In this document: piece after piece, positions 1-64,000 of the stretch
Numbering within the stretch: the first letter of the stretch is position 1
Layout of the letters: every line of letters starts with the position of its first letter
Source of the DNA: Sphingomonas lutea
GTDB taxonomy: Bacteria; Pseudomonadota; Alphaproteobacteria; Sphingomonadales; Sphingomonadaceae
NCBI RefSeq assembly: GCF_014396785.1
Contig: NZ_CP060718.1
Coordinates: 1-64,000 of the forward strand
DNA length: 64,000 nucleotides
Direction: 5' to 3'
The notes under the pieces: model-generated
Databases searched by the model: none
The model's input: only the letters and a program-made list of their open reading frames with translations
What the model was told of the DNA's origin: nothing
Made by a program: the position numbers and the translations under genes

Positions 1-99
1 CGAAGCGCCAATGTCGGCTCATGCACCGCGCGGTGTCCGAGTCGAACGATTCGGGAACAAACGGCCTTCGAACGGGTCGTAGCAGGACGGGGAAGCGAG

Positions 100-1971
100 A
101 TGGATTTCAGCACTGGGACCGCAGTTCCGACCGACGATGCCACGGCCGCCGCGACCGGCAGCAAGGCGGTGCACGCGCCCAAGTTCGCCGTGACCACCGA
201 CGACTCGCGCGATGCGCTGCTGACCGAGTTCGGCAAGGACACTCTGCGCGACCGCTACCTGCTTCCGGGCGAAGGCTACCAGGACCTCTTCGCGCGCGTG
301 GCCGCGGCTTACTCCGACGATGCCGAGCATGCGCAGCGCGTCTACGATTACATCTCCAAATTGTGGTTCATGCCGGCAACCCCCGTGCTGTCCAACGGCG
401 GCACCGGCCGCGGCCTGCCGATCAGCTGCTATCTGAACAGCGTGTCCGACAGCCTGGAAGGCATTGTCGGCACGTGGAACGAGAATGTCTGGCTCGCCTC
501 CAAGGGCGGCGGCATCGGCACCTATTGGGGCTGCGTGCGCGGCATTGGTGAGCCGGTCGGCCTCAACGGCAAGACCAGCGGCATCATTCCGTTCGTGCGC
601 GTGATGGATTCGCTGACGCTGGCGATCAGCCAGGGCTCGCTTCGCCGCGGCTCGGCCGCTTGCTATCTCGACGTTTCGCATCCGGAGATCGAGGAGTTCC
701 TCGAGATCCGCAAACCCTCGGGGGACTTCAACCGCAAGGCGCTCAACCTCCACCACGGCGTGCTCGTCACCGACGAATTCATGCGCGCGGTGCGTGACGG
801 CGACGAGTTCACGTTGCGCAGCCCCCGCGACCAGTCCGAACGCGGCAAGGTCGATGCGCGTTCGCTGTTCCAGAAGCTGGTCGAAACCCGCCTCGCGACC
901 GGCGAGCCGTACATCATCTTCATCGACGCGGTGAACTCGACGATGCCCAAGCATCACCGCGATCTCGGCCTCAAGGTCACCACGTCCAACCTGTGCAGCG
1001 AAATCACGCTGCCGACCGGCAAGGACCATCTCGGCGCCGATCGCACCGCCGTCTGCTGCCTCAGCTCGCTCAACCTCGAAACCTGGGACCAGTGGAACGG
1101 CGACAAGCAGTTCATCGAGGATGTCATGCGCTTCCTCGACAATGTGCTCTCGGATTACATCGCCCGCGCGCCGGACGAGATGGCGCGCGCCAAGTACAGC
1201 GCCGAACGCGAACGCTCGGTCGGCCTTGGCGTGATGGGCTTCCACAGCTTCCTCCAGGCGCGCAACATCCCGTTCGAAGGGGCGATGGCCAAGAGCTGGA
1301 ACCTCAAGATCTTCAAGCACATCCGCGCGCAGGTCGACCAGGCGTCGATGATGCTGGCGAAGGAGCGCGGGCCCTGCCCCGACGCCGCCGACATGGGCGT
1401 GATGGAGCGCTTTTCGTGCAAGATGGCGATCGCGCCGACCGCGTCGATCAGCATCATCTGCGGCGGCACCTCGGCGTGCATCGAGCCGATCCCGGCCAAC
1501 ATCTACACCCACAAGACTTTGTCGGGCAGTTTCTCGATCAAGAACCCCTATCTGGAGGCCTTGCTCAAGGACAAGTCGAAGGACGCCGCGACCGTCTGGA
1601 ATTCGATCCTCGAGCAGGGCGGCAGCGTCCAGCACCTCGACTTCCTGACGCAGGAAGAAAAGGACGTGTTCAAGACCAGCTTCGAGATCGACCAGCGCTG
1701 GCTGCTCGAGCTCGCCGCCGACCGCACGCCGTTCATCGACCAGGCGCAGAGCCTCAACCTGTTCATCCCCGCCGACGTCGACAAATGGGACCTGATGATG
1801 CTCCACTTCCGCGCGTGGGAGCTGGGCATCAAGTCGCTCTATTACCTCCGCTCTAAGAGCGTTCAGCGCGCCGGTTTCGCCGGCGGGGTCGAGGCCGACA
1901 ACACGCCTGAGTTGAAGGAAATCCAGCTCGGCGCGTCGACCGACTATGACGAGTGCCTGGCATGCCAATAA
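100..1971 (+). CDS. nrdA: Ribonucleoside-diphosphate reductase subunit alpha, class I
   Basis: Large catalytic subunit that reduces NDPs to dNDPs in the cytoplasm with the radical-bearing NrdB. At 623 aa it is shorter than the roughly 760 aa E. coli enzyme. Visible catalytic features are C110 in ISCYLNS (first redox cysteine), N297-L298-C299-S300-E301 (thiyl radical Cys and Glu), C319/C320 in VCCLSSLNL (second redox cysteine), the stacked Tyr pair Y581-Y582, and a C-terminal CLAC shuttle pair. The N-terminus goes almost straight into the catalytic barrel and I see no ATP-cone, so dATP activity inhibition may be absent (inference). The ATG at 100 follows a GGGGAAG ribosome site. No NrdR box was recognised in the 99 bases upstream. 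nrdB follows after three small overlapping genes. Confidence 0.96.
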   Translation: MDFSTGTAVPTDDATAAATGSKAVHAPKFAVTTDDSRDALLTEFGKDTLRDRYLLPGEGYQDLFARVAAAYSDDAEHAQRVYDYISKLWFMPATPVLSNGGTGRGLPISCYLNSVSDSLEGIVGTWNENVWLASKGGGIGTYWGCVRGIGEPVGLNGKTSGIIPFVRVMDSLTLAISQGSLRRGSAACYLDVSHPEIEEFLEIRKPSGDFNRKALNLHHGVLVTDEFMRAVRDGDEFTLRSPRDQSERGKVDARSLFQKLVETRLATGEPYIIFIDAVNSTMPKHHRDLGLKVTTSNLCSEITLPTGKDHLGADRTAVCCLSSLNLETWDQWNGDKQFIEDVMRFLDNVLSDYIARAPDEMARAKYSAERERSVGLGVMGFHSFLQARNIPFEGAMAKSWNLKIFKHIRAQVDQASMMLAKERGPCPDAADMGVMERFSCKMAIAPTASISIICGGTSACIEPIPANIYTHKTLSGSFSIKNPYLEALLKDKSKDAATVWNSILEQGGSVQHLDFLTQEEKDVFKTSFEIDQRWLLELAADRTPFIDQAQSLNLFIPADVDKWDLMMLHFRAWELGIKSLYYLRSKSVQRAGFAGGVEADNTPELKEIQLGASTDYDECLACQ

Positions 1972-2090
1972 TCCACGGTCAGCCGTCACGGCCTGATCCA
2001 GGCCTGTCTCCACGCGCGCAAGCGCTCTGGTTGGCGGCAATCCGCCAGCGCCAGCTCGCGGACGACGCGGCGCGCAAGGCTGCGCGATGA
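1962..2090 (+). CDS. Small hypothetical protein between nrdA and nrdB
   Basis: A 42-codon frame beginning MPIIHGQPSR. Its ATG overlaps the last ten bases of nrdA and its TGA overlaps the next ATG as ATGA. The product is basic, with an Arg/Ala-rich helical second half (LWLAAIRQRQLADDAARKAAR). It has no recognised domain. Support is only the tight stop/start chaining with nrdA and the next small gene, so it is a plausible translationally coupled microprotein rather than a proven one. Confidence 0.5.
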   Translation: MPIIHGQPSRPDPGLSPRAQALWLAAIRQRQLADDAARKAAR

Positions 2091-2218
2091 TCCGCACGCG
2101 CATCTTCAAGGTCGGCGGCGGGATCGTGCTCAGCTTGCTCGCGCTCGAGCTGATCGGGTTCGCCGCGACCGTCTATTACGGCCCGCAGCTGGCCGAGATG
2201 CTGAAGAGGCAATCATGA
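2087..2218 (+). CDS. Single-pass membrane microprotein
   Basis: A 43-aa product starting MIRTRIFKVGGG with one hydrophobic segment at about residues 11-31 (IVLSLLALELIGFAATVYY) preceded by positive charges, so probably an inner-membrane protein with a cytoplasmic N-terminus. The start overlaps the preceding stop and the stop overlaps the following start, both as ATGA. It is the middle member of the chain between nrdA and nrdB. No family recognised. Confidence 0.6.
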   Translation: MIRTRIFKVGGGIVLSLLALELIGFAATVYYGPQLAEMLKRQS

Positions 2219-2442
2219 GCGGCCTGACCACGTCCGACATCCTCAAGATCGCCGCCGCGCTGGCGCTCATCGTCGCCGGCATCTGGCAGTACCGCCGCCG
2301 CTCGGGCACGGGCGAGAACGCCAGCTACGGCAGCCAGTCGGGCGTGCTCCTGCTGGTCGTCGGCATCATCCTCATGATCTACGCCGTCGGCGGCCTCGAA
2401 TACCGCCCCAGCCCGGCCGAGCAGGAGGCGCTCAGCCAATGA
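2215..2442 (+). CDS. Two-helix membrane microprotein
   Basis: A 75-aa protein with two hydrophobic helices, about residues 8-25 (ILKIAAALALIVAGIWQY) and 43-61 (VLLLVVGIILMIYAVGGL), separated by a basic, Gly/Ser-rich loop (YRRRSGTGENASYGSQSG). It probably forms a hairpin in the inner membrane. The ATGA overlap with the previous gene supports the start. I see no catalytic motif. The roughly 180 bases after it hold a palindromic repeat and then nrdB. Confidence 0.65.
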   Translation: MSGLTTSDILKIAAALALIVAGIWQYRRRSGTGENASYGSQSGVLLLVVGIILMIYAVGGLEYRPSPAEQEALSQ

Positions 2443-2486
2443 CGCGCCCCATCCTCCACCGCGCCGCGGTTCACACAACTTCATGG

Positions 2487-2573
2487 TTCACGCAAAGGCG
2501 CAAAGGCCGCCAAGAGGTCGCAATCGCGCCCCACGCACTGCCGCCTCTTCGCGCCTTGGCGCCTTTGCGTGAA
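2487..2573. repeat. Interspersed palindromic repeat with 20-bp arms
   Basis: Inverted repeat between the microprotein gene and nrdB. The left arm is at 2487-2506 and the right arm at 2554-2573. The arms match at 19 of 20 positions and extend imperfectly inward (AAGAGG against CCTCTT). The sequence is built on CACGCAAAGGCGCAAAGG. A related half-element lies at 6888-6916. It could fold as a long hairpin in the nrdA-nrdB mRNA. A short frame through it (from 2439) is judged non-coding. Confidence 0.8.
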
Positions 2574-2626
2574 ACAATTTCTCTCTTTGCCGCGCCCGCG
2601 GCCGCTCGCATCCAAGGAGCCTGACG

Positions 2627-3685
2627 ATGCCCCTGCTCGAAGCCCGCAAGCAGTACAAGCCGTTCGAATACCCCTGGGCGTTCGAATATTGGAAGCGCCA
2701 GCAGCAGATCCACTGGATGCCCGAAGAGGTGCCGCTGGGCGAGGATTGCCGCGACTGGGCGCAGAAGCTCGACCAGACCGAGCGCAATCTGCTGACGCAG
2801 ATCTTCCGCTTCTTCACCCAGGCCGATGTCGAGGTGCAGGATTGCTACCACGACAAATACGGCCGCGTGTTCAAGCCGACCGAGATCAAGATGATGCTGA
2901 CCGCGTTCAGCAACATGGAAACGGTGCACATCGCGGCTTACTCGCACCTGCTCGACACGATCGGCATGCCCGAGAGCGAATATAGCGCCTTCCTCCAGTA
3001 CAAGGAGATGAAGGACAAGCACGATTACCTCAGCACCTTCGGCGTCGACAATGACGAGGACATTGCCAAGACGCTGGCGATGTTCGGCGGCTTCACCGAG
3101 GGGCTGCAATTGTTCGCCAGCTTCGCGATGCTGATGAACTTCCCGCGCTTCAACAAGATGAAGGGCATGGGCCAGATCGTCAGTTGGTCGGTGCGCGACG
3201 AAAGCCTCCATTGCGAAGGCATCATCAAGCTGTTCCACACCTTCGTGAAGGAACGCGATTGCCTGACCAAGTCGGTCAAGGATGACATCCGCGACATCTG
3301 TCACCAGACGGTCGCGCTCGAAGATGCGTTCATCGAGCTCGCGTTCGAACAGGGCCCGATCAACGGCATGAGCCCCAAGGAAATCCAGAAGTACATCCGC
3401 TACATCGCCGACTGGCGCATGGGGCAGCTGGGCTTCAAGCCGATCTTCATGGTCGACGAACACCCCCTCCCCTGGCTCGCGCCTCTGCTCAACGGCGTCG
3501 AGCACGCCAACTTCTTCGAAACCCGCGCGACGGAGTATTCGAAGGCGGCGACGCGCGGCGACTGGAACACCGTGTGGGACAGCTTCGACCGCCGGCAGAA
3601 GGCCAAGGGCGATGCGGCGAACGATGCGGTCAGCGCAGGTGATGGACCGGATATGTTTGAGGCTGCTGGGGTGGCGGCGGAGTAG
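2627..3685 (+). CDS. nrdB: Ribonucleoside-diphosphate reductase subunit beta, class I
   Basis: Diiron/tyrosyl-radical subunit (352 aa) that starts catalysis in NrdA. Metal and radical residues fit the class I pattern: E98-x2-H101 and, four residues later, the radical tyrosine Y105 (METVHIAAY, same spacing as E. coli E115/H118/Y122), E158 in FTEGLQ, and E192-x2-H195 in RDESLHCEG. The C-terminus is acidic and hydrophobic (DMFEAAGVAAE), as needed to dock on NrdA. The start has an AAGGAG ribosome site. The palindromic repeat at 2487-2573 lies just upstream. Confidence 0.96.
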   Translation: MPLLEARKQYKPFEYPWAFEYWKRQQQIHWMPEEVPLGEDCRDWAQKLDQTERNLLTQIFRFFTQADVEVQDCYHDKYGRVFKPTEIKMMLTAFSNMETVHIAAYSHLLDTIGMPESEYSAFLQYKEMKDKHDYLSTFGVDNDEDIAKTLAMFGGFTEGLQLFASFAMLMNFPRFNKMKGMGQIVSWSVRDESLHCEGIIKLFHTFVKERDCLTKSVKDDIRDICHQTVALEDAFIELAFEQGPINGMSPKEIQKYIRYIADWRMGQLGFKPIFMVDEHPLPWLAPLLNGVEHANFFETRATEYSKAATRGDWNTVWDSFDRRQKAKGDAANDAVSAGDGPDMFEAAGVAAE

Positions 3686-3769
3686 TCCGTTTTTATTGCT
3701 GGCGCCGCACCAAGCTTTTGCACTAGGTTTGTGCCGCTCGGCACACCAGTCCTATCTGGGTATTACTGC

Positions 3770-4688
3770 GTGTCGAAAAAGGTTTTCATCTCTTATTCCC
3801 ATGTCGATCAGGCGCTGATCGACCGCCTTCACAAGCATTTGGCGCACTTGCAGCGGGATGGAACTATCTCGGAGTGGTATGATCGCGAGATTCATGCGGG
3901 TGGAAACATAGGCAATGAGGTAATGGCCGCGCTCGACAGCGCCGACATCTTTATAGCTTGTGCCAGTCCGGACTACATTGCGTCGAATTACTGTTACGAA
4001 CGCGAGCTCAATCGTGCTTTGGAGCGCGAAAAGACTCCCATCGGAATGGCTTGAAACTCCATTGGCTCAATTCAAGGCTGTGCCGCACGACGGCAAAGCC
4101 GTGTCTGAGTATACCAACCAGAACCTTGCACTACTTGAAGTGGCAACAGAGCTACGTCGGCTCGCCAATCGTCAGCCAGTCGTCCCCAAGCAGGTAGAAC
4201 GACCTGACACAAAGGCGGAGACGCTTCCTCAGGAAGCTAGGTATCGCATTCGGAAAGACTTCGATCAGGTCGATGAGCGTGATTTTGTCGAGCGGTCATA
4301 CAACGAGATTTACCGGTTCTTCGAAGCATCGGTCCGAGAGCTTGAAGCGCTGCCTGATATTGAAGCTCGGCTCTCACCACTAGATTCGGGTTCCTTTTCG
4401 TGCACACTCATAAACCGGGGCTTTGGTCGCGGTTTTGAGACCATTCATGTCCGCCGCGGTGGTAGCTGGGGTGCGATTGAGTACCTATTCGGCGAGGAGA
4501 ATTCGCGAACAGCTTCGAACGGCGGTTTTGCGGTCGAGGCTGACGACTACCAGTTGCATCTTAGGTCCACCGGGTTTCGTATATCCGGCGGCCGAATGCC
4601 CATGGATCGAGAAACCGTAAGCGCTTCCGAGGCCGCCCAACTGATGTGGGATGAACTCTTGAGCAAGGTGGGAATCGACTATGCCTGA
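3770..4688 (+). pseudogene. TIR-domain protein, disrupted by internal deletion and frameshift
   Basis: The first part (GTG at 3770) reads SKKVFISYSHVDQ and continues as a TIR-type domain (KVFISYS box, EIHAGGNI, SADIFIACASPDYIAS, YCYERELNRALEREK), then stops at 4054. The same protein resumes in another frame from about 4043 with EWLETPLAQFKAVPHDGK, the usual end of such TIR domains, and continues to 4688 with a C-terminal domain (IRKDF, FFEASVRELEALP, LMWDELL) that I recall following TIR domains in proteobacteria. Relative to the family about ten residues (the VIPIIVRP strand) are missing at the junction, so this is a deletion plus frameshift. TIR domains commonly hydrolyse NAD in phage defence, but activity here is doubtful. 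Bases are visibly more AT-rich than the flanks. Confidence 0.72.
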
Positions 4689-4842
4689 AATGGTTGGCTA
4701 CCGGTGTGAGACCTGCGGCCATGGGTTCGTTAAGCCAGTCCTCACCGACCGCGAGAAAGAAGAGGCGCGTCGCGAACGCGTACAGCTCTACTCAATTACC
4801 TGTGAGAAATGCGGCAGCCCCAAAATAGTACGAGTTTCGTGA
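4681..4842 (+). CDS. Small zinc-ribbon protein linked to the TIR gene
   Basis: A 53-aa product starting MPEMVGYRCE with two CxxC knuckles, C9-x2-C12 (CETCGHGF) and C41-x2-C44 (CEKCGSPK), a typical zinc-ribbon spacing. The linker between them is charged (DREKEEARRERVQ). The ATG overlaps the last eight bases of the TIR gene and the next gene starts three bases after its stop, so the three form one transcription unit. Function unknown. It could be an accessory or nucleic-acid-binding partner of the TIR protein (inference). Confidence 0.7.
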   Translation: MPEMVGYRCETCGHGFVKPVLTDREKEEARRERVQLYSITCEKCGSPKIVRVS

Positions 4843-4844
4843 GA

Positions 4845-5321
4845 ATGACTACATTTCTTAATGCAGAAGGCCTCGGTTTCACAAACCTCTCCGCCGATTT
4901 GCCCTGCGGCTTATTCCTTACCAGACAGTATGAAAATGCCGCTTTTCTAATCTGTACCGCCTCACAAAAATTTGCTGTTTGCTTGGAAAAGTCGTCCGGT
5001 TTCAACGCAGTTGAACTTGAGGCGACAAACGAGGCGTGGCGTGGCTGCTTTGTGTCGAACGTCGAAGTTCAGGCCGATCTTTCAACAGCATTTACCAGCG
5101 CACAACAAGACATTGCTGCAGGCGATCTAGTCATCAACAAAGACGGAGTTTTTGTCGCTTCAAGGCCTGTCCGCATCGGCCAAGGACCTCATCTTGTCCG
5201 ATGGACTGATGCTCCAACATTAGGAAGCGGAACTATCACGGGTGCATTCAACCGATGGCGCGTAATCCGCAGAGAAAACGACAATCTGCAAATTCTCAAA
5301 GAGGTAGACTCGGAAGCGTAG
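4845..5321 (+). CDS. Hypothetical protein, third gene of the TIR unit
   Basis: A 158-aa protein from ATG 4845 (MTTFLNAEGLGF), three bases after the zinc-ribbon stop. An upstream in-frame ATG at 4809 lies inside the previous gene and is less likely. No signal peptide, membrane helix or known motif is visible. The middle (FLICTASQKFAVCLEKSSGF) and the end (RIGQGPHLVRWTDAP, FNRWRVIRRENDNLQIL) look beta-rich. Codon use is AT-richer than the housekeeping neighbours, like the two genes before it. I do not recognise the family. Confidence 0.7.
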   Translation: MTTFLNAEGLGFTNLSADLPCGLFLTRQYENAAFLICTASQKFAVCLEKSSGFNAVELEATNEAWRGCFVSNVEVQADLSTAFTSAQQDIAAGDLVINKDGVFVASRPVRIGQGPHLVRWTDAPTLGSGTITGAFNRWRVIRRENDNLQILKEVDSEA

Positions 5322-5348
5322 CCTCTCTTGAGACTTCATTTTTGCGCG

Positions 5349-5368
5349 ATTGACTTCGCTCAGGACAT
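5349..5368. repeat. Fragment of the CCTGAGCGAAGTC interspersed repeat
   Basis: Just before the RidA gene the plus strand carries ATTGACTTCGCTCAGGACAT, whose complement contains GTCCTGAGCGAAGTC. It resembles the core of the palindromic repeat at 54851-54904. Only one arm is present. It marks the right-hand edge of the AT-rich TIR patch. Confidence 0.55.
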
Positions 5369-5384
5369 ATCGCTCTCCCCCTGA

Positions 5385-5771
5385 ATGATCCAACCCACCC
5401 CCATCCAACCCCACGGCGCCCCACCCCCGCACGCGCATTACGTGCCCGCGATCTCCCATGCCGGCCTGGTCTTCACCTCGGGCCAGTTGCCGCGCCTGCC
5501 CGACGGCACGCACACCGCCGACCGCAGTTTTGAGGAGCAGGTGCGCCTGACGCTCGACAATCTCGACCGCGTGCTGACCCTCGCCGGCACCAGCCGGAAT
5601 CGCGTCCTCCACGTCACCGCCTTCCTCGTCGGCATCGACCATTGGGAGGCCTTCAACCCCATCTATGCGGAGTATTTCGGCGACTGGCGCCCGACCCGCA
5701 CCGTGGTCCCCGTCCCTGCCCTCCACTTCGGCTATCTGGTCGAAATCGAGGCGATCGCCGCGGCCGGCTAG
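5385..5771 (+). CDS. RidA/YjgF-family protein
   Basis: A 128-aa protein of the Rid superfamily, small trimeric cytoplasmic proteins. Archetypal RidA hydrolyses reactive enamines and imines from PLP enzymes. Family features are the N-terminal HYVPAISHAGLVFTSGQLP, the central helix EEQVRLTLDNLDRVLTLAG, and the end ADYF-like YAEYFGDWRPTRTVVPVPAL followed by VEIEAIAA. In RidA proper an Arg sits in the C-terminal R-x-x-V-x-V segment, here RTVVPV, so deaminase activity is plausible. An alpha/beta hydrolase gene follows after 24 bases, probably in the same operon. Confidence 0.88.
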   Translation: MIQPTPIQPHGAPPPHAHYVPAISHAGLVFTSGQLPRLPDGTHTADRSFEEQVRLTLDNLDRVLTLAGTSRNRVLHVTAFLVGIDHWEAFNPIYAEYFGDWRPTRTVVPVPALHFGYLVEIEAIAAAG

Positions 5772-5795
5772 GCCGCCCAACCACGGCTGGGCCGA

Positions 5796-6629
5796 ATGTT
5801 CGGCCCCGATACCCCCTCCCCGCGCGTTCCCACCGTCATGCACAGCACACGCACCGGCTCCGGCCCGCCGCTCATCCTTGTCCATGGCCTCGGCAACACG
5901 CCGCGCGCGTGGGATCCGATCGTCCCCGCGCTCGCCGCCCGGCGCGAGCTGGTGATCCTCACCTTGCCCGGCCACGACGGCGCGCCAACCGAACATGACA
6001 GCGGCACCTTCGACGGGCTTACCCGCAGCGTGGCGGAATTCGTCGCCGCGCAGCGCCTCGACCGCGCGGCGATGGTCGGAAGCTCGCTCGGTGCGCGCAT
6101 GGTGCTGGAACTGGCGCGGCGCGGCCATGCCGGGCCGGTCGTCGCGCTCAATCCCGGCGGCTTCTGGCGCGGCGGGGAGCGGACCTTGTTTCGGTCGACC
6201 CTGCGCGCGTCACTGGCGCTGCTTCACGGCCTTGCCCGCACACGCACGCTAAAGCCGCTGGCGCGCACCGTGCCCGGTCGGTCGTTGCTGCTTGCGCAGC
6301 TGTCGGCGCATCCATGGAAACTGGACGGGAACATCGTCGCCGCGGAGCTCGACGCGCTCGCCCACACGCCCACCGCCGCGGCGCTGATCGACGATCTCGC
6401 GCGCGGGCCGGAACAGCGCGGGCCTGCCGCGCCCGGCGCCGGCGCGGTGACGATCGGCTGGGGTCGCCACGACCGCCTGTGCCTCGCCCGCCAGGCGGCT
6501 CGCGCCCGCGCCGCCTTCCCCAGCGCGCGGTTTCACTGGTTCGCGCACAGCGGCCATTACCCGATGTGGGATGAGCCCGCCGCCACCGCGCGCCTGATCC
6601 TCGATTCGATCGCACCGCCCGCCGCTTAG
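5796..6629 (+). CDS. Alpha/beta-fold hydrolase
   Basis: A 277-aa hydrolase if started at 5796. A start at 5838 (MHSTRTGSG) is equally plausible because the conserved fold begins there with PPLILVHGLGNTPRAW. The nucleophile elbow is GSSLG with S97, the acid is probably the Asp of GWGRHDRLC, and the His is H254 in HSGHYPMWDEP. Substrate unknown. The family covers esterases, lipases and C-C hydrolases, and this one resembles the generic cytoplasmic type without signal peptide. It follows the RidA gene closely. Confidence 0.85.
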   Translation: MFGPDTPSPRVPTVMHSTRTGSGPPLILVHGLGNTPRAWDPIVPALAARRELVILTLPGHDGAPTEHDSGTFDGLTRSVAEFVAAQRLDRAAMVGSSLGARMVLELARRGHAGPVVALNPGGFWRGGERTLFRSTLRASLALLHGLARTRTLKPLARTVPGRSLLLAQLSAHPWKLDGNIVAAELDALAHTPTAAALIDDLARGPEQRGPAAPGAGAVTIGWGRHDRLCLARQAARARAAFPSARFHWFAHSGHYPMWDEPAATARLILDSIAPPAA

Positions 6630-6641
6630 GAGCGTGCGGCC

Positions 6642-6821
6642 TCAGTCGCCCCGATCGCCCCGATCGCCCTGATTGCGCGGCTTTTTGGTCTTGGCGTGCT
6701 GGCGGACATCCTGGCTGAGCGACTCGCCCTGGTCGTCGCTTTCCTTGAACTCGCCGTCGGTGTTTCGCCGCGCATAGCGCTTGTCCGTGCCGGTATCGAT
6801 CAACTCGCGCTCGTTACCCAT
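6642..6821 (-). CDS. Small charged hypothetical protein
   Basis: A 59-aa product from MGNERELIDTGTDKRYARR, a pattern I recall from short conserved sphingomonad and rhizobial proteins. The frame also allows a start at 6839. It is strongly hydrophilic, probably disordered (KFKESDD-like FKESDDQGESLSQDVRQHA), and ends in a short Gly-Asp-Arg repeat (GDRGDRGD) encoded by tandem CGATCGCCC units. Convergent with the preceding hydrolase gene, 12 bases apart. Function unknown. Confidence 0.7.
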   Translation of the reverse strand: MGNERELIDTGTDKRYARRNTDGEFKESDDQGESLSQDVRQHAKTKKPRNQGDRGDRGD

Positions 6822-6887
6822 CGCAACCTCCATTCGCACACACCACGAACGCGTGAATCTTCCGCCGGTTCATTCGCACGCCGTCAC

Positions 6888-6916
6888 CTTCGCGCCTTTG
6901 TGCCTTGGCGTGAAAC
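6888..6916. repeat. Half-copy of the CGCAAAGGCGCAAAGG repeat
   Basis: The sequence CTTCGCGCCTTTGTGCCTTGGCGTGAAAC-like stretch here matches the right arm of the palindromic repeat at 2554-2573 with a few changes. No left arm was found within 100 bases. It lies in the 157-base gap before the frameshifted helix-turn-helix gene, in which I see no other feature. Confidence 0.6.
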
Positions 6917-6978
6917 CACTTTCCTACAGCAACCCATTTGGTTCATGGCTTTACGATTAGGAACCATAGGAGACGCAC

Positions 6979-7690
6979 ATGGGCGCACCATCGCAAGACC
7001 AAATCGACGAGGCCATGCGAACGGCCTGGCCCGCGGGCTGGATGAAGGCACGATCGTCAAGGAACTGGCGGACCTCAGCCGATTGTCGGACGAGGAGCTG
7101 GCGGCGTTCGGCATCGACGTGCGCGAAGCGCCGCCGCGCCCGGGCCGATCGCGTTCGAGCCCGCGCCGGTCCGCCGCCGGGTCGATGGCTGGACCGCCGA
7201 TCGCCAGCGCGACTTCATCAATGCGCTGGCGGAAACCGGCTGCGTCAGCGAAGCCTGCGCCGAAGTCGGGCTCACTGCGCGCAGCGCCTATCGCCTGCGC
7301 GCGCATCCGCAAGGCGCGGCGTTCCGCGACGCATGGGACCATGCCCAGCACCTCGCCGCCACCCGCCTCACCGCGATTGCGTGGGAACGCGCGGTGCACG
7401 GCGGGTCCGACCGCCTCTATCGCGATGGCGAATTGGTGGCCGAGCGCCGCAAGCCGAGCGACCGCCTGCTGATGTGGCTGCTCAGCCATCACAATCCCGA
7501 AACCTACGGCTGGGCGGCGCGGCCCAACGCCGGCGCGCCCAACGTGAGCTTCTTCCCCACGATTCACGCCCGCCGCGAGCTTCCGGGCGCGCTTGACGCC
7601 CTCACCGACATCGACCGCTCGGCCTGCCCGGCCGAAGGGCTGGTCCTTGGCGATTTCCACGCCGGCGACGACCCCCCGCCTCGCGCGTAG
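6979..7690 (+). pseudogene. Helix-turn-helix (terminase-small-subunit-like) protein, frameshifted
   Basis: A good start (ATG 6979 after AGGAG) reads MGAPSQDQIDEAMRT, then the coherent sequence moves to a second frame (ARGLDEGTIVKELADLSRL, SDEELAAFGIDVREAPP) and near 7140 to a third (GPIAFEPAPVRRR, DGWTADRQRDFINALAETG, VSEACAEVGLTARSAYRLR) that runs to 7690. The third part is a family common in sphingomonads, with a phage-terminase-small-subunit-like HTH (SEACAEVGLTARSAY) and an all-alpha tail. Each change is repaired by one extra G, in ACGGCC near 7023 and CCCGGGCC near 7140. It may be intact with two base-calling deletions. Probable DNA-binding protein of unknown role. Confidence 0.6.
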
Positions 7691-8089
7691 CAAGTGCGAC
7701 CTTTTGTGACCTTCCGCCAAGCCACCGAGCGCAGCGAAGCGATTTTCACCCAAAAATCGCGCCGCAGCGCGAAGAGCTGGCGAAGGCCGGCCAGTCGGCG
7801 CCGCAGGCGACCGGACTGACGTCACGGGATTCACTCCCGTGACGGCCCCACGCCAAGCCACCGAGCGCAGCGCCGCCACGAAGGTGCGGCGCGTGACCGA
7901 CGGGGGCGAGACGCGCGGCATGGGCGCACCCCAACCGATCGGCGGCGTTCCGCCACGTTCGCTTTCCACCGGCCGCTGTGTTACAAGGGCAGATCGCACG
8001 GATACGGTTCGTAAGCCTGTGCGGCTGAGAGATCCCACTTCGGTTCGCATCGATGGCGCGCTCCCGCTTACCCTCAGGGAGTGCGCGTC
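7691..8089. other. Gene-free 400-base stretch with direct repeats and a hairpin
   Basis: No convincing gene. It holds a perfect 22-bp direct repeat (CGCCAAGCCACCGAGCGCAG core) at 7715-7736 and 7851-7872, and a hairpin with 9-bp arms at 7821-7829 and 7835-7843 (GTCACGGGA and TCCCGTGAC) without a T-run. The right end (7980-8089) should contain the promoter and leader of the microprotein operon that starts at 8090. The minus-strand frames across it are compositional artefacts. Confidence 0.6.
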
Positions 8090-8248
8090 ATGGACCTCAA
8101 TGATCTCTATCATCGCCGCGGCGTGTCGCTGATGCTCGCCGCGCGGGCGACGGGCCAGGCCGCGCGCGACGCGCATCGCCGCTTCGCTGCGGGTTATGCC
8201 GACAGGATCCGGGCGGCGATCCGCACCAACGCCGCGCCGGCCGCATGA
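8090..8248 (+). CDS. Small hypothetical protein, first of a four-gene microprotein operon
   Basis: A 52-aa protein, MDLNDLYHRRGVSLMLAARA, alpha-helical and Arg/Ala-rich, with no signal peptide and no known domain. Its stop overlaps the next start as ATGA. Four genes from 8090 to 8824 are chained this way, which supports real coding despite the short length. Confidence 0.65.
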   Translation: MDLNDLYHRRGVSLMLAARATGQAARDAHRRFAAGYADRIRAAIRTNAAPAA

Positions 8249-8457
8249 TCGACGGCGTCTCGCCCCAGGATGCCGCCGAAGGCCTGCGGGATCAGGCGGC
8301 GTCGTGCCGCCGCCTCGCCGCCCGCGCCCGCACCGATGCCGGCGGCGTCGCGCTGCGCGCCGTGGCCGACCAGTTCGACACCGACGCCCGCCGCCTCAAC
8401 CCAATGAGCGAGCGTCGCGACGCGCCCGCCCCACCGACAAAGGACCAACCCGCATGA
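8245..8457 (+). CDS. Small hypothetical protein, second of the microprotein operon
   Basis: A 70-aa helical protein (MIDGVSPQDAAEGLRDQAAS, CRRLAARARTDAGGVALRAV, ADQFDTDARRLNP) with a disordered Pro-rich C-terminus (DAPAPPTKDQPA). The heptad-like Ala/Leu spacing suggests a helical hairpin or coiled coil. It overlaps both neighbours by ATGA. No family recognised. Confidence 0.65.
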   Translation: MIDGVSPQDAAEGLRDQAASCRRLAARARTDAGGVALRAVADQFDTDARRLNPMSERRDAPAPPTKDQPA

Positions 8458-8603
8458 CCAGCTACAACGAACCGATCGATGAGGCGGAGCTTGCCCGCCT
8501 CGGCATCAAGCGCGTGCCCGCGGACACCTTTCATTGGGGCGAGTTCCGCTACAGCAACGCCCGCGATGCGCTCGCCGCCGCCCGCCGCGGGGCGCGCAAA
8601 TGA
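8454..8603 (+). CDS. Small hypothetical protein, third of the microprotein operon
   Basis: A 49-aa protein, MTSYNEPIDEAELARLGIKR, then VPADTFHWGEFRYSNARDAL and a basic end (AAARRGARK). The W-G-x-(F/Y)-R-Y-S-N-x-R-D-A pattern is one I recall from other sphingomonad short proteins. ATGA overlaps on both sides fix the reading frame. Function unknown. Confidence 0.68.
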   Translation: MTSYNEPIDEAELARLGIKRVPADTFHWGEFRYSNARDALAAARRGARK

Positions 8604-8824
8604 GCCGCGTGCTGTTCCTCGACATGGCCGAAGGCGACGTCGTTGCCCGCTGCCTCACGGAAAAGGTCGGCGTTTCCGCGATCGAGCGCCTGCCCAATGG
8701 CGGCACCCGGCTGGTGTGCATGAGCCGCGACGGCGCCGCGACCATGAACCACAAGCTCAAGAAGCATTTGATCGCCGGCAACGTCGTCCGCGCCGCCTAT
8801 CGCCCCGCCAGCCCGCTTTGGTAG
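8600..8824 (+). CDS. Small hypothetical protein, fourth of the microprotein operon
   Basis: A 74-aa protein from ATG 8600 (MSRVLFLDMAEGDVVARCLT). It looks like a compact beta-rich domain (GVSAIERLPNGGTRLVCMSR, MNHKLKKHLI, VVRAAYRPASPLW). No signal peptide. Start chosen by the ATGA overlap; upstream in-frame starts run through the previous gene. No recognised family. Confidence 0.7.
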   Translation: MSRVLFLDMAEGDVVARCLTEKVGVSAIERLPNGGTRLVCMSRDGAATMNHKLKKHLIAGNVVRAAYRPASPLW

Positions 8825-8843
8825 GGAGCGCCCGCGTTTCAGA

Positions 8844-9056
8844 TTAGTGGCTGGTCACCTCGCCGATGCCGATCGACAGCGCAGTGAGGCCGATGGCGAA
8901 GGCGATCACGCCGACGATCACGATCCAGCTTTCCCATTCGCCGGGGTCGAACCACGCCTTTGCGGCGGGTCCGGTCGGGACCTCGACGCCCCGCGGCTCG
9001 CGGCGGATGCGCGACGGCTTCAGTTCGACGGTTGGCTTTTTCGACGACTTGCTCAC
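8844..9056 (-). CDS. Small single-pass membrane protein
   Basis: A 70-aa protein with a basic N-terminal half (MSKSSKKPTVELKPSRIRRE) and one C-terminal transmembrane helix at about residues 44-66 (WIVIVGVIAFAIGLTALSIG). Tail-anchored in appearance. Convergent with the microprotein operon (19 bases between stops). Function unknown. Confidence 0.75.
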   Translation of the reverse strand: MSKSSKKPTVELKPSRIRREPRGVEVPTGPAAKAWFDPGEWESWIVIVGVIAFAIGLTALSIGIGEVTSH

Positions 9057-9093
9057 TCGGCTACCCTAGCGCGCTTTGCTTACCGGTCGGTTA

Positions 9094-9393
9094 TCAGGCG
9101 GCGCGTGGCTTGCCGAACAGCGCCGCTTCGTTCTGGCGGCGGCGGCGGGCAAGGACTTCGGCGGTGTGGTCGGCGCCCGCCGCATGGCAGCGGCGGTGGG
9201 TCAGGCATTGCTCGGCCTCGCCGTCGCCGGCTGCGATCGTCGGGCCGAGGTCGTGGCCGTCGGGCAGGTCGAAGCGCAGCAGGCGGCGGCAGCGGCGGCA
9301 CGAATCGCCGTCACGCTGGCGAAGCGCGGCCACTTGCCGCGCGGTCTGCTCGCGCTTGTAGCGGAACGGGCGGAGGAAGCGGGCGGCGCTCAT
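9094..9393 (-). CDS. HNH-like zinc-binding protein
   Basis: A 99-aa basic protein with an N-terminal Arg-rich helix (RFLRPFRYKREQTARQVAAL), then a DGDSCRRC knuckle, a beta segment with FDLPDGHDLGPTIAA, and a second LTHRRCHAA cluster. The order Cys-x2-Cys, Asp/His-containing hairpin, then His-x3-Cys recalls small HNH nucleases and related zinc proteins, but the canonical HNH histidine cannot be confirmed by eye. Probably nucleic-acid binding (inference). Confidence 0.6.
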   Translation of the reverse strand: MSAARFLRPFRYKREQTARQVAALRQRDGDSCRRCRRLLRFDLPDGHDLGPTIAAGDGEAEQCLTHRRCHAAGADHTAEVLARRRRQNEAALFGKPRAA

Positions 9394-9487
9394 GGCCCTG
9401 GCTTAGCGCCAATCGCTTACCGCCGGGTTAGCGGCGCGTTGCGCGCGGCCTTGATTGCTGTAGCATCGTTCGAAGGGGGGATTCGGC

Positions 9488-10387
9488 ATGTTGCTACTGG
9501 CGCTCCTGATCCCGCTGGGGATCGCGGCCTCGATCTTCATGGCCCTGCTGATCCGATCGGCGATGGCCCGTGGCGCGCTGCCCAAGGCCGAAGCGCTGGT
9601 GCTGGGCGCAATCACCAACTTCTTTGACACGCTCGGCATCGGATCGTTCGCGCCGACCATGGCGTGGTTCAAGTTCCGCCGCCTCCTGCCCGACCGCCTG
9701 ATCCCGTGCACCATGCTCGTCGGCCACACGCCGCCGTCGATGACTCAGGGCATCATCTTCCTCATTCTGCTCGGCGTCTTCGTCGATCCCGTGCTGCTCG
9801 TCGGCTGCGTCCTCGCCTTGCTGCTCGGCGGCATCTTCGGTGCGCCCCTCGTTGTCCAGTCGCGGGTGTGGATCATCCAGTTGATCGTCGGCATTTCGCT
9901 GCTCGTCGCCGCAGGCTTCTATGGCCTCGCGAACCTCAACCTGATGCCGGGCGGCGGCACCGCGACGTCCTTGCCGCTGACACTGATGATCGTCGCCATC
10001 GTCGCCAACTTCATTTTCGGGCTTCTGCTCAACTATGGGGTCGGCAATTATGCGCCGTCGCTAGCGATGTTCAGCCTGATGGGCATGGACCCGCGGATGA
10101 GCTTCCCGATCATGGCGGCGGGTGCGGGCATGGCCGGCGCGGCAGCAGGCATCCGCCACATCAAATATGGGGAGATCGACCTCAAGCTTGCGCTCGGACT
10201 GACGATCGGCGGCATTCCGGCAGTGTTCGTCGCCGCCTTCATCGTCAAGGAGATGCCCTTGGCGACGCTGCGCTGGCTCGTCCTGGTCGTGGTCCTGTAC
10301 GCCGGCCTCGTCATGCTCCGATCGGCACTCGGCGGGCGGCGCGACGAGCAGAAACTGACGCCCGAGGCCGCCGCCGGTCCGGTTTAG
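9488..10387 (+). CDS. Sulfite exporter TauE/SafE-family membrane permease
   Basis: A 299-aa integral membrane protein with about eight hydrophobic helices. The N-terminal half has FDTLGIGSFAPTMAWFK and the matching C-terminal half has GMAGAAAGIRHIKYGEIDLK and LGLTIGGIPAVFVAAF, the inverted-repeat layout of TauE/SafE (DUF81) proteins, which export or import small organosulfur and sulfite anions. Substrate not predictable. The start is ATG 9488 after GAAGGGGGG. It stands alone between divergent or unrelated genes. Confidence 0.85.
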   Translation: MLLLALLIPLGIAASIFMALLIRSAMARGALPKAEALVLGAITNFFDTLGIGSFAPTMAWFKFRRLLPDRLIPCTMLVGHTPPSMTQGIIFLILLGVFVDPVLLVGCVLALLLGGIFGAPLVVQSRVWIIQLIVGISLLVAAGFYGLANLNLMPGGGTATSLPLTLMIVAIVANFIFGLLLNYGVGNYAPSLAMFSLMGMDPRMSFPIMAAGAGMAGAAAGIRHIKYGEIDLKLALGLTIGGIPAVFVAAFIVKEMPLATLRWLVLVVVLYAGLVMLRSALGGRRDEQKLTPEAAAGPV

Positions 10388-10447
10388 GGTGCAACGACGC
10401 GGCCCGCGCCGCGTTGCGGCAGGATCGGTTCGAAGAAGGAGGGCGAC

Positions 10448-10828
10448 ATGCGTGGATTGCTGTTGAGCACCTTGACGATGACCGCGTTGGCGGCAGCAGC
10501 ACCGGCGACGGCGCAAAGCTGGACGAGCGGCGCGATCGGTTCCGGAAGCGCCTTTGCCGGCAGCCAGGGCGGACCGGGCCATGCAATCGGCATCGGCAGC
10601 CCCGAACGCCAGCACGGCGATCGCCGCAATCACCGCCGCGGTCGGGGCTTCGACGGCCCCGTCGTCTTTGGTGGCTGGGACCGGGACTATCAGGGCGACA
10701 GTGCATGGCGGGCCAACAGCTTCAACGATTGGTGGCACGAGCGCCCTAACCGCAGTTTCCCGCGCTGGATGCAGAACAACCAGAATTGCGAGCGGCAATG
10801 GTGGGGCGGCGGCCAGTGGCGCTGCTAG
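10448..10828 (+). CDS. Secreted Gly/Trp/Arg-rich hypothetical protein
   Basis: A 126-aa protein with a clear Sec signal peptide (MRGLLLSTLTMTALAAAAPA, cleavage near TAQS at about 21-23). The mature part is low-complexity with many Gly, Arg, Asn and Trp and two Cys near the end (NCERQWWGGGQWRC), possibly one disulfide in the periplasm. No known domain. Confidence 0.75.
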   Translation: MRGLLLSTLTMTALAAAAPATAQSWTSGAIGSGSAFAGSQGGPGHAIGIGSPERQHGDRRNHRRGRGFDGPVVFGGWDRDYQGDSAWRANSFNDWWHERPNRSFPRWMQNNQNCERQWWGGGQWRC

Positions 10829-10835
10829 GCCGGAA

Positions 10836-11438
10836 CTAGCACCAACTGCGCTTCCGACCGAGGTAGCGGTGGGCAAGCCCGCTTGCCCGCATATCGTCGG
10901 CAATCGATTGATAGCCGCCACCCGGAAGCACGCGGCGGACGATGCGCAGGTCCCGGCCGTAGCGGTCCTGCATCTCGTCGAACCGGCCGACCATCTCGAA
11001 CGGGCCCTGGTTGAGCAGTGCCTGAAGCTTGCGGGTCGATTCCTCGGCCAGCCTCACCTCCTCGGCGCACGCGCCCTGCACTTCAGGGGCGTCGATGCCG
11101 ATGATGCGGACCTTGCGCTGCCCGAGCTTGAAGGTGTCGCCGTCAACCACGCAGGCATGGCCCCGACCCCGGCCGCAGCGCGTGAAGGTCTCGTCGACCC
11201 GCTCCGGGTCGGTCGACAGGAACGCCGGCGGCTCGACCAGCGCCGGATCGAGCGTCGGCCAGATGCCCAGGGCCACGGCGCCGAGCAGGAACGGGCGCAG
11301 GTTGCGCAGCCAGCCCCGCCGCCGATCACGGCGCGCATCTTGCGGCCAAAAACGCGGGCCTGCGGCAGGGGCGGGTCGGCCGCGCCGCCAGCCGTTGCGC
11401 CTCAGTTGCGGAACTCGCGTTCGGCGTCTTGAAACCAA
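10836..11438 (-). CDS. Thermonuclease (SNase-like) family protein, membrane-anchored
   Basis: Up to 200 aa. An Arg-rich cytoplasmic N-terminus precedes one transmembrane segment (LRPFLLGAVALGIWP, about residues 47-61), then a staphylococcal-nuclease fold with CVVDGDTFKLGQRKVRIIGI, the DAPE motif, and a catalytic-region R-Y-G-R-D-L. It would cleave DNA or RNA outside the inner membrane, if active. The start is uncertain: TTG 11438 lies inside the upstream gene, and a CTG at 11405 overlaps that gene's stop. Last gene of a minus-strand run of three. Confidence 0.82.
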   Translation of the reverse strand: MVSRRRTRVPQLRRNGWRRGRPAPAAGPRFWPQDARRDRRRGWLRNLRPFLLGAVALGIWPTLDPALVEPPAFLSTDPERVDETFTRCGRGRGHACVVDGDTFKLGQRKVRIIGIDAPEVQGACAEEVRLAEESTRKLQALLNQGPFEMVGRFDEMQDRYGRDLRIVRRVLPGGGYQSIADDMRASGLAHRYLGRKRSWC

Positions 11439-11734
11439 CCCTTGCGCGCCATGCCTACTTCTTTCGTCTCGGCCTTGGCAGCATTGCGCTCGCTCCCGTC
11501 ATGGAGCGGCAACGCGGCGATGAAAATGGCGATGGTCAGCACGGCCAGCGCCAGCATCAGCACCAGGAACGGCAAGGTGCTGAGCGTGAAGCGCGGCGTC
11601 TCGGGCGAGGTCCGCGGTCCAGGATCGCGGGCCCGCCGCGCGGTTCGCCGCCGCGCCAGCGACGCCAGATATTCGTCGGGCTTGGTCCAGCTCCGGGCGG
11701 CCGGGGGCGCGGCCGTATCGTCCTTGCGCGGCAT
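11402..11734 (-). CDS. Single-pass membrane protein upstream of the thermonuclease
   Basis: A 110-aa protein, MPRKDDTAAPPAARSWTKPD, with a disordered basic N-terminal region, one transmembrane helix at about residues 52-75 (TLPFLVLMLALAVLTIAIFI) and a charged C-terminus (KGWFQDAEREFRN). An alternative ATG at 11743 adds three residues. Its 3' end overlaps the SNase frame, so the two are likely co-translated. Function unknown. Confidence 0.72.
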   Translation of the reverse strand: MPRKDDTAAPPAARSWTKPDEYLASLARRRTARRARDPGPRTSPETPRFTLSTLPFLVLMLALAVLTIAIFIAALPLHDGSERNAAKAETKEVGMARKGWFQDAEREFRN

Positions 11735-11771
11735 GCCTCTCATCTCGGCCAGCGCTCGACCGATGGCAAGT

Positions 11772-12218
11772 CTAGCGGGCGGGCTGCAGCCCCAGTTCGG
11801 CGAGAAGTTTCGATCCGCACTGGACCTTGACCGTCGTGACGGCGCGGCTGTCGGGAATGGTGGCCGACACATCCCACCAATTCTCCGGCGCGGCATATCC
11901 GCCATTCTGGGAGATCGTCGGCGAAATGGTGGCCGTCGTCCCGCTGATATCCGCCGGCGCAAGCTCCGCCTTGTAGCGCGGGTCGGAGCGGTAGGCGCGC
12001 CCCTCGACCACGACGTTGCCCTGCCCGTCGCGCGACGCGCGCCAGCCTTCGGTCTCGGCATCCTTGAAGAAGCAGTAGGCTGGCCGCTTCTTTTCCGTCG
12101 CGGCGGCATTGGCGACGTTTGCGGCCGCATTCTCCGTGTCAGCAGGCGGCGCGCTGGTCGTTGAGGAATCGCAGGCAGCTGCGCCCAGGGCGCAGGTCAG
12201 GACAAGCATCGTTCGCAT
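11772..12218 (-). CDS. Putative lipoprotein, hypothetical
   Basis: A 148-aa protein from ATG 12218. The signal peptide MRTMLVLTCALGAAAC ends in a lipobox (LGAAAC, lipidated Cys 16), followed by a Ser/Thr/Ala-rich linker. The mature domain contains CFFKDAETEGWRASRDGQGN and VVVEGRAYRSDPRYKAE, a compact beta-rich fold I do not recognise. A longer start at 12272 would bury the signal peptide. First gene of the three-gene minus-strand run with the SNase. Confidence 0.75.
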   Translation of the reverse strand: MRTMLVLTCALGAAACDSSTTSAPPADTENAAANVANAAATEKKRPAYCFFKDAETEGWRASRDGQGNVVVEGRAYRSDPRYKAELAPADISGTTATISPTISQNGGYAAPENWWDVSATIPDSRAVTTVKVQCGSKLLAELGLQPAR

Positions 12219-12329
12219 TCTCTTGCGCCTCTCCAAATGATCCCGGCCACAGTCACGCCCATGCCAGTACATCGCAAGCCCGGCTCACGCCGGTTGTGAG
12301 GGGAGCACGCGCGCCCTAAGTCGGCGGGC

Positions 12330-14960
12330 ATGGCCGATGTCCGCTCCCCAACCCTCCCCGGCGACCCGCAAAGCGCCGAGGCGCCGCCGTCCCCGACCCA
12401 TGTCACCACCCGGCGCGAGGATTATCGCGCTCCCGACTGGCTGGTGCCGGAAATCGCGCTCGATTTCTCGCTCGATCTCGAGCGGACGCGCGTTCGCGCC
12501 ATCTTGTCGGTCGAGCGGAACGGCGACCACGACAGGCCGCTGAAGCTCGACGGCGACGGGCTGGCGCTGCTCAAGGTCAAGCTCGATGGCGCGGACGCTG
12601 CGGCGCGGCAAGACGGCGAGCAGCTGGTCATCGACATTGCCGGCGATCGCGCCACGGTCGAGACCGAGGTCGAGATCTCCCCCGCCGCCAACACGCAGCT
12701 GATGGGCCTGTATGCCTCAGGCGGAATGCTCTGCACCCAGTGCGAAGCCGAAGGTTTTCGCCGAATCACCTTTTTCCCCGACCGGCCCGACGTACTGTCG
12801 CGCTACCGGGTTCGGATGGAAGGCGACGCGGCGCGCTTCCCGGTGCTGCTGTCGAACGGCAACCGCGTCGCCACGGGCGAAGCGGCGGACGGGCGGCATT
12901 GGGCCGAATGGGAAGATCCGTTTCCCAAGCCCTGCTACTTGTTCGCGCTGGTTGCGGGCGACCTGCAGGCCAACAGCGACCGATTCACCACCGCGTCGGG
13001 GCGCGAGGTCGAGCTCAACATCTACGTCCGCGCCGCCGATCTGCCCAAAACGGCGCACGCCATGCACAGCCTCAAGCAGGCGATGGCGTGGGACGAGCAG
13101 GTCTATGGCCGCGAATATGACCTCGACCTGTTCAACATCGTCGCGGTCAGCGACTTCAATATGGGAGCAATGGAGAACAAGGGCCTCAACGTCTTCAACA
13201 CGGCCTATGTCCTGGCCGACCAGGACACCGCGACCGATGGCGATTTCGACAATATCGCGCGGGTCGTGGCGCACGAATATTTCCACAATTGGTCGGGCAA
13301 CCGGGTCACCTGCCGCGACTGGTTCCAGCTGTCGCTCAAGGAGGGCTTCACCGTCTTTCGCGACCAGGGCTTTTCGGCCGACATCGGCAGCGCCGCGGTC
13401 AAGAGGATCGAGGATGTGCGCGTGCTTCGCGCGGCGCAATTTCCGGAGGATTCGGGGCCGCTGGCGCATGCCGTCCGGCCCGACAGCTACCTTGAGATTT
13501 CGAACTTCTACACCGCGACCGTGTATAACAAGGGCGCGGAGCTGATCCGCATGTTCCACACCCTTCTGGGACCGGAAAAGTTCCGCGCCGGCACCGACCT
13601 CTATTTCGACCGTCACGATGGCGAGGCCGCGACGTGCGACGATTTCGTTGCAGCGCTGGAGGATGCAAGCGGGGTCGACCTGTCTCGGTTCAAAATCTGG
13701 TATTCGCAGGCCGGGACGCCGCACGTCCGTGCCCACATTTCGCATGATGCCGATGCCAAGGCGGCGCTGCTGCATTTGTCCCAGCATCTGGCGCCGACCC
13801 CGGGCCAGGCGGTCAAGCAGGTCATGCCGATCCCGCTTCGCACCGCGCTGATCGACAGGCACAGCGGCGAGCAGATCGGCGACGAACGCTTGATCGTGCT
13901 CGACGAGGCCGAGCAGGCGTTCCGCTTTGACGGCGTCGGCAGTGCGCCGATGTTGTCGATCAATCGCGGCTTTTCCGCGCCGATCCTCCTCGATGTCGCC
14001 CGCGGCCCGGGCGAGCTCGAGCGGCTGGCCCAGGCCGATGGCGATCCCTTCGCTCGCTATGAAGCGATTCAGGAATTGATGATGCGTGCCTTGGTCGCGG
14101 GCGCGCAGGCCAATGCGGTCGATGCCGATACGGTGGTCGAAGCGATCGCCGCGACTCTGGCCGACGACAGGATCGATGCGGCGTTCAAGGCCGAAGCCAT
14201 ATTGGCGCCGAGCGAGGCGTTGATCGCCGACCGCCTGGACGTTGTCGTCCCCGATGCGGTTCATCGCGCCCGCGACGCCCTGCGCGCGGCAGTGGGTGCG
14301 CGCTTGTCGGACGCGATGCTGGCCGCGCATCGGCAGGAGGGCGGAGCCGGAAATGATTTATCGCCCGAAGCTAAGGGCATTCGCCGGTTGCGCAGCGTCG
14401 CGCTCGGCTATTTCGCCGCCGGCGATGCGACGGCTGGCGCGGCGCTGGCCAAGGCGCAATTCGATGGCGCCGACAATATGACCGACCGGCAAGGCGCTCT
14501 CGGTTTGCTCGTCTCGCTCGACGGGCCGGAGCGCGTGCAGGCGCTTGACGCCTTCTACCTGCGCTTTCGCGAGGATCCGCTGGTGCTCGACAAATGGTTC
14601 GGGCTGCAGGCGATGGCGCAGCGGGCGGAAACGGTGGATGAGGTTCTCAAGCTCGCCGAGCACCCCGACTTCACCATTTCCAATCCCAACCGGCTGCGCG
14701 CGCTGGCCGGATCCTTCGCCGCGAACCATTGGGCGTTCCATTCGCCCGACGGCCGCGGCTATGCCTTTCTTGCCGACATGATCCTGGCGGCGGACAAGCT
14801 CAACCCGCAGACCGCGGCACGGCTGGTGCCGCCGCTCGGCCGCTGGCGTCGGTTCGAACCGCACCGCAGCAAGCTGATGCGGGCACAGCTCGAGCGCGTC
14901 GCGGGGACGTCAGGCTTGTCGAAGGACGTGTACGAGCAGGCGTCGAAAAGCCTGGTCTAG
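12330..14960 (+). CDS. pepN: Aminopeptidase N (M1 family)
   Basis: Cytoplasmic zinc aminopeptidase of 876 aa, the usual size of the E. coli-type enzyme. The GAMEN substrate box is at 279-283 and the zinc site at H315-E316-x2-H319 with E338 eighteen residues later (LSLKEGF), all intact. The N-terminal beta saddle begins near residue 30 and the C-terminal half is helical. It removes N-terminal residues from peptides during protein turnover. The stop lies only four bases from the convergent lipoprotein stop at 14965. Confidence 0.96.
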   Translation: MADVRSPTLPGDPQSAEAPPSPTHVTTRREDYRAPDWLVPEIALDFSLDLERTRVRAILSVERNGDHDRPLKLDGDGLALLKVKLDGADAAARQDGEQLVIDIAGDRATVETEVEISPAANTQLMGLYASGGMLCTQCEAEGFRRITFFPDRPDVLSRYRVRMEGDAARFPVLLSNGNRVATGEAADGRHWAEWEDPFPKPCYLFALVAGDLQANSDRFTTASGREVELNIYVRAADLPKTAHAMHSLKQAMAWDEQVYGREYDLDLFNIVAVSDFNMGAMENKGLNVFNTAYVLADQDTATDGDFDNIARVVAHEYFHNWSGNRVTCRDWFQLSLKEGFTVFRDQGFSADIGSAAVKRIEDVRVLRAAQFPEDSGPLAHAVRPDSYLEISNFYTATVYNKGAELIRMFHTLLGPEKFRAGTDLYFDRHDGEAATCDDFVAALEDASGVDLSRFKIWYSQAGTPHVRAHISHDADAKAALLHLSQHLAPTPGQAVKQVMPIPLRTALIDRHSGEQIGDERLIVLDEAEQAFRFDGVGSAPMLSINRGFSAPILLDVARGPGELERLAQADGDPFARYEAIQELMMRALVAGAQANAVDADTVVEAIAATLADDRIDAAFKAEAILAPSEALIADRLDVVVPDAVHRARDALRAAVGARLSDAMLAAHRQEGGAGNDLSPEAKGIRRLRSVALGYFAAGDATAGAALAKAQFDGADNMTDRQGALGLLVSLDGPERVQALDAFYLRFREDPLVLDKWFGLQAMAQRAETVDEVLKLAEHPDFTISNPNRLRALAGSFAANHWAFHSPDGRGYAFLADMILAADKLNPQTAARLVPPLGRWRRFEPHRSKLMRAQLERVAGTSGLSKDVYEQASKSLV

Positions 14961-14964
14961 AGCG

Positions 14965-15567
14965 TCAGCCGCCGATCCACCGCGCGACGTCGGCGGCGAC
15001 CTGGTTGGCGGCGCGGTTCAACGCCGGACCGACGGTGAGGTTGGTGCCATCGGCGGGGACGTTCGCGGTGAAGCGGCGCGCTTCGACGCGGGTACCGCCT
15101 TCGGTCGACAAGGTCGCGTCATATTGGACGACAACCTGGCCGGTCTGGGCATTGTAGCCGAACTGCTGGAGCTCGCCGTTGACAACGAGGCCGGGATCGA
15201 GCGCCGATTGCTTGGAGCCAAGCACCACGCGCCCCGTCGTCCGGCGAATCGTTTCAGCAACCAGGTCGGCAAACAATTTGTCGGGCGTATCCACCCACTG
15301 CAGGTCCTTGACGTACTGGACATCGGTCGGGCTGACCTGCACCGGCACGCGATTGCTGCGGATTTCCTTGGCGACCGCGGGCACGGCGATGGTCACGGCC
15401 TGCCCGGCGTTCGCCGTCCGCGCGATCGAGCCGGGATCCGCCGCTTCGGGCGTCAAAGTCAGCAGGGTCGCCGGCGTCTTGCCACCGCCGAGCAGTCCAC
15501 TGAGCGAGCAACCCGCGACCGCCAGCGCAAGCGCAACCGGGGCGAGGACACGCAGCGCATTCGTCAT
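14965..15567 (-). CDS. ABC-type transport auxiliary lipoprotein of the Mla-like system
   Basis: A 200-aa outer-membrane-type lipoprotein (MTNALRVLAPVALALAVAGC, lipidated Cys 20). The mature part has the PqiC/YmbA-like layout: a VTIAVPAVAKEIRSNRVPVQ strand, YVKDLQWVDTPDKLFADLVA helix, then NGELQQFGYN and VVVQYDATLS. This family sits at the outer membrane end of MCE lipid bridges. Fourth gene of the operon, with ATGA overlap with the MlaD-like gene. Confidence 0.88.
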   Translation of the reverse strand: MTNALRVLAPVALALAVAGCSLSGLLGGGKTPATLLTLTPEAADPGSIARTANAGQAVTIAVPAVAKEIRSNRVPVQVSPTDVQYVKDLQWVDTPDKLFADLVAETIRRTTGRVVLGSKQSALDPGLVVNGELQQFGYNAQTGQVVVQYDATLSTEGGTRVEARRFTANVPADGTNLTVGPALNRAANQVAADVARWIGG

Positions 15568-16517
15568 CGCCGTCTCCTGGGATCGTAATCGGGGAGTTTT
15601 TCAGGCCCGAGCGCACCACCGATGCCGCCCTGCTCGACGCGCTGCGTGACGCCCTGGAGCGATTCGGTCAGGCCGCGCAGGTCACGAACCAGCCGGTTGA
15701 CCTCGGGCAGGGTCGACTTGCTGAGGTTCTGCACGCCGGGCCGCGCATCGGCGATCATCGCATCGAGGTTGGCCGTGGTCTGCTGGATGGCGGCGATGGA
15801 CTTGCGCAAATCCTGCGCTGCCGGCCGCCCCTCTTCATTCACCAGGCGCGTCGTGCTGTCGGCGAGGACGCCCACGCGCTGGGCAGCAACGCCGGCGTTG
15901 CGCGCTGCAATGCGCGCATCGGCAATCGCGTCGGCAAGCTCGGGCGCGCGCTTGGCAAGCACGTCCGTGGTGACTTCGACATTCTCAAGAATGTCGGACA
16001 CGGCATTCTGGTTCTCGTCGCTCAGAAGTTCGGTCAGGCGCTCGGTCAAGCGATTGATCCGCTCGAGGACTTCCGGCGCGCTGTTGAGCAGGGCGCCAAG
16101 GCCGCTCGAGGTGGACGGGATGACTGGGCAGCCCTGCGGACCGTTCTGCGCGATCGGCCGGCTGCCGCGGGCGCCACCGTCGAGCTGGATTTCGCGCACG
16201 CCGGTGAAGCCGATGTCCTTGATCTGCGCGGTCGTGCCCTGAAGCACCGGCGTCTGTTCATCGACTTCGACCCGCACCCACACGAATTCGGGACGATCGG
16301 GCAGCAGCGAAATCTGCTTCACTGCGCCGACCGGCACGCCGGAGAAGGTCACGTTGGACCCCTTGTTGAGCCCGCCGACCGCCTGGCTGAAGTAAATGTC
16401 GAAGCATTTGACCGACCTGTCGGACAGGCCGGCAAGCCAGACGATGAACAGCAGCACGCCGGTGAGCAGGGCCACGGTCACCGCGCCGACCATCACATAG
16501 TTCGAACGCGTTTCCAT
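15564..16517 (-). CDS. MlaD/MCE-family lipid-transport protein
   Basis: A 317-aa periplasmic protein anchored by one N-terminal helix (VMVGAVTVALLTGVLLFIVW, about residues 8-27). One MCE domain follows (CFDIYFSQAVGGLNKGSNVT, FSGVPVGAVKQISLLPDRPE, VRVEVDEQTPVLQGTTAQIK), then a long helical region. Hexamers of such proteins form the periplasmic lipid channel for the MlaE-MlaF transporter. The start overlaps the ATPase stop by one base (TGATG). Confidence 0.92.
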   Translation of the reverse strand: METRSNYVMVGAVTVALLTGVLLFIVWLAGLSDRSVKCFDIYFSQAVGGLNKGSNVTFSGVPVGAVKQISLLPDRPEFVWVRVEVDEQTPVLQGTTAQIKDIGFTGVREIQLDGGARGSRPIAQNGPQGCPVIPSTSSGLGALLNSAPEVLERINRLTERLTELLSDENQNAVSDILENVEVTTDVLAKRAPELADAIADARIAARNAGVAAQRVGVLADSTTRLVNEEGRPAAQDLRKSIAAIQQTTANLDAMIADARPGVQNLSKSTLPEVNRLVRDLRGLTESLQGVTQRVEQGGIGGALGPEKLPDYDPRRRR

Positions 16518-17305
16518 CAGGTCCCCGCCTGCTCCTCATGACTGACGGCTGCCGCTCTTCCGCGCGGGCCGTTAAAATACTCTTGTATCCAAGGATGATC
16601 CAAAGCCAAGAGATTCGGAATCGTATCGACCGCGATGACCTTCTTGTCGGCAAGAACGGCAACCCGGTCACAAATTTCATGCAGCGTGTCGAGATCGTGG
16701 GTGATCAGGAACACCGTCAGCTCAAGCCGCTTCTGCAGCGAGCGGATTAGCTCATCGAACGCGGCCGCGCCGATCGGATCAAGCCCCGCGGTCGGCTCGT
16801 CCAGGAACAGCAGCTCCGGATCGAGCGCAAGGGCGCGCGCAAGCCCGGCGCGCTTGCGCATGCCGCCCGACAGCTCCGACGGGAACTTGGGCCCGGCGTT
16901 GGCGGGCAGGCCGCTCATCGCGATCTTGTAGGACGCGATCTCGTCGAGCAGCGGAGGTTTCAAGAACGGGAAATATTCGCGGATCGGAACCTCGACATTC
17001 TCCGCGACCGTCAGCGTCGAGAATAGCGCGCCGTTCTGGAAGAGGATGCCCCAGCGACGACGAATATTCTTGGCCTCATCGTCGTTGCGACCGACCATAT
17101 TCTCGCCGAGCACCTCGACTTCGCCCGAATCGGGCGTCTGCAAGCCGATGATCGATCGCATCAGCACCGACTTGCCGGTGCCCGATCCGCCGACCACGCC
17201 GATGATCTCGCCGCGCCGGACGTCGAGATCGAGGCCATCGTGAATGATCTGTTCGCCGAAGCTGTTCTTCAGCCCGCGCACCTGAATCACGGTTTCGCGT
17301 TCCAT
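16517..17305 (-). CDS. MlaF-like ABC transporter ATP-binding protein
   Basis: A 262-aa ATPase of the Mla lipid transporter. Walker A GGSGTGKS at 39-46, signature LSGGM at 145-149, Walker B ELLFLDEP at 164-171 and the switch ITHD are all present. MlaF proteins end with a C-terminal extension that grips a partner subunit; here it is short (YFNGPRGRAAAVSHEE). ATG at 17305 overlaps the permease stop as ATGA. Frames reading further upstream pass through the permease and are not real. Confidence 0.94.
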   Translation of the reverse strand: MERETVIQVRGLKNSFGEQIIHDGLDLDVRRGEIIGVVGGSGTGKSVLMRSIIGLQTPDSGEVEVLGENMVGRNDDEAKNIRRRWGILFQNGALFSTLTVAENVEVPIREYFPFLKPPLLDEIASYKIAMSGLPANAGPKFPSELSGGMRKRAGLARALALDPELLFLDEPTAGLDPIGAAAFDELIRSLQKRLELTVFLITHDLDTLHEICDRVAVLADKKVIAVDTIPNLLALDHPWIQEYFNGPRGRAAAVSHEEQAGT

Positions 17306-18408
17306 CAGCGCCATCCGATCGAGCTGAAGAAAACGGCGAAAACGGCGTCGAGGACGATGACGAGGAAGATCGACTGGACGACGGCGGTAGTTGTGCGCGT
17401 GCCCACTTCCTCGCTGTTGCCCTGCACAAGCATGCCCTGGAAGCAGCCCGACAAGGCGATGATGAATCCGAACACGGGCGCCTTGATGAGGCCGATCCAC
17501 AAATCGGTGATCGGGGTCACTTCCTGCAGCCGCTGAATGTAGGTGCCGGGGGCGATCCCGATGTCGAGCCAGACGAAGATGCCGCCGCCGATCAGCGCGG
17601 TCAGCATCGCCCAAAAGGCGAGCAACGGCATCATGACGATCGCGGCGATCATGCGCGGGATGACCAGCGCTTCGATCGGCGAGACGCCGATGGTGCGCAT
17701 GGCGTCGATTTCCTCGGTAATCTTCATCGTCCCGATCTGCGCCGCGAAGGCCGAGCCCGAGCGGCCCGCGACCATGATTGCCGTCATGAGGGTGCCGAGC
17801 TCCCGCACCGTGATGCGGCCGATCAGGTTGATGGTGAATATCTCCGCGCCGAACTGCTCGAGCTGGACCGAACCCTGCTGCGCGATGACGATGCCGATGA
17901 GGAAACTCATCAAGCCGATAATTCCGAGCGCGCGGACGCCGACGACATCGAATCGCTGAACGACGGCGTTGACGCGGAATCGCTTGGGCCGGCGGATAAC
18001 GTTGGCGAAGCCGACCAGCACCGCGCCGAAGAAGCCGAGCAGGCCCACCATGGTGCGGCCAGCCTCGAAGACCCATTCGCCGATTTCCTGGACGACCCGG
18101 ACGGCACCGCCCTTCTCCTCCGGGCGGACGCGGGCGGGGACGTCGAATTCGCCGACCTGTTCGAGCAGGCTGACCTCGTTGCGGCTGGCGCCGACGACCT
18201 TGGCGCCGCGGTCGCGGACGGCGCGATAGACCAGCCACGCGCCAACCGTGTCCATGCGATCGACGTCGGACAGGTCGATGACCAGCGGATCGGACAACGC
18301 ATCGATTTCGCGCTGGGTGGTCGCCGCGCGCGTGATCGTCAGCGCGCCCGCGACCTTGTAGGTCGAGGCTTGGCTTGCGTCCGTCGCGCTTTGCTCTCCA
18401 GCGTCCAT
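17305..18408 (-). CDS. MlaE-like permease with N-terminal STAS domain
   Basis: A 367-aa fusion. Residues about 14-100 form a STAS domain (PLVIDLSDVDRMDTVGAWLV), the MlaB role, and residues about 115-367 form the MlaE permease with five to six helices, including GLLGFFGAVLVGFANV and the conserved TVRELGTLMTAIMVAGRSGS and EEIDAMRTIGVSPIEALVIP motifs. The fusion replaces the separate mlaB gene. ATG 18408 is the first start that leaves a sensible N-terminus. It faces the CDP-alcohol transferase gene across an 86-base divergent gap that must hold both promoters. Confidence 0.93.
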   Translation of the reverse strand: MDAGEQSATDASQASTYKVAGALTITRAATTQREIDALSDPLVIDLSDVDRMDTVGAWLVYRAVRDRGAKVVGASRNEVSLLEQVGEFDVPARVRPEEKGGAVRVVQEIGEWVFEAGRTMVGLLGFFGAVLVGFANVIRRPKRFRVNAVVQRFDVVGVRALGIIGLMSFLIGIVIAQQGSVQLEQFGAEIFTINLIGRITVRELGTLMTAIMVAGRSGSAFAAQIGTMKITEEIDAMRTIGVSPIEALVIPRMIAAIVMMPLLAFWAMLTALIGGGIFVWLDIGIAPGTYIQRLQEVTPITDLWIGLIKAPVFGFIIALSGCFQGMLVQGNSEEVGTRTTTAVVQSIFLVIVLDAVFAVFFSSIGWR

Positions 18409-18494
18409 CGGTGCGCGAGTGATGCTCGAATTGCTTCGGCTCGGCAAGTCGCACCCCTTCCCTGCCTCGTTCGCGCCCTCTATCGCGCAGCGCC

Positions 18495-19616
18495 ATGAGC
18501 GAAGCGCCACTGCTGTTCGTGCCGGTCGGAGACAATGGCGCGATGATGTTCGGAATGCCCGCACGCGACCGGGCATGCCGGCTCGCGACCAATGCCGGCT
18601 TTGCTTGCGCGGATGCCCCTGAACCGGGTCGCGCAATGCTCCTCGCCAACATGCGCTACACCTGGGACCCCGCCTGGATTCGGGAAATGCGGGACCGGCC
18701 CGGGACGATGCTGACGCTCGGCGGAGAGCCCGTTCTGATCCACGTCCCCGTCGGCGCCAACCTTGCCGAGGCCAAAGCGGCGCTTGCCGAGAACCGGGCC
18801 GCGCAAGGCTACGACCTGATCGCGGCGGAGGACGTCGAACTCGAGAACAAGGTGCTGCGCAAGCGCGAACGCCCCTTCGTCCTGCCGCTCGATGCCACCG
18901 ACCCCGAGCCCGCCGAGCGTGCTGCCTATGATGCCGCCTACAAGGGCGTCACCGACGCGCTGACGCTCTACCTGTGGCGCCGGCCGGCATTCCACCTGAC
19001 GCGCTGGGCGGCGCAAGCGAAGCTGACGCCGAACATGATCACCAGTGTCGGCGCGGTGTGCTGCGCACTGGCCTTCTATCTGTTCTGGATCGGCGAATAT
19101 TGGCTTGGCGTCGCATCGGGCTTCACCTTCATGGTGCTCGACACGGTCGATGGGAAGCTCGCGCGCTGCACCGGCGCCTCGTCGAAGTGGGGCAATGTGT
19201 TCGACCACGGCATCGACCTTGTCCACCCGCCCTTCTGGTGGTGGGCGTGGGCACACGGGCTTGCCGCCTATGGCACGCCGATAAGGCCGCCGGTGTGGGA
19301 GACGATGCTGCTTGCCGCGATCATCGGCGGCTATGTCGCCCAGCGCGCGATCGAGGGCATCTGGATCAAGCGCTTCAAGGGCATGGAAATCCACGTCTGG
19401 CGGCCGCTCGACAGCAAGTTCCGGCTGGTCACCGCGCGGCGCAATCCGAACATGGTGATCCTTGCCGGCTCCCTGCTGTTCGCACGGCCCGATGTCGGGC
19501 TTGAGCTGGTCGCCTGGTGGACGATCGTCAGCCTGATCTTCCACACCGTCCGGCTAGCGCAGGCGACCGAACGGTTGCTGCGCGGGCAGCCCGTGACCTC
19601 GTGGCTCGAAGCATGA
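18495..19616 (+). CDS. CDP-alcohol phosphatidyltransferase with N-terminal extra domain
   Basis: A 373-aa protein. The C-terminal membrane half carries the complete CDP-alcohol signature D216-x2-D219-G220-x2-A223-R224-x8-G233-x3-D237-x3-D241, so it should move a phospho-alcohol from or to a CDP carrier in the inner membrane. The first roughly 150 residues are soluble (LLFVPVGDNGAMMFGM, TLGGEPVLIHVPVGANLAEA) and resemble a degenerate nucleotidyl- or head-group-handling domain. ATGA-linked to a nucleotidyltransferase and an HAD phosphatase, which suggests activation, transfer and dephosphorylation of a polar lipid head group. The exact product is not predictable. Confidence 0.85.
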   Translation: MSEAPLLFVPVGDNGAMMFGMPARDRACRLATNAGFACADAPEPGRAMLLANMRYTWDPAWIREMRDRPGTMLTLGGEPVLIHVPVGANLAEAKAALAENRAAQGYDLIAAEDVELENKVLRKRERPFVLPLDATDPEPAERAAYDAAYKGVTDALTLYLWRRPAFHLTRWAAQAKLTPNMITSVGAVCCALAFYLFWIGEYWLGVASGFTFMVLDTVDGKLARCTGASSKWGNVFDHGIDLVHPPFWWWAWAHGLAAYGTPIRPPVWETMLLAAIIGGYVAQRAIEGIWIKRFKGMEIHVWRPLDSKFRLVTARRNPNMVILAGSLLFARPDVGLELVAWWTIVSLIFHTVRLAQATERLLRGQPVTSWLEA

Positions 19617-20377
19617 CCCACAACGCCATCGTCCTCGCCGGATCGCGCCCCGGCACCGACCCGTTCGCGCAAAAATATGGCGCGGAGCTGAAAGCCCTGA
19701 TCCCGATCGCGGGCGAGCCGATGCTGGCGCGCCCAGTCCAGGCGCTCCTCGCCAGCAAATGCATCGGCAAGGTGATCGTTCTCGCGCAGGAGCCCGACCG
19801 GCTGCGGAGCGCGTTGCCCGGGGATGCGCGGGTGGAGCTCAGGCCGTCGGGCGCGACGATCGCCACAACCATCCGTGCGCTATGCGACGATCCCGCGACG
19901 CCGTGGCCGCTGCTCATCACCACGGCGGATCATGCGCTGCTCGAACCGGCGATGGTCGAGGAGATGTGCGCCGCGGCCGACGATGTCGATGTCGCCATCG
20001 GCGTGGTCGAGCGGCGCGCGCTGATGCGCCGGCTTCCGGGGACTCGGCGGACGTGGATCCGGCTGCGCGGCGGGGCCTACACCGGCGCCAACCTGTTCGC
20101 GCTGCGATCCCCCGCGGTCGCGCCGGCGATCGAGCTGTGGCGCAGCGTCGAGCAGGATCGCAAGAAGGGCTGGCGGATCGTTTCGGCGATCGGGCCCGGC
20201 ACGCTAATCGGCGCAGCGCTGCGGCTGCTGACGCTCAACGACGCGCTCGACCGTGCAGGGCGGCGCGTCGGGTTAACGTTCAAGGCGGTGCGGCTCGACA
20301 ATCCGCTTGCCGGCGTCGACGTCGACAAGCCCGAGGATCATGCGCTGGTCGAGGCCATATTGGCGGGCAAGGCATGA
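19613..20377 (+). CDS. MobA-like NTP transferase domain protein
   Basis: A 254-aa nucleotidyltransferase starting MTHNAIVLAGSRPGTDPFAQ. The LAG-x-RPG-x(5)-K(YG) pattern matches GT-A nucleotide-binding sites, followed by LKALIPIAGEPMLARPVQAL and LLITTADHALLEPAMV (metal-binding TAD). In context it probably makes the CDP-activated head group for the transferase upstream. Overlaps both neighbours by ATGA. Confidence 0.85.
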   Translation: MTHNAIVLAGSRPGTDPFAQKYGAELKALIPIAGEPMLARPVQALLASKCIGKVIVLAQEPDRLRSALPGDARVELRPSGATIATTIRALCDDPATPWPLLITTADHALLEPAMVEEMCAAADDVDVAIGVVERRALMRRLPGTRRTWIRLRGGAYTGANLFALRSPAVAPAIELWRSVEQDRKKGWRIVSAIGPGTLIGAALRLLTLNDALDRAGRRVGLTFKAVRLDNPLAGVDVDKPEDHALVEAILAGKA

Positions 20378-21045
20378 GCGATCTTGCGGTTTACGACATG
20401 GACCGGACGGTCACGCGCCAGCCGACCTACACCTATTTCCTGCTGCATTGCGCGACACGGCGCGCGCCGTGGCGGCTGGTGTTCGTGCCGGTCGTGGTGC
20501 TGTCGATGCTCGCCTATCTCGCAAAGCTGATCGACCGCGCCAGGCTCAAGGAGATCAACCACCATCTGTTGCTTGGGCGCACGATCCATCCGCGCGAGCT
20601 CAAGCCGCTGGTCGATAGCTTCGCCGAGCGGCAAGTCGCGACCAACATCCGTCCCGGCGCGCGCGACGCGATTGCGCGCGACAAGGCCCAGGGGCGGCGC
20701 CTGGTGCTCGCCACCGCATCGTACCGCCTCTACGCCGACGCCATTGCCGAGCGGCTCGGGTTCGACGACGTCATCGGCACCGGATCGATCATCGGCCTTG
20801 ACGAGCGCGTCCATGCCCGCATCGACGGCGAGAATGCCTATGGCGAGGCCAAGATGCGGATGATCTCGGCGTGGGTCGAGAAGTCCGGCCTCCTCGGCAA
20901 GCACGGCCACGTGCGCTTTTATTCCGACCACGTGTCGGACGCGCCAGCGTTCCAATGGTCCGACGAGCCGGTCGCGGTGAACCCGCACGGCAAGTTGCGG
21001 CGACTGGCGGAAGCGCGCGGCTGGGCGGTCGAGGATTGGGGTTAG
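20374..21045 (+). CDS. HAD-IB family hydrolase
   Basis: A 223-aa phosphatase of the SerB-like HAD-IB group. The nucleophile motif is V-Y-D8-M-D10-R-T-V, motif II is LVLATASYR, and motif III/IV is K-x(n)-VRFYSDHVSDAP. A hydrophobic stretch (LVFVPVVVLSMLAYLAKLI, about 29-47) suggests membrane association, fitting a lipid-linked phosphate substrate. Third gene of the coupled head-group operon; plausibly removes the phosphate left by the transferase. Confidence 0.86.
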   Translation: MSDLAVYDMDRTVTRQPTYTYFLLHCATRRAPWRLVFVPVVVLSMLAYLAKLIDRARLKEINHHLLLGRTIHPRELKPLVDSFAERQVATNIRPGARDAIARDKAQGRRLVLATASYRLYADAIAERLGFDDVIGTGSIIGLDERVHARIDGENAYGEAKMRMISAWVEKSGLLGKHGHVRFYSDHVSDAPAFQWSDEPVAVNPHGKLRRLAEARGWAVEDWG

Positions 21046-21083
21046 CTTTACAATCTTTTCACTACACGATTGCAAAGTGCGAC

Positions 21084-21485
21084 ATGGATTTAATTCAGGC
21101 CCTACGCGAGAGATTGGAGCGCCTGCCCAAGGTCATCGAAGCTCAAGTCCCGGGTGGTATCCGCTTGGCCGCACCTGATCCCGACGGCTTCGCCATTGAG
21201 ATCTTGGACGGCCCAGACGAATGGACAGTCTTCCTTGGAGATGGGGCTTTCCACGATCATTTCGATACGGCCGATGAAGCACTCAGCTTCGTAGTCTGGT
21301 GCTACTCCGGAAAAGCTCGCCTCCGCGAATTTTCGCGCGGCAATATTCCGTCTGGCGCAGTTCTCGAGAGCCTTGAAGACAACACGTGGTCCGCAGTCTC
21401 TGAGATGAAGTTGATCTTCGTTCCCTTCTGGCGCGCGCGAACAGAAAGTGTCTTTCGGAACCCTAGCCTCCTGAAAGCGCGCTAA
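21084..21485 (+). CDS. Hypothetical protein
   Basis: A 133-aa cytoplasmic-looking protein from ATG 21084 (MDLIQALRERLERLPKVIEA). It is acidic and beta-rich in the middle (FAIEILDGPDEWTVFLGDGA, ALSFVVWCYSGKARL). No motif recognised. Composition is AT-richer than the neighbours, like the TIR patch, so it may be an acquired or fast-evolving gene. It converges on the LytTR gene with 36 bases between stops. Confidence 0.7.
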   Translation: MDLIQALRERLERLPKVIEAQVPGGIRLAAPDPDGFAIEILDGPDEWTVFLGDGAFHDHFDTADEALSFVVWCYSGKARLREFSRGNIPSGAVLESLEDNTWSAVSEMKLIFVPFWRARTESVFRNPSLLKAR

Positions 21486-21521
21486 GCCGCAAAGCAAGGT
21501 CCGCTTGGACGATATGCGTTT

Positions 21522-22294
21522 CTAAAGTAGGTCCACGGCGCCGCGCACCGCCGCCGTGTAGGTCCGCCCCACGGGGACCGTCAGCCCGTTCATAAGCCTC
21601 AGCTGCGATCGCTGATCCGTGCGGACCACTTCGCGGATGGCATCACGCGCCACCCACCAGCTGCGGTGGACCTGCAGGCCGAGATCGGGGCCGATCGCGG
21701 CAATGGCGTCCGACAGGCGCATCAGGACGAGGTCCGAGCCCAGCATGGTGTGGACGCGCAGATAATGGTCCTCGGCTTCAAGCGCGACGATCTCAGTGCC
21801 GAGGCGGCTCGGCAAGCGCGACAGCAAGGTGCGCGGAATCGTGGCCGGCCCATCGGGCTTGTTCGGCTCCCCGTCGGGACCGCCGGCACGTTGCCGGGCG
21901 AGCGAAGCAGGATGAAGACGATCGCCAGTTGCACCGCGGCGACGGTTGCGAACAGCGCCGGGAGCTGGAGCGGCTGATAGGCATGGCCGGGCCGAAGAAG
22001 CGGCACGATCCAAGCGGCGACGAAGGTCAGCGGGAGAGCTGAGGCAATTGCCACGGCGATCAGACGCGGGCCGGGACGCGCGATGGATCCTGCGGGAATG
22101 AGCTTTCCCGCAACCAGCGCCGCGCCATAGCCGACGACCACCATGCCGACCCAAAAGGCGAGGCGAACCGACAGCGACAGCGGCGGATTCGACGCGAACG
22201 GTCCCGCAAATCCCAGCAACACGCCCAGGCCAAGTACGGGCACGGCGCGCTTCAGCAAGTCCCCAGCATGTCGTTGGCGCATCGTGAACGGCAT
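21522..22294 (-). pseudogene. LytTR-family membrane transcription regulator, single frameshift
   Basis: Two frames make one recognisable protein. The N-terminal part (ATG 22294 or 22282) has four hydrophobic helices (AVPVLGLGVLLGFAGPF, LAFWVGMVVVGYGAALVAGK, LIAVAIASALPLTFVAAW, ALFATVAAVQLAIVFILL). From about 21890 another frame continues as a LytTR DNA-binding domain (VALEAEDHYLRVHTMLGSDL, LMRLSDAIAAIG, VHRSWWVARDAI). One extra G in the minus-strand run GCGGTCCCG would join them. It could be intact with a base-calling deletion. It is divergent from the secreted-protein gene at 22405, a likely target. Confidence 0.75.
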
Positions 22295-22404
22295 CTCCGA
22301 AGTGCGAAAGGCTATTGGCGAAACGGTGGCTTGTCGAGGCGATCGGCGACCGATCAAGCGGGGCGACGCGGAACGATCCGCGACGCATAAAAAGGATTGA
22401 ATCG

Positions 22405-22854
22405 ATGAAACCTCTCCCCGCACTCCTGATCGTATCGGTCGCTGTTGCGCTGGCCAAGCCAGCGTGCGCCGAGCCCGCTACGCCCACGCTTGAAGCGTGC
22501 AAGGCAGCGCGCTTCGCGCCTAACGGGAAGACGCCCAATCTGCAGGGGCAATGGGATTTCCTGATGCAGGTCGGCAAGGCTTCCTCACCCGGCGTCATCG
22601 CCATTGGGCCGATGGACGGCGCGTACACCGGATCGCTGCATCCTTATCGCACCAATACCGTGGTCATCCGCCGCCTGACGCTCGACGGCGACGGCGCGGT
22701 CAGGATGTCAGTCGCCACGCGCGAGGGCGAAATCGGCTTCCGGGGGCAGCTGACCGGCGGGCCCGACACCATTTGCGGAAGCGGGCTGTATCACGGCGGC
22801 GTCGACTATCAACTCGTCGCGGTGCGCCGGCCGACCAGCTACGTGCCACGCTAG
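22405..22854 (+). CDS. Secreted hypothetical protein
   Basis: A 149-aa protein with a Sec signal peptide (MKPLPALLIVSVAVALAKPA, cleavage near CAEPA). The mature domain is beta-rich (NLQGQWDFLMQVGKASSPGV, YTGSLHPYRTNTVVIRRLTL, GFRGQLTGGPDTICGSGLYH) with two Cys that may pair. Start ATG 22405 is preferred because it begins at the signal peptide. Possibly regulated by the divergent LytTR gene. Function unknown. Confidence 0.75.
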   Translation: MKPLPALLIVSVAVALAKPACAEPATPTLEACKAARFAPNGKTPNLQGQWDFLMQVGKASSPGVIAIGPMDGAYTGSLHPYRTNTVVIRRLTLDGDGAVRMSVATREGEIGFRGQLTGGPDTICGSGLYHGGVDYQLVAVRRPTSYVPR

Positions 22855-22857
22855 GCG

Positions 22858-23319
22858 CTAGTTTGCTGTCGCGCGATGGGAGTGGAAGAAGTCGATCTTC
22901 CACGCCTTGCCGTCATGCACGAGCACAGCGGACTCGAGCCAGGTCACCGGCTTCACCTGGCCGGCCGGGCCGGCGCTTCCGCTGTTTTGCCAGGCGGTCC
23001 AGGCAACATTGCACTGGCGCTGCGTGTCGAGCGGACCGACCGACCAGGTGAATTTCCGGCCGGCCGCGCGCGCGTCGCGGATGAGTTCGGCGAGCGCGAT
23101 CCCGTCGTAGCGGTCGCCGCCATCGAACGAGTAAAAACGCGCCGTGGTTACCCGCCGAAAGGCGCCGAGGTCGTCCGTGCGCAGCGCCTGGTAGAAGGCC
23201 TGGACGGTGCGCTCAATCTCGGCCTCGGCGCGCGGTGACGCCGGGCAAGGCGCGGGGACGGCGTGCGCGCAGCCGGCCAGCATTGTCGCCGATAGGATCG
23301 CGGCTAGCGGCCGCTTCAA
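22858..23319 (-). CDS. NTF2/SnoaL-like lipoprotein
   Basis: A 153-aa protein from TTG 23319, which overlaps the stop of the upstream PLP enzyme as TTGA. The signal KRPLAAILSATMLAGC has a lipobox with lipidated Cys at about 17. The mature part resembles the SnoaL/NTF2-like cone fold: IERTVQAFYQALRTDDLGAF, RFYSFDGGDRYDG, ARAAGRKFTWSVG and a final KAWKIDFFHSH. Such domains bind small molecules in the periplasm. The stop is three bases from the convergent gene. Confidence 0.75.
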   Translation of the reverse strand: MKRPLAAILSATMLAGCAHAVPAPCPASPRAEAEIERTVQAFYQALRTDDLGAFRRVTTARFYSFDGGDRYDGIALAELIRDARAAGRKFTWSVGPLDTQRQCNVAWTAWQNSGSAGPAGQVKPVTWLESAVLVHDGKAWKIDFFHSHRATAN

Positions 23320-24626
23320 ACTGCGTTCAGCGCGTTGGCGAAGTCGGCAATCAGATCGTCGGGATCTTCGACGCCGATCGAAATCCGCACCAGATTGTCG
23401 GTGATGTCGAGCGCCTTCTTGCGTTCGTCGGGGACCGACAGGTGGGTCATTGCCGCGGGCGCGCTGGCGAGGGTTTCGGTGCCGCCGAGGCTGACCGCGA
23501 GGTTGGCGATCTTCAGATTGTCGAGGAAGGCGAACGCCTCCTTCTCGCCGCCCTTCAGATAGAGCGAAAAGGTCGATCCCGCGCCAAGGCAATGGCGGCG
23601 ATAGATGTCGGCCTGCGTCGAGCCCTCCTCGAGGAAACCGAGGTAACCGACCTTTTCGACCTTGGGGTGATCGCGCAGGAATTCGCACACTTTCCGCGCA
23701 TTTTCGCCCGCGCGGTCCATGCGGAGCTCAAGCGTTTCGAGGCTGCGCAGGAGCATCCACGCAGTGTTGGGGTCGCAGATCGTTCCGATCGTGTTGCGGA
23801 ACATCCGCACCTGATTGATCAGCCCCTTTTCACCAACCAGTCCACCAGCGACAAGGTCGCTGTGCCCGCCGACATATTTGGTCAGGCTGTAGATCGACAG
23901 ATCGGCGCCCTGTGCCAACGGCTTGGCCCACAGCGGCCCCAGAAAGGTGTTGTCGATCGCGATCGGCGGCTTGTCGTCCGCGCCAAAGGCGGCGTCGCGC
24001 GCCGCAGCGACCCCTTCGACATCGACCAATTGGTTGGTCGGGTTGGCCGGGCTTTCGAGATAGATGAGCGACACACGGCCCTTGGCTTTCGCCTCGGCAA
24101 TCACCGCGTCGATCTGTTCGCGCGACGCTCCCGACGGGAAGTCGAGCCACGACACGCCGAACTGGCCGAGGATCTTGGCGATCAACGTCTCGGTCGCGGC
24201 ATAGAGCGGCCCCGAATGGACGACGACGTCGCCGGGCCGGACGAAGGTCAACAGCAAGGTCGCAATCGCCGACATGCCGCTCGAGAAGGCGAGCGCGTCA
24301 TCGGCGTCTTCCCACACCGCTAGGCGATCCTCGAGGATTTCCTGGTTGGGGCCATTGAAGCGCGAATAGATCAGCCCTTCCGCGCCGCCCGGACGCTTGC
24401 CGGTGACGCCTTCGAAGAAGCGCTTGCCCGCGGCCGCAGTCTCGAACACGAAGGTCGAGGTGAGGAAGATCGGCGGCTTGAGCGACCCTTCGCTCAGCTC
24501 CGGATCGAAGCCATAGCCGAGCATCAACGTCTGCGGCTTCAGCTTGTGATTGCCGATGCTGGTCGGCGACGGCCGCGGCGTCCGATGCTGCGAGGTTTCG
24601 GCGCTGGCTTCATTTTCGGTGGGCAA
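23316..24626 (-). CDS. Cystathionine gamma-synthase/lyase family PLP enzyme
   Basis: A 436-aa PLP-dependent transsulfuration enzyme. The Schiff-base lysine is K250 in SLTKYVGGHSD and the pyridine-binding Asp is D225 in AIDNTF; YSRFNGPN (87-94) contributes the neighbouring-subunit Tyr. The family splits into cystathionine gamma-synthase, O-acylhomoserine sulfhydrylase and methionine gamma-lyase, which cannot be told apart here. An N-terminal extension of about 30 polar residues precedes the fold. Cytoplasmic, in methionine/cysteine metabolism. Confidence 0.9.
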   Translation of the reverse strand: MPTENEASAETSQHRTPRPSPTSIGNHKLKPQTLMLGYGFDPELSEGSLKPPIFLTSTFVFETAAAGKRFFEGVTGKRPGGAEGLIYSRFNGPNQEILEDRLAVWEDADDALAFSSGMSAIATLLLTFVRPGDVVVHSGPLYAATETLIAKILGQFGVSWLDFPSGASREQIDAVIAEAKAKGRVSLIYLESPANPTNQLVDVEGVAAARDAAFGADDKPPIAIDNTFLGPLWAKPLAQGADLSIYSLTKYVGGHSDLVAGGLVGEKGLINQVRMFRNTIGTICDPNTAWMLLRSLETLELRMDRAGENARKVCEFLRDHPKVEKVGYLGFLEEGSTQADIYRRHCLGAGSTFSLYLKGGEKEAFAFLDNLKIANLAVSLGGTETLASAPAAMTHLSVPDERKKALDITDNLVRISIGVEDPDDLIADFANALNAV

Positions 24627-24674
24627 AAGGGCTCTCCTTGGATGATGAGCGCTAGGCCCGTCGTCCGAAGAGGG

Positions 24675-25436
24675 TCAAGCCGGTTTCGGCGGCAGGCCGA
24701 TCAGGCTGACTTGTCGCCCATAGTCCGCCTCTCCCCGGTGTGTGGCGCGGCGGTAGGAATAGAATCGGTCGGGATCGGCATAGGTGTCGAGGTGGAGCGC
24801 TTCGACCAGAGCAATACCCGCTGCCCGCAACCGTTGACCGACATAGCCTTCCAGATCGAACTGCCGGCCAGCGAAGAAGCGCGCGTTACCGGCATCGGCG
24901 GCGATAAAGCGGTCGCGGAAGCCGTCGTCCACTTCATAAGAGGCTTGCGCGATGCATGGCCCGACGGCAGCAACGATGCGGTCGCGGCGCGCGCCGCGCG
25001 TTTCCATCACGGCGATCACGGCGTCGGTGACACCGCCGATGGCGCCTTTCCAGCCGGCATGGGCGGCGCCGATCACGCCCGCCTCGCGGTCGGCGAGAAG
25101 CACGGGCGCGCAGTCGGCCGTGAGGATGCCGAGCAGGATGCCGGGGCGGTCGGTCACCAGCGCATCGGCGTGCGGCCGATCGTCGTGCGGCCAGGCACGC
25201 GCGCAATAGACGGCTTCCGCGGAATGGATCTGATGGACCGTGGCAAGCTCGGCGCCGGGAAGGACGGCGGCGACGGCGCGCCGGCGATTCTCGACAATGG
25301 CCGCACGTTCGTCGTTGCTGCCGGTGCCGACGTTGAGGCCCGCGAGATCGCCCGTCGAGATCCCGCCCCGGCGCCCGAGGAACCCGTGCGGGTTCCCCGG
25401 CAGGGTCGACGCCATGATGACTTCGACGGAGCTCAT
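24675..25436 (-). CDS. pgeF: Peptidoglycan editing factor (laccase-domain, YfiH family)
   Basis: A 253-aa protein of the multicopper-oxidase-like YfiH/PgeF family. Conserved metal-site segments are TVHQIHSAEAV, LTADCAPVLLAD, GAAHAGWKGAIGG and AVGPCIAQASYEV. E. coli PgeF removes L-Ser wrongly placed in muropeptide stems; other members act on purine nucleosides. In operon with lgt, the MidA-like gene and the GNAT gene, with ATGA overlap at its start. Confidence 0.9.
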   Translation of the reverse strand: MSSVEVIMASTLPGNPHGFLGRRGGISTGDLAGLNVGTGSNDERAAIVENRRRAVAAVLPGAELATVHQIHSAEAVYCARAWPHDDRPHADALVTDRPGILLGILTADCAPVLLADREAGVIGAAHAGWKGAIGGVTDAVIAVMETRGARRDRIVAAVGPCIAQASYEVDDGFRDRFIAADAGNARFFAGRQFDLEGYVGQRLRAAGIALVEALHLDTYADPDRFYSYRRATHRGEADYGRQVSLIGLPPKPA

Positions 25437-25957
25437 GCATGCCCCTGCATGATGACGTGCCGCAGGATCAGGTCTTCATCCGCGTGGCTGCCGACCATGA
25501 AGTCATACTTCCCTACGATGTCGAATCCGTAACGCTCATAGAACCGGCGAGCTCGATGATTGTCGATGAAAACGGAAAGAACCAACTCTTGCGCACCGCG
25601 GGAAGAGGCCTTGTCGAGGATCCACCTCATCAGGGCATCGGCGATCCCCAGGCCGCGCGCGCTGCTCCTCAGATACAGGCGCCGCAGCTCGAGTGCCGGC
25701 ACATCCGTGTCATGCGGCAATCCCTTCGGCGCAAGCTCGATGAAACCAACGAGTTGGTGGTCGCTTTCGGCAACGCAGATGCTCACGTCGGGGTTGGCCA
25801 GATTTTCTTGCCATCTGGCGAGGGTGTTGCCGTCGAGGAACGCCTGCAGGTCCGCGGGACGATAAAGATGACCGAAGGTTTCGACGAAGGTTTCGGCGAA
25901 CAGGTCTTTCAGTGCTGCTGCATCGCAATCGACTGCGTCTCTGTAGGTGACGTTCAT
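25433..25957 (-). CDS. GNAT-family N-acetyltransferase
   Basis: A 174-aa acetyltransferase, ATG 25957 ([20 protein letters not shown]). Motif A of the GNAT fold is clear (LELRRLYLRSSARGLGIADA, acetyl-CoA loop R-x2-G-x-G/A), followed by GAQELVLSVFIDNHRARRFY and YERYGFDIVG. Substrate unknown. ATGA overlaps both neighbours in the lgt operon. Confidence 0.9.
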   Translation of the reverse strand: MNVTYRDAVDCDAAALKDLFAETFVETFGHLYRPADLQAFLDGNTLARWQENLANPDVSICVAESDHQLVGFIELAPKGLPHDTDVPALELRRLYLRSSARGLGIADALMRWILDKASSRGAQELVLSVFIDNHRARRFYERYGFDIVGKYDFMVGSHADEDLILRHVIMQGHA

Positions 25958-26931
25958 CTCAATCCCGCGAGCTCGGGCCATGCCGGCGATCGAATCGCCA
26001 TCACCTTGAATAGTTCGCCCATCTGATCTCGGCCCGTAAGGCGTTGCACCTGCGCCGCGAGCTCATCCGCGCGATCGGAGTTAGCGGCTGCCAACGCCGC
26101 CGCGCGTGCGCCGATGCCCAGCGCATTGAGCCATTCCCCCTGGCTGACGAGCGCCGACGCCACCGTGCCAGCCCCCGTCGCGGCGCGAGCGACGGCTTCG
26201 AAGTCGACATGCGACGTCAGATCCTGCTCGCCTGGGTCGGCCAGGACTGGCGAGTATCCGTGGCTGGAGACGGCCTGGAGCGTGTCGCCAGGGGCGCTGC
26301 GTGCATGACCATAATCGATGAACAAGGCGACACCGCCCTTGGCGGCAAGGCGGCTAGCGATCGCACCGACCGCCTGTTCGCGAGCCGGGGAGGTCTCCGT
26401 CACGTCCCCGTCTCGGTCGAAGGCAAGTCCGCCGGCCGCCACGAGCACGCGTCGCTCGGCCGCGCCGACCCATTGCTGGATCGGGAGAGCGTCGAGAAAT
26501 TCGTTGCCCACGAGAAGCAGCGGCTGGAGTGGGATGTCATCGATCGATTCGTGCCAGATTGCGCCCGTGACGGCCTCTTTCTGCGCATCCCGAAGCACCG
26601 GACTGGTTTCGACCAAATGCACCTGCCCCGCAAAACCTGCCGAACGCAGCACGCGCAAAGCGTCCGCCGCAAGCGTGCCGCGCCCCGGGCCAAGCTCGGC
26701 ATAAATGGCATCCGCGGGGGCGCCCGCGCGCATCCAGCAATCGGCCAGCGCCGCGCCCACCATTTCACCGAACATCTGGCTGACCTCGGGCGCAGTGGTG
26801 AAGTCGCCGCGTGCGCCAAACGGATCGCGCGTGCCGTAATAATATGCGTTGCAGGCGTCCATGAACGCCTCGACCGTGATCGGCCCTTCGGTGCCGATCC
26901 GTTCGCGCAGTGCCCGTTCGAGCGGGGTCAG
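25954..26931 (-). CDS. MidA-like class I SAM-dependent methyltransferase
   Basis: A 325-aa protein of the DUF185/NDUFAF7 family, whose mitochondrial member methylates an arginine of complex I. Family motifs are [20 protein letters not shown], the SAM loop [28 protein letters not shown], and [20 protein letters not shown]. No ATG lies near the expected N-terminus. The best fit is a CTG at 26931 giving (M)[12 protein letters not shown] and overlapping the lgt stop as CTGA. A longer frame reading into lgt is unlikely. Confidence 0.88.
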
Positions 26932-27809
26932 GCAACGCTCTCCGCGCCGACCGTCGGCTCGACGCGGACGCGACGGCGCTTGGCGGTGAGCATCAGGTAT
27001 AGGCCGCCGACGATCATCGGCACCGACAGCCACTGGCCCATATGCAGGCCGGTCGCCTGGGTGAAGGCGACAAGCTGCTGGTCAGGTTCGCGGATGAACT
27101 CCACCCCGAAGCGGAACAGGCCGTAGAAGAAGATGAAGGCGCCGACGAGCTTGCCCGGCTGGTAGCGGGCGTCGGTCTTCCAGAACATCCACCACAGGAT
27201 GCCGAACAGGACGAGCCCTTCAAGGCCCGCCTCGTACAGCTGGCTTGGGTGGCGCGGGGGGCCGAGGACGCGCTCGCCGAACGGGCTGATCTCCTGGAAA
27301 CGGATCGCCCACGGCACCTGCGTCGGCGCGCCCCACAGCTCCTGGTTCACGAAATTGGCGAGCCGGCCGAAGAACAGGCCGAAGGGCACGCAGCACGCGA
27401 CATAATCGTGCACCCGCAGCCAGTTCAGCTTCTGCTTCCACGACAGATAGATGATACCGAGCGAGGTCCCGACGACCCCGCCGTGAAACGACATGCCGCC
27501 GTCCCAGAGCTTCAGGATCTCGAGCGGGTTTTCGAGATACTGGCCGAGATTGTAGAACAATACATAGCCCAGCCGCCCGCCAAGGATGATCCCGAGCGCG
27601 GCGTAGAAGACGAGGTCGTCGCCATGGCGACGGTCCATCGGCGAGCCGGGTCGTTTGAGCAGTCGCAGCAGGTACCAATAGCCAATGAAAATGCCGGCCA
27701 GATAGGCAAGGCTGTACCAGCGCAAGTCGAACGGACCGATCGACAAGGCGATGGGCGAAAGGCCTAGGTCCGGGAAGGCGACGAACGAACTACTATTGTT
27801 GACCTGCAA
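26928..27809 (-). CDS. lgt: Prolipoprotein diacylglyceryl transferase
   Basis: A 293-aa inner-membrane enzyme that transfers diacylglycerol from phosphatidylglycerol to the lipobox cysteine of prolipoproteins. The hallmark [10 protein letters not shown] and the lgt signature [16 protein letters not shown] (Arg, Asn, Glu of the active site) are present, as is [20 protein letters not shown] near the N-terminus. First gene of the minus-strand operon running to 22858. Several lipoproteins encoded in this window would be its substrates. Confidence 0.96.
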
Positions 27810-27875
27810 AGGACTTTCCCCTGAACCGAGTGCGCCTCATAAGAGGCGAGGCCGTAAAGGGCAAAAGGAGGGTGC

Positions 27876-29543
27876 GTGCAAAGCGAGCTCGACCGCAAAT
27901 ATGACGAGAACCTCGCGCGCTTGACCGCGCCGGGTGGGCGCCTGGTCATAAGCAAGGATGACAAGGGCCAGGCGATCGTGGCCAATTTCCCGCCGACGAT
28001 CCCCGGCCTGCTGCGCGCCTTTTGCAAGCTGAACGCGGACGCCGAGGCCGTCGTCTCGGGCGACGAGCGCTTCACCTTTGCTCAATTGGACGAGATTTCC
28101 GAGCGGCTTGCGCATGCCCTGGTGTCGCGCGGGATCGCCAAGGGCGACCGCGTCGGAATCGCAATGCGCAACTGCCCGGCGTGGATCGTCAGCTACATGG
28201 CGATCGTCAAGGCCGGCGGCGTCGCGACCCTGCTCAACGGCTGGTGGGAAGCGGGCGAGCTTCAGCATGCGCTCGAACTGACCGAGCCAGCGCTGATCCT
28301 GGCCGATGCACCGCGCGCCAAGCGCCTTGCGCAATGCCCGCGCCAATTTCCGACCATCGGCCTGGCCGTCGACCAGCCGATCGAAACCGCCCTGGCGGAG
28401 CTGTTCGAGGGCGCAGACCTTGCCGCCCCGCTGCCCGACATCGCACCGGATGACGATGCGACGATCCTCTTCACCTCGGGCTCCACCGGGGAGTCCAAGG
28501 GCGCGGTCTCGACGCATCGCGCGGTGACCACCGCAACCTACGCCTATGCAACAGGGCTGATGTGCCTGCTCGGCGTCCTCACCGAGGCGGGGCGCGCGCC
28601 GACCAGCCCGCCGCGCACCCTGCTCAGCGTGCCGCTGTTCCATGTCACCGGCGAAGTGCCGGTGATGCTCAACAGCTTCGTCGTCGCGCGCTGCATGGTG
28701 GTCATGCCCAAATGGGACGCGAGCGAAGCGCTGAGACTCATCGAAAAGGAAAAGATCACCTATTTCGTCGGCGTCCCGACCATGAGCCTCGAGCTCATGA
28801 CCCACCCCGACCGCGACAAATATGACTTGTCGTCGCTGCGCGACATCACCGCTGGCGGCGCGCCGCGGCCGATCAGCCATGTCGAGCGGCTGCAAAGCGA
28901 ATTCCCCGAGGCGCAGCCGGCACTGGGCTATGGCCTGACCGAAACCAACGCCGCGGGGTTCAGCAATTTCTGGGGCAATTATGCCGCCAAGCCCGCCTCC
29001 ACCGGCCGCGCACAGCTGCCCTATATCGAGGCCGCGATCCTCGGCGAGGGCGAACGCCACCTGCCGCCGCGCGAGGTCGGGGAAATCGCGATCCGCAGTG
29101 CGGCCAACATCAAGGGTTATTGGCGCAACCCGGAAGCGACCGCGGCGCTGTTCACGGCTGACGGCTACATTCGCACCGGCGACGTTGGCTATCTCGACGA
29201 GGACGGCTATTTGTTCATCGTCGACCGCAAGAAGGAAATCATCATCCGCGGCGGCGAAAACATCTCAGCCGCCGAGGTCGAGGCCGAATGCTATGCCTGC
29301 CCGGCGGTGGCCGAGGCAGCGGTGTTCGGCATGGCTGACGAGCGACTGGGCGAAGTGCCGATCGCGGTGATCTACGTCCGCGACGACGCCGAGCTGAGCG
29401 AAAGCGAACTGCGCGCGTTTCTCGACAGCCGGATTGCCAAGTTCAAGATTCCCGAACGCTTCATTTTTGCGACTGAGCCGTTGCCGCGGCTGGGCACGGG
29501 CAAGATCGATCGGCGATCGTTGAAGACCCAGTACGCCCATTGA
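27876..29543 (+). CDS. Acyl-CoA synthetase (class I adenylate-forming)
   Basis: A 555-aa fatty-acid or related acid CoA ligase. P-loop TILFTSGSTGESKG, A5 motif GYGLTETNAAG, A7-A8 RTGDVGYLDEDGYLFIVDRK and GGENISAAEVE, and the C-terminal catalytic Lys in GTGKIDRRSL are all intact. GTG 27876 is preceded by AAGGAGGG. The chain length specificity cannot be read. It overlaps hemH by TTGA. Confidence 0.9.
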   Translation: MQSELDRKYDENLARLTAPGGRLVISKDDKGQAIVANFPPTIPGLLRAFCKLNADAEAVVSGDERFTFAQLDEISERLAHALVSRGIAKGDRVGIAMRNCPAWIVSYMAIVKAGGVATLLNGWWEAGELQHALELTEPALILADAPRAKRLAQCPRQFPTIGLAVDQPIETALAELFEGADLAAPLPDIAPDDDATILFTSGSTGESKGAVSTHRAVTTATYAYATGLMCLLGVLTEAGRAPTSPPRTLLSVPLFHVTGEVPVMLNSFVVARCMVVMPKWDASEALRLIEKEKITYFVGVPTMSLELMTHPDRDKYDLSSLRDITAGGAPRPISHVERLQSEFPEAQPALGYGLTETNAAGFSNFWGNYAAKPASTGRAQLPYIEAAILGEGERHLPPREVGEIAIRSAANIKGYWRNPEATAALFTADGYIRTGDVGYLDEDGYLFIVDRKKEIIIRGGENISAAEVEAECYACPAVAEAAVFGMADERLGEVPIAVIYVRDDAELSESELRAFLDSRIAKFKIPERFIFATEPLPRLGTGKIDRRSLKTQYAH

Positions 29544-30565
29544 CGCTTGATCGCGGTGTGACCCCTCCCAACGACCATCCAGCGATCCCGGAACCGCAGA
29601 TCGGCGTTTTGCTGATCAACCTCGGCACGCCCGATGCGCCGGAGGCGAGCGCGGTACGCCGCTACCTCGCCGAATTCCTAAGCGACCCGCGCGTGGTGGA
29701 AATCCCGCGGCTCGCGTGGAAGCCGATCCTGCACGGCATCATCCTGCGCACGCGGCCGCGCAAGTCGGCGCATGCTTATGGCCAGGTGTGGACCAATGAA
29801 GGATCGCCGCTGGCGGTCGTTGCGCGGCGGCAGGCCAAGGCACTGCAGGCGCGGTTGGGCGATTCTGCGCGGGTCGAATATGCAATGCGCTACGGCAACC
29901 CCGGGATCGAATCGACCGTTGCGCGCCTGCGCGACGCGGGGTGCAACCGGATCCTCGCGGCGCCGCTCTATCCGCAATATTGTGCAGCGACGACCGCGAC
30001 TGCGAACGATGCCTTGTTCGGGGCATTGGCGCGCATGCGCGTGCAGCCGACATTGCGCATCCTGCCGCCATATTATGACGATGCCGTCTATATCGACGCG
30101 CTTGCCGCCAATCTGTCGCGCCAGTTGGCGGCGCTCGATTTCACGCCCGACCGCTTGTTGCTCAGCTTTCACGGCATGCCGCAACGGACGCTCGAGCTCG
30201 GCGATCCTTACCACTGCCACTGCCAGAAGACCGCGCGCCTCGTCGGCGAGAAGCTGGCGGTACCGACGGATATTGCGTTCCAGTCGCGCTTCGGGCGGGC
30301 CAAGTGGCTCGGCCCGGCAACCGATGCGACACTCGACGCTTATCCCGAGCGAGGCATCCGTCGCGTCGCGGTCGCAGCGCCGGGCTTTTCGGCCGACTGT
30401 CTCGAAACGCTGGAAGAACTGGGTATCCGCGGGCGCGACAGCTTCCTTGCCGCCGGCGGCGAGCGCTTCGCCCTGCTCGACTGCCTCAACGATTCAGCCG
30501 AAGGGATGACCATGCTGGAGCAGTTGGTCCGCCGGGAACTTGCAGGCTGGGTTCCCCGGACCTAA
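29540..30565 (+). CDS. hemH: Ferrochelatase
   Basis: A 341-aa enzyme inserting Fe2+ into protoporphyrin IX, last or next-to-last step of heme synthesis. Conserved LLINLGTPDAPEASAVRRYL, the catalytic His in LLLSFHGMPQRTL, and the Glu of PGFSADCLETLEELGI are present. The segment YHCHCQKTARLV places Cys residues that in some alphaproteobacterial members bind a 2Fe-2S cluster. TTG start at 29540 overlaps the preceding stop; the homologous fold begins at about residue 20. Confidence 0.95.
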   Translation: MTLDRGVTPPNDHPAIPEPQIGVLLINLGTPDAPEASAVRRYLAEFLSDPRVVEIPRLAWKPILHGIILRTRPRKSAHAYGQVWTNEGSPLAVVARRQAKALQARLGDSARVEYAMRYGNPGIESTVARLRDAGCNRILAAPLYPQYCAATTATANDALFGALARMRVQPTLRILPPYYDDAVYIDALAANLSRQLAALDFTPDRLLLSFHGMPQRTLELGDPYHCHCQKTARLVGEKLAVPTDIAFQSRFGRAKWLGPATDATLDAYPERGIRRVAVAAPGFSADCLETLEELGIRGRDSFLAAGGERFALLDCLNDSAEGMTMLEQLVRRELAGWVPRT

Positions 30566-30598
30566 GCGCCGCAGCGATCAACAATGGGAGAGGACAGC

Positions 30599-31321
30599 AT
30601 GGCTCGAGTGGCGATCGTCACCGGCGGCACGCGCGGTATCGGCGAAGCGATCAGCATGGCGCTGAAGGACATGGGCATGAATGTCGCGGCGAATTACGCC
30701 GGCAATGACGAGCGCGCGCGCGAATTCAGTGACCGCACCGGCATCCGCGCCTTCAAGTGGGACGTGTCCGACTATGACGCCTGCCAGGAAGGCGTACGCC
30801 AGGTCGAAAGCGAACTCGGGCCCGTCGACGTCCTCGTCAACAATGCCGGCATCACGCGCGACACGACGATGAAGCGCATGGATCACCAGAAGTGGCAGGA
30901 GGTCATCGACACCAATCTTGGCGGCTGCTTCAACATGGCCAAGGCGGTATTCGAAGGCATGGTCGGCCGCGGCTATGGGCGCATCGTCAACATCGGGTCG
31001 ATTAACGGCCAGGCGGGCCAGTACGGCCAGGTCAATTACGCCGCCGCCAAATCGGGCATCCACGGCTTCACCAAGGCGCTGGCACAGGAAGGCGCGCGCG
31101 CCGGCGTAACCGTCAATGCGATCGCGCCCGGCTACATCGACACCGACATGGTCGCTGCCGTGCCGCAGGAAGTGCTGGGCAAGATCATCGCCAAGATTCC
31201 GGTCAATCGTCTCGGCAAGGCGGAGGAGATTGCGCGCGGCGTTGCCTTCCTGGTCGACGAGAATGCGGGTTTCGTCACCGGATCGACCCTGTCGATCAAC
31301 GGCGGGCAGCACATGTACTGA
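30599..31321 (+). CDS. phaB: Acetoacetyl-CoA reductase (SDR)
   Basis: A 240-aa short-chain dehydrogenase. NADP-binding TGGTRGIG at about 8-15, NNAG motif, Ser of NIGSINGQ, and Y-x3-K in NYAAAKSG complete the catalytic set. The fit to PhaB (VINGYFQQ-like segments, KMYQQ-like end QHMY) is good: it reduces acetoacetyl-CoA to 3-hydroxybutyryl-CoA for polyhydroxybutyrate. ATG 30599 after GAGAGGAC is preferred over 30584. A PHA-granule protein gene is at 61389. Confidence 0.92.
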   Translation: MARVAIVTGGTRGIGEAISMALKDMGMNVAANYAGNDERAREFSDRTGIRAFKWDVSDYDACQEGVRQVESELGPVDVLVNNAGITRDTTMKRMDHQKWQEVIDTNLGGCFNMAKAVFEGMVGRGYGRIVNIGSINGQAGQYGQVNYAAAKSGIHGFTKALAQEGARAGVTVNAIAPGYIDTDMVAAVPQEVLGKIIAKIPVNRLGKAEEIARGVAFLVDENAGFVTGSTLSINGGQHMY

Positions 31322-31560
31322 TGGAGGCGGTTCGCTACGCCCCGCCGGTCAAGCGTTCCGTGCTGATCGCGGGCCATGCGACATCGGTCAGCCTGGAGCC
31401 GATCTTCTGGTATGCCCTTGAAGCCGCGGCACGTGCGGGCGGGGCGCCGATGAATGCCCTGGTCGCGGAGATCGATGCCGCGCGGCTCGATTCCCCGACG
31501 CCGCCCAACCTGACCTCAGCGATCCGCCAATGGCTGTTCGCGCGCACGCTCGACAGCTGA
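31321..31560 (+). CDS. Ribbon-helix-helix domain protein
   Basis: A 79-aa protein with a ribbon strand (KRSVLIAGHATSVSLEP) and two helices (IFWYALEAAARAGG, MNALVAEIDAARLD), as in the RHH_4 family common in alphaproteobacteria. Possible DNA-binding regulator. Start overlaps the phaB stop by one base. Its last 45 bases overlap, on the opposite strand, the 3' end of the ATP-grasp gene. Confidence 0.85.
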   Translation: MEAVRYAPPVKRSVLIAGHATSVSLEPIFWYALEAAARAGGAPMNALVAEIDAARLDSPTPPNLTSAIRQWLFARTLDS

Positions 31561-32394
31561 CCGCATCGCGGCGGCAAAAGGCGCGGCGGCCTCGGGCGCC
31601 TGTTCCAGGAACAGGGCCGGTTCGACCAGCTCCAGTTCGATGACCTGCAAACCACCATCATTGCCGATGACCAGGTCGACGCGCGCATATGTCGTGGAAA
31701 CAGGCGCAGCGGCCAACGCCGCGCGGGCGAGTTCGAGCGCGCCGTCGGGCGGATCGCAGCGGACGATGTAACCGCCCCATTCAGGCTGCACCCGAAACTC
31801 CCCGGCTCGCGGGACCTTGCTCACGGCGTGGCTGAAGCGCTCGCCGAAAAAGATCAAAGAATATTCTCCCGCGTCCGTGATCCGGTCTAGCCACGGCTGT
31901 ACGAGCATCCGCCAGCCGCGGACGAGGCCGGGGACAGGATCGCCCGGGCTTAGCCGATAGGTTCCGTAGGCACTCGCTGAAACCGTCGGCTTGACGACCA
32001 GATCGGCGGTTCCGAACTGCGTCCGCGCATGTTCCAGGGCCGCGTCGTCGAGCGAGGGAACGGTCAGCGTCGGTACCGTGGCAACGCCGCGTGCGGACAA
32101 TTCGGCAAGATAGGCCTTGTCACTGTTCCAACGCAGTGTCGCCGGAGCATTCTCCACCGGCACTCGCTCGCGCTCGAAGCGCTCGAGCAGGCGGAGCCAT
32201 TCGCCGAACCGCTGATGATAGCCCCAGGCAACCAGCGGCAGGAGGAGGTCAAATCCGGCAACACAACCCACGTCGTTCCACGGTGCCGTCGTGACATCAA
32301 ACCCCCCTTCCCGGAGCGCGCGAGCTTGAGGGTCGAACGCCCAGCGCCAGTCGACCGCATAATCGGCCGGCGGGACGAGGATCAGGGCGCGCAA
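31516..32394 (-). CDS. ATP-grasp domain protein (RimK/glutathione-synthase-like)
   Basis: A 292-aa protein from TTG 32394 (MRALILVPPADYAVDWRWAF). The middle and C-terminal parts have ATP-grasp character: DLVVKPTVSASAYGTYRL, RMLVQPWLDRITDAGEYSLI, then YARVDLVIGNDGGLQVIELE and LVEPALFLEQAPEAA, with the acidic metal ligands in DLV and ELE. It resembles DcsG-like members that form peptide-type bonds; the substrate is unknown. It lies 37 bases after the NAD-GDH stop on the same strand. No ATG is near the start, and longer frames overlap NAD-GDH. Confidence 0.78.
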   Translation of the reverse strand: MRALILVPPADYAVDWRWAFDPQARALREGGFDVTTAPWNDVGCVAGFDLLLPLVAWGYHQRFGEWLRLLERFERERVPVENAPATLRWNSDKAYLAELSARGVATVPTLTVPSLDDAALEHARTQFGTADLVVKPTVSASAYGTYRLSPGDPVPGLVRGWRMLVQPWLDRITDAGEYSLIFFGERFSHAVSKVPRAGEFRVQPEWGGYIVRCDPPDGALELARAALAAAPVSTTYARVDLVIGNDGGLQVIELELVEPALFLEQAPEAAAPFAAAMRSAVERAREQPLADR

Positions 32395-32431
32395 GGCTAG
32401 CGGGGGCGCACTTTGGCTCGCGATGACGGCC

Positions 32432-35400
32432 TCATCGCGACAAAAGAATGCGCGCCTGGCTTGCGATCTGCCCGAGCATCGAGGCGCTGACTTGCCCCTC
32501 GGCGCGCGCCCGCTCGACCAGCTTGCGGAACTGCGCGATTCGCTCGTGCTGAGCCTCAATCCAGGCCGTGACCGTGGCATCAGGGTCCTTGCCCCGATGG
32601 CGGGCGAGGAAGTCGATGCGGAGCTGCTCGAAATCGCGCGCCAGCCCGGCGGTCAGGAGCCGCTCCCACTGGTCGGACGGCACGAAGCGCGCGACCTGCT
32701 GCTGTGCCCAATCGACGCCCAGCGCTTCACCTAGAGTGGTATAGGCCCGGGTCAGCGCCAGCTCATCGCTCTTGCGGTCGGCGGCAAGCGCGGCGATCCC
32801 GAATATCCCGTCGAGCTCGTACAGGCGCACCAGCCCGCGAACGATGTCCTCACTTGCGCCAAGCGCAATCAACCGGTCGCGGCGCGCGGCGGCCTCATTG
32901 CGGACTTCAGAGCGGATCAGACGGGTTGCCTGTGACGCAATCTTGCGGACGCCCGGCTCCAGCCGCGCGCACAGCTTGCTGACGTTGGTCTCCCCACCGA
33001 CCGAGCGAAGCACGTCCGACAGATGCGCACGCACCGTTGCCGCGGCAATTGCGAACAACTCCACTCTAATGGCCTCGGGAAGCGAATCCTCCTCGATCTC
33101 CAGCCACAGCTTCTCAAGGTCGAGCAGCCGTTCGACGACCAGGAAGGCACTCACGACTTGCTGGAGCGAGGCGCCCTCTTCCTCCGTGAGGTCGAACGCC
33201 ATGCCCGGGCCAAGGCGATTGACCAGGCGATTGGCGACCTTGGTCGCGACAATCTCATGGCGCAGGCGGTGCGCGCGAATCGCCGCAGCATGGGCCTTGC
33301 GCATCGGCATGGGGAAAGCGTCGAACAATTGCGGCTCGAGCAATTTGTCGTCGGCCAGCTGCAGATCTTCCGCCGCATCCTGCAGCGCGATCTTGGAGAT
33401 CGAGAGGACCACGGCGAGCTCGGGCCGGGTCAGGCCGCGATTTTCCTGCGCACGGCGGATCAGGTCCTCGTTCGAAGCCAGCCCCTCGACCTTGCGGTCG
33501 AGCCGGCCCGTGGCTTCGAGCAGCTCGATCGTCCGGGCGAAGCGAGGCACGGCATGCGCACCGCCGGCTTCGGCGACCGAGAGAGCCAGCGATTGAAGCC
33601 GATTATCTTCAAGAACGAGCTCCGCCACGTCGTCGGTCATCTTGGCCAGCAAGGCATTGCGCTTGGCCTCGGTCAGGCGGCCCTCGCGCATTTCGCGGTT
33701 GAGCGGGATCTTGATGTTCACTTCATTATCCGAACAGTCGACGCCCGCGCTATTGTCGATGAAGTCCGTGTTGATGCGCCCGCCGTTCTCGGCGAATTCA
33801 ATCCGGCCCGCCTGCGTGATGGCCAGGTTCGCGCCCTCGCCAATGACCTTGGCGCGCACTTCGTCGGCACTGACGCGCAGCACGTCGTTGGCCGGGTCGC
33901 CGACATCGGCGTGCGATTGTGTGGAGGCCTTGATGTAGGTGCCGATGCCGCCGAACCACAACAGGTCGATGTCCGCCTTGAGGATCGCGTTGATCAGGCT
34001 CGTCGGGTCGAGCGAGCGGGCGTCGATGCCCAGCAGCTTGCGCATCTCGGCGCTGATCTCGATCGATTTTTCGGTGCGCGCGAACACCCCGCCGCCCTTG
34101 GAAATGAGGTCGCGGTCGTAATCGTCCCAGCTCGACCGCGGCAGCTCGAACATGCGCTTTCGCTCCGCCCAGCTCTTCTTCGCGTCGGGATTGGGATCGA
34201 TGAAGATGTGACGATGGTCGAACGCGGCGACGACCTTGATCGACTTGCTGAGCAGCATGCCGTTGCCGAACACGTCGCCCGACATGTCGCCGCAGCCGGC
34301 GACCGTGACATCGTCGGTCTGCACGTCGATGCCCATTTCCAAAAAGTGCCGCTGGACGGAAATCCACGCCCCACGCGCGGTGATTCCCATCGCCTTGTGA
34401 TCGTAGCCGTTCGATCCGCCGCTGGCGAAGGCGTCACCCAGCCAGAAATTGCGTTCGAGCGCGATGGCATTGGCGACGTCGGAGAAGGTCGCGGTGCCCT
34501 TGTCGGCGGCGACGACGAAATAGGGATCGTCGCCATCGTGGATGACGACGCCGTCGGGATGGACGACCTTGTCGTTGACGAGGTTGTCGGTGATCGACAG
34601 CAGTGAGCGGATGAAGATGCGATAGCTTTCGGTCCCTTCCGCAAGCCAGGCATCGCGATTGGTGATCGACGGCAATTGCTTGGGGTAGAAGCCGCCCTTG
34701 GCGCCCGTGGGCACGATCACCGCATTCTTGACCATCTGCGCCTTGACCAAGCCCAAGATTTCGGTGCGGAAGTCGTCACGCCGGTCCGACCAGCGCAGGC
34801 CGCCGCGGGCGATCGGCCCGCCGCGCAGGTGAATGCCTTCGATGCGCGGGCTGTAGACCCAAATCTCGCGCCACGGCACCGGTGCCGGCAGCCCGGGTAC
34901 GCGCGCGGAATCAATCTTGAACGCCAGCGCTTCGGCCGCTGCCGGTGCGAAGGCATTGGTGCGCAAGATCGCTTCGACCAATGCGCGCAGGCGCCGCAGG
35001 ATGCGGTCGTCGTCGATCGATCGGACCTTGGCTAGTGCGTCGTCGAGGCGTTGACGATTGCGCGCCACTTGCTTTTCGCGGTCTTCGGCCGCGGGATCGT
35101 GCGCGGCAACGAACAGGTCGACCAGCGCGCGCGTCGCATTGGGCGCGCGGCGCAGCGCATCGACGATCGTGATCAGGCCGAAGGAGCTTCCCGTCTGACG
35201 CAAATAGCGGAACCAGGCGCGCAGCCAGACGACCGCCTGCGTGCCGAGGCCGGCGTAGAGCACGAGCTGGTTGAACTCGTCATTTTCGGCGGCGCCGCAA
35301 AGCACGTTGGAGATTGCCTGTTCGATCTCCGGCAGGCGCGCGTTGATGGAAGCAAGGTCGGCTTCGCTTGCCACTTCGACGCGGAAGTCGTGGATAAAGC

Positions 35401-37072
35401 CGAGCTGCCCCACGAGCGCCGTGGGGACTTCCTCGAGAACGCGGAAACCGAAATTCTCCAGGACCGGGACGGCCTCGGACAGCGGGATGAGCGCGCCCTC
35501 ACGATAGGTCTTCAAACGCAGGTGGCCCGGTGCATCGGCTTCCGACTGCGAAATGCGCACGCTTCGGTCGGCGTCGCTGTTCAGCGTGCACAAGCGCAGG
35601 ATGTCCGCAGCGCCCTCCTCGGGCGCGGTTCGCGCGCGATAGCCGTCCGGGAAGGCGCCAAGATAGGTCAGTGCAAGGCGCGTGGCGCGGGCCGGACCGG
35701 CCGCCTCGATCAGCTCGCCTTCGACCGCCGGCGCCCAGCCGCGCACCATCTCGACCACGGCGGAGTCGAGCGCTTCCGTGTCGGGAGGCGGCGCGGCAGC
35801 GTCGATATATTGCGTGTAGCGGATGAGCGCGAGGTCGCCATCGCCAAGCTCCACCGACCAGCTGGTGATGTCGCGTCCGACCTCCGACCCGAGAAGCAGT
35901 GCGATCGCCGTCCGGCGGGAGGTGGTCAGGTCCTCGCGCGGCAGCCAGACGAAGGTGAAGAGCTGCCCTTTAAGGATGCTTCGAACCTGGACCAGGGTCG
36001 GCCGCGGGCGGTCGGCCAGCGACATTGCGGTGAGCACCAGCTGGCGAGTCGACTCATGATCGACGGTAATCAGCAGGTCGCGCGGAAGGGAGGCTACGGC
36101 GTGCCGCAACGCCTTCCCGGAATGGCCCTTGGGATCGAAGCCAAAATCCTTGTCCAGCTGTTCGAGGCGCGCGCGAAGCACCGGCACCTCTTCCGCCGGC
36201 ACGGTCAACGCCTGGCTGGTCCACAGGCCGGCGTGAACGCCGATACCAACGATCTTGCCGCCCTCTTTAAGAGGAACCACGACGAGGTCGAGCGGCACGC
36301 GGCGATGAACGCTCGACTTTCGCTCGGCCTTGGCCATCAACGGCACCTGTCCGCCATTCTCGAAATAGCGCATGGCACCAAGTGCCCCGCCCTCATCCGT
36401 AGGCGCGCCGGGAACGCTGAAGATACCCAGCCCTTCGGTCGGGACCACGCCCGGCTTCTCGACATGGTAGCCGAGAAGCGTCATCGCCCCATCGGCAAAC
36501 CAGTTCAGCAGCGCGGAGCCTTCGGGATCGTCGATCGCCGCGGCGTCGGCCCGCATCTTGTCCTGCAGCGGATGCCAGTCGCGAACCGCCAGCCGGACGT
36601 CGGTCAGCACGCGGCGCAGGTCGGCCGCCAATGCCTGGCGCGCCTTGGCGTCGATCCGGTCGAGCTCAATGTACATCATGGATTCGCGGCGGCCCTTGTC
36701 CGCGCACAGCAGCTCAACGCCATTAAGAACGCCCTTGCCGTCGCGGCGGACGCAAACCACGGGGTGAAGCAGGCGATGAATCGTCACCTGACGCGCGGCG
36801 ATGGCGTTTGCGACCGAATCGACCAGGAAGGGCATATCGTCATTGACGATGCCGATGCGCATGCGCCGGTTGCCCGCCTCGCCGCCGGTCGACTGGACCG
36901 CGATCTCGATTTCGCCGGGCGCTCGCTTGGCGGCGACTTCCGCAAGGAATTCGGCAGCCTCCCGCTCACTGTCCCGATCGAAGCCGCGCGTCTCCCCGGG
37001 GAGCGCATTGCGGGTCAAGGCCTTGCGAATGGATTCAACGAGCGGCTGAGGCAGGCGCGTGTGGGCCGTCAT
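32432..37072 (-). CDS. gdhB: NAD-specific glutamate dehydrogenase, large (180 kDa) class
   Basis: A 1546-aa enzyme deaminating glutamate to 2-oxoglutarate. This large class has long regulatory N- and C-terminal regions around a GDH core. The catalytic segment is GGPIARGGLRWSDRRDDFRT followed by VKNAVIVPTGAKGGFYPKQ, with the active-site Lys, and the nucleotide domain has VTVAGCGDMSGDVFGNGMLL. The length is typical for alphaproteobacteria. The gene symbol follows common usage. Several long plus-strand frames within it are shadows. Confidence 0.95.
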   Translation of the reverse strand: MTAHTRLPQPLVESIRKALTRNALPGETRGFDRDSEREAAEFLAEVAAKRAPGEIEIAVQSTGGEAGNRRMRIGIVNDDMPFLVDSVANAIAARQVTIHRLLHPVVCVRRDGKGVLNGVELLCADKGRRESMMYIELDRIDAKARQALAADLRRVLTDVRLAVRDWHPLQDKMRADAAAIDDPEGSALLNWFADGAMTLLGYHVEKPGVVPTEGLGIFSVPGAPTDEGGALGAMRYFENGGQVPLMAKAERKSSVHRRVPLDLVVVPLKEGGKIVGIGVHAGLWTSQALTVPAEEVPVLRARLEQLDKDFGFDPKGHSGKALRHAVASLPRDLLITVDHESTRQLVLTAMSLADRPRPTLVQVRSILKGQLFTFVWLPREDLTTSRRTAIALLLGSEVGRDITSWSVELGDGDLALIRYTQYIDAAAPPPDTEALDSAVVEMVRGWAPAVEGELIEAAGPARATRLALTYLGAFPDGYRARTAPEEGAADILRLCTLNSDADRSVRISQSEADAPGHLRLKTYREGALIPLSEAVPVLENFGFRVLEEVPTALVGQLGFIHDFRVEVASEADLASINARLPEIEQAISNVLCGAAENDEFNQLVLYAGLGTQAVVWLRAWFRYLRQTGSSFGLITIVDALRRAPNATRALVDLFVAAHDPAAEDREKQVARNRQRLDDALAKVRSIDDDRILRRLRALVEAILRTNAFAPAAAEALAFKIDSARVPGLPAPVPWREIWVYSPRIEGIHLRGGPIARGGLRWSDRRDDFRTEILGLVKAQMVKNAVIVPTGAKGGFYPKQLPSITNRDAWLAEGTESYRIFIRSLLSITDNLVNDKVVHPDGVVIHDGDDPYFVVAADKGTATFSDVANAIALERNFWLGDAFASGGSNGYDHKAMGITARGAWISVQRHFLEMGIDVQTDDVTVAGCGDMSGDVFGNGMLLSKSIKVVAAFDHRHIFIDPNPDAKKSWAERKRMFELPRSSWDDYDRDLISKGGGVFARTEKSIEISAEMRKLLGIDARSLDPTSLINAILKADIDLLWFGGIGTYIKASTQSHADVGDPANDVLRVSADEVRAKVIGEGANLAITQAGRIEFAENGGRINTDFIDNSAGVDCSDNEVNIKIPLNREMREGRLTEAKRNALLAKMTDDVAELVLEDNRLQSLALSVAEAGGAHAVPRFARTIELLEATGRLDRKVEGLASNEDLIRRAQENRGLTRPELAVVLSISKIALQDAAEDLQLADDKLLEPQLFDAFPMPMRKAHAAAIRAHRLRHEIVATKVANRLVNRLGPGMAFDLTEEEGASLQQVVSAFLVVERLLDLEKLWLEIEEDSLPEAIRVELFAIAAATVRAHLSDVLRSVGGETNVSKLCARLEPGVRKIASQATRLIRSEVRNEAAARRDRLIALGASEDIVRGLVRLYELDGIFGIAALAADRKSDELALTRAYTTLGEALGVDWAQQQVARFVPSDQWERLLTAGLARDFEQLRIDFLARHRGKDPDATVTAWIEAQHERIAQFRKLVERARAEGQVSASMLGQIASQARILLSR

Positions 37073-37156
37073 GGGGTGATTGGGCTCCGCGAGTGGGGCG
37101 ATGCGGGCGGCCTATAGACCCGCGCTCCCAAAGCGGACAACCCCGTGGGCTAGCTG

Positions 37157-38503
37157 TCAGGCGGCGCGACGGATGACGCGTTCGGCCAGGGGCTCGTCGT
37201 TGAGGACGGCGACCAGCTGGTGCTGCCCATCGGCACTTCGGCGCGTAACAACCACCGCAAATTCGGCCTCGACGGGCACATCGGCCAGCGCGATGGCCGG
37301 TGCCCGGCGCAGCTTGGCGCGGGCCGCGTCTCCGCGATCGTCCGGGCGCGGTCCCGGTCGGCGCGCAGCGCGCTCCGCGGCAACCAGCGCCTTGAGGCCG
37401 CCGGCCTGGCCTTCGATGAAATCGCGGAATTTCCCGGCTTCGACCTGCTGCCGGTGGGCATGGGAAAGCGCAGCCGCAAACTCCGTCAGCCGCGCCTTGT
37501 CGTAATCGACGCCGAAAACCAACTTCACGACCGGCGTCATCGGCGCCCGCGCCTGCGCCTTCACCCCAGAATCGTCGAGGATTTCGGCGTAGCCTTCAGG
37601 GTCGTCCGTCGCGGCCAAGGAGAAATCGTAGGCCAAAGCCAGCGCAGCGTAGAGTGCGCCGCGGGTGCGCCCCTCACCCAGCTTGACCGCCTCGGCCCCT
37701 TCGCGCGCCGCCCATAAGCGGTCTGCCAGACCGGCGTCGGCGTCGAGAGCAGGAACTGCCAGGCCATCGTCGTCGCTGTCGTCATGCAGCGGGCCGTCTT
37801 CCCAAGAGAAATGGGGAACTGGCTGGACATGCTCGTCCGCGGATTCGGAAACAGCCGGGACGTCAGCTGGCGGAGCCTCATCGTCGCCTCCCAGCAACAG
37901 CTCGGGAAACGCGTCCGGAACGTCGGCGGCGGAGGCCAGGTCCAGCATCGGCACCATCGGAACGAAGGCCGTATCGGGGGTAGCGTCCACGGCCTTCCAG
38001 TTGATGACGCCGTAGATGAAATCGATCGTCTCGCCGTCCGACGAGAAGGGCATGAGGATGCCGCGATAGCAGATATTCTCTTCGCGCTGGTTCACATATT
38101 CGGCTTCGAAGCCGATCGGCGCGCGGTTGGCGATGATCTGCAGATAATGGTCCGTCAGCCGCGACAGCAGCGACCGGCTCGGCACCTCCGAAGTCGTTCG
38201 TGCGTCGTCGGCCAGCCCGCATTCCTCGCGGATGGCGCCCCCAATGTAGGGCATCGCCGGGCTATCGCGGCCGCAGGTAAAATCGAGCAATACGCTGTGC
38301 GCCGAAAAATCCTCGAGATTGCCGGGTTCGAGATCCTCGATCGACGGGAAGTCGCGACCGTCGAGCAGCGACACCCAGTAATTATAGGCACGCACATGCA
38401 TGCGCCGCTCGTCCGTACCGATCGCCGCAGCGACGGCGGCCGCAGATGCATCGGCGGCCACCGAAGGCTCGAAGTCACTTGGATACCCGCGGAACCCGTC
38501 CAT
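37157..38503 (-). CDS. PAS-domain protein (PAS_5 type)
   Basis: A 448-aa cytoplasmic protein. Residues about 35-165 match the alphaproteobacterial PAS_5 fold (YNYWVSLLDGRDFPSIEDLE, YIGGAIREECGL, IGFEAEYVNQREENICYRGI, LMPFSSDGETIDFIYGVINW). The remainder is acidic then helical (ARAPMTPVVKLVFGVDYDKA) with no output domain I recognise. It may sense a ligand or act as an adaptor. Upstream of NAD-GDH on the same strand, 84 bases apart. Confidence 0.8.
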   Translation of the reverse strand: MDGFRGYPSDFEPSVAADASAAAVAAAIGTDERRMHVRAYNYWVSLLDGRDFPSIEDLEPGNLEDFSAHSVLLDFTCGRDSPAMPYIGGAIREECGLADDARTTSEVPSRSLLSRLTDHYLQIIANRAPIGFEAEYVNQREENICYRGILMPFSSDGETIDFIYGVINWKAVDATPDTAFVPMVPMLDLASAADVPDAFPELLLGGDDEAPPADVPAVSESADEHVQPVPHFSWEDGPLHDDSDDDGLAVPALDADAGLADRLWAAREGAEAVKLGEGRTRGALYAALALAYDFSLAATDDPEGYAEILDDSGVKAQARAPMTPVVKLVFGVDYDKARLTEFAAALSHAHRQQVEAGKFRDFIEGQAGGLKALVAAERAARRPGPRPDDRGDAARAKLRRAPAIALADVPVEAEFAVVVTRRSADGQHQLVAVLNDEPLAERVIRRAA

Positions 38504-38645
38504 TGCCGCTCCACCCCTTCATTTGGCAGAGAAAATGGCCCAGCGTGGTTACCATGAAGTTAATCACATCCATGATGCGATACGGCCTGATGCCCTTGCC
38601 CGCGCGCGGTCGCTTTGTTAGGGGCCCAGCCTTCCGGGAAGCCAA

Positions 38646-38721
38646 GCCGCTTTAGCTCAGCTGGTAGAGCACATCATTCGTAATGATGGGGTCAGGTGTT
38701 CGAGTCACCTAAGCGGCACCA
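38646..38721 (+). tRNA. tRNA-Thr (anticodon CGU)
   Basis: A 76-nt cloverleaf with encoded CCA. The acceptor arms GCCGCTT and AAGCGGC pair perfectly. The anticodon stem CATCA/TGATG encloses loop TTCGTAA (anticodon CGT at DNA level), and a T-loop TTCGAGT is present. It is followed by the 440-base gap and the subtilase cassette. Confidence 0.95.
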
Positions 38722-39161
38722 CCCTAAAATCGATGAGCGGCCGTGCAGGCGATCGTCTCTTTTGCGTAGCCCGCCCGTGATCTGATCCTACATTTGTGAA
38801 CCGGCCAGTAAACGACAAGCACTCGATCTGAGTCGCGCGTCTGCCTGACTATAACGCCTTGAGAGAATGCGTTTCTTCGGGCGTTGCTAATTTATGTTAT
38901 TTAGCCGATATTGTGACATCAGCTTGCCGACTGACTGATTGTGCAACTCGCGGCCCATTGGGCGGTGGGTTACCCGTTGTTGTGGAGACCGCGCATGGTC
39001 ACGGAACCTGAATTTTCCTCGAGCGCCCACGCCAGGATTCTGCTGCCCTTTCGATCCTGACGCTCGCGCAAGCGGGCAGATCAGAGCCAGCGCGACAGCG
39101 CCGCCGATCCTCGGGGCACCTTCCCGATAGGTCGACCAAATTACCGCGGGGAGCGAAAACC
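38722..39161. other. 440-base gap between tRNA-Thr and the hydrolase/protease cassette
   Basis: No gene is supported. The stretch 38860-38935 is clearly AT-richer than its surroundings (TTGCTAATTTATGTTATTTA) and is the likely promoter region of the downstream four-gene unit. A weak stem (AACGCC with GGCGTT, 38852-38885) is present. I looked for a second copy of the tRNA-Thr 3' end as an attachment site and did not find a clear one within the cassette or at its far end. Confidence 0.5.
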
Positions 39162-39965
39162 ATGAATACCGCACGCAGACCGGCGCGCAAACCGGCTATC
39201 CGCCTTGTCGGAGATGATGACCGGGCCGCCACGCGCTTCAACGTCGGGGAAAGCATCGCCTTAGAGGCGAGCGGCTTGGCACCGGCCAAGGTTCATGACC
39301 TCAACATTCGGATCGATCAGAAGACCGCGCTCGATTTGCGGCTGATCTCCGACCGGGACGGAAACATTCCCGCCACCGTGATCTGGGCGCAGCTGGGCTT
39401 CGACGACCCCGCGTCGGGCGCGCGATACACTTTGGTTGAAGCTCTTGAGAGGTTTGGCGGCAGGACGATAGAAATCGTCGTCCGGCAGGAACGGCGCAAA
39501 ATCACCGCGGCGAAAGCTGTGATCGAAAAGCGCCTGACGCGGCCGCTCGTGGCCGTGGTCGACGCGGCCGGCCGCCTCCTCAATGCCGTCGACGAAGAAG
39601 GCGAAGAACCGCACCTCCTGCTGGCCGGCCTTGCATCATCCGGATCCGTGGTCGTGACGGCGGTAGCGCGCCAGCATGACTGGTACGTTGGTGCGCGCCT
39701 GGAAGAGGCATTGACGAGAACGGGTGATCCCGCGCGGATGGAGGTCGAGATCAGGGAAGGTGACGCCCGGGTCACGAGGTTCCCGCTGGCCCGCGATCTT
39801 CCGCCGGGCGCATACGACCTGATCGTGCGTCCGATCCGCTACGGCTACGAACATCACCTCGCCCCGCTCGTCACTCGACATGACATCATCGGAAGCAGGC
39901 GCATCACCGGCTTGGTGGTCCGCGAGGATTTCTGGCGCGCAAAGCCCGTCCTGGGGGCTGCGTGA
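39162..39965 (+). CDS. Hypothetical beta-domain protein, first gene of the subtilase cassette
   Basis: A 267-aa soluble protein (MNTARRPARKPAIRLVGDDD) with no signal peptide. An N-terminal Ig-like segment (FNVGESIALEASGLAPAKVH, RLISDRDGNIPATVIW) and a C-terminal segment PPGAYDLIVRPIRYG followed by DIIGSRRITGLVVREDF are visible. The latter closely parallels PGEYDIVADFGNN and DIIDGYFIAGFRVVEDP in the next gene, so the two share a homologous beta domain. It overlaps that gene as GTGA. No known function. Confidence 0.78.
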   Translation: MNTARRPARKPAIRLVGDDDRAATRFNVGESIALEASGLAPAKVHDLNIRIDQKTALDLRLISDRDGNIPATVIWAQLGFDDPASGARYTLVEALERFGGRTIEIVVRQERRKITAAKAVIEKRLTRPLVAVVDAAGRLLNAVDEEGEEPHLLLAGLASSGSVVVTAVARQHDWYVGARLEEALTRTGDPARMEVEIREGDARVTRFPLARDLPPGAYDLIVRPIRYGYEHHLAPLVTRHDIIGSRRITGLVVREDFWRAKPVLGAA

Positions 39966-41923
39966 ACAAAATTCCGATCAGCGGGCGAACGGTTTCCGGC
40001 GCTCCCTATTTTCGCTTCACCGACACGTTTGAAGTCGGTGCCGATGTGTGGGGTGCGCTAGATCCAGGCATCGTCGATCCCGGCAATGTCAGCAAAATGT
40101 GCGCGCTCTACGTCATTCCGAGCAAGTCGGATGTGCAATGGAATGCGGACAATTCCCTGGCTCACCTGGCGATCCTTGGCGGGAATGCCGCGGTGCCGAA
40201 GATCAAGGTTCAAGCGGGCTGCATCAATGCCAACAAGGTGTTGTTGTGGCCCGGTGCAAGCCAACCCGGAGAGTATGACATCGTCGCCGACTTCGGAAAT
40301 AATACACCGGACGCTGCAAGCTTCGTCAGCGACGCGCAATACAACACGCCGCTCGATATCATCGATGGCTACTTCATCGCCGGCTTCCGGGTTGTCGAGG
40401 ACCCGGGCACCCTCGGCGATTGGGCGCAGGTCGGTCAGTGGTTCTACAACGAGACGACCCAAGGGATCGCGACAGTCGTCGACGAAGCGGGCTCGTACAG
40501 CACACCGGGTGGCTTCGCGAGCGTCAACGTTTCCGTCCCGCGCAAAGCGAACGTCTTCTTTCCCGCTGATGCGCCAGGCGTCACAAGCCCTGCGCAGATC
40601 AGCGGCGTGTCCGCAAACTATCCCTTGATCGTCGTGATTCACGGCAACGGGCACAACTACACCAGCTACGATTTTCTACTGCAGCATCTCGCCCGCAACG
40701 GGTTCATTGCCGCGAGCATCCATATCAATTCGGGCATGTCCGGGCTCGGGCGCGCCAACATGCTGTTCGAGCATCTCGGGATACTCAAGCCGGCATTTGG
40801 GTCGAAGCTTCAGAACAACATCGGATTGCTGGGGCACAGCCGCGGCGGCGAAGCGGTGATCAAGGCGGCACGCCTCAACCAGCAGCAAGGGCTAGGTCAT
40901 GGCCTCAACGCCCTGATGGCGCTCGCTCCCACCGACCAGTACGGACACGAGACGCTCGTCGCGCCGTGGGCCACGCCGCATTTCGTTCTTTACGGATCGA
41001 GAGACGGAGACATCAAAGGCGACATCTACACACCCGGCTACACAACGGCGCAAACCGGCTTCGCCCTCTACGACCGGAGCGCCGACGCATCCAAGCAAAT
41101 GCTGTTCGTGCACCGGGCAAGCCACAACGGTTTCATCAACTATAACGAGGATTTCAGCGGTGAAGCGTCGACCTGCATAAGCGTGGCCGACCAGCAAAAG
41201 GTGATGCTGGCATATACGAACGCCTTCTTCCGCAAGGAGCTTAGCGCCGACCCAAGATGGGAGGGCATGTTCAGCGGGGATTGGGTACCGCCGTCCGTGA
41301 GCGTCAATGGAACGCTGGTGCAGACTCAATTCCGCCGTGCCGCGGCGAGCGTCATCGACGATTTCCAGGCCAATGCAACTTGGACAACGAGTTCCAGTGG
41401 CGGAGCGGTGACCTCGACCGGTCTCCCGGTCACGCCGGCCGAAGGGAAGCTTAGGGATCATCCTGCAGCCAGTGGAATCGATCCCCTTTCGCCGCATGAC
41501 AGCAGCGGCATGCGGATCCGATGGGACAATATCGGCGACAGGATCGACTGGGCCATCCCCGCCGGGCAGGGGAACGTATCGGCAGCTGACGTTCTGAGCA
41601 TCCGCCTTGGTCAAGTGGCCGGAAGTGCGATCAATCCGGCGAACGCCGCGCAGAACCTGAGGATCGCCCTCAGGGATGGAGCAGGTAACGAACGCGCGGT
41701 GCGGGTTGGCGCTTTCAGCACACTGCCGTATCCGGATGTCCGGCCGGTTTCGACGCGCACCAAGTCCGCGCTCCTGACGGTACGCATCCCGTTAAGTGCG
41801 TGGACCATCGTCTGCGCCGGTCAACCGAAAGTCGACCTTACCAATGTGGTGTCGGTCAGCCTTGTTCTGTCCGAGACTCCGGCAGGTGAAGTCTGCGTCG
41901 ATGAAATCGAATTCTCAGCTTGA
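39962..41923 (+). CDS. Large alpha/beta hydrolase with flanking beta domains
   Basis: A 653-aa protein, GTG 39962. Residues about 1-200 form a beta domain shared with the preceding gene. Residues about 210-430 are an alpha/beta hydrolase: oxyanion strand LIVVIHGNGHNYTSYDFLLQ, nucleophile elbow GHSRGG with S293, a probable acid in YGSRDGDIKGD, and H388 in RASHNGF. The arrangement resembles chlorophyllase/PAF-acetylhydrolase/cutinase-like esterases. Residues about 450-653 look like a carbohydrate-binding-type beta sandwich (RRAAASVIDDFQANATWTTS, IEFSA end). No signal peptide, so cytoplasmic or non-classically exported. Substrate unknown. Confidence 0.8.
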   Translation: MNKIPISGRTVSGAPYFRFTDTFEVGADVWGALDPGIVDPGNVSKMCALYVIPSKSDVQWNADNSLAHLAILGGNAAVPKIKVQAGCINANKVLLWPGASQPGEYDIVADFGNNTPDAASFVSDAQYNTPLDIIDGYFIAGFRVVEDPGTLGDWAQVGQWFYNETTQGIATVVDEAGSYSTPGGFASVNVSVPRKANVFFPADAPGVTSPAQISGVSANYPLIVVIHGNGHNYTSYDFLLQHLARNGFIAASIHINSGMSGLGRANMLFEHLGILKPAFGSKLQNNIGLLGHSRGGEAVIKAARLNQQQGLGHGLNALMALAPTDQYGHETLVAPWATPHFVLYGSRDGDIKGDIYTPGYTTAQTGFALYDRSADASKQMLFVHRASHNGFINYNEDFSGEASTCISVADQQKVMLAYTNAFFRKELSADPRWEGMFSGDWVPPSVSVNGTLVQTQFRRAAASVIDDFQANATWTTSSSGGAVTSTGLPVTPAEGKLRDHPAASGIDPLSPHDSSGMRIRWDNIGDRIDWAIPAGQGNVSAADVLSIRLGQVAGSAINPANAAQNLRIALRDGAGNERAVRVGAFSTLPYPDVRPVSTRTKSALLTVRIPLSAWTIVCAGQPKVDLTNVVSVSLVLSETPAGEVCVDEIEFSA

Positions 41924-42384
41924 AGGACATCAGGATGTTTTCCATTTCCCAGATGCTTTCTGTCCGCGAGCAGACCAAGCTCAGCACCCGGACCTTTGAA
42001 ACCCTGCTCGACCTCAACGATCGGCCGCACCTGCTGCTCGCGATTGAGATCCGGGGCGCTATCTTCCCGCACATGAACGCAGAACCGTTCGTGCAGATTG
42101 TCGACGAACGCCGGCGCGGAGCCAGAAGCTGGATCGCGGACGTTGCCGACGATGGGTCCGCGATCACCGGCTATTTCCCGCTGGACGCAGACCTTTCCGG
42201 GTCGATCGTGGAATTTGGATACGGCTCGAGCGCATTCGGACGCATCGCGAACTATCGAGCCTCTGGTGAAAAGCTGGACCGCGACAGGCTTTCTGCAAGG
42301 ACGGTGGTCGTCACCATCGAGCTCATTCGCAAGATCAGCAAGCTGAAGTCGGACGAGGATCCGTTGGCAGTCCTGACGGAATAG
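41920..42384 (+). CDS. Hypothetical protein between hydrolase and subtilase
   Basis: A 154-aa protein. TTG 41920 overlaps the hydrolase stop as TTGA; ATG 41935 (MFSISQMLSVREQTKLSTRT) is the alternative. Mostly predicted strands (HLLLAIEIRGAIFPHMN, FVQIVDERRRGARSWIADVA) with an acidic middle and a basic C-terminal helix (ELIRKISKLKSDED). No motif recognised. Its position suggests a dedicated partner of the flanking enzymes. Confidence 0.75.
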   Translation: MKDIRMFSISQMLSVREQTKLSTRTFETLLDLNDRPHLLLAIEIRGAIFPHMNAEPFVQIVDERRRGARSWIADVADDGSAITGYFPLDADLSGSIVEFGYGSSAFGRIANYRASGEKLDRDRLSARTVVVTIELIRKISKLKSDEDPLAVLTE

Positions 42385-42426
42385 AGAGAGCGCCTGACAA
42401 CCCTTTAAGCCGAAGGAGCCGGAGAC

Positions 42427-45400
42427 ATGGCAACGCAAGACAAGATGCTATCGGCGCGGCTTGTTGTCGACGTCGTCGATGTCAACGGTGAGCCCCTCAA
42501 GGCTGCGAAAGTGGAATTCAGAGGCGACAATAGCAAAGGTGCGGCCGCACGATTTGCACGGGAAGGCCACAGTTACGTCGCAGAAATCCGCACTCCGCTT
42601 CGCGGAGAGGTCCGCGTCACAAGCGAGGGTTACGAAGAGCAGGCTCGTGACGTCGGCCTCACGAGCGGTGAGAACCGGGAGCTGTTCGTGTTGGGCCCGC
42701 GCGGCTCCAGATATTATTTCCGTGAGAAAGTGCGGATGCCGGTGGAGGCGCCGAGAAACCTTTTCGCGCTTACCTTGTCCCAGCGTGCGCGGCGCGACGC
42801 GTCCAAGGTCAATGAGTTGCTGCGATCCCTGAAGATAAAGCCGCAGCGCGCTTCAGAGTTAGCCGAACGCTCCGGGACGTTCCTGTTCGAAGTGCCCGTG
42901 ACCAACGCACGAGCGATGTTGGCCCGCCTATCCGAGCATCCCGCCATTGAGCATGTGGGCGCGGTCGTATCCCTGCGCGAGGGGGGCAACTTCTCGCACC
43001 TCACGCAGGATGTGATCGTCCGCTTCAACGGTCCCCGTCTACGGGACGTGCAACGGATAGCGGAAAGCCTCGGTTTCAGCGTCACGCGCGAAATCGTCTA
43101 CGCGCCGCATAGCTATGTTCTGCGCTGGCAAAAGCCGGCAACGCTCGAGATTCTGGATGCCATCGAGCGTTTGGCGAAGCGGCCTGACGTCGAGTGGGCC
43201 GAGCCGAGCCTGGTCGTCACTCCCGAACTTGACGCGATAACGCCCACCGATTTTCTGTGGGCGGGCCTGTGGGATCGCCAGCTGATCGGACTTCCCGATG
43301 CGTGGCAGAATCTTCAGGATGCGGGCCTCGAGCCTTTTGGAGACCCGAACATACTGCTTGCGGTCTGGGACAGCGGAACGCAGACGGCGGCCGGAATCCC
43401 GACCAACGCCGACTTCACCGGTAATTTGAGCAACGGTCAGCCCAAGGTGCTCGCCGCGTTCGACTTCATCAACATGGTGGCTAATAATGACAGTCCGTGG
43501 AGCGATCACGGCTCGGGCGTCGCTGGCGTGTCGGCGGCGATGGCGAATAATCCGTCGCCGGTCGCCGGCCAGACGTACGGCCTGGTCGGCAGCGCCCCAA
43601 ACGTGCAAGTCATGCTGTGCGCGGGCACGGCTTCGACCGATCTGTATGTCGCCGATCAGTATATCTGGATGGCGGGATTCGATCCTCAGAGCCCGGTCGC
43701 CGGCTTTCCGGCGACGCCGCCGCTTCGCGGCGCGGATGTGATCACCTGCAGCCTGACGCCCGGCGCGGGAGCAGCCCTGTCAGGAATCGCGAGGGCCGCG
43801 CTCGACTTCGTCACCACCTTCGGCCGCGGCGGCAAGGGAACGATGTGCTTCTTCTCGACGGGGAATGCCAACCAAAACAACGTCATTGCGCGCCCTTACG
43901 GCGCGTATGAAAAATGCTTCGGCATTGCTGCCATCTCCTACGCAAACGACGGCGTCACCGAGGTCCGTGCCCCCTATTCTGGATGGGGACAGATTGCCTT
44001 CTGTTCGCCGTCGCAGGACCAATCCCCCACGGTCCACAATCCTCCGACCGGCTTCATGCCTTGGGCCGCCAGCCATGCCGGCCTGGGCAATCTCATCAGC
44101 TTTCCGCAAGCTTCGACCACGATTTCTTCCGCAAGCGTCGCAGGCGCAAATACCCTGACATTCGTGACCATTGTGGGTTTCGCGGTGAATGACGTGATCC
44201 ACGTGGGACCGATCGGTGCCCTTGGCAGTGAGCCGGCGAGAATCACTGCGGTCGATGGCGCGACGAATCAGGTCACGCTCGCCAGCGCGCTCCTGAACGC
44301 GCACGCGGCTGGAGACTTGATTCAGACCGGCCCGGCCAATCACAAGAATAACTTCGGCGGCACGTCGTCCGCGACACCCTTGTGCGCCGGCGTTGCCGCC
44401 CTTGTCCTCTCCGCCAACCCCGACCTGACCTATATCGAAGCGCGGCAGGTGATGCGCGACACGGCAATCAAGCTCGACCTCGCCAATACGGATCCGACCG
44501 GCCAATGGCTCGACGCCAGCGGGAACCCGTCCGTGACGTCCGGCCAGCCCGCGGTTCGAAGCCAATGGTACGGCTATGGACGGGTCGATGCGGAGGCGGC
44601 GGTCCAGGCGGCGATCGATTATGGGATGACCCGCGATCTCGTCATTCGCGACAATCTTTCCGACGTCGGAATCGTTGCGACCAGCGGCGCATTCTGGAAC
44701 AGTCCCGATATCTGGTGCAGAACAACTGCGCCGGCGATGGACCCGGGCGCATTACCCGCCAGCTATGGCGCGGCGGGGCCGCACCAAACTCCGGTCCGAG
44801 GCCAGCCGAACTGGATCTATGCCCGAGTCCACAACAATGGCACGACGGCGTCGCTCGATGCATGGGTGCGGTTGTCGATCACGCATTTTCCCGGCCTGGA
44901 ATTCACCTATCCGGAATCCTTTCAGCCGACCAACGGACCCGGGGATCCGCTACCTGTACCCGTGACCCCGGGAACCTATTTCATCGGAGAGGCAAAGGTT
45001 GCCGGCGTCCCCCCGGGCGGGGAGCAAGTGGTGGTGATCGAATGGCCGGCCGCCCTCATTCCGCCATCGACGGTCGCGTCCGGCACCGTAACTTGGCACC
45101 CCTGCCTGTTGGCGGAGATTGCGCCGCACGACGGCCCGGCGGCGACCGGCAACCATGTCTGGGACGACAATAATCTTGCGCAGAAGAACATTACCATCGT
45201 CGGCCCGGATTCCGCTTCAGACTTTGAGATGGCGGTCATCGTCGGAAACGAGGCCAATCGCGCAGACTTGCTCTATGTGGACATCTTCCGCGGCAAGCTA
45301 CCGCCTTCGGTCGAGCTGTATGTCGATCTGATGGACCCCAGACTGTTTCGTCAGCTGCGGAGTATCCATGCGCCGCACGACCGGCCCGAGCCCCAGGTGG

Positions 45401-45711
45401 AGGATGGCGACGTAATGGTCAGGCCGTCGCTTCGGCCATCCCGTCTGCTTGAGCGCGCAGGCTGGCGGATCGGCCGGAAGAACGGCCGCAATGTCCTGCT
45501 GTTGTTGCCGAGGCCCCAGGTCCGCATCCCAATCTATGCGGGGGCCGGCCGCCTTGTCCCCATCATTGTCGGCGCAAGCGGAGGTGGGCGGTCTCCGACA
45601 GGGAGATACGAGATCGTCATCATGCAACGGCAGCCGAACGGCGAAGTCAGCGGCTCGGCTTCGATCTTGGTCGACGGGCGGCAATTAAGGACGAAAAAGC
45701 GCAAGGGCTAA
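42427..45711 (+). CDS. S8 family (subtilase) serine peptidase, 1094 aa
   Basis: A multidomain subtilase starting MATQDKMLSARLVVDVVDVN after GGAGCCGGAG. Residues about 8-100 look like a carboxypeptidase-regulatory Ig-like domain, about 105-290 are a prodomain-like region, and the catalytic triad is D315 (AVWDSGTQ), H361 (SDHGSGVAG) and S647 (GGTSSATP). A beta-rich insertion at about 563-635 lies between the H and S segments. Residues about 720-970 look like a beta sandwich, and the end (RAGWRIGRKNGRNVLLLLPR) is basic. No signal peptide, unusual for a subtilase. Last gene of the four-gene cassette. Confidence 0.88.
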   Translation: MATQDKMLSARLVVDVVDVNGEPLKAAKVEFRGDNSKGAAARFAREGHSYVAEIRTPLRGEVRVTSEGYEEQARDVGLTSGENRELFVLGPRGSRYYFREKVRMPVEAPRNLFALTLSQRARRDASKVNELLRSLKIKPQRASELAERSGTFLFEVPVTNARAMLARLSEHPAIEHVGAVVSLREGGNFSHLTQDVIVRFNGPRLRDVQRIAESLGFSVTREIVYAPHSYVLRWQKPATLEILDAIERLAKRPDVEWAEPSLVVTPELDAITPTDFLWAGLWDRQLIGLPDAWQNLQDAGLEPFGDPNILLAVWDSGTQTAAGIPTNADFTGNLSNGQPKVLAAFDFINMVANNDSPWSDHGSGVAGVSAAMANNPSPVAGQTYGLVGSAPNVQVMLCAGTASTDLYVADQYIWMAGFDPQSPVAGFPATPPLRGADVITCSLTPGAGAALSGIARAALDFVTTFGRGGKGTMCFFSTGNANQNNVIARPYGAYEKCFGIAAISYANDGVTEVRAPYSGWGQIAFCSPSQDQSPTVHNPPTGFMPWAASHAGLGNLISFPQASTTISSASVAGANTLTFVTIVGFAVNDVIHVGPIGALGSEPARITAVDGATNQVTLASALLNAHAAGDLIQTGPANHKNNFGGTSSATPLCAGVAALVLSANPDLTYIEARQVMRDTAIKLDLANTDPTGQWLDASGNPSVTSGQPAVRSQWYGYGRVDAEAAVQAAIDYGMTRDLVIRDNLSDVGIVATSGAFWNSPDIWCRTTAPAMDPGALPASYGAAGPHQTPVRGQPNWIYARVHNNGTTASLDAWVRLSITHFPGLEFTYPESFQPTNGPGDPLPVPVTPGTYFIGEAKVAGVPPGGEQVVVIEWPAALIPPSTVASGTVTWHPCLLAEIAPHDGPAATGNHVWDDNNLAQKNITIVGPDSASDFEMAVIVGNEANRADLLYVDIFRGKLPPSVELYVDLMDPRLFRQLRSIHAPHDRPEPQVEDGDVMVRPSLRPSRLLERAGWRIGRKNGRNVLLLLPRPQVRIPIYAGAGRLVPIIVGASGGGRSPTGRYEIVIMQRQPNGEVSGSASILVDGRQLRTKKRKG

Positions 45712-45759
45712 ACCCGCGTCGCGAGGTGCTTAGCTACGATACCGCGGCACAATCGTGCA

Positions 45760-45793
45760 TTCCGGAGGCAAGCTCTTTAGCTAGCGTCCGGAA
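45760..45793. repeat. Short inverted repeat after the subtilase gene
   Basis: Perfect 7-bp arms TTCCGGA (45760-45766) and TCCGGAA (45787-45793) around a 20-base loop containing AAGCTCTTTAGCT. It lies in the 137-base gap between the cassette and the next gene. No T-run follows, so it may be an operator or weak terminator rather than a standard one. Confidence 0.4.
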
Positions 45794-45848
45794 GGTGAGT
45801 CGACGCACGTCTTGAATGCACCCCCGTACCTTCTCGGGAGACCGGCCA

Positions 45849-46304
45849 ATGAACGACCTGCAAGCCATCGGCGCCGTCATCGATGAGATGTACGCGATGA
45901 TCTCGGGCCCGGCCGGCCCGCGCGACTGGTCGCGGCAGGCCAACAGCTTTCTGCCAGATGCGCATCAGGTGCGCACCTGGGTCGACGACGACGGCCGTCC
46001 GCAGCGCAAGGTGATGAGCCTTGACGAATATGCGGCGAACACGTCGCCCTTTTTCGAAAGCCAGCCCTTCTACGAAGTCGAGACCGCGCGCCGCATCGAC
46101 CTATTCGGCAACATGGCCCACGTGTGGAGCAACTACGAAGCCCGCACCTCGCCCGACGATGCCGATGTCGAGCGGCGCGGGATCAATTCGATCCAGCTGT
46201 TCCGCGACCCCGAACTCGGCTGGCGGATTATCCACATGATCTGGGACAATGAGCGCAACCCCGACCTGGAATGGCCAAAGCGTCCCGGGGTAACCGTCGA
46301 CTGA
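45849..46304 (+). CDS. NTF2-like hypothetical protein
   Basis: A 151-aa protein from ATG 45849 (MNDLQAIGAVIDEMYAMISG). The order helix, curved sheet with YEVETARRIDLFGNMAHVWS and NSIQLFRDPELGWRIIHMIW matches the SnoaL/NTF2 cone fold. No catalytic residues identified. The stop overlaps the panE-like start (TGATG), so the two are co-transcribed. Confidence 0.82.
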   Translation: MNDLQAIGAVIDEMYAMISGPAGPRDWSRQANSFLPDAHQVRTWVDDDGRPQRKVMSLDEYAANTSPFFESQPFYEVETARRIDLFGNMAHVWSNYEARTSPDDADVERRGINSIQLFRDPELGWRIIHMIWDNERNPDLEWPKRPGVTVD

Positions 46305-47227
46305 TGCGCATTTGTGTCGTCGGCGCGGGGGCGATTGGCGGCTGGGTCGCCGCGCGGCTCGCGCTCGCCGGCAACAAAGTAATGGCGCTGACCAGCCGCG
46401 GCCCGATCGACGGCATTTCGATCGAGCAGGCGGGCGAGGTCCAAGTCGCGACCTTCGACCGATTCGATGGGCCCGCCGATCTGCTGATCGTCGCAGTGAA
46501 AGCGACCGATCTGCCCTCCGTTGCACCAACGCTAGGCAAGCACATTTCGTCCGGAACCGTCGTGCTGCCGATGCTCAACGGCGTGCCCTGGTGGTTTGTC
46601 GATGGCGAGCCGCTGCGCGCGGTCGATCCCGATGGCGCGATCGCCCGCGCTTTTCCGGTGAACCAAGTCATGGGCTGCGTGGTCCACGCCACGTGCAGCC
46701 GGACGGCGCTGGATTGCGTGCGGGTGAACTTCGTCGACAAATTGATTATCGGCGAACGCGACGGCTCGAGCAGCGTGCGGCTCGCACGGATTGAGGGTGT
46801 GCTGGCAGACGCCGGTTTGCGCCCCGACCTGACCGGCAACGTCCGCCGCGCCATCTGGTACAAATTGTGGGGCAATGCGACGATCAACCCGCTGTCGGCA
46901 CTGGTCCGCACGACTTGCGACCGAATCCTCGCCGATCCCGAATGCCGCGCCTGGATGCTCGAGGGCATGGGCGAACTGGCAGCGGTAGGTGCTGCCATCG
47001 GCTGCCCGATCGGTGAGCGCGGCGAAGACCGCATGGCGGTCACCGCCAAGCTCGGCGCGTTCAAGACATCGATGCTGCAGGACGTCGAGGCCGGGCGGCC
47101 GATCGAGCTCGAAGCCCTGCTCGGCGCCCCGCGCGAAATCGCGCAGCGCCGCGACATCGTGACGCCTGCGCTCGACCGGCTCTACGCCGTCACGCGGCTG
47201 ATGGCGGAGAGCTCAGGCTTGACCTGA
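46304..47227 (+). CDS. panE: 2-dehydropantoate 2-reductase family protein
   Basis: A 307-aa NADP-dependent reductase. Rossmann motif VVGAGAIGGWVAARLA at the N-terminus. The middle has VLPMLNGVPWWF, and the C-terminal ApbA domain has RRAIWYKLWGNATINPLSAL, with the Lys and Asn expected at the ketopantoate site. It may act in pantothenate synthesis or on a related 2-oxo acid. It converges with fahA, their ends overlapping by 15 bases. Confidence 0.85.
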   Translation: MRICVVGAGAIGGWVAARLALAGNKVMALTSRGPIDGISIEQAGEVQVATFDRFDGPADLLIVAVKATDLPSVAPTLGKHISSGTVVLPMLNGVPWWFVDGEPLRAVDPDGAIARAFPVNQVMGCVVHATCSRTALDCVRVNFVDKLIIGERDGSSSVRLARIEGVLADAGLRPDLTGNVRRAIWYKLWGNATINPLSALVRTTCDRILADPECRAWMLEGMGELAAVGAAIGCPIGERGEDRMAVTAKLGAFKTSMLQDVEAGRPIELEALLGAPREIAQRRDIVTPALDRLYAVTRLMAESSGLT

Positions 47228-48496
47228 GCCGACCACCCGTCCGACGCATTCGCCGAAGCCGATTCGCACCGCGCCCCCACCTTCGCACCAGGCGCGCAGC
47301 GTAATTTCGTCGCCATCTTCGAGAAAGCTGCGGGTTTCGCCATTGGCCAGCGTCACGGGCTGCTTGCCGCCGCGGCTGATCTCGAGCAGCGAGCCCAATC
47401 CCTCGTCTTGGTCGGTCGACAGCGTGCCGGTGCCGATCAGGTCGCCTGGCTGCAGGTTGCAGCCGTTGGAGCTGTGATGCGTGACGATCTGCGCGGCGCT
47501 CCAGTACATGGCCGCATCGGCCGAGCCGCGCGAGAGGACGTGCGGCGCGACACCCTCGGCACGCATCCGCTCGGTCGTCAGCGTGACTTCAAGCTGGACC
47601 GCCAGCGCGCCCGTTTCGCGGTCCGCCGCGTCGTCGAGATACGGCAGCGGCGCGGGATCGCCCGCCGGGCGCGCTGGCATCGCCTTGCGAAAGGGCGCAA
47701 GCGCGTCCGGGCTGACGACCCAGCCGCTGACGCTGGTATGGAAATTCTTGGCGAGGAACGGCCCGAGCGGCTGATATTCCCACGCCTGCAGGTCGCGCGC
47801 CGACCAGTCGTTGAGCAGGCAGTAGCCCGCGATATGCTCGCCCGCTTCGCCGATCGGGATCGGCGAGCCGAGCTCGTTGCCCTGCCCGATCCAGATGCCG
47901 AGTTCGAGCTCGTAATCGAGGCGGCGGCAGGCGCCGTAGGTCGGGACCTCCTCGTCGGGGCCTTTGCGCTGGCCGCCCGGGCGGATCACGTCCTCGCCCG
48001 ACGGGCGCACCGAGCTGGCGCGGCCGTGATAGCCGATCGGCACATATTTATAATTGGGCAGCAGCGGCTGGTCGGGCCGGAACTGCTTGCCGACATTGGT
48101 CGCGTGATGAATGCCGACGTAGAAATCGGTGTAGTCGCCGACCAGGCAGGGCACGTGCAGCCGCACTTCGCTCTGGCCGATCAGCTGCGGCTCGATATCG
48201 TCGCGGTAGCGCGCGTCGGACAGCAATTCGGCAAGCCGCTCGCGCAGCCGCCGCTGTGCTTCGGGACCGCGCGCGAACCAAGCGTTGAGCACGGGCTGCT
48301 CGAAATCCTCACGCATGTCCTCGTCGAGCAGATCGGCGATGGCGACGAGGTCGAGGACATAGTCGCCGATCGCGACGCCCGGGCGCCGGCGGCCCTTGGC
48401 CTCGGAGAAAATGCCGAGCGGCAGGTTCTGGATGGGAAAGTCGCGGTGGCCGTTGGCCGAGGCGACCCAGCTCTTCAGCGATTGATCGATGGTCAT
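47213..48496 (-). CDS. fahA: Fumarylacetoacetase
   Basis: A 427-aa hydrolase splitting fumarylacetoacetate to fumarate and acetoacetate, the last step of tyrosine breakdown. Active-site features: [16 protein letters not shown] (metal Asp, catalytic His), [20 protein letters not shown], and [19 protein letters not shown] with Asp and Lys in AKNFHTS. ATG 48496 overlaps the hmgA stop as ATGA. Frames extending upstream belong to hmgA shadows. Confidence 0.96.
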
Positions 48497-49773
48497 GGCA
48501 ATTTCGCCTTGGGGAAGCCCGCCCAGGCGGCGTCGTAATCGGGCTGTGCGCGGTCGAGCGCGAAGCGCGTCGGGCGATAGGGCCAGCAAGTTTCGACCAT
48601 GAAGGCCATCGTCCCTTCTATCTTGTGGGGTTTGAGCTCGGCCTCGCTCGCCTTGCGCCAGCTGTCGACGTCGGGCCCGTGCCCGCTCATCAGATTGTGC
48701 AGGCTCAGCCCGCCCGGCGCGAAGCCGTCCGCCTTGGCGTCGTACGCGCCATGGATAAGGCCCATCGCTTCGCTCATCACGTTGCGGTGGAACCAGGGCG
48801 GGCGGAACGTGTCCTCCGCCACCATCCAGCGCGGCGGGAAAATGACGAAATCGGCGTTGGCACGCCCGGGCACATCGCTGGGCGAGGTCAGGACGGTGAA
48901 GATTGATGGATCGGGGTGGTCGAAGCTGATCGATCCGATCACGTTGAAGCGCGACAGATCGTAGCGCGAGGGCGCGTAATTGCCGTGCCAGGCGACGACA
49001 TCCAGCGGCGAATGGTCGAGCGTGGTGCGCCACAGCGATCCGAGATATTTCTGGACGACCTCGGTCTCGCTGTCGTCATCCTCGAAGGCTGCCACGGGCG
49101 TCTCGAAATCGCGCGGATTGGCGAGGCCGTTGGCGCCGATCGGCCCAAGGTCGGGCAGGCGGAACGGCGCACCGTGGTTCTCGGCGACATAGCCGCGTGC
49201 TTCGCCGTCGACCTCGACCCGGAACTTCACGCCGCGGGGAATGAGCGCGATGCTGCCGGGGGCAACCTCAAGCCGGCCAAGCTCGGTCGCGATGCGCAGC
49301 GCGCCCGATTGCGGAATGATCAGCAGTTCGCCGTCGGCATTGACGAACAGGCGGCGGATCATCGATTTGTCGGCGCGGTATAAATGCACCGCGACGCCTT
49401 CGAGATCGGCCGGATCGCGGTTGGCGAGCATTGTCACCACGCCATCGACGAAGTCGGTGCTCGCCGGCAGGTCGGCCGGCGGATCCCAGCGCAAGCGATT
49501 GGGCGCCAGCGGCTCCGCAACCGTACCCGGCGCGAACAGGCGGGCGCCGTCGTAGCGGGTGAAGGGCCGGTGGTCGGCGGTTGGGCGCAGGCGGTAAAGC
49601 CAGCTGCGGCGGTTTTCGTGGCGCGGTGCAGTGAACGCGCTTCCGGACAATTGTTCGGCGTAGAGCCCGAAGGCGGGTTTCTGCGGGCTATTGCGGCCCT
49701 TGGGCAGCGCCCCCGCCACCGCCTCGCTCTCGAAATGGCTGCCGAAGCCGCTCTGGTAGCGCAGGTCGCTCAT
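48493..49773 (-). CDS. hmgA: Homogentisate 1,2-dioxygenase
   Basis: A 426-aa non-heme iron dioxygenase opening homogentisate to maleylacetoacetate. Family signatures are [13 protein letters not shown] near the start, [20 protein letters not shown], and the iron-site block [19 protein letters not shown]. First gene of an operon with fahA. maiA, the middle step, is 7 kb away at 57042. Confidence 0.96.
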
Positions 49774-49810
49774 GGGCGCGGTGGTTAGTGCGTCGGGCGG
49801 ACAAACTCAA

Positions 49811-49867
49811 ACGGGCGCAGCCCAAAGGACCGCGCCCGTGCGCAGGCGGGACTCGCGGCCCGCCTGC
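49811..49867 (-). terminator. Two adjacent strong hairpins between microprotein gene and hmgA
   Basis: Perfect inverted repeats with arms 49842-49850/49859-49867 (9 bp) and 49811-49818/49832-49839 (8 bp). On the minus strand the second hairpin is followed by TTTGAGTTTG. They should terminate the membrane microprotein transcript upstream of hmgA. Confidence 0.6.
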
Positions 49868-49881
49868 ATGAGCTTGAAGGA

Positions 49882-50082
49882 TTAGTTGACGTTGACTTCG
49901 ATCTTGTCCGGAACCGTGACTTCCGTGGTGTCCCCGCCGAACCCGAGCTGGTCGCGGAACAGGAACAGGAGCACGAGGACGACGATGATCAGCAGGACAA
50001 CGGCAAGAACACCGCCGCCTCCGCCGCCGCCAGTTTCGACCACGGTCGTACGTTCGACCTCGGGCCTGTCGTTGTCGGCCAT
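49882..50082 (-). CDS. Membrane microprotein with polyglycine linker
   Basis: A 66-aa protein: charged N-terminus (MADNDRPEVERTTVVETG), a run of eight glycines (19-26 or so), one very hydrophobic helix (VLAVVLLIIVVLVLLFLF), then FRDQLGFGGDTTEVTVPDK and an Asn-Val end. Probably an inner-membrane protein with its short acidic tail in the periplasm. No family recognised. The Gly run is encoded by GCC/GGC triplets and may vary in length. Confidence 0.75.
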   Translation of the reverse strand: MADNDRPEVERTTVVETGGGGGGGVLAVVLLIIVVLVLLFLFRDQLGFGGDTTEVTVPDKIEVNVN

Positions 50083-50154
50083 GGAATACTCTCCCTGTTT
50101 GCACGTTGTTGCAGCGTAACGAACGAAGCTTGGGGGTCGCGGTTCCCGCGCACC

Positions 50155-51078
50155 TTATCCGGCGTCGGGCGCTGGGACGGTGGACCGGCTTCGCGTGAGG
50201 GCGAGGAGCATGCCGCCGATCGCCAGCAGCGCACCGGCGATCGTCAGCGCGGTCCAGCGATAATCTTCGAGCCAGGTCGAGAAGCCCATGGCGATGATCG
50301 GCACCAGCGCGCTCGAATAGGCCGCTTTGCCTGGACCGATCTTGCGCACCACTGGGAGGTAGAGGCTGAACGCCAGCGCCGAGGCGAAGATCGCAAGATA
50401 GACGAGGCCGAACCAATAGCCGGGGCGCGTTTCGATCACTGGTGCGCCGGACAACGCGAGCGCGATGACGCCGTCCATCAACGCACCCAACCCCATCGCC
50501 CAGGTGAGCAGGCTGAACAGCGGGAAGCGCCGCACCTTGTCGCGGGCCTGGAAGACGTTGGCCGCCGATGCGCCGAGCATGCCGACGATGGTCAGCGCAA
50601 TGCCGAGCAGGATTTCATCCGTTCGTGCCGGATGCTCGCGCAGTTCGTGGACGAACAGGAGCATGATGCCCGCGACCGCGACCAGCGAGCCCCAAGCGAA
50701 GCGCGCGCTCGGCTTCTGGCCGAGGAAAGCCCAGCCGAGCAGCGTGTTGGGGATCACCAGCAGCGCGAAGACCGTCGCGACCAGCCCCGACGTCACATGA
50801 TGTTCTGCCAAATAGACAGCGTTGAAATTGATCACGAACTGGAGGGCGCCGAGGATCGCTGCGGCAAGAATGCCGCTGCGGGGCAGGCGCAGGCTTTCGC
50901 CGCGCGCCACGGCGACGACGGCCATTGCCGCCGCGGCGATGATGAAGCGATAGGTCACCGACCAGTGCGCCGGGACGGTGCCGAGCTGGTCGCGGATGAC
51001 GATCCAGGTGCCGCCCCATATCAAAGTGAAGATGATGAAAGGGATGACGACCGACAGGTCGGCGCGGCGTTTGCTCAC
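50155..51078 (-). CDS. EamA-family (DMT) transporter
   Basis: A 307-aa protein with about ten transmembrane helices as two EamA repeats: IWGGTWIVIRDQLGTVPAHW and ALQFVINFNAVYLAEHHVTS in the first, and YSSALVPIIAMGFSTWLEDY in the second. Such exporters move amino acids or metabolites out of the cell. Downstream (overlapping by ATGA) of the threonine aldolase gene, which hints at threonine or glycine-related export (inference). Confidence 0.9.
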   Translation of the reverse strand: MSKRRADLSVVIPFIIFTLIWGGTWIVIRDQLGTVPAHWSVTYRFIIAAAAMAVVAVARGESLRLPRSGILAAAILGALQFVINFNAVYLAEHHVTSGLVATVFALLVIPNTLLGWAFLGQKPSARFAWGSLVAVAGIMLLFVHELREHPARTDEILLGIALTIVGMLGASAANVFQARDKVRRFPLFSLLTWAMGLGALMDGVIALALSGAPVIETRPGYWFGLVYLAIFASALAFSLYLPVVRKIGPGKAAYSSALVPIIAMGFSTWLEDYRWTALTIAGALLAIGGMLLALTRSRSTVPAPDAG

Positions 51079-52076
51079 AAGGCGGCGATGGCGGTGGCGA
51101 GCCGGTCGACCTCGGCGCCCTGCTGGTCCCAGCTTGTCACCAGCCGGATTTCGCCAACGCCCCAGTCGTAGAAATCGAAGCCCTGCCCGCGCAGCGCCGC
51201 GGCCTCCTCGGCGCTCACCTTGAGGAACAGTTCATTGGCCTCGACCGGATAGACCAGCCTGCCGGGCGCAGCCTGCGCCAAGCTCTGCGCAGCGGCATTG
51301 GCGGCACGCGCATTGTCGAGCCACAGGTCGCCGTCGAGCATCGCGAGGATCTGCGCGGCGAGCATCCGGCCCTTCGACAGCAAATGGCCCGCCCGCTTGC
51401 GGCGGACCGCGATCTCGTCGGCCAGCTTGCTATTGAACAGCACCAAAGCCTCGGCATTGAGCCCGCCGTTCTTGACGAACCCGAACGATAAGGCCTCGAC
51501 CCCGGCGCGCCACGTCACGTCGGCCGGCGATGCGCCGGTGGAGACGATGGCGTTGGCGAAGCGCGCGCCGTCCATGTGGAAGGCCAAGCTCCGCGATCTT
51601 GCCACCTCGCCCAAGGCACCCACTTCGGCGACGGAATAGGCCAGGCCATATTCTGTGGCATTGGTGATCGACAGCGCGGCGGGCTGGACCTGGTGGACGT
51701 CCTTGCGCACGCGGTCGCAGGCTGCGGCAAGCGCATCGGGCGTCACCTTGGCACCCGGCCCATCGACCAGCATCAGCTTGGCGCCCCCGCTGAAGAAGCC
51801 CGGTGCGCCCGCCTCGTCATTCTCGATATGCGCATCCTTGTGGCACAGGATCGCGCCGAATGGCGGGCACATCGCCGCCAGCGCCAGGCAATTGGCCGCG
51901 GTCCCGGTCGTTACCCAAAGGGCCCGGACTTCGGTTTCGAACACGTCCGAGAAGGCGCGGTCGAGACGCGCGCTATAGTCATCGCCGTCATAGGCAGTGC
52001 TGACCCGGTTCGACGCGGCGATGGCGTCGATCACCCGCGGATGCGCGGCGGCGGCATTATCGGAGAAAAAGCGCAT
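51075..52076 (-). CDS. ltaE: Low-specificity L-threonine aldolase
   Basis: A 333-aa PLP enzyme splitting threonine (or allo-threonine) to glycine and acetaldehyde. Visible are DNAAAAHPRVIDAI, LWVTTGTAANCLAL, CHKDAHIENDEAGAPGFFSG, the cofactor Asp in HMDGARFANA, and the Lys in SFGFVKNGGL. Start ATG 52076 (MRFFSDN) overlaps the small gene upstream as ATGA. Related enzymes include phenylserine aldolases. Confidence 0.9.
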   Translation of the reverse strand: MRFFSDNAAAAHPRVIDAIAASNRVSTAYDGDDYSARLDRAFSDVFETEVRALWVTTGTAANCLALAAMCPPFGAILCHKDAHIENDEAGAPGFFSGGAKLMLVDGPGAKVTPDALAAACDRVRKDVHQVQPAALSITNATEYGLAYSVAEVGALGEVARSRSLAFHMDGARFANAIVSTGASPADVTWRAGVEALSFGFVKNGGLNAEALVLFNSKLADEIAVRRKRAGHLLSKGRMLAAQILAMLDGDLWLDNARAANAAAQSLAQAAPGRLVYPVEANELFLKVSAEEAAALRGQGFDFYDWGVGEIRLVTSWDQQGAEVDRLATAIAAL

Positions 52077-52237
52077 CAATCCTCGTTCTTCTTGTCGCCG
52101 TCGGCTCCGATCTCCCGCGCCTGCGCCTTGCGACGCCGCAGGTTCTCGCGCAGCGCGGCAGCGAGCCGCTCCCGGTTGGCAGCGTTCTTATCGGCCAACG
52201 CGCCGACTCCGGCTTGACGCGCAAGGCCCGCCGTCAT
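52076..52237 (-). CDS. Small helical hypothetical protein
   Basis: A 53-aa product from ATG 52237 (MTAGLARQAGVGALADKNAA) with NRERLAAALRENLRRRKAQA, a highly basic helix I recall from many short alphaproteobacterial proteins. Starts further upstream would run into the tRNA-Thr gene. ATGA overlap with the threonine aldolase gene. Function unknown. Confidence 0.72.
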   Translation of the reverse strand: MTAGLARQAGVGALADKNAANRERLAAALRENLRRRKAQAREIGADGDKKNED

Positions 52238-52261
52238 AGGCGCGCCGTTCCGCCTGAAAGT

Positions 52262-52336
<75 letters not shown>

Positions 52337-52404
52337 TTTTCACGCACAGACCATCCGGGGGATGGTCGAGCTTGAAAAGCCGACGGATGCCGTCCTGAGG
52401 TCCA

Positions 52405-54207
52405 TCAATCCACCTCGATCGGCGCGCAGGCCTGCCGCAGCCACTCGAGATCCTCACCCGACAGCTTCGGCCCGATCCGCGCCAGCACATGCGCGTGATA
52501 GCAATTGAGCCAGGTCAGCTCGGCCGGATCGAGCATTTCGGCGTCGATCAGCCGCCGGTCGATCGGCGCGAAGGTCAGCGTCTCGAAGCCGAGCATGTCC
52601 TTTTCCGCGCCCGGAATGTCGCGTTCGACCACCAGCACCAGATTTTCGATCCGCATCCCATATTCGCCGGTTTTGTAATAGCCGGGCTCGTTGGACAGGA
52701 TCATGCCCGCCTGCAGCGGCTCGTCGCCGCCGCTCTGCGCGCTGCCGACGGGCGAGATACGCTGCGGCCCTTCGTGAACCGACAGGAAGCTGCCGACGCC
52801 GTGGCCGGTGCCGTGGGCGTAATCGAGCCCCGCCTCCCACAACGGCCGCCGCGCGAAGCTGTCGAGCTGGCTCCCGCGCGTGCCCTTGGGGAAGACGGCG
52901 GATGCGATGGCGATGTGGCCCTTCAGCACCCTGGTGAAGCGGTCGCGCATCTCGTCGGTCGGCTCACCGACGACGACGGTCCGCGTGATGTCGGTGGTGC
53001 CGTCGACATATTGCCCGCCCGAATCGATTAGATAGATCGAATTCTGCTCAAGCTTGCGATTGGTCTTCTCGCTCGAGCGATAGTGGACGATTGCGCCGTT
53101 CGGGCCGGCGCCGGAAATGCTGTCGAACGACAGGTCGCGCAACTCGGGATTCTCGCGGCGCAACGCCTCGAGCTTGTCCGAGGCGGTCAACTCATCGACC
53201 TCACCCTTGGGCGCTTCGGTCTCGACCCAGCGGAGGAAGCGCGAGATTGCCGCGCCGTCGCGTTCCTGTGCGGCTTTCTGGCCGGCAATCTCGACCGGAT
53301 TCTTGATGGCCTTGGGCAGGATCGTGGGATCGCGCATCGCGATGACCTCGGCCCCTGCCCGTTCCAGCGCCTCGAAGATCGCGGCGACCGCATGTTGGGG
53401 ATCGACCACCACGCGCTTGCCCTTGAGCTCGCCCAACGCATTTTCGAATTCGTAGCGTTCGTGGATGCGCACGCCGTTGCCGAGATGCTGCCGCACGTCG
53501 GCGCCGATCTTCTCACCGGCGACGAACAAATCGGCGGTTCCGTCGGCATGCACCAGGGCATAGGCCAGCGCGACCGGCGTGCGCGACACGTCCTGCCCGC
53601 GGATGTTGAAGGCCCAGGCGATCGAATCGAGCGCGGAAAGGACCGCGGCGTCGGCCTTATGCTTGGTCAGCCAGTCGGCGACCTCGGTCCTTTTATCGGC
53701 TGCCGAGCGCCCGGCATGTTCGTCGGCCTGGACGACCAGTTTGGCCTTCGAAGCCTCGGGCCGGTCGGTCCAGATTTCGTCGATCGGATTGCGCTCGACC
53801 GCGACCAGCTCCGCGCCGCGCGCCGCCAGCGCCTTGCGCGCCGCGCTCACCCAATCGCGCGTGTGAAGCCACGGGTCGTAGCCGATGCGCCCGCCCTGCG
53901 GCGCATGTTCCTTGAGCCATTCGGTCGTGCTCGTTTCCGGCACCGACTGATAGCTCCATTCGGTTGCGCTCACCTGGCTGCGGACCTGCAGCGTGTAGCG
54001 CCCGTCGGTGAAGATCGCGGCCTCTTCGGGCAGCACGACGGCCGAGCCGGCCGAGCCTTCGAACCCGGTCAGCCAGGCCAGGCGCTGGGCATAGGTCCCG
54101 ACATATTCGCTCATATGCTCGTCGGTCAGGGGGACGACGAACCCGTCGAGCGAGTTGGCCTTGAGTTGTTCGCGAAGGGCCTTCAGGCGATCGGCATAGG
54201 TAGACAT
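52405..54207 (-). CDS. Aminopeptidase P family (M24B) Xaa-Pro peptidase
   Basis: A 600-aa protein of the eukaryotic-type long aminopeptidase P class: two creatinase-like N-terminal domains, then a pita-bread metallopeptidase. Metal ligands: two Asp in IYLIDSGGQYVDGTTDITRT, His in GTGHGVGSFLSVHEGPQRIS, Glu in ILSNEPGYYKTGEYGMRIEN, and a final Glu in the VVERD segment. It removes the N-terminal residue before proline. Cytoplasmic. The ATG at 54207 opens MSTYADRLKALREQLKANSL. Confidence 0.94.
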   Translation of the reverse strand: MSTYADRLKALREQLKANSLDGFVVPLTDEHMSEYVGTYAQRLAWLTGFEGSAGSAVVLPEEAAIFTDGRYTLQVRSQVSATEWSYQSVPETSTTEWLKEHAPQGGRIGYDPWLHTRDWVSAARKALAARGAELVAVERNPIDEIWTDRPEASKAKLVVQADEHAGRSAADKRTEVADWLTKHKADAAVLSALDSIAWAFNIRGQDVSRTPVALAYALVHADGTADLFVAGEKIGADVRQHLGNGVRIHERYEFENALGELKGKRVVVDPQHAVAAIFEALERAGAEVIAMRDPTILPKAIKNPVEIAGQKAAQERDGAAISRFLRWVETEAPKGEVDELTASDKLEALRRENPELRDLSFDSISGAGPNGAIVHYRSSEKTNRKLEQNSIYLIDSGGQYVDGTTDITRTVVVGEPTDEMRDRFTRVLKGHIAIASAVFPKGTRGSQLDSFARRPLWEAGLDYAHGTGHGVGSFLSVHEGPQRISPVGSAQSGGDEPLQAGMILSNEPGYYKTGEYGMRIENLVLVVERDIPGAEKDMLGFETLTFAPIDRRLIDAEMLDPAELTWLNCYHAHVLARIGPKLSGEDLEWLRQACAPIEVD

Positions 54208-54489
54208 CGGTAAAACTCCGTTGGCTTCCCAATTAGGGCAGCGCGGATCGCGGTCAAAGGCCCAAGATCACAAAGGTCTCGTCCGACGCGGCCTTCCGCC
54301 TCTGTGCGAAGGGTCGAAAGTTGTGACCTTCGCAAATCGCCGAATCTGCGGGCCCGGATCGCTTCGGATCTACCCTTCCGCAGCAGACATAGATGATGAG
54401 CAGCGCTGTAGGACACCGAAAAGTCGGACGGCCGGTGCCGGCACAGCTTTCCCTCTTCCGGTCGCAAGCCGTGCCGCTAGAAGCGCGGA
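54208..54489. other. Divergent intergenic region of two peptidase genes
   Basis: 282 bases between the divergent aminopeptidase P and prolyl oligopeptidase genes; both promoters should be here. A hairpin with 7-bp arms (GCGAAGG 54306-54312, CCTTCGC 54327-54333) is the only structure I see. No gene supported. Confidence 0.45.
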
Positions 54490-56631
54490 ATGAATATCCC
54501 TGCTGACCACCCGTCACCGCCAACTGCCGAACAGCGCCCGCACAGCTACGAACGTCACGGGGTGACGATCGAAGACCCGTGGCACTGGCTGCGCGATCCG
54601 AAATATCCGGCGGTCGATGATGCCGACGTGCTCGACTATCTCAAGGCGGAGAATGCCTATTTTGAGCATTGGGCGGACGAGCAGCGGCCGCTGCTCGACG
54701 AGCTGTTCGCGGAGATGAAGGGGCGGATCAAGGAGGACGATTCGTCTGTGCCCCTGCGCGACGGCGACTGGGAATATTGGTGGGCGTTCAAGCCGGGGGC
54801 GCAATATCGGACATGGTATCGCAGGCCAGCCACCTCAACTCCGTTCGTCCCGAGCGAAGTCGAGGGACGCCCGCCCCGAGCTGAAGGTGTCTCGACTTCG
54901 CTCGACACAAGCGGAGAAGGGGAAACCCTCTTCGATGAATCCGCCGAGGCCGAGGGCAAAGACTATTTCCGGCTCGGCGCGCTGGAGGTGAGCCCCGACG
55001 GAAAGCTGCTCGCGACCCTGGTCGATGACAATGGCTCCGAGCGGTTCCAGCTGCGCATTCGCGACCTTGCCACCGGCAAGGATATCGAGACCGTCACCGA
55101 TGTCGGCATCGGCTCCCCCGTGTGGACCAGCGACAGCGCAGGTATCGTGTTCCTCGAGGTCAACGATAACTGGCGTAGCTATCGCGCGCGCTACCACCGC
55201 CTAGGGCAGCCGGCGGACGAAGCGGTCACGCTTTACGAGGAGACCGAGGAATTGGGGTTCAGCGTCGGCATCGGCCGATCGCAGGACCGCAGCCTGATCT
55301 TCATTTCGACCGGCGACAATGCGACGAGCGAGGTGCGCTTCGTCTCCGCCGCCGACCCGTCGCAGCCGCTGACGCTGATCTCTCCGCGTCAGGCCAACCG
55401 CGAATATCATGTCGATGCGGCGCATGGGAAACTCTGGATCCACACCAACGACGACCATGTGAATTTCCGCATCGCCGAGGCCGACCTGGGGACCCCCGGC
55501 GAGTGGCGGACGGTCGTTCCCGGATCGGACCGGACCTACCTCACGGGGATCGCCGCCTATCGCGATCACCTGGCGATCAGCAGCCGCGTCGACGGCCTCG
55601 ATCAGCTCCGACTACGCACCTATGCCGACGAAGAGAAAGCGATCGCGTTCGGCGAAGCGACCTACTCTGCCGGCTTCCACGGCAATCCGGAGTTCGCGCC
55701 CGCCAGCTACCGCCTCGGCTATTCGTCGATGGTCACGCCGATGACCACCTACGATTACCATCCGGAAACGGGCGAGCTCGAGGTGCGCAAGGTCCAGGAA
55801 ATCCCGTCGGGCTACGACGCGTCGCAATATGCGACCGAGCGGCTGATGATCACCGCGCGGGACGGGGCGCGCGTGCCGGTGTCGGTGGTCTACCGCAAAG
55901 GGTTCGAGAAGGACGGCGCGGGCAGGCTCTTCCTTTATGCTTATGGCGCCTACGGCCTCGCCATCCCGCCGGTGTTCAACAGCAATCGCATCAGCCTGCT
56001 CGACCGCGGCTGGGCCTGCGCCATCGCCCACATCCGCGGCGGCGATGACCTAGGCCATCAATGGTTTCTCGACGGCAAGCTCCACAAGCGCACCAACACC
56101 TTCAACGACTTCGTCGATGTCGCGCGGGGGCTGGTGGCGGAGAAGTTCACGGCGCCTGGAAAGATTGCGATCAACGGCGGTTCGGCGGGCGGCGAGCTGA
56201 TGGGCGCGGTGGTCAACAGCGATCCCGAGCTGTGGGGCGCGGTGGTCGCCGACGTACCGTTCGTGGACGTGCTCAATACGATGCTCGACGATACCCTGCC
56301 GCTGACGCCCGGCGAGTGGCCCGAATGGGGCAACCCGATCACCGACAAGGACGCGTTCGATTACATCCGCAGCTATTCGCCTTACGACAATGTGAAGCGC
56401 CAGGCCTATCCGCCGATGCTGATCACCGGCGGCCTGACTGACCCCCGCGTGACCTATTGGGAGCCCGCCAAATGGGGCGCCAAGCTGCGCGCCCACAAGA
56501 CCGACGACAATCTGCTGCTGGTCAAGATCAACATGGGCGCCGGCCACGGCGGCAAGTCCGGCCGCTGGGAAAAGCTCCACGAGGTGGCGGAGACCTATGC
56601 GTTCATCATGACGCAGGTGGGGGACGAGTGA
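54490..56631 (+). CDS. S9A prolyl oligopeptidase family serine peptidase
   Basis: A 713-aa cytoplasmic peptidase: N-terminal segment, beta-propeller about 70-430, then an alpha/beta hydrolase domain with S565 (NGGSAGGELMGAV), the Asp in GLTDPRVTYWEPAKW and the His in GAGHGGKSGRW. It cleaves short peptides after Pro or basic residues. Residues about 116-143 (FVPSEVEG, VSTSLDTSGEGE) are encoded by a palindromic intergenic-type repeat kept in frame in a propeller loop. No signal peptide. The thioesterase gene follows with GTGA overlap. Confidence 0.93.
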   Translation: MNIPADHPSPPTAEQRPHSYERHGVTIEDPWHWLRDPKYPAVDDADVLDYLKAENAYFEHWADEQRPLLDELFAEMKGRIKEDDSSVPLRDGDWEYWWAFKPGAQYRTWYRRPATSTPFVPSEVEGRPPRAEGVSTSLDTSGEGETLFDESAEAEGKDYFRLGALEVSPDGKLLATLVDDNGSERFQLRIRDLATGKDIETVTDVGIGSPVWTSDSAGIVFLEVNDNWRSYRARYHRLGQPADEAVTLYEETEELGFSVGIGRSQDRSLIFISTGDNATSEVRFVSAADPSQPLTLISPRQANREYHVDAAHGKLWIHTNDDHVNFRIAEADLGTPGEWRTVVPGSDRTYLTGIAAYRDHLAISSRVDGLDQLRLRTYADEEKAIAFGEATYSAGFHGNPEFAPASYRLGYSSMVTPMTTYDYHPETGELEVRKVQEIPSGYDASQYATERLMITARDGARVPVSVVYRKGFEKDGAGRLFLYAYGAYGLAIPPVFNSNRISLLDRGWACAIAHIRGGDDLGHQWFLDGKLHKRTNTFNDFVDVARGLVAEKFTAPGKIAINGGSAGGELMGAVVNSDPELWGAVVADVPFVDVLNTMLDDTLPLTPGEWPEWGNPITDKDAFDYIRSYSPYDNVKRQAYPPMLITGGLTDPRVTYWEPAKWGAKLRAHKTDDNLLLVKINMGAGHGGKSGRWEKLHEVAETYAFIMTQVGDE
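54843..54920 (+). repeat. Palindromic repeat inserted in frame in the oligopeptidase gene
   Basis: Inverted repeat with perfect 14-bp arms CGAGCGAAGTCGAG (54851-54864) and CTCGACTTCGCTCG (54891-54904), extending imperfectly outward (CCGTTCGT against ACAAGCGG). It resembles the intergenic repeat half-copy at 5349-5368. It is translated without a stop within the oligopeptidase. Confidence 0.88.
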
Positions 56632-57031
56632 CGCGCCCCGTCTTCGAGATGGCGCTGATCGCGGGGCCCGAGCACATTGATGAGCTCGGCCACGTCAACA
56701 ATGCCGTGTGGGTGCAGTGGATGGAGCAGGTCGCGGTCACGCACTGGCGAACGGTCGCCGATCCCGCGCACGATGCCGCCTACTTCTGGGTCATCGTGCG
56801 GCACGAGATCGATTATCTGCGCTCGGCGCTTGAGGGGAGCGGATCATTGCGCGGACCTGGGCGGGCGAGACGCCCAAGGGCGCGCGCTTCGACCGGCACA
56901 TGGAATTCCTTGGCGAGGACGGGAAGGTCCGCGTCCGCGCGCGCAGCTGGTGGGCGATTATCGATAAGGCCGCGGGTCGCCCCATCCGCGTCCCCGCCGA
57001 GGTGATAGCGCCCTTCCTCGGAGAAGCGTAA
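56628..57031 (+). pseudogene. Acyl-CoA thioesterase (hotdog fold), one-base frameshift
   Basis: GTG 56628 opens VTRPVFEMALIAGPEHIDEL and HVNNAVWVQWMEQVAVTHW, the catalytic-region pattern of 4HBT/YbgC-like thioesterases. After LRSALEG at about 56835 the frame is lost, but a second frame continues RIIARTWAGETPKGARFDRH, MEFLGEDGKVRVRARSWWAI and RPIRVPAEVIAPFLGEA to TAA 57031. Adding one G to the GGGG run at 56834-56837 restores a normal protein of about 134 aa. Either a base-calling deletion or a very recent mutation. Confidence 0.8.
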
Positions 57032-57041
57032 CAGTCGCGCG

Positions 57042-57722
57042 ATGAGCCGCCCGATCCTCTACGATTACTTCCGCTCCTCGGCCGCCTATCGCGTGCGCAT
57101 CGCGCTCAACCTCAAAGGCGTCGATTATGAAAGCCGGTCGGTCAATCTGGCCGAGGGCGCGCAGAAGTCGGACGACTATCGCGCGATCAACCCGCAGGGG
57201 TTCGTGCCGATGCTGGAGATCGAGGGCCTCCGCCTGACGCAGAGCCTGGCCATCGTCGTCTATCTCGACCAGACGATCCCCGATCCACCGCTGATGCCGC
57301 GCGATCCCGCCGACGGCGCGCACGTCCGGGCGATGGCGATGACGATCGCGTGCGACATCCACCCGCTCAACAACCTTCGCGTACTCAAATATCTGAAGGG
57401 CGAGCTCGGCCAGCCGCAGGAGACGGTCGACGCCTGGTATGCGCATTGGATTTCCGAAGGGCTGCCGGCACTCGAAGCGATGGCCGCACCGCACGCAGGC
57501 GACTTCCTGTTCGGCGACCAGCCGAGCCTCGCCGATGTCTGCCTCGTGCCCCAGCTGTTCAATGCGCGGCGCTTCAACGTGCCGCTCGATGCCTACCCCA
57601 CCTTGTTGCGCGCCGACGCCAGTGCCGCCAAGCTGGAGGCCTTCACGAAGGCGCATCCGGACAAACAAGGGTCCGATCAAAGTCGTACTTTGATGGGGTC
57701 CCAGCAGGAGCAAGCCCAATGA
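57042..57722 (+). CDS. maiA: Maleylacetoacetate isomerase (zeta-class GST)
   Basis: A 226-aa glutathione-dependent isomerase converting maleylacetoacetate to fumarylacetoacetate between HmgA and FahA. The zeta GST active-site motif YFRSSAAYRVRIALN and the cis-Pro region NPQGFVPMLEIEG with TQSLAIVVYLD are intact. Family members usually end near residue 210; the last 17 residues ([17 protein letters not shown]) come from a short palindrome. ATGA overlap with the class II aldolase gene. Confidence 0.93.
   Translation: MSRPILYDYFRSSAAYRVRIALNLKGVDYESRSVNLAEGAQKSDDYRAINPQGFVPMLEIEGLRLTQSLAIVVYLDQTIPDPPLMPRDPADGAHVRAMAMTIACDIHPLNNLRVLKYLKGELGQPQETVDAWYAHWISEGLPALEAMAAPHAGDFLFGDQPSLADVCLVPQLFNARRFNVPLDAYPTLLRADASAAKLEAFTKAHPDKQGSDQSRTLMGSQQEQAQ
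57671..57702. repeat. Near-palindrome at the 3' end of maiA
   Basis: Arms ATCAAAGT (57676-57683) and ACTTTGAT (57687-57694) around a 3-base loop, flanked by GGTCC on the left and GGGGTCC on the right, form an extended imperfect hairpin. It encodes the extra C-terminal tail of MaiA and may be another interspersed repeat. Confidence 0.6.
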
Positions 57723-58534
57723 ACCGCGTCGCGACGATGACCCGTGGAATGGACGGCGCCTCGCCGCTGCAGTCGGTCGACATCCCCTCACTCCAGGGCA
57801 AGGTCAGCGACGAGGAATGGGCGGTCCGCGTTGACCTGGCCTGCGCCTATCGCATGGTCGCTTATTACGGCTGGGACGACCTCATCTTCACGCACTTGTC
57901 GGCGCGCGTGCCAGGGCCTGAGCATCACTTCCTGCTCAACCCCTATAATCTGATGTTCGAGGAGGTGACCGCTTCGTCGCTGGTCAAGGTCGATACCCAC
58001 GGCAATCCGGTCGATCCGACGCCCTTCATCACCAACCCCGCGGGCTTCACCATTCACAGCGCGATCCACATGGCGCGCGAGGATGCGCAAGCGGTGATGC
58101 ATCTGCACACGCCCCACGGCCAGGCGGTGAGTGCGCACGAAGAAGGGCTGTTGCCGCTGACCCAGACCGCAATGCTGATCCGCGGCGCGCTCGGCTTCCA
58201 CGATTATGAAGGCGTCGCCACCGACCTTGAGGAGCGCGAGCGGCTGGTCGCCGACCTGGGCGACAAGCAGGGCATGATCCTGCGCAATCACGGCACGCTC
58301 GCGGTTGGCGGCACCGTCGGCGAATGCTTCCTGACGCTCTATTATATCGAGCGCGCCTGCCAGGCGCAGATCATGGCGTTGAGCGCGGGCGACAGGATCA
58401 GCAACCCGCCGCAGGGCACGCCCGAGCTGGCCGCCGAGCAGGGTGCAGTGGGGCTCAAGGTCGCGGCAAATCTGCTCGCTTGGCCCGCACTTCTGCGCAA
58501 GGCCTACCGCCTCGACCCGAGCTTCGCGACGTGA
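57719..58534 (+). CDS. Class II aldolase/adducin domain protein
   Basis: A 271-aa cytoplasmic protein from ATG 57719 ([20 protein letters not shown]), overlapping maiA by ATGA. The domain has the zinc His pair in [20 protein letters not shown], a third His in [13 protein letters not shown], and the phosphate-type loop [20 protein letters not shown]. Typical substrates are phosphorylated sugars, but several members in catabolic operons have other roles. Not assigned further. Confidence 0.88.
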
Positions 58535-58544
58535 AGAAGAACAT

Positions 58545-58665
58545 GCTCCCCGCGAGTTCGCGGGGAGGGGGACCATCCGAAGGATGGTGGAGGGGTTCTA
58601 CGTCGTCCGAAGAACCCCTCCACCAGCTTCGCTGGTCCTCCTCCCCAGCAACCGCTGGGGAGGAT
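58545..58665. repeat. Interspersed palindromic repeat cluster upstream of lldD
   Basis: About 120 bases of nested inverted repeats. The core has perfect 14-bp arms GGTGGAGGGGTTCT (58586-58599) and AGAACCCCTCCACC (58611-58624), with side hairpins (GACCATCC/GGATGGT, CCAGC/GCTGG, CCCCAGC/GCTGGGG). The type (GAACCCCTCCACC with TCCTCCTCCCC) is one I recall from sphingomonad intergenic regions. Its end supplies the GGGGAGGA ribosome site of lldD. Confidence 0.8.
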
Positions 58666-58667
58666 GC

Positions 58668-59798
58668 GTGACGGCCGCCTCGATCTCCGATTACCGCGCG
58701 CTGGCCCGCGCCCGGCTGCCGCACTTCCTGTTCGAATATCTCGACGGCGGATCGTACGACGAAGTCACGCTGGCGCGGAATGCCGCCGATCTGCAGGCGG
58801 TGGCGTTGCGGCAGCGGGTGCTGCGCGATGTGTCGGCGATCGACACCTCGACCGAGCTATTTGGCCAGCGCTGGTCACTGCCCGTCGGACTTGGGCCGGT
58901 CGGACTCAGCGGCCTCTATGCGCGGCGCGGCGAAGTGCAGGCGGCGAAAGCGGCGGCGGCGGCGGGCGTACCGTTCACGCTCTCCACGCTAAGCGCCTGC
59001 CCGATCGCCGAGGTCGCGCGCGCCGCGCCCCTATGGTTCCAGCTGTACATCGTCAAGGATCGCGACTTCACCCGCGACATGGTCGCGCAAGCCAAGGCGG
59101 CCGGATGCGGCGCACTGATGCTGACCGTCGACCTTGCCGTGCCGGGCACGCGCTACCGCGACTATCGCTCGGGCCTGTCAGGCGGCCTGCGCGGCAAGCA
59201 CACGCAATTTCGCCAGGCGCTGATGCGGCCGGGCTGGGCGTGGGACGTCGGCGTCCACGGTCGTCCGCACACGTTCGGGAATATCGCACCGCTCGTCGGC
59301 GCCGGCGCCGTCTTGAAGGACTTGATGGGCTGGGTCGCCAAGAACTTCGACGCGTCGGTCACTTGGAAGGACGTGGAATGGGTCCGCAGCCAGTGGGACG
59401 GGCCGCTGGTGATCAAGGGCATCCTCGACCCCGACGACGCGCGCGAAGCCGCGGCCACCGGCGCCGACGGCATCGTCGTGTCGAACCACGGCGGACGCCA
59501 GCTCGACGGCGTCGCCTCGACCGCGCGCGCGCTGCCGCGCGTTGCCGAGGCCGCGGATGGCAGGCTCAAGCTGCTGGTCGATGGCGGCGTACGCTCCGGG
59601 CTCGACGTGGTGCGGATGCTGGCGCTGGGTGCCGACTTCGTCCTGCTTGGCCGCGCCTGGGGCTATGCGCTGGCGGGCGGCGGACAGGCCGGCGTCGCGC
59701 ACGTGCTGCGCCTGATCGAGGCGGAAATGCGCGTGACCATGGCGCTCACCGGCGTGACCAGCGTCGCCGGCATCGATGAATCGGTCATCGACAGATGA
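58668..59798 (+). CDS. lldD: FMN-dependent alpha-hydroxy-acid (L-lactate) dehydrogenase
   Basis: A 376-aa flavoenzyme oxidising L-lactate to pyruvate at the membrane face. FMN-barrel motifs: [32 protein letters not shown], the catalytic [10 protein letters not shown], and [20 protein letters not shown] for the phosphate site. GTG 58668 follows GGGGAGGA; an ATG at 58664 is in the wrong frame. It could also act on another 2-hydroxy acid. The stop is two bases from the tRNA-Pro 3' end. Confidence 0.92.
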
Positions 59799-59799
59799 T

Positions 59800-59876
59800 T
59801 GGTCGGGGAGAGAGGATTCGAACCTCCGGCCCCTGCCTCCCGAAGACAGTGCTCTACCAGGCTGAGCTACTCCCCG
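59800..59876 (-). tRNA. tRNA-Pro (anticodon CGG)
   Basis: A 77-nt cloverleaf on the minus strand with encoded CCA at 59800-59802. Acceptor arms CGGGGAG and CTCCCCG pair perfectly. The anticodon stem CTGTC/GGCAG encloses TTCGGGA (anticodon CGG), and TTCGAAT T-loop is present. Confidence 0.95.
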
Positions 59877-59962
59877 ACCGGAACCCGCACGACAGCGGGA
59901 GCCAAGGCGCGGGCTGAATAGGAGGCGGTAGGGTTTAGCGCAACCCATTCCTCCCCGAGGAC

Positions 59963-61288
59963 CTAACGCCCCAGGGACTCCAGCCAGTGCGCGACCCGAA
60001 CGAACTTTTCGCGCGGGCTCCCCGGGCGCGCGTTGGCGGCCTCGGTTTCCTCAATTTTCCGCCAATCGTCATAGTCGGTGGCCATGATGCCGCGCTCGTC
60101 CAGCAGCCGCTTCAGGCCCGCCGCGCCCGGCTTGTCGCCGGCGCTGCCCGGCGGCATCGCCGCCGCGACCTGGTCGGCGACTTCGTAGCCGTCGGGCCGG
60201 TTGGTGCCTATCGTCCCGGTCGGCCCGCGCCGCGCCCAACCGACGGCAAACAGGCGGTCGCCGATCCGCCCGCTGTCATTGAGGAACTTGCCGCCGCGCT
60301 CGTCATAAGCGACGCCCTCGATCGGCGGGGTCGAATAACCGATGCAACTGATGATCAGCGAGGCCGGCACCGCATAGGTCTCGCCGGTCCCGCGCGCGGC
60401 GCCGCTCTCGTCGAGTTCGGTGCGTTCGACGATGATCCGCTCGGCCCGGGCAGCCTGTCCTGAGCCCGCCGAAGGGCCTTCGATCGCGACCGGCTTGGCG
60501 AAGAAGTCGAAGACCATGCGCTTGGGTTTGTCGCGCGCGATACCCTCGAACTCGCGCAGCAAGGTGACCGACTTGCGCAGGCCGGGTTCGAGCGCCGCAT
60601 CGGCGTCGACCGGGGGGAAGTCGGCGGGATCGATTTCGGGCACGGCGGCCGCGAGATGCCCCAGCTCGCCGAGCTCCTTGGGGGTCATCGCAATCTGGTG
60701 CGGGCCGCGGCGACCCAAAATGGTGATCGTTCGAATCGCCGACCCGTCGAGCGCATCGAGTGCGTGGCCGACGATGTCCGATCCTTCGAACTCGTCGCGC
60801 GTCTTGGACAGGATCCGCGCGCAATCGAGCGCGACATTGCCGTTGCCGATGATCGCGGCGTGCGTGCCGTCGAGCGGCGGATCGAGGTCGGCGAATTCGG
60901 GGTGACCGTTATACCAGCCGACGAACTCGGCCGAGCCGAACACGCCCGGCAAATCCTCGCCGGGGATGCCGAGCTTGCGGTCGTGCGGCGCGCCGATGGC
61001 AAGAATCACCGCGTCGTAGAGGTCGAGCAGTTCGGCGACCGAAATGTCGCGGCCGAGCGTGACGTTGCCGATGAAGTCGACCCCCGGCGCATCGACCACC
61101 TTGTCGTAGCGCTTGGACACCGCCTTCAGCGACTGGTGGTCGGGCGCGACGCCGAAGCGGATCAGGCCGTACGGCACCGGATAGCGGTCGAGGATGTCGA
61201 TGCGCGCCCCATCGCCATAGGTCTTTTGCAGCGCCTCGGCGGTGTAGAACCCCGCCGGCCCCGATCCGACCACCGCAAAATGCCGCAT
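59963..61288 (-). CDS. Ferredoxin-NADP+ reductase, adrenodoxin-reductase type
   Basis: A 441-aa FAD enzyme of the FprA/adrenodoxin-reductase group. FAD motif VVGSGPAGFYTAEAL at the N-terminus, PYGLIRFGVAPDHQSLKAV, NADP-site IIGNGNVALDCARILSKTRD, and the C-terminal VGWARRGPTGTIGTNRPDG are all there. It transfers electrons between NADPH and ferredoxins. ATG 61288 is chosen; upstream starts fall in a repeat. Residues corresponding to 60454-60478 (GPSAGSGQ) come from an in-frame repeat fragment. Confidence 0.93.
   Translation of the reverse strand: MRHFAVVGSGPAGFYTAEALQKTYGDGARIDILDRYPVPYGLIRFGVAPDHQSLKAVSKRYDKVVDAPGVDFIGNVTLGRDISVAELLDLYDAVILAIGAPHDRKLGIPGEDLPGVFGSAEFVGWYNGHPEFADLDPPLDGTHAAIIGNGNVALDCARILSKTRDEFEGSDIVGHALDALDGSAIRTITILGRRGPHQIAMTPKELGELGHLAAAVPEIDPADFPPVDADAALEPGLRKSVTLLREFEGIARDKPKRMVFDFFAKPVAIEGPSAGSGQAARAERIIVERTELDESGAARGTGETYAVPASLIISCIGYSTPPIEGVAYDERGGKFLNDSGRIGDRLFAVGWARRGPTGTIGTNRPDGYEVADQVAAAMPPGSAGDKPGAAGLKRLLDERGIMATDYDDWRKIEETEAANARPGSPREKFVRVAHWLESLGR
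60454..60478. repeat. Repeat fragment in frame within the ferredoxin-NADP reductase gene
   Basis: The plus strand reads CCTGTCCTGAGCCCGCCGAA followed by GGG, the well-known type of interspersed sequence (CCTTCGGCGGGCTCAGGACA on the other strand). It encodes PSAGSGQA between PVAIEG and ARAERIIVERTEL, where related enzymes should continue directly. Confidence 0.72.
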
Positions 61289-61295
61289 AGACCCT

Positions 61296-61380
61296 CCGTC
61301 ATTGCGAGCGCAGTGAGGCAATCCACAAACGCTACGGCTGGATTGCCGCGTCCCCTCGATCATGTCGAGGGTCGTCGCAT
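61296..61380. repeat. CGTCATTGCGAGCG-type interspersed repeat
   Basis: Between the reductase and the PHA-granule gene lies the CGTCATTGCGAGCGCAGTGA element with inverted arms GGCAATCCA (61317-61325) and TGGATTGCC (61339-61347), followed by CCCTCGAT/ATGTCGAGGG. Elements starting this way are very common between genes in alphaproteobacteria (general knowledge). Not coding. Confidence 0.8.
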
Positions 61381-61388
61381 TAACGAAA

Positions 61389-61715
61389 TCAGCCTTTCGA
61401 GTGATCCTCGAGCAGGACATTGCCCTTCTTGCGGAGCGCTGCCTGGATCGGCCCTGCGAACATGCCGAGCATGCCGGGCAGCAGCACCTTCAGGTGCACG
61501 CTCTTGTCGTGGATGTCGATCGTCGCCGCGACCTCCTGCCCCATCGCGCCGATGTCTAGCCGGAGCTGGTCGTCGGTCCACGCCGACTGCACGTTCGCCG
61601 CGCCCGGGATGTGGTCGCTGAGCGTATGGATATTGTTCGCGATGCGCCGCCGCGCTTCATCCTTGCCCAGCTGGTGGGGAAGATCGACTTCAATCGGGTG
61701 TGCCATATCCGTCAT
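61389..61715 (-). CDS. Polyhydroxyalkanoic acid system family protein
   Basis: A 108-aa protein of the PHA granule-associated regulator family (PHA_gran_rgn): PIEVDLPHQLGKDEARRRIA, then a beta sheet with LRLDIGAMGQEVAATIDIHD and KSVHLKVLLPGMLGMFAGPI, and the end LRKKGNVLLEDHSKG. Likely linked to polyhydroxybutyrate made via phaB at 30599. Alternative start four residues in (MAHPIEVDLP) is equally possible. Confidence 0.82.
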   Translation of the reverse strand: MTDMAHPIEVDLPHQLGKDEARRRIANNIHTLSDHIPGAANVQSAWTDDQLRLDIGAMGQEVAATIDIHDKSVHLKVLLPGMLGMFAGPIQAALRKKGNVLLEDHSKG

Positions 61716-61769
61716 ACAGTGGGCGGACGTTCAGCGCTTTTCAAGCGCGGCGAGCGCACTATCCTTACG

Positions 61770-62510
61770 ATGGTGCGCTTGATCCTTGCCCTGCTGATGC
61801 TGCTTGCAGCCGTCCCCGCCGCCGCGGCCCCGCCCGATTGGCGGCCCGGCATGCCGTGGGCACCGACCGAGCCTTATATTGTCTCCGGGCAGGATGAGCC
61901 GGGCTATCGCAACTGGTACCTCGCTTCACCGCTGCATGCCGGGCAGGTCCGCGCGCTCAACGATTATCTGACGGCCTATGGCGTCGCCGGAATCGTTCCC
62001 ACGTGGCAGCTGCTGCGCACCGCGAGCGACTGGTACAAATGCGGCGCGCCGGCCTTCGAAGTGCCGCCGACGCAGGAATGGCCCAACCTGGTCCAGACGT
62101 TGCGTTATGCGCGCGACCGGGTGATCCCCGCGATCGGCCCGGTCGAGCCGGTGTCGGTCTATCGCAACCCGATGCTCAACCAGTGCGCGGGCGGGGCGCG
62201 CGAAAGCGCTCATCGCTTCATGCAGGCGGTCGATCTGGTCCCGCTGCGGCCGATCACGCGCGAAAACCTGATCCAGCAGTTGTGCGCCGTCCATGCCGGC
62301 AGCGGTGCCGCTTATGGCGTCGGCCTGGGCTTTTACGTCGGGCTTCGCTTCCATATCGATTCGCGCAAGTTCCGGACCTGGGGCACCAATCACGAAGGCA
62401 GCATCGCCTGCGCCCGAAGCTTTGACCTGGCGCGGTCGAGCGATCCCGATGCCGCGGCCGCTCACCCGCCCACTTCGCCGGGAGCGACAACGCCGCAGCA
62501 AAAGAACTGA
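61770..62510 (+). CDS. Secreted M15-like D-Ala-D-Ala peptidase domain protein
   Basis: A 246-aa protein with a Sec signal (MVRLILALLMLLAAVPAAAA, cleavage near residue 20). The mature part has a zinc peptidase pattern of the M15 group: VYRNPMLNQCAGGARESAHR (Arg, His), FMQAVDLVPL (Asp) and LRFHIDSRKFRTWG (His). It likely trims peptidoglycan peptides in the periplasm. C-terminal tail is Pro/Ala-rich and disordered. Two Cys may pair. Confidence 0.8.
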   Translation: MVRLILALLMLLAAVPAAAAPPDWRPGMPWAPTEPYIVSGQDEPGYRNWYLASPLHAGQVRALNDYLTAYGVAGIVPTWQLLRTASDWYKCGAPAFEVPPTQEWPNLVQTLRYARDRVIPAIGPVEPVSVYRNPMLNQCAGGARESAHRFMQAVDLVPLRPITRENLIQQLCAVHAGSGAAYGVGLGFYVGLRFHIDSRKFRTWGTNHEGSIACARSFDLARSSDPDAAAAHPPTSPGATTPQQKN

Positions 62511-62522
62511 GCGCCGACGCTT

Positions 62523-62542
62523 GTGTTGCCGATGTGCAACAC
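62523..62542. promoter_or_regulatory. Inverted repeat upstream of clpB
   Basis: Perfect 7-bp arms GTGTTGC (62523-62529) and GCAACAC (62536-62542) lie 30 bases before the clpB ATG. Position suits an operator or a leader hairpin. It does not match the CIRCE element. No clear RpoH-type promoter could be assigned. Confidence 0.4.
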
Positions 62543-62572
62543 CATATGGGCGGCGGACTGAGGGGCTGACGA

Positions 62573-64000
62573 ATGGATTTGGAGAAACTGACCGAGCGCG
62601 CACGAGGCTTCCTGCAGGCCGCGCAGACGATTGCGGTGCGCGAAAATCACCAGCGAATCACTCCGGCGCATTTGTTCAAGGCGTTGCTCGACGACGAGCA
62701 GGGCATGGCCGCCGGGTTGATCGACGCGGCCGGCGGCGACGGCAAGGCCGCCAAGCGCGAGGCCGACCTGCTCGTGTCCGCCATTCCGGTCGTGACCGGC
62801 AGCGGCGCCACCCAGGCGCCGGGCCTCGATGGCGACACGATCCGGATCCTCGACCAGGCGCAGCAGGTCGCGCAAAAGGCGGGCGACAGCTTCGTCACCG
62901 TCGAACGCATCCTGCTGGCGATGGCGCTGGCGACAAGCACCGACGTCGGCGCCGCGCTCAAGCGCGCGGGCGTGTCGGCGCAGAGCCTCAACGCAGCGAT
63001 CGACAAATTGCGCGGCGGGCGCACCGCGGACACGCAATCCGCCGAGGACCGCTACGACGCCTTGAAGCGGTTCACGCGCGACCTCACGCAGGCAGCGCGC
63101 GACGGCAAGCTCGACCCAGTCATCGGCCGCGACGAGGAAATCCGCCGCACCATCCAGGTGCTTGCCCGCCGCACCAAGAACAACCCGGTGCTGATCGGCG
63201 AACCCGGCGTCGGCAAGACCGCGATTGCCGAAGGACTTGCGGTGCGCATCGCCAACGGCGACGTGCCCGACGGGATCAAGGACCGGCGCCTGCTGTCGCT
63301 CGACATGGGCGCGCTGATCGCCGGCGCGAAATATCGCGGCGAGTTCGAGGAGCGGTTGAAAGGCGTGCTCGACGAAGTGCGCCAGGCAGCGGGCGACATC
63401 ATCCTGTTCATCGATGAGATGCATACCCTCGTCGGCGCCGGGAAGGCCGAAGGCGCGATGGACGCGTCCAACCTGCTCAAGCCCGCACTGGCGCGAGGCG
63501 AATTGCACTGCATCGGCGCGACGACGCTCGAGGAATATCGCAAGCATGTCGAGAAGGACGCCGCGCTCGAACGGCGCTTCCAGCCGGTGTTCGTCGGCGA
63601 GCCGACCGTGCCCGACACCATTTCGATCCTGCGCGGCCTCAAGGAGAAGTATGAGCTTCACCACGGCGTGCGCATCACCGACGCGGCGATCGTCGCGGCG
63701 GCGACACTGGGCAACCGCTACATTACCGACCGTTTCCTGCCCGATAAGGCGATCGACCTGATGGACGAGGCGGCGAGCCGCATCCGCATGGAGGTCGAAA
63801 GCAAGCCCGAGGAAATCGAGAACCTCGACCGGCGGATCATCCAGCTCAAGATCGAGCGCGAGGCCCTGAAGAAGGAGCCCGACAAGGCGTCGAAAGACCG
63901 GCTCGGGAAGCTTGAGGAGGAACTTGCCAATCTCGAGCAGCAATCGTCCGAGCTGACGCAGCGCTGGCAGGCGGAAAAGGAAAAGATCAGCGCCGAAGCC
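62573..64000 (+). CDS. clpB: ATP-dependent chaperone ClpB (5' part)
   Basis: Disaggregase that works with DnaK after heat stress. The frame is open from ATG 62573 ([20 protein letters not shown]) to the end of the window: 476 codons of an expected about 860. Present are the N-domain repeats, the first AAA+ module with Walker A GEPGVGKT at 209-216, Walker [15 protein letters not shown], sensor [14 protein letters not shown] with the Arg-finger region [10 protein letters not shown], and the start of the coiled-coil middle domain ([16 protein letters not shown]). The second AAA+ module lies beyond the window. Confidence 0.97.

Follow-up and report, generated by a model that had tools for sequence, protein, structure and literature searches.

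The region studied here lies in a window of 64,000 nucleotides of Sphingomonas lutea DNA (the whole stretch that was analysed), in which a tRNA-Thr(cgt) gene precedes by 440 bases a series of open reading frames. A preliminary description had seen in them a cassette of four genes, chained by GTGA and TTGA overlaps and encoding two enzymes with intact catalytic residues and no visible signal peptide. We found the tRNA gene and the four open frames (39162-39965, 39962-41923, 41920-42384, and 42427-45711) exactly in these places; as we now read them, the features are:

38646..38721, + strand: tRNA-Thr (cgt), conserved on the left side of the probably inserted segment
39162..39965, + strand: 5' portion of the interrupted hydrolase gene (ORF1), with N-terminal beta domains; continuous with ORF2 in the protein P0003 and in related loci
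39953..39962, + strand: point of frame change, located at a short G-run; apparent GTGA overlap
39962..41923, + strand: 3' portion of the interrupted hydrolase gene (ORF2), with a beta domain, a PETase/cutinase-type alpha/beta hydrolase domain, and a CBM11-like C-terminal domain
41935..42384, + strand: ORF3, Ig-like partner of the hydrolase, from its likelier ATG start (previously placed at TTG 41920)
42427..45711, + strand: leaderless subtilase

A four-gene operon can be ruled out, as two of the frames are a single gene. P0003, the best match among the relatives listed for ORF2 (882 residues, encoded on a contig of 2,416,597 bases; the genome of the window has 2,417,654 bases), carries both halves in a single frame: ORF1 is present up to the junction, beginning at P0003 residue 39, and ORF2 is complete. 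Furthermore, among 13 loci from named genomes examined by tblastn, the ORF1 and ORF2 halves are in one frame in all 11 in which both were matched (L005-L015), and at each of these loci they fall within one open frame, either directly abutting (L005-L010, L012, and L013) or with 1-15 unaligned residues between them (L011, L014, and L015). Because P0003 and all of these 11 loci carry both halves in one frame, we conclude that ORF1 and ORF2 are one gene, which is broken in this assembly at the short G-run at 39953-39957; a gene-chain reading of raw sequence can thus take for an operon what is one interrupted gene. Most simply, the break reflects either a recent mutation or an error of base calling, and an intact copy exists; either the strain no longer has the enzyme or bases were miscalled at this point. 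One of the 120 listed homologues, P0016 (652 aa, 67% identity), has its first residue just where the gene of the window is broken, and for this reason a programmed frameshift was considered. A conserved one was discarded because no slippery site is shared: the motif was located in nine of 12 related loci, and the junction codons differ among these nine. Nothing suggests a conserved programmed frameshift, though one confined to this genome is conceivable. Searching proteins with ORF2 at E up to 1e-3 gave at least 581 relatives; among the 120 listed, 112 have 882-1049 aa, being longer than ORF2, and eight have fewer than 800 aa. When ORF1 alone was used as the query only two proteins were matched, probably because the length limits of the search leave out relatives of fused length.

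The catalytic domain of the hydrolase has a predicted alpha/beta hydrolase fold of the cutinase/PETase type, which supports the earlier suggestion of a polymer-hydrolase-type enzyme at the level of the fold, and its C-terminal end is CBM11-like. At E up to 0.1 in Pfam, PF07224 was matched by all of the 20 members (out of the 120 listed hydrolases) that we aligned and PF12740 by six of them, P0003 itself reaching 24.4 bits against PF07224, for which the cut-off is 26. In the alignment, residues S522, D554, D577, D579, and H617 of P0003 are invariant (20 of 20), and S522 and H617 correspond to S293 and H388 of ORF2, already pointed out as the catalytic residues. A Ser-His-Asp catalytic set is present, in which D577 would be the catalytic Asp. 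PETase-type hydrolases have been much studied as secreted single-domain enzymes, and cutinases and PETases are secreted with a leader. The hydrolase described here has its catalytic fold in common with PETase and leaf-branch compost cutinase (PF12740, PF07224), at 18% identity, but differs from them in several respects: the matched chains have ∼250-270 aa, compared with the 882-1049 aa of 112 of the 120 listed relatives, and this enzyme is leaderless by hydropathy, is flanked by beta domains, and has a small Ig-like partner gene.

The absence of an obvious signal peptide from both enzymes, as judged from hydropathy only, is a trait of both families and not just of this genome. Taking as a criterion the mean hydropathy of any 12-residue stretch within the first 45 residues, none of the 120 listed hydrolases reached 2.0 and ten reached 1.6, while for the 120 listed subtilases the figures were one and five, respectively. 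The best mean for the window's subtilase was 1.51; for comparison, 2.6 and 3.0 were reached by two other frames of the window whose N-termini look like those of exported proteins. The sole subtilase at 2.0, P0214, has its hydrophobic stretch in what by eye is a beta-domain-like segment. Ten listed hydrolases and six listed subtilases have no Met start and are possibly incomplete, or start with GTG or TTG. As far as hydropathy tells, both families are therefore large and leaderless. Extracellular proteins tend to be rich in N, S, T, G, Y, and W and poor in K and E, and among the listed frames of the window ORF2 ranks first in N+S+T+G+Y+W fraction (0.337) and is low in K+E (0.054). This extracellular-type signal is weak, because ORF1 is ordinary (0.206), the subtilase (0.306) is equalled or exceeded by other frames, and the list of frames includes spurious ones. 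The lack of a leader in both families could also be expected of an enzyme of the cytoplasm that mobilises a polymer stored in the cell, ORF3 being in that case a granule or regulatory protein, and a reducing compartment would be in keeping with the mean number of Cys residues (5.8 in the listed hydrolases and 8.3 in the listed subtilases). However, the composition of ORF2 (a weak sign), the CBM11-like end of the hydrolase, and the fact that polymer-synthesis genes were not found among the 20 frames scanned in related loci speak against a storage role, which we consider improbable.

The start of ORF3 is probably the ATG at 41935, which is preceded by AAGGA (read by eye), and the TTG at 41920 that had produced the TTGA overlap was probably miscalled. 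From the ATG, ORF3 begins 11 bases after the hydrolase stop, and the corresponding gap in 11 related loci is of 9-37 bases (the start in L015 being chosen by eye). The occurrence of the hydrolase over phyla is patchy (13 loci from named genomes), and it is found together with ORF3 in 12 of these 13 loci, so the expected co-occurrence holds for this pair; it fails for the four-gene module as a whole, since a long match to the subtilase exists in just one of the 12 other genomes with the hydrolase. The predicted-fold matches of ORF3 are generic beta-sandwiches. Its comparison by sequence with solved structures gave one match, which at E 0.73 is not meaningful, and none of 12 ORF3 members matched a Pfam inhibitor family at E up to 1. 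The possibility that ORF3 duplicates a domain of the hydrolase or of the subtilase was discarded, as the profile comparisons were empty. The pairing of each hydrolase gene with one small gene downstream, the absence of a leader, and the patchy spread over phyla are features that a delivered antibacterial effector (the hydrolase) with its immunity protein (ORF3) would also have, and a match to the sheath family PF04984 at E up to 1e-3 is present in six of the 13 genomes, all six among the 12 others and three of them over the family cut-off. Nevertheless, the window's own genome has neither a PF04984 match nor a VipB (PF05943) match, Pfam recognised no delivery domain, and no orphan copies of ORF3 were found in the 13 genomes, which makes an effector/immunity pair very improbable.

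The subtilase is composed of an N-terminal stretch weakly similar to a carboxypeptidase-regulatory domain, a fervidolysin-type prodomain, an S8 catalytic domain (residues 308-718), and a further C-terminal part. According to Pfam, the S8 domain (PF00082) scores 70.8 bits with a cut-off of 21.8, accompanied by the prodomain. The family search gave at least 145 matches, 120 of them listed, and in an alignment of 19 of these together with the subtilases of the window and of L006 the residues D315, H361, and S647, previously named as catalytic, are invariant (21 of 21), as is N480, at the oxyanion place. It thus shares with peptidase family S8 the catalytic D, H, and S, the conserved N, and the prodomain, but has extra N- and C-terminal regions and belongs to a family in which a signal-like N-terminus is absent, by hydropathy, from 119 of the 120 listed relatives. 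From the few names given, this family extends over Acidobacteria, Actinobacteria, Gemmatimonadetes, Bacteroidetes, and Proteobacteria. The genome of the window has a second, stronger PF00082 match, with 129.9 bits, at locus L001 (G000:C1:175130-175942, - strand), where the open frame has 800 aa.

Outside the window, the subtilase adjoins the hydrolase only in L006. A subtilase match at E up to 1e-3 is present in eight of the 12 other genomes with the hydrolase, and it is long only in that of L006 (residues 13-531 and 633-978); the remaining ones are short stretches of the S8 core, except in G427, with 29% identity to residues 192-531 in a 495-aa frame. The lists of hydrolases and subtilases (120 each) agree exactly in three contig sizes (9698, 11602, and 13850), when a jitter test gives an expectation of 0.59 over all sizes (three or more in 2% of trials) and of 0.10 above 9 kb (0.02% of trials), this 9-kb cut having been picked after seeing the sizes. 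This suggests that further contigs are shared by the hydrolase and the subtilase. The partnership of the two enzymes looks real but optional, and profile comparison revealed no domain common to them. The best solved relative of the hydrolase by sequence is PDB 9xg1, which, going by the name of the entry, we take to be a protein-asparaginase. The match covers the catalytic and C-terminal domains (profile E 2.1e-22; 4.6e-13 for P0003 alone) and includes the GHSRGG nucleophile motif; the best matched stretch does not extend to profile positions before 607. The hydrolase could then act on protein side-chain amides like 9xg1, with the subtilase taking part in protein breakdown, and both the similarity to 9xg1 around the nucleophile and the same-family subtilase adjoining the hydrolase here and in L006 point in that direction. 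On the other hand, a long match to this subtilase is missing in 11 of the 12 other genomes with the hydrolase, the fold of the catalytic domain is that of cutinase/PETase, and the activity of 9xg1 rests on the name of its entry. No paper on such a deamidating enzyme was found, nor useful literature on protein-asparaginase, DUF6603, leaderless PETase, or subtilase cargo, in queries some of which were narrow, with most terms required together. For these reasons we regard protein deamidation as possible but unlikely.

tRNA genes are frequent sites of acquired genes, and a segment of ∼7 kb (roughly 38722-45815) was probably acquired behind the tRNA-Thr. Loci from 29 relatives were fetched, and in all of the 19 relatives scanned tRNA-Thr(cgt) adjoins a homologue of the 448-aa gene at 37157-38503. 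In G068 the ApbA gene starts ∼60 bases past the tRNA-Thr, which represents an empty site. The 162-aa gene at 45816-46304 is probably native, as two relatives (L023 and L033) carry a homologue of it next to ApbA, and therefore the acquired part would end before it. The hydrolase is restricted to the genome of the window among 298 genomes of the family; among 385 of the class there are, besides this genome, five in which the hydrolase domain is partially matched (E 4.6e-4 to 3.8e-10). ORF1 was found, among 149 relatives, in its own genome and in one marginal 61-residue match (E 8.5e-4). The G+C content is 64.4% in ORF1, 60.2% in ORF2, 58.7% in ORF3, and 62.8% in the subtilase, with 65.2% for the window. 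An integrative element with a tRNA repeat was discarded, as no tRNA repeat of 11 bases or more occurs downstream in the window and the longest flank repeats have 10 bases. The same applies to plasmid carriage: the hydrolase had plasmid matches of 24% coverage in two records, and the matches of the subtilase, in 21 records, never covered 80% of the query (26% in the best listed). The PAS-like and SnoaL-like labels given by eye to the 448-aa and 162-aa genes were dropped, as neither had a Pfam match. The stretch at 45816-47227, with the 162-aa gene and ApbA, is a variable site, the pair being kept in L023 and L033 and ApbA lying right behind the tRNA-Thr in G068.

A location at a tRNA gene would also suit an anti-phage defence module, one of the roles offered in the preliminary description. 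Against it, the PADLOC-DB models yielded no system and just one weak match to the subtilase (E 0.016), Pfam recognised neither a sensor nor a nuclease or regulator among the four frames, and relatives of the hydrolase are absent from phage records, with none confirmed in viral contigs in a pattern-based scan, so a defence role appears extremely improbable. Defence, phage, and contractile-delivery readings are all without support in this genome.

We tentatively propose, as a possibility that falls somewhat short of probable, that the locus encodes a polymer hydrolase with an Ig-like partner holding it inactive or soluble and an optional protease helper, on an acquired segment. The gene structure, the pairing, the predicted folds, the conserved catalytic residues, the lack of an evident leader, and the restricted occurrence were observed; the acquisition, the binding, the inhibition, the substrate, the release, and the role of the subtilase are inferred. 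The conserved pair would consist of a large leaderless serine hydrolase, with its PETase/cutinase-type domain between beta domains, and the small Ig-like protein from the next gene. ORF3 would bind the hydrolase and keep it inactive or soluble inside the cell; upon release, probably through lysis or some export route, the hydrolase could cut ester or amide bonds of a polymer. The subtilase, leaderless and with its own prodomain, may be an optional helper that matures the hydrolase, removes the partner, or digests protein in the same substrate. The mechanism is drawn by analogy with Bacillus subtilis, for which PMC3901451 describes the intracellular subtilisin Isp1 and the Ig-fold inhibitor IPI, that is, an intracellular hydrolase held in check by an Ig-like protein; the same paper itself doubts the intracellular location of IPI. 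The Ig-like protein described here tracks the alpha/beta hydrolase and not the subtilase, and Pfam gives no sequence link to the IPI-type (BsuPI) inhibitor; that IPI does not appear among the predicted-fold matches listed for ORF3 carries no weight. It is conceivable, albeit doubtful, that we are dealing with an undescribed enzyme/anti-enzyme pair that crosses phyla, in which a leaderless PETase-fold hydrolase of ∼900-1050 aa would always be made with its own Ig-fold protein and stay inactive until lysis or export frees both, subtilases being recruited occasionally as a switch. If true, this would be a rare PETase-fold family, three to four times longer, whose members lack a recognisable leader and go together with a small Ig-like protein, and it would represent a new way to control or deliver a PETase-type enzyme as well as a source of new specificities.

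Finally, the neighbours of the hydrolase in other genomes were inspected (20 frames scanned). In a Bacteroidetes MAG (L006, 4551-9570) a PLD-like protein of 551 aa and a subtilase are encoded directly upstream of the hydrolase. In a Flavobacteriales MAG (L016, 1386-12556) a 1355-aa hydrolase relative is followed by an ORF3-like gene and then by a 2228-aa protein with a DUF6603 match, and the same MAG contains a second hydrolase-ORF3 pair (L009). In an Acidobacteria MAG (L015, 6897-9080) the pair precedes a 120-aa protein with no Pfam match and a 464-aa protein matching peptidase C13. The PLD-like, subtilase, DUF6603, and peptidase C13 neighbours are compatible with a degradative setting; the other loci have ordinary, unrelated neighbours. 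The copy in a record of Methanosarcina sp. (a MAG, L013) resembles the bacterial copies and could be due to misbinning.
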